Positions 1-23,491 of a DNA stretch of 23,491 nucleotides are shown here, one piece after another. Both the position numbers and the translations under genes were made by a program. The notes beneath the pieces were generated by a model. That model searched no databases. It had not been told where the DNA came from and saw nothing but the letters and a program-made list of their open reading frames with translations. Each line of letters starts with the position of its first letter. Position 1 is the stretch's first letter. This DNA is from a virus: IMG/VR virus record IMGVR_UViG_3300025769_000864, positions 1 through 23,491 of that record. One strand, written 5' to 3'.

Positions 1-39
1 TTTACGACATCAACAGGTGTCCCGTGTACAGCACGTTAA
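1..39 (+). CDS. 3' end of an upstream gene (partial)
   Basis: Frame 1 is open from the window edge to a TAA at 37-39 and gives twelve residues (FTTSTGVPCTAR). A competing frame is open to a TAA at 45-47. I prefer frame 1 because 8 of its 12 codons end in A or T, as in the neighbouring genes, against 3 of 14 in the other frame. Too little is visible to name a product; by position it should be another virion or tail gene of the plus-strand arm. Confidence 0.45.
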   Translation, partial: FTTSTGVPCTAR

Positions 40-75
40 ACATTTAACTAACCACTTTATTATAGGAGAAAAATT

Positions 76-696
76 ATGTGGGCATTAGTAGAATCGGGAA
101 GTGTAACCCAAATTTACACAAGACCCAAAGCTATAACAGTGGGAGAAGTTAACTATCCTGCTAATATCTTTATGCTTTGGTCAGCTTCTGAACTAGAAGC
201 TATGGGGATTTATGAGGTCGTTATCGACAACACAAATCTAAAAAGTAACGAGTATTATATTAATACTAATCAAAGCTTTGACTTTGCAGATGGAGTTGTA
301 ACAGCTTCATACGGTGTGGCAACTGCTAAACCTTTAGATGATGTTCTATGGCAAGAAGGCGATGAAGATATGCCAGAAGGAACTTCTGTAGGTGATGTAA
401 AAACACCGGGAATCCGTCAAGGTCACAAAGATACTATCAACTCTCAAGCCGGTGGTACTTTACAAAGCACTGACTGGATGGTTGTTAGAGCTGCAGAAGG
501 TGGTACAGCAGTACCAAGCGATATAGCAACGTGGAGGGCTGCAGTGCGTACAAAGTCTAATGACATGTGTACAGCTATTGACGGTGCTGCAGACGTAGAT
601 GCTTTAGCAGCTTTATACGAGTACATAAATACAGGTACTGAAGAGTCTCCAGTGATGGAAAGACCTTTAGGTGAGTTTCCAATCTTAGGAGCATAA
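76..696 (+). CDS. Tail assembly chaperone-like / tail fibre accessory protein
   Basis: A 206-aa protein. Near residues 129-160 it carries the pattern L-x-x-T-D-W followed about 18 residues later by W-R-x-A-V-R, which resembles the short motif of the Phage_tail_APC family (tail assembly chaperones, where it reads roughly SDW...YRQALR). The N-terminal 50 residues (MWALVESG, YPANIF, WSASEL) look like an N-terminal module common in uncultured marine phage proteins. The ATG follows AGGAG at 64-68, eight bases away, which supports this start. It begins the visible plus-strand structural operon and is followed one base after its stop by the next gene. The virion role is inferred from motif and position. 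It could instead be a fibre-associated protein. Confidence 0.55.
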   Translation: MWALVESGSVTQIYTRPKAITVGEVNYPANIFMLWSASELEAMGIYEVVIDNTNLKSNEYYINTNQSFDFADGVVTASYGVATAKPLDDVLWQEGDEDMPEGTSVGDVKTPGIRQGHKDTINSQAGGTLQSTDWMVVRAAEGGTAVPSDIATWRAAVRTKSNDMCTAIDGAADVDALAALYEYINTGTEESPVMERPLGEFPILGA

Positions 697-697
697 C

Positions 698-940
698 ATG
701 GAACTATCAGCATATATCATTTGGAACATCTTTATAACGTTAGTCTTAGCCCCTATCTGGTTTCAGATTAGGCAGAACACTTCAGAGCTTAGAAGACAAG
801 ATATATTGCTGAACAAAACCCGTGAAGAGGTTGCAAAAGATTATGTAACCAAAGATGAGCTAAGAAACGATATGACCATCATTATGGAAAGAATGGATAA
901 AATCAGTGAAAAGCTTGACAAACTCTTTGAAGTTAAGTAA
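698..940 (+). CDS. Small membrane-anchored coiled-coil protein
   Basis: An 80-aa protein with one N-terminal hydrophobic segment (about residues 4-22, IIWNIFITLVLAPIWF) and then a charged helix with heptad-like spacing (residues 28-78, RMDKISEKLDKLFEV at the end). This single TM plus coiled coil layout resembles XhlA-like haemolysin/holin helpers and other small phage membrane proteins, but no family-specific residue settles it. The ATG has a good ribosome site (TTAGGAG) eight bases upstream. The stop codon at 938-940 lies inside a strong promoter candidate for the next gene. A lysis or ejection accessory role is possible but unproven. Confidence 0.7.
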   Translation: MELSAYIIWNIFITLVLAPIWFQIRQNTSELRRQDILLNKTREEVAKDYVTKDELRNDMTIIMERMDKISEKLDKLFEVK

Positions 941-943
941 AAT
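915..943 (+). promoter_or_regulatory. Sigma70-type promoter ahead of the large virion genes
   Basis: TTGACA at 915-920, a 17-base spacer, and TAAAAT at 938-943 (5 of 6 to TATAAT). The expected start is near 950, just before the AGGAAA ribosome site (about 952-957) and ATG 963. It overlaps the last codons of the 80-aa gene. It would make the large virion genes a separate transcription unit read by host RNA polymerase. Confidence 0.6.
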
Positions 944-962
944 AGGTATATAGGAAATAACT

Positions 963-3113
963 ATGTCAAAAAGAAGAAATAGAAAAAGAAGCGGTGGAAT
1001 AGCTAGAGAAGACTATAGAACTGGTGGTAGGGTTGGTTACCGTGAAGGTGATGCAGTAGAAGAAAGAAACCTTAGAGCTCAAACTATAGAACAAAATAGA
1101 GGTCGAGATGAGTTTGATCAAGTTAATAGACCTCCAGCACCTGCACCGACTCCTGCACCTACACCAGCTCCTACACCTGCTCCTACACCTGCACCGGGTG
1201 AAACTCCTGAACAAATGAATGCAAGATTAGAAGCTGATCGTGTTAGAGAATTAAAACAACCTGAACAAGAAGCAGAGTTTGGACAAGAACGTAGAGCTAG
1301 AATGATTGAGACTGGAAAAGAAGCTCAAGATATAGCTCAAGGTATTTTACCTGACAGCATTCCAACCATTCCTACTCCTGAAAAAATTAGTAGAAAAGGT
1401 ACAGAAATAACTCCTGAAAGAGCTCAAGAGTTACAAATGAAATCAACAAGAGAAGCTAAAGCTGCTACTGTTGGTGCTGTATCTCCCGAACAAGTTTCAA
1501 CAATTAAAGATGTTTCAGAAGCAGAGCAACCTAAACCTTTTGAAATTTCTACTATTGCTGCAGAAGATGTCGCTAAAGTTCCTGAAACTGCTGTAGTAGA
1601 AGCTGCTGCAGGAACAGTATCAGAAGAAATTGGAGAAACATTAGCTAAAGCTGCTGGTGTTAAAGATACTCCTAAAATTGAAGCTGCGGAAGTTGCGATA
1701 ATTCCGGGTGCTTTACAAGAAAGAGTTGTTGGAGTTATAAGTCCTGAAGCAAAAGCTCAAGCTGCTAAAGTAGCTGGTACGTCTCTTGCAAAAATTACTC
1801 GTGCTAAAAAACAATTAAGAAACGCAGGAGTAAGTGAAGAAGACATTATAGAACTTGGTAATGACCCTGAAGCTCTTGAAGCTAGGCTTACAGATTTTAC
1901 AGAAGAACAACGAGGAATTGTTGAAGGGCTTCCTGAAGAAGCTTTAGTATCTACACAAATAGATACATTATTAAATGGTATTGAAGAAGGAGAAGTTCCT
2001 GTTTGGGCTGCTCCTGCGGTTGCAAGTGTTGAAGCTATGTTAGCTCAACGTGGTATGTCAGCATCTACTGTAGGTAGAGATGCCTTGCTTAATGCTATCA
2101 TTACTTCAGCGTTACCTATAGCTCAAGCCAATGCTCAAGCTATTCAAACCAGTGTAACTCAACAAAAATCTATTGAAGCTACTGCTGCATTAAAAGATGC
2201 AGAAATGTCTCAACAAACTGCTTTATTTAATGCTCAAAATGTATTCCAACTGGACATGGCTCAGTTTAGTGCTGATCAACAAAGAGCTATAAACAACAGT
2301 AAGTTTTTACAAACTGCTAGTCTTCAAAATGCTACAATGGAACAGCAGGGTGTTTTACAAGATGCTGTTTTAATGTCACAAAGAAACTTAGCAGAAGCTG
2401 ATCAAAATACAAAGTTTGCAATTCAAAATGCTCAAGCATTTTTATCAATGGATTTACAAAACTTAAACAATCAGCAACAAGCAAATGTTTTGAAAGCTCA
2501 ACAAATACAACAAAGACTTTTAAGCAACCAAGCTGCATCAAATGCTGCATTACAATTTAATGCAACAAGTGAAAACCAAGTCAATCAATTTATGACAAGT
2601 ATTAAAGCTCAAACAGATCAGTTTAATGCACAACAAAATAATGCTATGAAGCAATTTAATACTACACAGATTAATGCTGCAGAAGCTAGAAGAGTTGCAA
2701 ATGAATTTGAAGCTGCTAAATTAGATGCACAAATGGCTACACAAATAGATCAATTTAATGCAGAAGTAGAAGCAAGAAGAGAACAGTTTAATATAACGAA
2801 TGCTACACAAATAGAACAATCTAATGTAGCATGGAGAAGACAAGCAAACACAGCAGAGACTGCAGCTTTAAATGCTGTAGCCCAACAAAATGCACAGAAT
2901 GCTTTTGGATTATCAACTGCTGCACAAAACTTTTTATGGCAAGAGCTTCGTGATGAAGCTGATTATACATTCAAACGTTGGGATAACGATGAACAACGTA
3001 AAGCTTCTTTAATGATTGCTGCATTAGGAAACGAAGGAGCTACAGCTAAAGAAAGTAACTGGAGTTCAAACTTAACAGCTATTACAAAATTAGTAGAAGG
3101 CTGGTTAGACTAG
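963..3113 (+). CDS. Large Ala/Gln-rich coiled-coil virion protein (probable internal/ejection protein)
   Basis: A 716-aa protein of unknown family. Residues 1-30 are basic (KRRNRKR) with a GGRVGYREGD motif of the kind seen in uncultured marine phage proteins. Residues 57-78 are a Pro-Ala-Thr repeat that looks like a flexible linker. Residues 80-350 are rich in Ala and Glu. About residues 370-650 form a long Gln/Asn/Ala helix with recurring QFNA or QFN elements, probably coiled coil. The C-terminus is more ordinary (WQELRDEADYTFKRW). It has no cysteine-rich site or enzyme motif. The gene follows a promoter candidate and an AGGAAA ribosome site. Position before the other large virion genes suggests a core or ejection protein comparable in role to T7 gp14/gp15, by analogy and not by sequence. 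Confidence 0.65.
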   Translation: MSKRRNRKRSGGIAREDYRTGGRVGYREGDAVEERNLRAQTIEQNRGRDEFDQVNRPPAPAPTPAPTPAPTPAPTPAPGETPEQMNARLEADRVRELKQPEQEAEFGQERRARMIETGKEAQDIAQGILPDSIPTIPTPEKISRKGTEITPERAQELQMKSTREAKAATVGAVSPEQVSTIKDVSEAEQPKPFEISTIAAEDVAKVPETAVVEAAAGTVSEEIGETLAKAAGVKDTPKIEAAEVAIIPGALQERVVGVISPEAKAQAAKVAGTSLAKITRAKKQLRNAGVSEEDIIELGNDPEALEARLTDFTEEQRGIVEGLPEEALVSTQIDTLLNGIEEGEVPVWAAPAVASVEAMLAQRGMSASTVGRDALLNAIITSALPIAQANAQAIQTSVTQQKSIEATAALKDAEMSQQTALFNAQNVFQLDMAQFSADQQRAINNSKFLQTASLQNATMEQQGVLQDAVLMSQRNLAEADQNTKFAIQNAQAFLSMDLQNLNNQQQANVLKAQQIQQRLLSNQAASNAALQFNATSENQVNQFMTSIKAQTDQFNAQQNNAMKQFNTTQINAAEARRVANEFEAAKLDAQMATQIDQFNAEVEARREQFNITNATQIEQSNVAWRRQANTAETAALNAVAQQNAQNAFGLSTAAQNFLWQELRDEADYTFKRWDNDEQRKASLMIAALGNEGATAKESNWSSNLTAITKLVEGWLD
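1131..1196 (+). repeat. Tandem Pro-Ala-Thr codon repeat
   Basis: About five copies of a roughly 12-base unit encode the tetrapeptide PTPA (residues 57-78 of the 716-aa protein). Copies differ at third positions (cct/cca, gca/gct), so this is not a fresh slippage product. It also creates an artificial Cys/Arg-rich reading frame on the other strand. Confidence 0.9.
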
Positions 3114-3121
3114 GAAATATT

Positions 3122-4111
3122 ATGGGTAAATTAAGAAAGATAGGTAAAAAAATTGCACGAGGTATTCGTAAGGTAGGTCGTAAACTTAAAAAAGGTTTAG
3201 GTAAAATAGCTAGAGCTTTTGGTAAGTTAGGTCCTATAGGAAGCCTTGCGTTATCTTTTATACTTCCGGGTGTAGGAACGTGGCTAACAACTGGACCAAT
3301 GGCTAGTTTTTTTCAACCAATATTTAATGGTATTTCAAAAGCTGGTAAGTTTTTAAAAGATGGTGTTGGTAGAGTATTTAATAAAGTTACTGATGTTATT
3401 GAAGCAGGTATGAATACAGTTAGTAAACCCTTTATGAAAGAAGGAGCTAGAGGAGCAGGTAGTGCTTTTAGAGATTTTGTAAGTGATGTTACTGGTGGTT
3501 TTGTTGAAAAGTCTACTGTTGGTGTAGAAGATGCTGCTACAAAATTAGGATTAAACCCTGAAGATACTTTAAAAGCTATTGAAGGTGGTTTAACTACAGC
3601 CGATGAAGTAAGAAAACAAGCCTATCCTGATTTATTTCCTGAAACAGATACAACTCCAATTATATCTTCACCTACTACTACAGATGAAAAATCAAGTTTA
3701 TTAGATGGTAAAAAGAAAGGGCAAACTACAAAAGAATTTATTAAAGGTAGTAAAGAATATTCAGCTTATAAAAAAATAGCACCAGTAAGTGCTTATGGAA
3801 CTGCATTAGAACAAAACGAAGCCGACATAGCTGCCTACAATGCAAGTCTTATAGAACAACAACAAGATTACTTTGGAGACTTTGGACAAAGCTTTTTACA
3901 AAGTGGAAGTAATCAAGGATTTGTAGGTCCAAGACAACAAAACTTTGTAGACGTAGAAAAGTTTACACAGTCTCCTGATATCGTAACAGATTATTTAAAA
4001 ACTGTTTATGGTACATCTATTGTAGGATCGTTTGATAATATGCAAGATAAAATTAGATTAGCACAACAAGCAAATCCATACGGGTTTCAACTTAGTGATA
4101 TACAGGTATAA
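3122..4111 (+). CDS. Virion protein with cationic N-terminus and membrane-like segment
   Basis: A 329-aa protein of unknown family. The first 36 residues hold 15 Lys/Arg in a repeating GKKIARGIRK pattern that would form a cationic amphipathic helix. A hydrophobic stretch follows (about 37-66, LGPIGSLALSFILPGVGTWL) with glycine and proline. The rest is polar, with a Gln-rich part near residues 240-275 (QQQDYFGDFGQSF). The combination suggests a protein that meets or crosses a membrane, or packs against DNA inside the head. AGGAAA lies seven bases before the ATG, and the preceding stop is eight bases away. Inferred to be a core/ejection protein from its place between other virion genes. Confidence 0.6.
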   Translation: MGKLRKIGKKIARGIRKVGRKLKKGLGKIARAFGKLGPIGSLALSFILPGVGTWLTTGPMASFFQPIFNGISKAGKFLKDGVGRVFNKVTDVIEAGMNTVSKPFMKEGARGAGSAFRDFVSDVTGGFVEKSTVGVEDAATKLGLNPEDTLKAIEGGLTTADEVRKQAYPDLFPETDTTPIISSPTTTDEKSSLLDGKKKGQTTKEFIKGSKEYSAYKKIAPVSAYGTALEQNEADIAAYNASLIEQQQDYFGDFGQSFLQSGSNQGFVGPRQQNFVDVEKFTQSPDIVTDYLKTVYGTSIVGSFDNMQDKIRLAQQANPYGFQLSDIQV

Positions 4112-4114
4112 AAT

Positions 4115-4738
4115 ATGAAAAATCCAAATGCAATAGCAGAAGAATCAAAACCTTTTTTATTTGATGCTCCTATTCCGGGACAGTCTTTAACAAATAATCC
4201 TGAACAAAAATATCCTTGGGAAGGACCACCTGAATTTACAGGTCAAAAACAACTAACAGAAAAAATATTTTTAGATTTATTAAAAGATGATAATTTAGAA
4301 AGTGTTTTAGAATTAATGTCTAACAAAATGCCAGTAATGGACATAGCACAAATGCTACTTATGACTGGTTTTAATAAAGGTAAAATGAATCCTGACATGA
4401 TGCTTACTCAACTTGAGCCTACTGCTTACATGTTACTAGCACTTGCTGAAAAAGCAGGAATAGACCCAGTACTTTCTAGAGACGATGATGTAGCTATTGA
4501 CGAAACAGATGAAAATATAGAAGAAGATGTAAGTTTTACAAACAACGTTAGAAATGCTGCAGGATCAAGAGCTAAATTTCAAGACATGAAACCGGCTAAT
4601 ATTAGTCCTGCTTCAGTAGGTACAGATATAAAAACTAAATTAGATAATTTAGATACAAGTAAAATTAGAGCAAGTATTTTACAAAAACAACAAACTAAAC
4701 CCGGTAAGGCTTTACTTGATAAACCAGAGGTAATATAA
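4115..4738 (+). CDS. Phage structural protein of unknown function (PGQSLT motif)
   Basis: A 207-aa protein. The N-terminal part has the pattern PIPGQSLTNNPEQ-x3-WEGPPEF (residues 19-40), which I recognise as recurring in structural proteins of marine phages, including cyanophages, without a settled function. Residues 45-115 are helical with several methionines. Residues 120-140 are strongly acidic (DDDVAIDETDENIEED), and the C-terminus is Lys/Gln-rich. It starts three bases after the previous stop with no obvious ribosome site, so translation is probably coupled. Probably a virion or head-associated protein, mainly from context. Confidence 0.55.
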   Translation: MKNPNAIAEESKPFLFDAPIPGQSLTNNPEQKYPWEGPPEFTGQKQLTEKIFLDLLKDDNLESVLELMSNKMPVMDIAQMLLMTGFNKGKMNPDMMLTQLEPTAYMLLALAEKAGIDPVLSRDDDVAIDETDENIEEDVSFTNNVRNAAGSRAKFQDMKPANISPASVGTDIKTKLDNLDTSKIRASILQKQQTKPGKALLDKPEVI

Positions 4739-4739
4739 A

Positions 4740-6584
4740 ATGGCAGACAACTTTAGCGATATAATGAAAAATTATAAAGACATGTCAGTCTCTGAGATTG
4801 GTACATCTTTATTACAACAAAAAGAAACAAGAGAAAAAAGAGCTGCGAAGGCTTCTAGAAAAAATCAAAGAGTTCAACAAGCTCTGGGTTTGCTTTTAGC
4901 TGGTCAATCTATTTTTAAAGGTGCTTATAAAAAAAGAGCTAAAGAATTAGAAGATGCTTATACTTTTGAGTTAGCAAATAATAAAACTCAATTTCAAGAA
5001 ATTAATAATGCTTCTTTATTAGTTCAACCTTTATATGAATGGAGTGAATCTGCGAAAGCTAATGGAGTTACATTTAAAACTGAAAAAGAAAAACTAGAAA
5101 ATTTTTATAGTAGCCCTGAGTTTGAAAGATTTACAGTTGCTATTAATCCTTATTCAGAACCAGCTATTAAACGTGGTCTTGGCACAAAATATGATACTTT
5201 AAAAACTAAAAATAGTTATGCAATTATACAAAGAGAACTAGCAAAATCTTACGCTGAAGAATATTTAAGAAATGATAAATATAAAACATTTGTAGGAACT
5301 TTAAAAAATTTATTTGGTGATCAAGACGGTATTGAATTATTTAAAAAAGGAATTAATTTAGATCATAATGAATTAAATGCAATAGAAAGAAAAAATTACG
5401 AAACTTTATTAAGTCAATATAATGATAGAGCAGGTCTTTTAAACGGAGTAAAAGATGTTTTTGCAAGAATGGGTGACAAAAATAAAAAAGAAGGATATCC
5501 TAATATTTTTAAACGTGTAACTTCTGCAGATTTATCAGGTGCTGAAATTTCTCAAGTTTTAGATGCAATGGATTTAAAAGGTTTTACTAATCAAGTAGTT
5601 AATAAACAACTCGTAGCTATGAATAATTCTTCAACACTTTGGAGAGATAAATTAGATTTACCAGAAAATCAAAGATTAAAAGAATATTTACCTCGACAAT
5701 TAGAAGGTTTAAATCAGTTAGTTCAAAGTGGAGACTATCCTTTATATGATGAAAGATTTTGGGTAACATATGGAAGTAGAGGAAGCGATAAAGAAAAAAC
5801 AGAATTTAATAAATCACAATATATTTCTATGGAAGATTTAGATGATTTACTTGATGATATTATGACAGATGCATCAAGATCATTTGAACGTCAAGCATTA
5901 GAACAAGACGGTGGAGCTTTATCTTTAGCTTTAAATCCTTTAAATGGAGATCAAACATTAATTAGAGCTATTTATAATTCTAATCATAAAGGCAGTGATA
6001 TGACCTATGATCAATATGTAGACCGATTAAAAGACGATACTTTTAGGGTTCAGTATGGTATGGTGTTAGCTGCAAAAGAAGGATTAAGTTATATTAAAGC
6101 TGGGTTTGGTTTAACCCCCGGAGGTTCTTTTATAGAAAGAGAGTCTTATTATCGACCTAAAGGTGAGGTTACTGAATTAGTTTATAATAGATACAAAGGT
6201 CCAGTTCCGGCTATGATTGGGGAACTAATTAACTCTCCTACGTTAGAAGGTGGAAAATATAAAGTTGATGACTCTTGGTCTCAATCATCAAAAGAACAAC
6301 AACAACTAGCTTTTATGGGTGAGTATTTAAAAATTAGAGCTTTACCAAATGTTTCTGAAACTGAAAAAGCTACACAATTAAATAATTTTTTTAAAAATAT
6401 ACCAATGCCTTTTGACTATAGTCGACAAGAATTTGAAGAAAGTAAAGAAATAATAAACTTTACTAAACAAGCTATGGGTGAACCAAAAGTACATTCTTCA
6501 TTTAGCAATAGATCAGACATGACAGCTCAAGAATTTTTTACAGATTTCTTTAAAAGCTTTGCTGGTCGTAACAGGAACGTTTAA
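4740..6584 (+). CDS. Internal virion / ejection-type protein, 614 aa
   Basis: A 614-aa protein with no recognisable enzyme motif. Residues 20-50 are basic and helical (KETREKRAAKASRKNQR), followed by a short hydrophobic patch (ALGLLLAGQSIF, about 48-59). The remaining sequence is mixed helical and polar with many aromatic residues. It lies between the 207-aa and the 1225-aa virion genes, separated by one and five bases. Size and order, with the second-largest gene before the largest and both before lysis genes, recall T7 gp15 before gp16. That comparison is positional. Coding is very AT-rich: the 60 bases at 5221-5280 contain 15 G or C. Confidence 0.6.
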   Translation: MADNFSDIMKNYKDMSVSEIGTSLLQQKETREKRAAKASRKNQRVQQALGLLLAGQSIFKGAYKKRAKELEDAYTFELANNKTQFQEINNASLLVQPLYEWSESAKANGVTFKTEKEKLENFYSSPEFERFTVAINPYSEPAIKRGLGTKYDTLKTKNSYAIIQRELAKSYAEEYLRNDKYKTFVGTLKNLFGDQDGIELFKKGINLDHNELNAIERKNYETLLSQYNDRAGLLNGVKDVFARMGDKNKKEGYPNIFKRVTSADLSGAEISQVLDAMDLKGFTNQVVNKQLVAMNNSSTLWRDKLDLPENQRLKEYLPRQLEGLNQLVQSGDYPLYDERFWVTYGSRGSDKEKTEFNKSQYISMEDLDDLLDDIMTDASRSFERQALEQDGGALSLALNPLNGDQTLIRAIYNSNHKGSDMTYDQYVDRLKDDTFRVQYGMVLAAKEGLSYIKAGFGLTPGGSFIERESYYRPKGEVTELVYNRYKGPVPAMIGELINSPTLEGGKYKVDDSWSQSSKEQQQLAFMGEYLKIRALPNVSETEKATQLNNFFKNIPMPFDYSRQEFEESKEIINFTKQAMGEPKVHSSFSNRSDMTAQEFFTDFFKSFAGRNRNV

Positions 6585-6589
6585 ATTTT

Positions 6590-9500
6590 ATGTCAACCGA
6601 ACTAGATTATTTAATCTCTAATCTTCAATTACAAAATGAATTAGAAGAAGAAGATAACTATCTTTCAGGTCCTCGTGTACCTTTACAAAACATTGAAGCT
6701 ACTAAAGATGCTGAAGGATATAGAGAACTAATTACTGATCCTTATAAAGCTGCTCCTTTACCTTCACAAGGTAAAAAGAAAACTTTAACTGAACTAGCAA
6801 ATGATGATGAGTTTTCTATGAGAGCAGAAAGATTTTTAGAAGGTGTGGGTCGCAACGAAGATATCTTTGAATACTTACGAGATGCTGACTATAGTTTAAC
6901 TGCAGCATTTAAACGTTCAATGGAAGTAGGAAGTTGGACTAACGAACAAAAAGAAGACTACGTTTATTTAACAAATGCTTTTCAAAATGCAGAAACTTCT
7001 GGGTTTATAGAGAGATTTAATGCTTTTAAAGATATTGGAATTGATCTTGTAAGTGATCCTCTAAATCTTCTTACAGCTTTTTTTCTTGTACCTACTGGTG
7101 GGCAATCTTTAACGACAAATGCTGCAGCTTCTCTTGCTACAAAACAAGGACTTAAAAAATTTACTAAAGCACAACTTCAAGATAAAACTTTACAAAAACA
7201 AATTTCTGATAAAGCTTTTAAAGAAGGAGTTAAAGAAACTGCGTTAATGGGTGCTTCTCAAGGATTAGTTTGGGGAGGTCTTCATAATTATTTTATACAA
7301 GATATAGATGTAGATTTAGGTTTACAAGGAGAAATTGATTTAACAAGTGCAGCAAAATCATCTCTTATGGGTGGAGCTGCTGGTGGAATTTTAGCTGGTG
7401 GACTTAGAGCTGGGATTGGTAAATTTAAAAAAGCTCCTGAAACTAATGAAAACATGCCTAAAGTTCTTAAAGAAAAAGAATACAAGTTTAGCAATGAACA
7501 AGCTATTGATGATGCTGGAGATATTAACCCTAGACAAAAAATAAATGAAGAGTCTGAGTTAGATAACTTTATTGGAAATAATACAGTTAATTGGTGGCTA
7601 TCAAGAACTATAGGTAAACCCGTTACAGAATTTTTAGGTTATGTTAAAAGTGCTCCTAGTTTAAAAAATTTATTAGCTTCGTTTAGATATGATTACGCAT
7701 ACGGAATTAGAAAAGGTAAAAAAGGTGTTCAAGAAATAACGTTAGTAGATGGTGAAAAAACCACTGAAACATTTGGAGAGTTTTTATCTAGAACAAATGG
7801 AGGACATCAGTTTGCACTAGCTAAAGCTTTTAATGTTTTATATAGAGTTGGTTGGAGAGCTAAAGTTTGGGACAAACAAAATAAACAAATAGGTTCTTTA
7901 CTTAGAGATGATACTTTAGAAGTTAGACAATTAAAAGGAGATAACTATAAAGTTTTTACAAAAGACGGTACAGACCTTTCAAAATTAAAAGAATATAAAT
8001 TATCTAATGGAAATGTAATTGACATAGATGATGCTGCCATTGAAGCTTTTATTGGAGCAAGAGTTGAGTTAAATAAAGCTTTTTCTAATGGACAAAAAGC
8101 TGGTATATTTTTAGCAGGTACTACAAAAGTTCAAAATTATTTACCTAGAGTATTTAACTATAGTGCTTTATCTAATAAAGCGAATAGAGCTAGGTTTGAA
8201 AAACAGCTTATTGAATCAGGACATGCTAATCCTATGAATGAAAAAGATGTAATTGAAATTGCTAGATTAGACGATGGTACAGTTATTAAAGGTAATCGTC
8301 TTGGAGATTTAGGAGTTGACTCTGAAACTTTTGGCATGAACTTTATTGAAAGAGCAAGTAATGGTAGGGTTAGAGAAGTAGCTGATGCAACTGCAGAAGA
8401 GTTATTATCTGCAAAACAATTAAAAGCTAATAAAATTGTACAGGATATGCTTGATAATAGATTTACTCCTTTAGAATTAAGATTAACAAGTAAAAAAGGT
8501 ACGACTGTAAGTGGTTATGTACAACCTAGAAGATTTACAAATCTTAAAGATAATGATATTGATTATGTTTTAGAAAATGATGTACAAACTTTATTAGAAG
8601 GTTATTTTACAAATATTTCTAGAGCAACAGCTAGAGCTAAATATTTTGGTAAGACAATTGGGGAAATAAGAACTAAAAAAATTGATCCTATTATTGATGA
8701 ATTAAGAGCTTCCGGTATGAGTATTCAAGATGCTAATGAAGTTGGTGATAATATTTATAAAATGATTGAAAGATTAACTGGCTTTGAAACTTATCAATCT
8801 TCTGTATTTAAAAACACTAAAGTTGGGTCTTATTTTTCTGATTGGGGTAAGCTTATACAGCAAATGGCTCACTTACCTTTAGCAACTCTTTCTAGTGTTA
8901 CCGAGCCTATTATTTTATTAAGTAGGGCTGGTCTTCCTGATGGATTAAATGCAGCAAAAGACCTTGGTAAAGCTATTAGAAAAGAAGGTAGTAGCGTAAT
9001 TGATCGAACTATTAAAGGATTACAACGTGGGGTTTTGCGTAAAAAAACTAAAGGTATTAAAGATTTAGATGATGAAACATGGCAAGAACTTTATAAAACT
9101 GGATTAGCATTAGAGCAGTCTGTTCTTGAAAGACTTGAAGGTTTAATGGGAGAAGGTATACAAAGTAATCTTGCAAAAAATTTACAACAAGGTTTTTTTA
9201 AAACTAATTTATTAACTCAATGGACTAAAGCAGTACAGTTAGCTTCATTTACAACAGGTAAAAGATTAATTACTAAAAATGCTAAGTTATTGTCAGAAGG
9301 TAAATTAAGTAAAAGCCAAACAGAATATTATACTAGACAGCTTAATGAGTTAGGTATACAAGCAGACGATGCTGTGAATTGGTATAAAAAATACAATGTT
9401 GATGGGGTTTTTGATTTTGACTCAGCTAAAACAGCTAGTTTTTATCAACAAGATTTAACAAGAGGAGCTAATAGATTTACCAAAGAAATTATTTTAAACC

Positions 9501-10267
9501 CAAGTACTGCAGAAGCTAATAGACCAACTTGGTTTTCAACTCCAGCAGCTACCATGTTAGTACAGTTTGCTGGATATCCAACAGTCTTTAATAATACAAT
9601 TTTAAAAAGATTTGCAAATGAATCTTTAAAAAATCCAATGACTGTAGGTCTTGGTAAAGTTTTACCAACTGTCGTATTAATGACAAGTGTTGCTCATATG
9701 GGTAATTATTTAAGAAGTAATGGTAACAATGAAATAGATCAAGAAACAGGAAAAAGAAAACCTGATGGAGAAATTTTATTAGATGCTGTTAGACGTTGGG
9801 GAGGTTTAGGTCCACTTGATTATGGGTATAGATATAACTCAGAAGCTTCTAGAAACGTTGGAGATGTAGCTGCTGCTTTAAAAACAGTAGCAGGTCCTTT
9901 ACCACAAGATTTTATTGATGGTATTTTATATAGAAAAGGTGTGGCTGAACTTGTAGCTACAAATTTACCGGGATATTCGGCTTATGATATTATTTTAGGA
10001 GATGGAACTAGAAAAAATTTAAGAAGCTGGGCACGTGGTAGCACTTCTAAAAAAGATAAAAAACCTAGATTATATTCTAAAGGTGGTATAGTTTTAAACG
10101 TACCGAATGTTATTGATGAACCTGATGAAAGAATTGATAGAATGACTGGTGTTCCGTATGATGTACAGGCTGGTGTTGTTTTACAAGACGAAGAAGAACG
10201 ACTGTTTGCATACAAGGGTGGTTCTATTAAAGAAAAACTTAAACAAAGAAAAAGGAAAAGAAAGTGA
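6590..10267 (+). CDS. Large internal virion / DNA ejection protein, 1225 aa
   Basis: The largest gene in the window. Residues 146-165 carry a DIGIDLVSDPLNLLTAFFL element of the type found in large podovirus ejection proteins. Residues 212-277 contain two glycine-rich hydrophobic segments (GASQGLVWGG, GGAAGGILAGGLRAGIG) that could insert into a membrane. A further segment near residues 985-1045 (TMLVQFAGYPTVFNN, LPTVVLMTSVAHMG) is also hydrophobic. The C-terminus has YSKGGIVLNVPNV, PDERIDRMTGVPY and a Lys/Arg-rich end. I see no lysozyme or transglycosylase motif, unlike T7 gp16, which carries an N-terminal transglycosylase. The stop overlaps the GTG of the lysozyme gene. The ejection role rests on size, gene order and these motifs. 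Confidence 0.7.
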   Translation: MSTELDYLISNLQLQNELEEEDNYLSGPRVPLQNIEATKDAEGYRELITDPYKAAPLPSQGKKKTLTELANDDEFSMRAERFLEGVGRNEDIFEYLRDADYSLTAAFKRSMEVGSWTNEQKEDYVYLTNAFQNAETSGFIERFNAFKDIGIDLVSDPLNLLTAFFLVPTGGQSLTTNAAASLATKQGLKKFTKAQLQDKTLQKQISDKAFKEGVKETALMGASQGLVWGGLHNYFIQDIDVDLGLQGEIDLTSAAKSSLMGGAAGGILAGGLRAGIGKFKKAPETNENMPKVLKEKEYKFSNEQAIDDAGDINPRQKINEESELDNFIGNNTVNWWLSRTIGKPVTEFLGYVKSAPSLKNLLASFRYDYAYGIRKGKKGVQEITLVDGEKTTETFGEFLSRTNGGHQFALAKAFNVLYRVGWRAKVWDKQNKQIGSLLRDDTLEVRQLKGDNYKVFTKDGTDLSKLKEYKLSNGNVIDIDDAAIEAFIGARVELNKAFSNGQKAGIFLAGTTKVQNYLPRVFNYSALSNKANRARFEKQLIESGHANPMNEKDVIEIARLDDGTVIKGNRLGDLGVDSETFGMNFIERASNGRVREVADATAEELLSAKQLKANKIVQDMLDNRFTPLELRLTSKKGTTVSGYVQPRRFTNLKDNDIDYVLENDVQTLLEGYFTNISRATARAKYFGKTIGEIRTKKIDPIIDELRASGMSIQDANEVGDNIYKMIERLTGFETYQSSVFKNTKVGSYFSDWGKLIQQMAHLPLATLSSVTEPIILLSRAGLPDGLNAAKDLGKAIRKEGSSVIDRTIKGLQRGVLRKKTKGIKDLDDETWQELYKTGLALEQSVLERLEGLMGEGIQSNLAKNLQQGFFKTNLLTQWTKAVQLASFTTGKRLITKNAKLLSEGKLSKSQTEYYTRQLNELGIQADDAVNWYKKYNVDGVFDFDSAKTASFYQQDLTRGANRFTKEIILNPSTAEANRPTWFSTPAATMLVQFAGYPTVFNNTILKRFANESLKNPMTVGLGKVLPTVVLMTSVAHMGNYLRSNGNNEIDQETGKRKPDGEILLDAVRRWGGLGPLDYGYRYNSEASRNVGDVAAALKTVAGPLPQDFIDGILYRKGVAELVATNLPGYSAYDIILGDGTRKNLRSWARGSTSKKDKKPRLYSKGGIVLNVPNVIDEPDERIDRMTGVPYDVQAGVVLQDEEERLFAYKGGSIKEKLKQRKRKRK

Positions 10268-10713
10268 ACATCGAACAATGTAAAGCTGAAATAAAACGAC
10301 ACGAGGGCGAAGTCCTAGAGATTTATATGGATAGTTTAGGCTATAAGACTCTAGGAGTTGGTCATCTATGTCAACCTAATGACCCTGAATATGATTGGGA
10401 AGTTGGTACACCTGTATCTCAAGAGGTTGTAGATAGATACTACACCATAGACTTTGATAGACACTATGCAGAAGCTATACATGTGTTTGGTGATAAAGAA
10501 AATTTTTATAAACTACCCGAAAAAATACAACATGTGTTAGTCAACATGTGTTTTAACTTAGGTGGTACAAGACTTTCAAAGTTTCGTAACATGTTGAAAG
10601 CTTGTAGAGAACACGACTGGAATAAAATGGCTGCAGAGATGCAGGATAGTCGATGGTTTACTCAAGTAGGTAGACGTAGCATTGAGCTACAACAAATTGT
10701 ATTAGATCAATAA
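10264..10713 (+). CDS. T4-type lysozyme (endolysin, glycoside hydrolase family 24)
   Basis: A 149-aa muramidase that would cut the glycan chain of peptidoglycan at the end of infection. The catalytic Glu-Asp-Thr set of T4 lysozyme (E11, D20, T26) is present as E14 (RHEG), D23 (IYMDSLG) and T29 (GYKTLGVGHL). The later part matches too: a VLVNMCFNLG segment and DSRWFTQVGRRS. No signal peptide or SAR segment is seen, so release should depend on the holin two genes downstream. The start is GTG, inside the GTGA overlap with the 1225-aa gene, so translation is probably coupled. Its base composition is clearly higher in GC than the virion genes before it. Confidence 0.93.
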   Translation: MNIEQCKAEIKRHEGEVLEIYMDSLGYKTLGVGHLCQPNDPEYDWEVGTPVSQEVVDRYYTIDFDRHYAEAIHVFGDKENFYKLPEKIQHVLVNMCFNLGGTRLSKFRNMLKACREHDWNKMAAEMQDSRWFTQVGRRSIELQQIVLDQ

Positions 10714-10949
10714 TGTTATTATACACAGAAAAACAATTAGATAAAGCTTACAGAATAGATTGTAAAGCTCGTACACAATGTAACGAGCCTTGGGTACAAC
10801 GAGAAGATTTCAGACCTTTATATGAAGACTTACTTGAGTCTTATATGATTGCTTATAGTGAAGATGATATACTAGGTGCAGACATACCTCAATATCTAAT
10901 AGACTCTGTAAACGATTTACTTGAATCAACACTCACACTAGGAGATTAG
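10713..10949 (+). CDS. Small acidic protein in the lysis cassette
   Basis: A 78-aa soluble-looking protein of unknown family, acidic towards the C-terminus (YSEDDILGADIPQYLIDSVNDLLES). The start overlaps the lysozyme stop as TAATG, and the holin gene follows one base after its stop. Similar small proteins occur beside lysozymes in uncultured marine phages as I recall, without known function. A part in lysis timing is suggested only by the position between lysozyme and holin. Confidence 0.7.
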   Translation: MLLYTEKQLDKAYRIDCKARTQCNEPWVQREDFRPLYEDLLESYMIAYSEDDILGADIPQYLIDSVNDLLESTLTLGD

Positions 10950-10950
10950 A

Positions 10951-11418
10951 ATGAAAAAATTAAAAAGTATATTAGGTACTCTAGCCCCAACTCTTGGTGC
11001 TGCACTTGGTGGTCCAATAGGAGGACAAGCTGGTCAGATACTAAGCAGTGTTTTAGGTGTAGCTAACAACCCAAAATCTATAGAACAAGCCATGCAGAAC
11101 ATTACAGCAGAGCAAATGGTTGAACTTAAAAAAGCTGAGAAAGGCTTTGAAGTTCAGATGAAAGAATTAGATGTAGATATCTATGCTTTAGAGGTTGACG
11201 ATAGAAAAGATGCAAGGTCTAAGTTCTCAGGCGATTGGACTCCTACAGTTTTAGGAACTTTGTCAATGGCAGGATTCTTAAGTTACATATTTTATATTAC
11301 AGCTTTTCCCGTGCCTGACTCAAGCGATGATATTGTCATGCTTATTATTGGTTCACTCACAGGTATAGCAACTGCTGTAATAAGTTTTTACTTTGGCTCA
11401 TCAAATAAAGATAAATAA
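10951..11418 (+). CDS. Holin of the 3-TM (gene-transfer-agent-like) type
   Basis: A 155-aa protein resembling the GTA_holin_3TM family, which makes the membrane lesion that lets endolysin reach the wall. Residues 9-38 form a Gly/Ala-rich hydrophobic segment (LAPTLGAALGGPIGG). A charged middle follows (70-95) containing the D-x-x-D-A-R-S element (DDRKDARSKFSGDW) characteristic of the family. Two TM segments end the protein (about 101-119, TVLGTLSMAGFLSYIFYITA, and 127-150, IVMLIIGSLTGIATAVISFYF). A good ribosome site (TAGGAG) precedes the ATG by eight bases. The stop overlaps the start of a 26-codon ORF. Confidence 0.8.
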   Translation: MKKLKSILGTLAPTLGAALGGPIGGQAGQILSSVLGVANNPKSIEQAMQNITAEQMVELKKAEKGFEVQMKELDVDIYALEVDDRKDARSKFSGDWTPTVLGTLSMAGFLSYIFYITAFPVPDSSDDIVMLIIGSLTGIATAVISFYFGSSNKDK

Positions 11419-11498
11419 TGACTAGAAGGTCTATGAATCAAGATTTCTTTTTACCAATAATCATCTTAGGTTTATTGACGTTATCGTATTTAACTTAA
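11418..11498 (+). CDS. 26-aa single-TM peptide after the holin
   Basis: An ATG overlaps the holin stop (TAATG), and the ORF runs 26 codons to TAA. The product starts with a basic stretch (MTRRSMNQD) followed by about 14 hydrophobic residues (FFLPIIILGLLTLSY). This is the positive-inside pattern of a small membrane peptide. Its last nine bases overlap the end of the convergent minus-strand gene. It could be a lysis regulator or spanin-like helper, but length and composition are the only evidence, and chance is possible. Confidence 0.45.
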   Translation: MTRRSMNQDFFLPIIILGLLTLSYLT

Positions 11499-11720
11499 TA
11501 ATCTTGCATTCAAATGAGCTTCAATTTCATTATGAATCTTATCAAGCTTAGTCGTTGCTTCTCTTATAACAGTCTTTAAAGTGTTATACTCTTCAGGTGT
11601 AAAAAACTTTTCTAAATCTTTTATATCTGTGCTGGTTCTTTCGGTGACCAGCTTACCCGTTAAGTCATAAAACAAAGTATAGCTTACAAGCTTTGCTTCT
11701 GTGCGTTTAGTTCTGCTCAT
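11490..11720 (-). CDS. Small protein downstream of nrdB, unknown function
   Basis: A 76-aa protein with a basic N-terminus (MSRTKRTEAK) and a helical C-terminal half (FTPEEYNTLKTVIREATTKLDKIHNEIEAHLNARL). An in-frame ATG 15 bases further upstream (11735) would give 81 aa. I chose the ATG at 11718-11720 because AGGA lies about nine bases before it and the overlap with nrdB is only 14 bases. It is the last gene of the minus-strand arm and ends inside the last codons of the opposing 26-aa ORF. Confidence 0.65.
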   Translation of the reverse strand: MSRTKRTEAKLVSYTLFYDLTGKLVTERTSTDIKDLEKFFTPEEYNTLKTVIREATTKLDKIHNEIEAHLNARLLS

Positions 11721-12690
11721 CACCAATCCTTGCAAAACTTATTTTGTCTTGCCTACCACGTAGTCCTGCTTTCATATAAGAAGTAGCACGACCTTCAAAG
11801 AAGTTCTGATGTTCAACACCCATCACTTCATCCAACCAACCTAGAGGATTCTCACGTTGGTCATAGTTTGTTTTAAGACCAAGCTGTAACAATCTTCTAT
11901 CAGCTATGTATCTATTGTAAGCATACATATCTTTCTTGGTAAGACCTTCAAGGTCTCCCATATCAAACACTAGGTCTAAGAATTTATCTTCTAGTGTTAC
12001 CATCTGTCTACAAATCTCGTAGAGTTCTGCTTTAAAATCATCTGTCCAGATATCTAAGTTTTCTTGTATAAATTCTCTGAACAACTTAGTCATCGCTTCC
12101 ACGTGCATAGACTCATCACGTATAGAGTAAGTAACTATCTGTCCCATACCTTTCATCTTGCCGAACCTTGGAAAGTTTAACAAGATTGCAAAGCTACTAA
12201 ACAACTGTAGTCCTTCTGTAAAAGCTGAATAGACTGCTAAAGTTTTTGCAATACTTTTCTTATCAGACTTAGTTGTCTTAATCTTGTGTACATACTCATG
12301 TTTATCTGCCATTTCTTCGTACTCTGCAAAAGCTTTGTACTCTATCTCAGGCATACCAACTGTATCAAGTAGTAAGCTGTAAGCATGTTGATGAATAGAT
12401 TCCATGTTAGCAAAAGAACCCATCATCATCCTAGCTTCAGGCTTTCTAAAGATACGCATGTATCTATCAACGTAACCTGCACCTACGTCAACATCTGATT
12501 GAGTAAACAATCTAAAGATTTGTGTGAGTAAGTTCTTCTCTTTTGAATCTAACTCTTGCCAATCTTTAACATCTGTATGTAAAGGTACTGACTCCGGCAT
12601 CCAATGCATTTGGTTTTGTAAGACATAGTAGTCAAACATCCACGGATTATCGAATGGTTTGTAGTAATCTCTTGTGTCTAATAAGCTCAT
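11707..12690 (-). CDS. nrdB: Ribonucleotide reductase class I, small (beta) subunit
   Basis: A 327-aa radical-generating subunit that supplies the tyrosyl radical to NrdA for reduction of ribonucleotides to deoxyribonucleotides. All metal ligands of the class Ia family can be placed: D66, E97, H100 (MESIHQHAY), E159 (FTEGLQLF), E193 and H196 (RDESMHVEAM). The radical tyrosine corresponds to Y104 in ESIHQHAY. The C-terminal tail, which normally docks on NrdA, is present (LRGRQDKISFARIGDEQN). AGGAG precedes the ATG by seven bases. The gene start overlaps the stop of the preceding 59-aa gene as ATGA. nrdA lies upstream, separated by two tiny genes. Confidence 0.95.
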   Translation of the reverse strand: MSLLDTRDYYKPFDNPWMFDYYVLQNQMHWMPESVPLHTDVKDWQELDSKEKNLLTQIFRLFTQSDVDVGAGYVDRYMRIFRKPEARMMMGSFANMESIHQHAYSLLLDTVGMPEIEYKAFAEYEEMADKHEYVHKIKTTKSDKKSIAKTLAVYSAFTEGLQLFSSFAILLNFPRFGKMKGMGQIVTYSIRDESMHVEAMTKLFREFIQENLDIWTDDFKAELYEICRQMVTLEDKFLDLVFDMGDLEGLTKKDMYAYNRYIADRRLLQLGLKTNYDQRENPLGWLDEVMGVEHQNFFEGRATSYMKAGLRGRQDKISFARIGDEQN

Positions 12691-12866
12691 CTGTTCTCCT
12701 TGTTAAATTTCTTAACTAAATATTTTAAATTTTCAATTACATATCCTGCGTAATCTTTTGTTTTTGCGAATGGATTATTATTTTCATCACAATAATCTAA
12801 CCACATCCTACTTGTAAAACCAGAAAACTTCTGACTAAACACCTTGTCAAATTCTGATTGTTTCAT
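12687..12866 (-). CDS. 59-aa protein between nrdA and nrdB
   Basis: An ORF of 59 codons starting ATG at 12866, with AAAGGA eight bases upstream, and ending TGA in an ATGA overlap with nrdB. The product begins MKQSEFDKVFSQKFSG and is mixed charged and aromatic (MWLDYCDENNNPF, KDYAGYVIENLKYLVKKF). It fills the space between the zinc ribbon gene and nrdB exactly, which is strong support for a real gene. No family is recognised. Confidence 0.7.
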   Translation of the reverse strand: MKQSEFDKVFSQKFSGFTSRMWLDYCDENNNPFAKTKDYAGYVIENLKYLVKKFNKENR

Positions 12867-12867
12867 A

Positions 12868-13011
12868 TTAATCCTTTGGTAAATAAATAATAACAGCCGA
12901 GTTACATTTAGGACAACTTAAATTCGTTTCCATAATATACTCATCGTTCTCATCTTCTATGTCGTGATCTCCACCCCATATTAGTTCTGTTCCACAGTGC
13001 CAACAACCCAT
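12868..13011 (-). CDS. 47-aa zinc-ribbon protein between nrdA and nrdB
   Basis: Forty-seven codons from ATG 13011 to TAA at 12868. Two CxxC pairs at C3/C6 (GCWHCG) and C33/C36 (SCPKCN) are 27 residues apart and flank an acidic middle (GGDHDIEDENDE), the layout of a small zinc ribbon. The start lies one base after the nrdA stop with GAGGG upstream, and the stop is followed one base later by the 59-aa gene. Small ribbons are common in phages. A specific tie to ribonucleotide reductase is suggested only by position. Confidence 0.75.
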   Translation of the reverse strand: MGCWHCGTELIWGGDHDIEDENDEYIMETNLSCPKCNSAVIIYLPKD

Positions 13012-13012
13012 A

Positions 13013-14908
13013 CTATCCCTCACAAGCTATACACTCAGCATCATCTAGTTTAATACGCTGAACTTTAACGTTTACATTTTCTGCATTTCTTGCAGCATTA
13101 GTTCTAAAGTAGTACAAAGACTTTAGTTTATTCATACCGTACCAGTGTACATCATTGACATACTGCATGTACTCATCGTGCACTTCCTGTGGCTCTGTAG
13201 CTTTTGGCAGTGTAAAGAAAAGGTTAACAGACTGTGCTTGGCAAATAAACTCTTGTCGTTTAGCTGCATGTTCTATAATCCATATCTGATCTATCTCATT
13301 AGCAGTCTTAAATATTTCTTTCTCATCATCTGTAAGAATATCAAGGTGCTGTACTGAACCCTCGTTACCTGCAATGTCTTTCCACAATGCAGTCAACTCA
13401 TCTTTCTTTAAACCTTTATCTTGTAATACCTCTTCTAAGTATTTGTTTTTTACTTGGAACGAACCTGAAAGAGTCTTGTGCGTATAAACGTTAGCACGAT
13501 ATGGCTCAATCGAAGGAGAAGTACCACCACATATGATACTAGAACTAGCGTTAGGAGCAACAGCGAGTAGATTAGCGTTCCTCCTGCCACTACCACTGAC
13601 ATCAGGAGCTTCTCCCCTGTCCTCTGCAAGTCTTTCAGAAGCTTTGGTTGCCTGTGTTTTAATGTATTTAAAAGCTTTATAGTTGAAGCCCGTAGCGAAG
13701 ATACCTTCAAAAGGAATGTTGCGTGATTGGAGATACGAATGGAAGCCCATCGCACCGAGACCCAACGACCTTTCTCTATAAGCAGAGTAGGCAGATTTAG
13801 TAAAGCCTTCCCTACCTTCTTTAATATGTTTTTTAAATCTTTTAAAGTTTGCATTGTATTCTCCTAGACTGTCTGTGTCTACTGCATTGTCTATATAATG
13901 TTGAAGAACATTGTCAAGCATGGTAATTAAATCTTCAATAAACATAGGATTCTCTGACCAGTCGTCAAAGTATTCTAAGTTGACAGAAGATAAACAACAC
14001 ACTGCTGTACGTTCTTCGTTGGTAGGTAAAGTAATCTCAGAACAAAGATTGCTCTGTTTGATTTCTAAACCTAAATCTTTTTGTTCTTTAGGTAAGGCTT
14101 CATTGCATCTATCAATGTTTACCATATAAGGTTCACCTGTTTCTGCTCTAGCATTAATGATCTGCCACCACAAGTCTCTAGCATTTACAATCTTAGTCGG
14201 CTCGTTAGTCTTAGGGTCTATCAATCTAAAGTCTGCATCTTCTTCAACAGCTTTCAAGAACTCGTTGGTAATGTTGATACCATTGTGAAGATTAAGATTC
14301 TTCCTGTTAATATCACCACCAGATTCTTTACGCATGTTGATGAACTCTTCAATCTCTGGATGAGATATATCCATGTAAGCTGCATAGCTTCCACGTCTTG
14401 TAGTGCCTTGATTAAAGGCTAACATCTGTGAATCAACTACATGTATGAAAGGAATTGAACCAGTAGAACGACTCCCGTGAGTAGTAGATATACCGTTACT
14501 CCTAATGTCACCCCAATATCCACCAATACCTCCACCCGAAGATGCCAACCATATATTTTCATCATAGTGATCTGATAAACCAGTCCTGCTATCAGGTACA
14601 TAATTAAGGAAACAGCTAATAGGAAGCCCACGACTTGTTCCCCCGTTGCTAAGTATAGGAGTGCTAAACATGAACCAGCAATTGGAACTGTAGTGATAAA
14701 GCCTTTGAGCCAATTCAAAGTCTGTGTGACCTTTGTATGTAGCTGCAAAGACTGATGCTCTTGCGAAGGCTTCTTGTGCATGTGTTTCATTCTCCCATAA
14801 GTATCTGTCCTTGAGTGTGTCAAGGCTAAACTTATCTAATAGTTTTTCATTACTGTAATTAATTTTTATACCAAGATATTCCTTGATACCTACTTTATCG
14901 TCAACCAT
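13013..14908 (-). CDS. nrdA: Ribonucleotide reductase class I, large (alpha) subunit
   Basis: A 631-aa catalytic subunit of class I RNR. Key residues: C99 (PISCF) and C304 or C305 (AVCCLSSVNL) as the redox pair; N287, C289 and E291 (SNLCSEI) as the active-site set with the thiyl cysteine; Y599-Y600 (LKSLYYFRT) for radical transfer; and a C-terminal CxxC (ECIACEG, C626 and C629) to pass electrons to the redox pair. It lacks the N-terminal ATP-cone found in about 760-aa bacterial NrdA, so it has no such overall activity switch. An upstream in-frame ATG at 14926 would add six residues; I chose 14908 because AAGGAG lies seven bases before it. The start overlaps the stop of the DUF3310-like gene. 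No thioredoxin or glutaredoxin gene is seen here. Confidence 0.96.
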   Translation of the reverse strand: MVDDKVGIKEYLGIKINYSNEKLLDKFSLDTLKDRYLWENETHAQEAFARASVFAATYKGHTDFELAQRLYHYSSNCWFMFSTPILSNGGTSRGLPISCFLNYVPDSRTGLSDHYDENIWLASSGGGIGGYWGDIRSNGISTTHGSRSTGSIPFIHVVDSQMLAFNQGTTRRGSYAAYMDISHPEIEEFINMRKESGGDINRKNLNLHNGINITNEFLKAVEEDADFRLIDPKTNEPTKIVNARDLWWQIINARAETGEPYMVNIDRCNEALPKEQKDLGLEIKQSNLCSEITLPTNEERTAVCCLSSVNLEYFDDWSENPMFIEDLITMLDNVLQHYIDNAVDTDSLGEYNANFKRFKKHIKEGREGFTKSAYSAYRERSLGLGAMGFHSYLQSRNIPFEGIFATGFNYKAFKYIKTQATKASERLAEDRGEAPDVSGSGRRNANLLAVAPNASSSIICGGTSPSIEPYRANVYTHKTLSGSFQVKNKYLEEVLQDKGLKKDELTALWKDIAGNEGSVQHLDILTDDEKEIFKTANEIDQIWIIEHAAKRQEFICQAQSVNLFFTLPKATEPQEVHDEYMQYVNDVHWYGMNKLKSLYYFRTNAARNAENVNVKVQRIKLDDAECIACEG

Positions 14909-15173
14909 TCTGTGACTCCTTATCATGAATGTGAAGCATTATTATAGCATAATGTAATATCTTAAGCAAGTCTTTTCTGTTCTTTCCTGCTTTATTTCCA
15001 TACCTTTTTGCATACTTCATAATGTTTCCCATACAAAACCCTTCGCCATGACCCGAGTCAATGATTACATCAGTAGCTTGATACTTATCTGAAGCGTAGT
15101 GCTCACCATATGTATCATTAATATAGTATTTTAATTCTAAAATTAATTCTCGTTCATTAAATTTATAATCCAT
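14901..15173 (-). CDS. DUF3310-like protein
   Basis: A 90-aa protein. The core HY (25-26), then F-C-M-G-N-I-M-K-Y (46-54), R-Y-G-N-K (57-61) and a D-L-L-K-x-x-H-Y segment (68-75) matches the DUF3310 pattern of phage proteins, whose members include, as I recall, T7 gp1.7, described as a nucleotide kinase. That fits a gene upstream of nrdA in a dNTP supply block, but the activity is not shown here. The frame is open further upstream (to 15245), but the ATG at 15173 has GGAG six bases before it and leaves only an 11-base overlap with the endonuclease I gene. An extended -10 candidate lies near its 3' end. Confidence 0.72.
   Translation of the reverse strand: MDYKFNERELILELKYYINDTYGEHYASDKYQATDVIIDSGHGEGFCMGNIMKYAKRYGNKAGKNRKDLLKILHYAIIMLHIHDKESQNG
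14941..14949 (-). promoter_or_regulatory. Extended -10 candidate ahead of nrdA
   Basis: TGC-TATAAT reads on the minus strand from 14949 to 14941, a perfect -10 with the TG of an extended -10 element. The -35 position at 17-base spacing is TTGCTT (3 of 6). The predicted start near 14934 would leave about 26 bases before the nrdA ATG, including its ribosome site. It lies within codons of the DUF3310-like gene, so chance is possible. Confidence 0.25.
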
Positions 15174-15603
15174 AGTTACTCCATTCCATCGGTAGTGTGT
15201 CTTCACTATACCATCTAAAATTGTTTTTCTCAGCCCATTCAGCATGGGTTCGTTTTGTTCTGTCCTTTCTCATCTTAGCTCCCGGCATAGGTGCATAAGG
15301 TTTTTGAAATAAAAACACTAACTCAGTGTCCTTTGGTAGTGCTGTTCTTATATGTATGTACTTACTATACTCAGGATAGTCCCAAAACCTGCCTTTAGCT
15401 TCAAGTAAAATAGTTTTACCATTAATTACTTTAACAAAGTCTGGTTCATATTTGTGTTTAACAATGTAATCATACAGTTCCCAATGATGTTCCCAATCTT
15501 TAAGAACTGTCTCATGTAGTTTAACTTCCCATAAACTATCGTATCCTTTAGGTACACCTGTTTTTTTAGGTCTCGGTTTACGAGGTTTTCTAAATCCTAC
15601 CAT
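15163..15603 (-). CDS. T7-type endonuclease I (Holliday junction resolvase)
   Basis: A 146-aa nuclease of the Phage_endonuclease_I family, close to the 149 aa of T7 gp3. In T7 this enzyme resolves branched DNA and breaks down host DNA. Visible catalytic set: E26 (SLWEVKLHE, matching T7 E20), D55 (YEPDF), E68 and K70 (LLEAKG). The later WDYPEYSKYIHIR and HAEWAEKNNFRW-x-DTLPMEW segments also match T7 gp3. A basic N-terminus (FRKPRKPRPKK) may bind DNA. The ATG follows the exonuclease stop within a TAATG overlap. Immediately downstream are dNTP supply genes. Confidence 0.92.
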   Translation of the reverse strand: MVGFRKPRKPRPKKTGVPKGYDSLWEVKLHETVLKDWEHHWELYDYIVKHKYEPDFVKVINGKTILLEAKGRFWDYPEYSKYIHIRTALPKDTELVFLFQKPYAPMPGAKMRKDRTKRTHAEWAEKNNFRWYSEDTLPMEWSNYGL

Positions 15604-16403
15604 TATAATACAGACGAGTCATAGTTTTTAACTAACTTCCAGTAAGTTAGCATAGCATTAAACATTCCTAAGTGTTTAGTATGTGATTCTTTATCCCAAA
15701 CAAAAGGAAGGACCAAGCCTGTATCTTTTCTGTCTACAAATATAGATACTCGTTCTACATCATCAAAGCCACAGCCTTGAGCATATGCTGACAACTGCAT
15801 TCCATGTTCATCGAACACCAACTTCGCTGGGTCTTTACCTTTTAGATTATCTTTGGTTTTAAAATCTATAAATATTCCTGACTTAGAATACAAGTCTATC
15901 TTTCCACCATAACCTGCATCAGCACAGAAAGAATCTTCTGCTATCCACTCTTCGTTAGGAAAAGCTTCATCTAAATACTTCTTGATTGCTTTGTAAGGTT
16001 TAGTTTTAGTCTTACCTAAAAAACCTTTCTCAATCATACCATGTATCTTTGTCCCTTGCTGGGCAGCTTGGATACCTACCTGTTTAGAATCTGTTTGACA
16101 TCTGTAATAAAAAGACTCAATTGTTTCATCTTCTCCTTGTTCTAAGGTAAGGAAAGAATTAAGTAATTGTTTTTGTTTCCAAGTCTCTAAAGATGGCTTG
16201 GCTATAATACCCATGATAGTTGTCACAGACGGAACTAAACCTAAAGACTTAGCATCTCTGAGTGTAGTGTTTCTTTCTTTACCATTAGCACCTATGATAG
16301 TATACATAGGCTCACCTTCTTGGGTATACCAGTGTCCTGATTCAGACTTAAACTTATTATAGTTGTCCTTCACCAAGTTGTCAAGTTCTTTTTCTTTAGT
16401 CAT
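15603..16403 (-). CDS. RecB/Cas4-like PD-(D/E)XK exonuclease
   Basis: A 266-aa protein with the order of motifs of RecB-family nucleases: H121 (GTKIHGMIEKG), D170 (GYGGKIDLYSK), D180-F-K182-T (FIDFKTK) and Q203-x-x-x-Y207 (MQLSAYA). This is the place where T7 carries its gp6 5'-3' exonuclease, so it may do the same work in recombination and host DNA breakdown. That is inference from motif and position. I see no iron-sulphur cysteine cluster of the Cas4 type. The start overlaps the end of the HNH-like gene by eight bases. Codons 6-13 contain a perfect sigma70 consensus promoter pointing to the downstream genes. Confidence 0.82.
   Translation of the reverse strand: MTKEKELDNLVKDNYNKFKSESGHWYTQEGEPMYTIIGANGKERNTTLRDAKSLGLVPSVTTIMGIIAKPSLETWKQKQLLNSFLTLEQGEDETIESFYYRCQTDSKQVGIQAAQQGTKIHGMIEKGFLGKTKTKPYKAIKKYLDEAFPNEEWIAEDSFCADAGYGGKIDLYSKSGIFIDFKTKDNLKGKDPAKLVFDEHGMQLSAYAQGCGFDDVERVSIFVDRKDTGLVLPFVWDKESHTKHLGMFNAMLTYWKLVKNYDSSVL
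16356..16384 (-). promoter_or_regulatory. Perfect-consensus sigma70 promoter inside the exonuclease gene
   Basis: On the minus strand TTGACA (16384-16379), 17 bases, TATAAT (16361-16356): both hexamers are exact. The start would be near 16349, inside the exonuclease coding region, so the transcript would serve endonuclease I, the DUF3310-like gene, nrdA and nrdB. At about 35% GC, an exact 12-base match at this spacing is expected only about 0.02 times over both strands of the window (my rough estimate). Confidence 0.6.
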
Positions 16404-16944
16404 TAGTTATTCCTTTTTCTTTGTATAACTTTTTGTAAAAGTTACCTACTGTTAATATTTGTTCAGGTGTTGCTTGGTTTTTAATTGAGTTAGCCATAAG
16501 AGAAACAATAATAATATTATCTTTTACATAACCTTTCTCAGGCACTATCCTATCTAAAGAAGGAGAATTTTGCCAGTTGTTTTTACCTTTACCTTTACCC
16601 CACTTTTGCCCTTCTTTATTTAATTCAAATTTAATTCCTAAGATAGGACACTCCTTTGTTATTATATCTCGTAAATCTTTTACCTTAAGGGTACAAGGAA
16701 CATTATGTTTTTTTGCTCTACCTGCTGCTGCTTTTTGCATATCTTGAAGATGTTGATTATCTCCGACTTGTTTACTTTTCCTAGCATTTGAAACATGTTT
16801 TCTCCTATATTTTTGAACACAAGAATTACATATACGTTGTCCTAAGTTCATATTACACTGGTAACAGTTACCTTTGGGGTTGGTTGTCTTACTACCCGAA
16901 ACCAAAACTACATCACAAACCCTACATGTTTTAGTGTGTTTCAC
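16396..16944 (-). CDS. HNH-like zinc endonuclease, possible intruder gene
   Basis: A 182-aa protein with three CxxC pairs in the first 45 residues (C7/C10, C27/C30, C39/C42) that could bind zinc. A C-terminal module follows: CPILGIKFEL (99-108), then NSPSLDRIVPEKGYVKDNI (126-144) and a MANSIKNQAT segment. The S-L-D-R-I-x-P-x-K-G-Y-x-x-x-N-I-x-x-V-S pattern is one I recognise in phage HNH/endonuclease VII-like proteins, where D and N belong to the nuclease fold. The start is GTG (16944) with a GGAG-like site, overlapping the polymerase stop by 14 bases, and it overlaps the exonuclease by eight. It sits between replication genes, a favoured place for homing-type endonucleases. Its real target is unknown. 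Confidence 0.68.
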   Translation of the reverse strand: MKHTKTCRVCDVVLVSGSKTTNPKGNCYQCNMNLGQRICNSCVQKYRRKHVSNARKSKQVGDNQHLQDMQKAAAGRAKKHNVPCTLKVKDLRDIITKECPILGIKFELNKEGQKWGKGKGKNNWQNSPSLDRIVPEKGYVKDNIIIVSLMANSIKNQATPEQILTVGNFYKKLYKEKGITND

Positions 16945-18676
16945 TCCAATCTCCTCCTATTTTATATTCACCATCAAGAGGACATCTCATATTAAAATGT
17001 TCTCCTGCCTGTTTTAAACTATCCACTGCAAGTTGTCCTACCTTGTTAGCATTACATGCTGGTACTTCAATCTGCCATTCGTCATGAATGTTAGCTACAA
17101 ACTTATGTGGTACAGCAGTTATCTTAAGTCTTGCTTCAAGTATCTCCAATCCTTTCTTCATTACAATAGCACCACCACCCTGTAATAAACTATTTAATGC
17201 AGCGTGTTCGTGTCTTATATAAATCTTACGACCATCTATTCCCATTAAGTATCCTCGCTTTGCAGCTCCTTGTACTTTGTCCTTAAGAGTTTTAAATGTG
17301 GGGAGATTATCGAGAAAGCGTTGCTTAAGTTCTTTACCCTGCTTTCTTGATCCTCCAACCACACTCCCAATCTTTTCATCTCCTGCTCCGTATACGAGGG
17401 CATAGATGAAAGTCTTTGCTGTATCTCGTGATTCAAGTCCTGCAAGTTTTTGATTAGTTGTGTGTATGTCTCCGTTGACCACTTCATGTATGTACTCCTC
17501 ATCGTTCATATAGTGTGCTAACATTCTAAGTTCTAGTCCTGAAGCATCAACTCCAACTAAAACATTCCCGTCTTCTACAGTCCAACAAGCTCTACATTCT
17601 TTACCGAAAGGACTGTAAACAGCCGGTACTTGAGCCACATTAGGGTGGTTATGAGACATACGACCAGTAATAGTTCCGTTAGGAATGACTGAACCATGTA
17701 CTCTACCATCATCTTCTAGTGCATCCAACCATGATTGTATCTGAGCTATACGCTTTTGATATAGTAGGAAGTCTGCGATTAGTTTAGCTTCATGTATGTG
17801 AGTAATCTTTTTAAGAGTACCCTCGTCTACAATCGGCTGACCTGTAGGTGTAAAACGTTTAGGTTTCCAACCTACCTCAACAAGATACTCACCAATCTGT
17901 TTACGACTGCCTAAGTTAAACTCTTTAAGTTCTTGTCGCATAAAGGGCTTGTATTTCTTTTGTGTCATACAAGTGTCATACTCTTCTTTTGTCAATCCTG
18001 ACTTAGACAACTCACCATCTTTCTTAAACTTAGGTACAACTAATTTTACATCAACCATCCTAGGTTTGAATGTGCGTTGTACTTCCTCGACTATTTCATT
18101 CATCTTAGTTTTAAGATCAGCAAGTAATGTAGTAGCCTGTCTTTCATTAAACTTGAACCCGTTGTTTTCTTGATCAGACATTATCCGAGCAACCCTGTGT
18201 TCAAGATCAATTGACTGTTGACTAAAACCTACTTGTTCTTGAAGCAATGCATAGTAAACTAACTCATTTAGTTTAACATCATTGACACAATACTCTAGCA
18301 TCTGTGGTGTATATTCGTCAAAGTCTATGGGTTGTTCTTGCTTTGCAAAGTTTACACGATAACCCCACGTCTTTAAACTGTGTCCGTTTTCTCGGATAGG
18401 TTTAAACAACCTAGACATAACAAGAGTATCTTCAATCTTCTTGTGATATAAATCTACACCAGTTAGTTTCTTAATAACATCTAAATCAAAACGTAAGATG
18501 TTGTGTCCGATTAGTGTACCGGCATTGCTAAGAAACTCTAAACCTTCTTCAAGCTTGTCAGGTGTAAACTCATGTACCTCACCACCAACTTCTTTGGCTA
18601 CAATACAATGTAGCTTTGTTGGTTTAAGACCATCACACTCTATGTCAAATATAATTTTAGAATTCTGTGTTGTCAA
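16931..18676 (-). CDS. Family A DNA polymerase with 3'-5' exonuclease (T7 gp5-like)
   Basis: A 581-aa replicative polymerase (T7 gp5 has 704). Exonuclease: D11 and E13 (FDIECDGL), N59 with D64/D66 (GHNILRFDLD), and D133 (YCVNDVKL). Polymerase: D377 (motif A, VGVDASGLELR); R417, K421 and Y425 (motif B, RDTAKTFIYALVYGAG); H531, D532 and E533 (motif C, NIHDEWQIE). Y425 aligns with E. coli Pol I F762 and T7 Y526. An ATG at 18718 would give 595 aa but overlap primase by 62 bases. I chose TTG at 18676 because GAGGAGG lies six bases upstream and the protein then begins ten residues before DIE, as in T7. The thumb region (about residues 203-255) is shorter than T7's thioredoxin-binding insertion. Confidence 0.96.
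   Translation of the reverse strand: MTTQNSKIIFDIECDGLKPTKLHCIVAKEVGGEVHEFTPDKLEEGLEFLSNAGTLIGHNILRFDLDVIKKLTGVDLYHKKIEDTLVMSRLFKPIRENGHSLKTWGYRVNFAKQEQPIDFDEYTPQMLEYCVNDVKLNELVYYALLQEQVGFSQQSIDLEHRVARIMSDQENNGFKFNERQATTLLADLKTKMNEIVEEVQRTFKPRMVDVKLVVPKFKKDGELSKSGLTKEEYDTCMTQKKYKPFMRQELKEFNLGSRKQIGEYLVEVGWKPKRFTPTGQPIVDEGTLKKITHIHEAKLIADFLLYQKRIAQIQSWLDALEDDGRVHGSVIPNGTITGRMSHNHPNVAQVPAVYSPFGKECRACWTVEDGNVLVGVDASGLELRMLAHYMNDEEYIHEVVNGDIHTTNQKLAGLESRDTAKTFIYALVYGAGDEKIGSVVGGSRKQGKELKQRFLDNLPTFKTLKDKVQGAAKRGYLMGIDGRKIYIRHEHAALNSLLQGGGAIVMKKGLEILEARLKITAVPHKFVANIHDEWQIEVPACNANKVGQLAVDSLKQAGEHFNMRCPLDGEYKIGGDWSETH
18648..18676 (-). promoter_or_regulatory. Sigma70-like promoter candidate at the polymerase start
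   Basis: On the minus strand TTGACA (18676-18671), a 17-base spacer, TATATT (18653-18648, 5 of 6). The TTG of the -35 is also the chosen start codon of the polymerase, so a transcript from here would begin inside the polymerase gene and mainly serve the genes after it. Overlap with codons makes chance more likely than for the other promoters. Confidence 0.3.
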
Positions 18677-20318
18677 ATGTTTCCTCCTCTGATAACTCAA
18701 AGAGCCTACCAGTTTCATTGTTGTAACGTAAGCTACAGGCTAATCCAGTATCACCTGTGTATCTTGATTTAAGTACACGTACTCTTGTAGTGTTAGCTTC
18801 GTCTTGATTCTCTGCTTGTTGATTACGTTCTAGTGCAATTACACAATCAGATAGTTGTGCTATCCCTGCTGAACCTTTGAGGTGTGAAAGAGAGACTTCA
18901 ATCCCTTGCTCATGTCCTTTGTCACCTGATGCTCTACGTAAGTGAGATACAAGTATCATACCCACTCCTGTTTCTTCAACAAGACTACGCAATCTATTCA
19001 TAAGTGAATCAATACCTCTACGTTCATCACCTTCACCCATGACATTGACTAACATATGAAGATGGTCTACAACCACCCACTTACATTCACAGCCTACAAT
19101 AATATATCGTAGCTTAGAGAATACTTCATCAATATCTGTGACCCCAAGATGGGCATGGATAAACACACGACCTTTAGGTATAACTTTATCAAACAGATTA
19201 GTTAGTTGTTCTTCGGTGTATTGATCTCGTCTCTCGTTAAGATACACTCGATCATTAGCTTCAATGGATATAATACCATCAGCAGTTCGTAACCAGTTCT
19301 CTTCAAGAGCTACAATACCTACATTGTCTTCAGTATTTTTAATTAGCCAGTGTTCAAGCTCACGAGTCACACTAGACTTACCTAGTCCTGTGCCACCTGT
19401 AAGAGTTACAAGCTCACCTTTACGCATACCAAATAGTTTCTTGTTCAGACCTTCCCAAGGATAGGCAATGCTTTCCTTAGTCTCTCGATGTAACCATTCA
19501 GACTTTTGAGCAGACAAGTCCATGATACCTGATGGTGTGTAGGTTCTAGCTTCCCACCATGCAGACATGAAAGCTTGAAACTTCTTCTGTCGAAGCATGT
19601 CATTAGCATCCTTACATCCATTAGGTAGGGTGACTATCTTAGCCTTGCCGGGTTTTAATATACGAGCAACCTTTCTAGCTGCTTCTTTACCTGCCTTGTC
19701 ATTATCAAAACATAATACTACGTTCTCAAATGATTCAACAAACTCAATGCTTTCTCGTATATCTTTAACAGCACCTGATGCACCACGCTTTAACGAGACA
19801 CATGCCCACTTTGACTGCATCAATTCATAAGCAGCCATAGCATCACACTCACCTTCAACAATTGTTAGATACTTACCACCAGTATTTCGGAACAACTGTT
19901 CCCCAAATAAACCAGTGCCTTCATACGTACCTGCAAATGCAAAGTTCTTGTTGTCTACAAAACGTGTCTTAGTACCAACCACTTCGTTACCATTGAAGAA
20001 TGGATAGATGTGTTGAGACACTTTGTTATCTGTACTTACTACTCGTCTTACTCCATACTTCTTAGCTGTGTCTTCAGAAATACATCTGTCTGTAAGAGCA
20101 CCAAAGCTACCAGTATATGTGTTAAGAAAAGTATTACTTACTTTAGGTTTAGGATTTGTGTCCATAATTTTACCATCACAAGCATCAATATAATTAGGGA
20201 AGTGTGTCTCACAGCTAAAGCAATGAGCAGACTTGTCCTCGTTCATAGACACAGGGTCAGAGCCACCACATGATGGGCAGGGTAATTTGTGTCGTACGAA
20301 TTTACTTTGTTCTTGCAT
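18657..20318 (-). CDS. DNA primase-helicase (T7 gp4-like)
   Basis: A 553-aa bifunctional fork enzyme. The zinc ribbon has C14/C17 and C33/C36 (CPSC, CFSC). The TOPRIM primase core has E155 (IVEGECDAM) and D205/D207 (CFDNDKAG). The RecA-type helicase has Walker A at 308-316 (GGTGLGKSS), an acidic residue after strand 2 (ALEEN, 338-341), Walker B D418 (VVVDHLHML), a Q/H-type strand (LVSHLRR) and a putative arginine finger in the R511-R518 stretch. The last 12 residues (LSEEETFDNTEF) are acidic and end in Phe, as in T7 gp4, where this tail binds the polymerase. AAAGGAG precedes the ATG by seven bases. The gene follows a stem-loop in a 49-base gap. Confidence 0.96.
   Translation of the reverse strand: MQEQSKFVRHKLPCPSCGGSDPVSMNEDKSAHCFSCETHFPNYIDACDGKIMDTNPKPKVSNTFLNTYTGSFGALTDRCISEDTAKKYGVRRVVSTDNKVSQHIYPFFNGNEVVGTKTRFVDNKNFAFAGTYEGTGLFGEQLFRNTGGKYLTIVEGECDAMAAYELMQSKWACVSLKRGASGAVKDIRESIEFVESFENVVLCFDNDKAGKEAARKVARILKPGKAKIVTLPNGCKDANDMLRQKKFQAFMSAWWEARTYTPSGIMDLSAQKSEWLHRETKESIAYPWEGLNKKLFGMRKGELVTLTGGTGLGKSSVTRELEHWLIKNTEDNVGIVALEENWLRTADGIISIEANDRVYLNERRDQYTEEQLTNLFDKVIPKGRVFIHAHLGVTDIDEVFSKLRYIIVGCECKWVVVDHLHMLVNVMGEGDERRGIDSLMNRLRSLVEETGVGMILVSHLRRASGDKGHEQGIEVSLSHLKGSAGIAQLSDCVIALERNQQAENQDEANTTRVRVLKSRYTGDTGLACSLRYNNETGRLFELSEEETFDNTEF
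18683..18689 (-). promoter_or_regulatory. Strong ribosome site deciding the TTG start of the polymerase
   Basis: GAGGAGG reads on the minus strand, six bases before TTG 18676, within the last codons of the primase-helicase gene. No other in-frame start near the exonuclease motif has a comparable site. Confidence 0.8.
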
Positions 20319-20338
20319 TCTATCTCCTTTAGAAAAGT

Positions 20339-20360
20339 GGCTAGGCTTTTACACCTAGCC
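20339..20360 (-). terminator. Stem-loop between the acidic protein and primase-helicase genes
   Basis: GGCTAGG (20339-20345) and CCTAGCC (20354-20360) form a perfect 7-bp stem with an 8-base loop, in one of the few real gaps of the minus-strand arm. On the minus strand it is followed by ACTTTTC, a weak T run, then the primase ribosome site. It may be a partial terminator or an RNA processing/stability element that sets SSB output above primase output. Confidence 0.5.
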
Positions 20361-20367
20361 GAGTTGT

Positions 20368-20610
20368 TTATTTTGAAGATTCTTCGTCAGTTTCTTCGGC
20401 TGGTTCGACTATAGCTTCGTCTCTACCCTTAAGCAACTCTTCTAAGTTAGCTCTGTGGGTACGACTAGCAAAGTCTAAGGCTTCAATGACAACCTGTAGG
20501 TTACCAACCTTCTGTACAATAACTGTTGCTTCTTGCTTCACTGCATCATCAGTAATGTTATTGACATCAAAGTTGGTAGTACCATCATCATTGTTGATAG
20601 TAATAATCAT
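20368..20610 (-). CDS. Small acidic protein after SSB
   Basis: An 80-aa protein of unknown family. The N-terminal strand-like part (MIITINNDDGTTNFDVNNI) is followed by helices (VVIEALDFASRTHRANLEELLKG) and an acidic tail (EPAEETDEESSK). The start overlaps the SSB stop as TAATG, so the two are probably co-translated. A stem-loop follows its stop. It may be an accessory of SSB, judged only by coupling. Confidence 0.7.
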   Translation of the reverse strand: MIITINNDDGTTNFDVNNITDDAVKQEATVIVQKVGNLQVVIEALDFASRTHRANLEELLKGRDEAIVEPAEETDEESSK

Positions 20611-21026
20611 TAGAATTCTTCTCCATCGGATAAGAACTCATCACCATCACCATTCTTGTAAGGCACAAGATCGGTAATCATTACTGCCTGTAAATCTAAT
20701 CCTGTGTAAGGACCAAACTTACCTTCGCCACTGTATTCGTTGTACTGGACTTTAATTTTTGATCCATTACCAACAGCAGTTGTGACTTCCTGCTTCTCAG
20801 CATTCATCAAACGAGGTGCAGGTCTAACCATTCCGTTAGGACCATTTACTTTACGTTTGATTATAACAGCAGGACCTTCATCCATCTGTTTTACTTTGTG
20901 TCCACGAGATGCAAACTCGTTTGCTGTCTCATCATCAACCACTAAGTTGACTGTGTACACGGGTTCAAATGTCGTATTGGGTGTCGTTATACTAGCCCAG
21001 TACGCTGTTCCTTCTAATATTGCCAT
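20610..21026 (-). CDS. Single-stranded DNA-binding protein (T7 gp2.5-like)
   Basis: A 138-aa protein fitting the gp2.5-like OB-fold group of podoviruses. It has an N-terminal GTAYWASITTPNT segment, VYTVNLVVDDETANEF (residues 23-38), a basic stretch (IIKRKVNGPNG, 55-65), and IKVQYNEYSGEGKFGPYTGLDLQAVMI (91-117), which resembles the strand that closes the fold in this family. The C-terminus (DGDEFLSDGEEF) is acidic and ends in Phe, the hallmark of T7 gp2.5, where it contacts polymerase and helicase. AAAGGAGG precedes the ATG. It is the first well-sized gene after the strongest promoter of the arm. Confidence 0.88.
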   Translation of the reverse strand: MAILEGTAYWASITTPNTTFEPVYTVNLVVDDETANEFASRGHKVKQMDEGPAVIIKRKVNGPNGMVRPAPRLMNAEKQEVTTAVGNGSKIKVQYNEYSGEGKFGPYTGLDLQAVMITDLVPYKNGDGDEFLSDGEEF

Positions 21027-21040
21027 ATGCGTTTCCTCCT

Positions 21041-21160
21041 TTATAGCGTTGTTGTGAAGTTGGAAGGGTTGTGAGTAGCTACCCTAGAAGCCACAGCATT
21101 AGCTGCACCAAACCATCTGTTCAATTGGAGATAGAGGGCTTGATATGTTTGGTTACTCAT
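21041..21160 (-). CDS. 39-codon ORF right after the main promoter (leader peptide or leader RNA)
   Basis: ATG 21160 opens a 39-codon frame to TAA at 21041, ending just before the SSB ribosome site. The product begins MSNQTYQALYLQLNRWFGAA and ends in a Thr-rich tail (NFTTTL). The predicted transcription start is only about 3-6 bases before the ATG and there is no ribosome site, so if translated it would be nearly leaderless. It could equally be the untranslated leader of the SSB transcript. Confidence 0.4.
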   Translation of the reverse strand: MSNQTYQALYLQLNRWFGAANAVASRVATHNPSNFTTTL

Positions 21161-21170
21161 TGTGATACCA

Positions 21171-21199
21171 AGTATAACAGAATCAGTCTTGAATGTCAA
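21171..21199 (-). promoter_or_regulatory. Strong sigma70 promoter with extended -10 ahead of SSB and the replication genes
   Basis: On the minus strand TTGACA (21199-21194), 17 bases, TATACT (21176-21171, 5 of 6), with TGT directly before the -10 (extended -10). It overlaps the last codons of the 73-aa gene and lies in a gap of about 155 bases before SSB. The predicted start is about 21164. It would drive the whole replication block. Confidence 0.75.
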
Positions 21200-21404
21200 G
21201 CAATATTTCTTCCATACTTATCACAGGGTTTTCAAATAAAGTAACTAAGAAATTTTCTCCATCTTTTTTTACTTCATAAGCTGCTTTACTTTCATAAAAT
21301 TCTTGATAGTTATCTGCTACATAAGCTTCAAACCTTCTGAGTTCATCTCTGTCAAAGATAGCTGTCTCTCCTTCAGCCATCATCCTTTCGTATATGTAGT
21401 TCAT
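21183..21404 (-). CDS. 73-aa protein, unknown function
   Basis: An acidic, helical 73-aa protein (MNYIYERMMAEGETAIFDRDELRRFEAYV, then a strand-like YEVKKDGENFLVTLFENP). An upstream in-frame ATG (21428) would add eight residues. The ATG at 21404 is preferred because AGGAGG lies five bases before it and it forms an ATGA overlap with the preceding gene. Its final codons hold the -35 of the main promoter. No family is recognised. Confidence 0.68.
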   Translation of the reverse strand: MNYIYERMMAEGETAIFDRDELRRFEAYVADNYQEFYESKAAYEVKKDGENFLVTLFENPVISMEEILLDIQD

Positions 21405-21898
21405 GCAACCTCCTGTGTTGTCCACCATACAGGCTTAGCTCTATTGCGTTCCCATTTGGCATAGTGTTTTTCGTTAATGCAGTAATCACGATAAGCAATG
21501 ATAGCATCCTCATTCTTATACTCCTCAGGCATAGCCTGTGCTAGTGGTGTTAGACTTGTATGTGTAATGTTGTCAGGCATCTTGCTCAATGGTTCTTCTA
21601 ATTTGACAACACTTGCATGTTTCCTACCGTATCTATACTCATACTCCATACCTAATGCTAGGAAGTGTTTGTATAACCATGAGTAGTTAGAGCTAGATTC
21701 TCTTGCCCATATAGTACATGGATGATTCCAGTAGGCACGTTTGTAAAGTCCATTGGCATCTGCGTACTCATCACCATCTAGTTCTCGGTGTGCAGTACAT
21801 AACATTTGTGCTGTTTCTAGTGGCATCTTGACTAACATCTTATCAGGCTGTGCTTCTGCTGATACAGTTGGACATTCATCAAAATAAAATATGTTCAT
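21401..21898 (-). CDS. Conserved marine-phage protein, 165 aa
   Basis: A 165-aa protein with MNIFYFDECP, VKMPLETAQMLCTAHRELDG (residues 23-42), NHPCTIWARESSSNYSWLYKHF (58-79), EYRYGRKHAS (86-95) and a C-terminal AMPEEYK-x6-AYRDYC-x4-HYAKWERNRAKPVWW. I recognise this layout (VKM.LETAQ.L.TAHR and HP..IW.RES..NY.WLY) from a family widespread in marine phages, usually left without a function. The spacing of E, W and the C-terminal W recalls pyrimidine-dimer glycosylases (Pyr_excise), but that is speculative. The start overlaps the stop of the 64-aa gene by one base. Confidence 0.7.
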   Translation of the reverse strand: MNIFYFDECPTVSAEAQPDKMLVKMPLETAQMLCTAHRELDGDEYADANGLYKRAYWNHPCTIWARESSSNYSWLYKHFLALGMEYEYRYGRKHASVVKLEEPLSKMPDNITHTSLTPLAQAMPEEYKNEDAIIAYRDYCINEKHYAKWERNRAKPVWWTTQEVA

Positions 21899-22092
21899 TA
21901 AGCTTCTCCAATTAAAACAACTTCACCATGTAGTTCGTATCCACTTTGTCCTGTGTTAGCTACATCAATTCTATCTATCCAATAATTTTCTAAATTGTAA
22001 TCAGAGTTGTTAGGATTGTTTTCTAACACACGAACATTTAAAGTTTTGTCAGTGATAGTGTTTAGATTATCTATTAAATCTTGTACTGTCAT
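21898..22092 (-). CDS. 64-aa small alpha/beta protein
   Basis: A 64-aa protein starting MTVQDLIDNLNTITDKTLNVRVLENN and ending HGEVVLIGEA. This fits a common small phage pattern: an N-terminal helix 'tv.dLi..L', then a V-x-V strand, then a final strand. No function is known for that group. It overlaps its neighbours at both ends by one to four bases (ATGA with the gene before it), consistent with a coupled chain. Confidence 0.7.
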   Translation of the reverse strand: MTVQDLIDNLNTITDKTLNVRVLENNPNNSDYNLENYWIDRIDVANTGQSGYELHGEVVLIGEA

Positions 22093-22280
22093 TCACCACC
22101 TTCAATTTCAAATGCTTCATTAAGATGATACAGTAAGTCTGCTATGGCATGTACCTCTTGGATATCTATACCACCATACTCAAACAAACTATTCACACCT
22201 CGTTTAGATTTACGATAGTTCTTTTTAATCCATTCCAAATGTCTTGCTGGAATTTTAATTGTTATTTTTTTCTCGTTCAT
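22089..22280 (-). CDS. 63-aa small protein, possibly DNA-binding
   Basis: A 63-aa protein with a basic N-terminal half (MNEKKITIKIPARHLEWIKKNYRKSKR) and a helical acidic C-terminal half (EVHAIADLLYHLNEAFEIEGGE). A strand followed by two helices would suit a ribbon-helix-helix type protein, but the sequence alone does not prove it. The start overlaps the stop of the 49-aa gene (ATGA). Confidence 0.6.
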   Translation of the reverse strand: MNEKKITIKIPARHLEWIKKNYRKSKRGVNSLFEYGGIDIQEVHAIADLLYHLNEAFEIEGGE

Positions 22281-22426
22281 TTACCTTGCCCTCGATATTT
22301 TTTAAAGTTGCTTTTCTTGTTCTTGTTCATGGTAGAGAAAGCAACATTACCTCTACCTTGACTTGTCTTCTTACCTCTGCCTTGTGTGGCAGATACATGA
22401 GCAGTTTTATTCCACGTCTTCGCCAT
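22277..22426 (-). CDS. 49-aa basic Gly/Arg/Lys-rich protein
   Basis: Forty-nine codons from ATG 22426 (GAGGAG nine bases upstream) to TGA in an ATGA overlap. The product is strongly basic with a thrice-repeated QGRG/RGQG element (TQGRGKK, SQGRGN, YRGQGK) and MNKNKKSNFKKYRGQGK at the end. A similar KYRGQG tail occurs in small cyanophage proteins as I recall. Composition suggests nucleic acid binding. Confidence 0.7.
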   Translation of the reverse strand: MAKTWNKTAHVSATQGRGKKTSQGRGNVAFSTMNKNKKSNFKKYRGQGK

Positions 22427-22616
22427 AATACTCCTCTATATTTTTTTTACGCTTATCGTTAAACTCTGTAACTCTTCTACCCGAAACATAATCAGTTGTA
22501 CTCTTTGTCCATTTACCGTCATTGATTCTTATGTCAATAGATTTTACTTGATTGGCTTCAGCTTCTTTTTTTAATATTTCTTTCTGCTGTTCAACAGCTT
22601 CATAAAACTCAGTCAT
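22407..22616 (-). CDS. 69-aa charged helical protein
   Basis: A 69-aa protein with a Glu/Lys-rich N-terminal helix (MTEFYEAVEQQKEILKKEAEAN), a strand segment (SIDIRINDGKWT) and a charged end (DKRKKNIEEYYGEDVE). GGGAGA lies about six bases before the ATG. It overlaps the preceding gene by eight bases and the next by 20. No family is recognised. Confidence 0.65.
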   Translation of the reverse strand: MTEFYEAVEQQKEILKKEAEANQVKSIDIRINDGKWTKSTTDYVSGRRVTEFNDKRKKNIEEYYGEDVE

Positions 22617-22815
22617 TGTTTATCTCCCTCTCTTTTTTAAGTTCCATTAACTCATCCCATTTGTAAAACTTCTTAGTTTCTGCATCCCAAAAGTTTCCAC
22701 GCTGTACTCTTGGTGGTATATGTGGTTCTATCTTTTCCTCATCTACCAAGTACATGTACAAAACTGTTGTTGTTAATAATGTAACAACAGCCACTACTAT
22801 TAATATAAATTCCAT
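22609..22815 (-). CDS. 68-aa single-TM membrane protein
   Basis: The N-terminus is one clear membrane segment (MEFILIVVAVVTLLTTTVLYMYL, residues 1-23) followed by a charged cytoplasmic-type tail (GNFWDAETKKFYKWDELMELKKE). AGGAG is ten bases before the ATG. It lies in the small early-type cluster and not in the lysis cassette, so it more likely acts at the host membrane during takeover or exclusion. That is speculation. No family is recognised. Confidence 0.68.
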   Translation of the reverse strand: MEFILIVVAVVTLLTTTVLYMYLVDEEKIEPHIPPRVQRGNFWDAETKKFYKWDELMELKKEREINND

Positions 22816-22816
22816 T

Positions 22817-23062
22817 TTAATTTTCTCCTACCTTAAAAAACATCTCAATGTTTTTAGGTAATTTATTTCTTAAATTTCTTAGTTCGTTAATGTCTTCATC
22901 AAACTCCCAAGTCTCTTGGGTATTTACATTACCTATGTTAAAAAGTTTTTGAACTGAATTCATTTTGACAATGTTATCTATTGCACCCTCAACAGTTCTT
23001 GAAAATGTTTTAAGTGTTGTTCGTTCATTGTCTAGTTCGACATCCATGATGTACTCATCCAT
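22817..23062 (-). CDS. 81-aa acidic protein, unknown
   Basis: An 81-aa protein: MDEYIMDVELDNERTTLKTFSRTVEGAIDNIVKMNSVQK, then strand-like FNIGNVNTQETWEFDED and a Leu/Arg helix (INELRNLRNKLPKNIEMFFKV). The R-T-V-E-x-A-I-D-N-I element looks like a small domain shared by some phage proteins, function unknown. AGGAG lies seven bases before the ATG, and the start overlaps the previous stop as TAATG. Confidence 0.67.
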   Translation of the reverse strand: MDEYIMDVELDNERTTLKTFSRTVEGAIDNIVKMNSVQKLFNIGNVNTQETWEFDEDINELRNLRNKLPKNIEMFFKVGEN

Positions 23063-23352
23063 TAAAATCTCCTATCTAAATATTTATGTTGTTCTTGTTT
23101 ATTTACTTCTTCAAGTTCTTTGTATGTTGTAATGTGTGGATTAGATTTTAAGACTTTCATAATCCACTTGTCAGACATAAAAGATAAATGCATTTGACGA
23201 TTGCCAAAGGCATGAGTTTGATCGGGCATTAGTTCCTCAACATTATCCACAGTAATTACATTGCCTTGGTCTTCGGGCAATATAGATTGAAGCCACTCAA
23301 CCTGTAAAGGTTTGATAAGCTTACGAAGTTTCTTTAATTGTTTACTGTTCAT
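23062..23352 (-). CDS. 96-aa basic protein, unknown
   Basis: A 96-aa protein with a Lys/Leu-rich N-terminal helix (MNSKQLKKLRKLIKPLQVEWLQSIL), a middle with DQTHAFGNRQMHLSFMSDKWIMKVL, and a basic end (NKQEQHKYLDRRF). It starts in an ATGA overlap with the 42-aa gene before it. No family is recognised. Confidence 0.67.
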   Translation of the reverse strand: MNSKQLKKLRKLIKPLQVEWLQSILPEDQGNVITVDNVEELMPDQTHAFGNRQMHLSFMSDKWIMKVLKSNPHITTYKELEEVNKQEQHKYLDRRF

Positions 23353-23477
23353 GATAAAGCTATAAACTCCATGTATGGTTCTTCTCTGTGTCCTTCGGGT
23401 AAAAACTCTACCCTGTCAACAACTTCTTGTAAGTCATATGTTGTTGCAGTTGTTTCGCCTTCATCATCATGACCCAT
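23349..23477 (-). CDS. 42-aa small acidic protein
   Basis: Forty-two codons from ATG 23477 (AAAGGA eight bases upstream) to TGA at 23349 in an ATGA overlap. The product is acidic: MGHDDEGETTATTYDLQEVV, then EFLPEGHREEPYMEFIALS. Spacing and ribosome site support a real gene. It is the first complete gene of the minus-strand arm in the window. Confidence 0.62.
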   Translation of the reverse strand: MGHDDEGETTATTYDLQEVVDRVEFLPEGHREEPYMEFIALS

Positions 23478-23491
23478 AATCAATCCTTTAC

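Follow-up and report, generated by a model that had tools for sequence, protein, structure and literature searches.

Conserved folded leaders that are tied to one gene are usually the seat of autogenous control, and the ribosomal-protein genes represent a familiar instance, in which a conserved folded leader stands before one gene only and the RNA mimics the structured rRNA site of the protein. We know of no structured RNA target for a single-stranded-DNA-binding protein (SSB). Among phage SSBs, a plan of pseudoknot, less structured stretch and ribosome site is described for T4 gene 32, and operators of the T4 type are noted to diverge fast in sequence (PMC535899, the part of that paper drawn on here). 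The leader analysed in this study likewise combines an H-type pseudoknot, a G-poor spacer of 30-51 nt and a ribosome site, and lies before the ssb gene of a marine phage.

The window, by which we mean the whole stretch of DNA analysed, is a virus record of 23,491 bases with its replication genes on the minus strand; besides ssb these are a primase-helicase (PHROG 239), a DNA polymerase (PHROG 17) and two ribonucleotide reductase subunits. By DNA polymerase the nearest isolates are the Pelagibacter phages HTVC115P, HTVC103P and HTVC104P (~50% identity), whose SSBs are 45-52% identical to that of the window, and since the nearest isolates are Pelagibacter phages the host is probably SAR11-like. 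The window SSB matches PHROG 112 (gp2.5-like, E 7.4e-9) and, by profile, T7 gp2.5 (PDB 1je5, E 0.0019), and the best fold match of its predicted structure (mean pLDDT 85.2) is again T7 gp2.5 (1je5, E 5.5e-7). With a gp2.5 profile and an OB-type fold in the predicted model, the protein is a T7 gp2.5-like SSB and no homologue of gp32, PHROG 112 and 1je5 being what the profile and fold comparisons returned. A gene at 21401-21898 (minus strand) with a match to pyrimidine dimer glycosylase (Pyr_excise) lies just upstream of the ssb leader region. The 80-aa frame that follows ssb is separated from the primase-helicase gene by a strong inverted repeat at 20338-20361 (GGCTAGG/CCTAGCC). It resembles a terminator on either strand and might determine how much ssb is expressed relative to helicase.

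An earlier note on this DNA had described a 39-codon frame without a ribosome site that ends exactly before the ribosome site of ssb, and had left open whether a leaderless peptide or a structured leader is involved. The description of the frame is accurate: the predicted 4-5 nt before ATG 21160 leave no room for a ribosome site, and the stop at 21043-21041 directly abuts the ssb ribosome site AGGAGG at 21040-21035. The longer range 21041-21199 is the same frame read from a TTG inside the -35 box. Judging by covariation among relatives, the bases of the frame are a conserved RNA with a four-way junction and a pseudoknot. P1-P4 meet in the junction without linker bases, and P5, formed between the loop of P4 and the 3' tail, produces an H-type pseudoknot. 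The features are as follows.

21171-21199, minus strand: sigma-70-type promoter, TTGACA, 17 nt, TATACT, with extended -10 (TGT); from consensus and its conserved place in relatives.
21041-21160, minus strand: 39-codon open frame, ATG 21160 to stop 21043-21041; judged to be no gene.
21155-21158, minus strand: P1 5' strand GAGU, partner 21076-21073; from covariation.
21147-21153, minus strand: P2 5' strand ACCAAAC, partner 21113-21107 (GUUUGGU); from covariation.
21126-21139, minus strand: P2 loop GCCCUCUAUCUCCA, nearly invariant; from the alignment.
21107-21113, minus strand: P2 3' strand GUUUGGU; from covariation.
21094-21105, minus strand: P3 hairpin, CAG/CUG here and UGG/CCA, CAA/UUG and others in relatives; from covariation.
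21089-21092, minus strand: P4 5' strand GGCU, partner AGCU at 21080-21077; from covariation.
21081-21086, minus strand: P5 5' strand UAGGGU, within the loop of P4, partner 21069-21064 (pseudoknot); from covariation.
21077-21080, minus strand: P4 3' strand AGCU; from covariation.
21073-21076, minus strand: P1 3' strand ACUC; from covariation.
21064-21069, minus strand: P5 3' strand ACCCUU in the 3' tail, closing the pseudoknot; from covariation.
21041-21063, minus strand: unstructured G-poor spacer from the pseudoknot to the ribosome site; from composition.
21035-21040, minus strand: ssb Shine-Dalgarno sequence AGGAGG; from the sequence.
20610-21026, minus strand: ssb, 138 aa, T7-gp2.5-like single-stranded-DNA-binding protein, ATG 21026.

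Relatives comprised the 80 best of 240 confirmed loci fetched with the window SSB, together with loci from DNA-pattern searches and from two distant-SSB searches; the first DNA pattern was too narrow (16 found) and was repeated in wider form, and all counts from the wider pattern scans are lower bounds. The upstream stretches of these relatives consist of conserved blocks with indels between them. An alignment model built from 43 representatives with P2, P3 and P5 was used to align 66 matches, one of these rows being a weak, AT-rich second model hit in locus L207 (22.9 bits) that was left out later; two low-scoring hits in L253 were ignored, and the second hit in the window (9.2 bits) is noise. 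On the 66 rows RNAalifold returned P1, P2, P3 and P4 unaided as a linker-free four-way junction, plus one minor pair.

In a larger alignment of 85 rows, 82 of them distinct, standard pairs occupy 96.5% of the 1974 pair cells of the distinct copies, and 18 of the 25 pairs have changed on both sides, a count that none of 500 shuffles reached (shuffled mean 11.1). Sliding the partners by 1-3 columns lowers pairing to 19-46%. Because the kinship of sequences inflates shuffle tests of this kind, the slid controls and P4 count for more, and P4 pairs in 98-100% of cells though it was no part of the alignment model. An alignment-free count over 50 distinct cores, including one chance hit in a genome, gave 241/250 paired cells for P4 and 291/300 for P5, and P2 scored a mean of 16.1 with its own partner as compared to 14.0 with the partners of other copies (maximum 14.8 in 200 re-deals). 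Single copies are instructive as well: L057 has a paired insertion in P5, and L391 and L412 carry GACAGU/ACUGUC in place of GAGAGU/ACUCUC, a change of G-C to C-G in P5. The weak spots are P2 pair 5, which fails in 32 of the 79 copies with letters there, the P1 bases GAG/CUC, which are invariant within the clade-1 set, the fourth P1 pair, broken in one copy (L017, C-A), and L132, L238 and L239, which align poorly in P2 and P3.

With compensatory changes in five helices and an exclusive association with ssb, the structured leader is thus strongly supported, and of the two types of conservation that the earlier note had proposed to compare in relatives, the stem type was found and the codon type was absent. 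As to RNA folding, also proposed there, the alignment-based fold finds P1-P4. Folding the window as a single sequence is uninformative, its stability being no greater than that of its shuffles (z -0.38), and when P5 is left out the native fold falls short of the computed optimum in score.

The P2 loop GCCCUCUAUCUCCA is C/U-rich and in clade 1 hardly changes over its 14 nt, partly by construction as the pattern scans required it. The loop is also present in loci fetched by SSB alone, minus two bases in L065 and L066 and plus one in L069. The spacer spans 30-51 nt from the pseudoknot to the AUG and has 3.9% G before the ribosome site. G-poverty as a hallmark of an SSB operator is weakened by the RNA-less ssb leaders, which are G-poor too (6% G over the corresponding part of 15 leaders). 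UUAAA, the T4 motif, occurs in 5/57 spacers and UUAA in 50/57, and U-runs after P5 are not conserved in clade 1.

When the model was run on 80 SSB loci of greater distance, 36 matches at E <=1 resulted, the weakest being noise; L242-L272 carry a diverged version of the RNA. This second clade retains P1, P2, P3 and P5, with 94.3% of 522 cells paired and double changes in 12 of the 31 pairs; its further pair types show no excess over shuffles (305/500). P1 here has six pairs, GAGUCA with UGGCUC or UGACUC, or GAGCCA with UGGCUC, and the fourth of these is C-G, U-G or U-A in 6, 6 and 5 of 17 distinct copies. The P2 loop reads GCCCUCUAUCUCCA, GCCCUCUAAACUCCA, GCCCUCAAUCUCCA or GCCCUUUAUUAUCUCCA. 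In L242-L271 there is an extra covarying hairpin (AACUC/GAGUU, AACCC/GGGUU, AACUU/AAGUU) beside the P5 3' strand, ~60-110 nt before ssb, followed by U4-U6 in 12 of 19 leaders; this terminator-like arrangement suggests transcription control there. A pattern scanner found no terminator in L256 and L244, probably owing to an internal bulge, and the hairpin is seen by folding. Minimum-energy folds of L256, L254 and L262 show a long competing helix between CUCCAUC, on the 3' side of the P2 loop, and GAUGGGG in the P4 loop, possibly a second state of the predicted RNA.

The association with ssb is exclusive. Among the matches listed there are at least 104 distinct pattern copies; a frame of >=100 residues can be read behind 102 of them, and in all 102 it is SSB; the remaining two are L112, where the contig ends, and one chance genome hit. 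A second scan listed at least 48 distinct matches, of which 39 are the RNA, all before ssb, and 9 are chance. Each of ten longer records contains exactly one copy. When 84,980 bacterial and archaeal species genomes were scanned with the exact pattern, one of the 25 matches was real; this one, too, stands before ssb, on a contig assigned to the MAG Candidatus Pelagibacter MED605 that is likely phage DNA. Three leaders used as queries against 50,697 phage records returned short chance matches only.

Presence or absence of the RNA can be explained by 3 changes on a 56-row SSB tree as compared to a shuffled mean of 16.4, which is compatible with one gain and two losses. The SSB lineages without the RNA include those of the HTVC115P-type phages and of the close relatives L055, L068, L273 and L274. 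In the isolate HTVC115P (L209) itself, which lacks the RNA, a different inverted repeat, GAGTAGT ... ACTACTC, lies at ~1372-1412 in a 400-nt gap before ssb. Residue 66 of the window SSB is Met in 35/36 RNA-bearing SSBs and Arg in 4 tested near relatives without the RNA. The RNA-bearing phages are a widespread, uncultured marine group related to Pelagibacter phages. Searches of Rfam 15 gave no match for the window at the gathering threshold, for the window leader at E<=5 or for five loci at E<=5, and for six loci at E<=2 they gave five weak matches, none of which lies in a leader. The open-access literature covered, mostly as listings and opening lines of abstracts, does not mention the RNA, which to that extent is previously undescribed.

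The RNA stands at the 5' end of its predicted transcript, behind a conserved promoter. The promoter that the earlier note had recognised before ATG 21160 was borne out as TTGACA-17-TGTTATACT on the minus strand at 21199-21171, with the -35 box TTGACA at 21199-21194, a 17-nt spacer and TATACT at 21176-21171 preceded by TGT (11/12 consensus matches). As inferred from this promoter the transcript should start ~4 nt before ATG 21160, in agreement with the 3-6 bases proposed before. Promoter-like sites as such are no more frequent in 15000-23491 than expected (25 found, 27.9 in shuffles), and three sites there, this promoter among them, have 11-12 consensus matches. The strength of the assignment comes from relatives: among 92 distinct upstream stretches a promoter of >=9/12 is present in 80 as compared to 16% of shuffled stretches, and one of >=10/12 in 74 as compared to 2%. 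In those 80 the -10 end mostly lies 10-19 nt before P1 of the RNA; the other 12/92 score below 9/12, and in L065 and L066 the RNA follows closely behind an upstream frame. Two further near-perfect promoters, at 16384-16356 (minus strand, 12/12) and 18676-18648 (minus strand, 11/12), fall within the first codons of the genes 15603-16403 and 16931-18718 (DNA polymerase), and are possibly internal promoters or signs of wrong gene starts.

As a reading frame the same bases are not maintained. An ATG or TTG homologous to ATG 21160 is present in 62/102 distinct copies among the matches listed and absent from the other 40; in these 102 copies the distance to the ssb start takes all three phases (53/32/17) and the translations of the frame are unrelated. 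For a test of coding constraint, 18 distinct close copies could be aligned to the window frame without indels. Variable sites at codon positions 1/2/3 number 11/9/8 and the changes are 5 silent and 25 replacement, a silent fraction of 0.17 as compared to 0.23 expected without selection. In ssb of the same 18 loci the codon positions give 28/16/83, with 91 silent and 61 replacement changes. This set supersedes a count of 4 silent and 138 replacement changes over 27 frames, which mixed unrelated 39-codon frames. The frame is free of stops in 18/18 of the close indel-free copies, which says little at such closeness, and no Pfam or PHROG match for it was found.

We consider it highly probable that the roughly 100 bases from the promoter to ssb form a structured cis-regulatory leader. 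Because this is a conserved folded leader tied to one gene, it very probably controls the amount of SSB made, and translation would most likely be the controlled step. We propose the following scenario. Once the replication intermediates are covered, free SSB would accumulate and might bind the folded leader, probably at the pyrimidine-rich loop and the pseudoknot; the bound SSB might then spread into the G-poor single-stranded spacer and cover AGGAGG and the AUG, so that ssb translation would be shut off by its own product, in the manner of the T4 gene 32 operator. That SSB is the ligand is for us an even bet. To the whole chain, from a structured leader through cis control of ssb near the ribosome site to SSB as the trigger, we assign a probability of about 0.5.

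Alternatively, the leader might belong to a new class of metabolite or nucleotide riboswitches, through which the ssb-primase-polymerase-RNR operon would respond to the condition of the infected cell, with the loop and junction forming the ligand pocket; we regard this as possible, if on balance unlikely. The fold is aptamer-like, a linker-free four-way junction and a pseudoknot with nearly invariant unpaired bases, and the 3' parts vary, the terminator-like hairpin next to P5 in 12/19 clade-2 copies included. Competing folds also speak for such a switch: imposing the junction raises the mean unpaired value of the ribosome site from 0.57 to 0.78, with a rise of >0.2 in 27/59 and a fall in none, an opening that is partly built in by the imposed constraint. 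Glutamine riboswitches have, moreover, been reported in phages of streamlined marine bacteria (PMC9004378, in the part drawn on here). However, among the matches listed the RNA lies upstream of ssb only and never of a metabolic or transport gene, and the one real match in the cellular genomes scanned, that on the Pelagibacter MAG contig, is before ssb as well. A narrower version, which we hold to be less likely again, would be a phage-only riboswitch class, absent from the scanned cellular genomes, in which the nearly invariant CCCUCUAUCUCC loop and the junction recognise a ligand of nucleotide type and thereby control the entire replication operon (ssb, primase-helicase, polymerase, ribonucleotide reductase), with a translational output in one clade and a transcriptional output in the other.

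The folded 5' end might also, without sensing anything, protect the ssb mRNA from decay or recruit a host factor. The options include protection of the 5' end, Rho, or modification of RNA polymerase as in the put RNAs of HK022. The predicted start of the transcript a few nt before P1 in most relatives fits this, as do the C/U-rich loop and the G-poor spacer. Against it, the copies noted above have no promoter directly in front, and a plain protector needs neither an invariant 14-nt loop nor confinement to ssb; this explanation seems to us rather improbable.

A very doubtful candidate is the P2 loop as an anti-Shine-Dalgarno element that blocks the ribosome site of ssb as long as the junction is unfolded. 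The loop can indeed pair with that site (mean -9.5 kcal/mol over 45 leaders, nine pairs in L065 and L066), but it pairs at least equally well with the ribosome sites that precede other genes of the same contigs (mean -10.9 over 205), so the pairing is not tuned to ssb. Pairing of the loop with a host RNA was sought in a single partial host-like MAG (reached via L234), where the sole exact complement was the phage leader itself and complements with two mismatches were at background. Finally, a 39-residue leaderless peptide at the head of the operon, which the frame kept open in the close copies and an ATG so near the predicted transcript start might recommend, is ruled out as a gene by the frameshifting indels between relatives, which the earlier note had named as refuting it, the lost start codons, the out-of-frame leader lengths and the lack of coding constraint, and has next to no credibility left. 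As this case shows, what looks like a small open frame may be the imprint of an RNA.

Of known systems, the leaders of ribosomal-protein genes share with this one a conserved fold before one gene; mimicry of an rRNA site is particular to them. The STAXI motif likewise involves an RNA pseudoknot and occurs close to the genes of SSB and of other proteins that handle DNA, but consists of tandem pseudoknot repeats near various genes (PMC2864571, in part), and the leader has no Rfam match. The glutamine (glnA) riboswitches are also structured RNAs in phages of streamlined marine bacteria, but their context is tmRNA there and ssb here (PMC9004378, in part); the leader matches no Rfam family in this case either. 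This study adds a structured RNA class without an Rfam 15 match in widespread uncultured marine phages.

The gene 32 operator of T4 and RB69, as set out in the part of PMC535899 drawn on, is alike in its place in the 5' leader of an SSB mRNA and in its order of a pseudoknot, then tens of A/U-rich nt, with the ribosome site in a less structured stretch. It is unlike in that the SSB here is T7-gp2.5-like, the UUAAA repeats are mostly missing, the pseudoknot lies within a four-way junction with a nearly invariant loop, and repression is here a proposal. The strict parallel to T4 is weakened because the SSB is unrelated, UUAAA is rare, the RNA-less leaders are G-poor and the loop is constant; a nearly unchanging 14-nt loop, unlike T4-type operators, would suit a dedicated ligand, which counts against the reading as an SSB operator. 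The same part of PMC535899 leaves open RNA-mediated translational regulation by SSBs beyond T4-like and M13-like phages, and a leader with a covarying pseudoknot that stands before a gp2.5-like ssb and no other gene offers the means to test this directly in a second SSB family, unrelated to the first.
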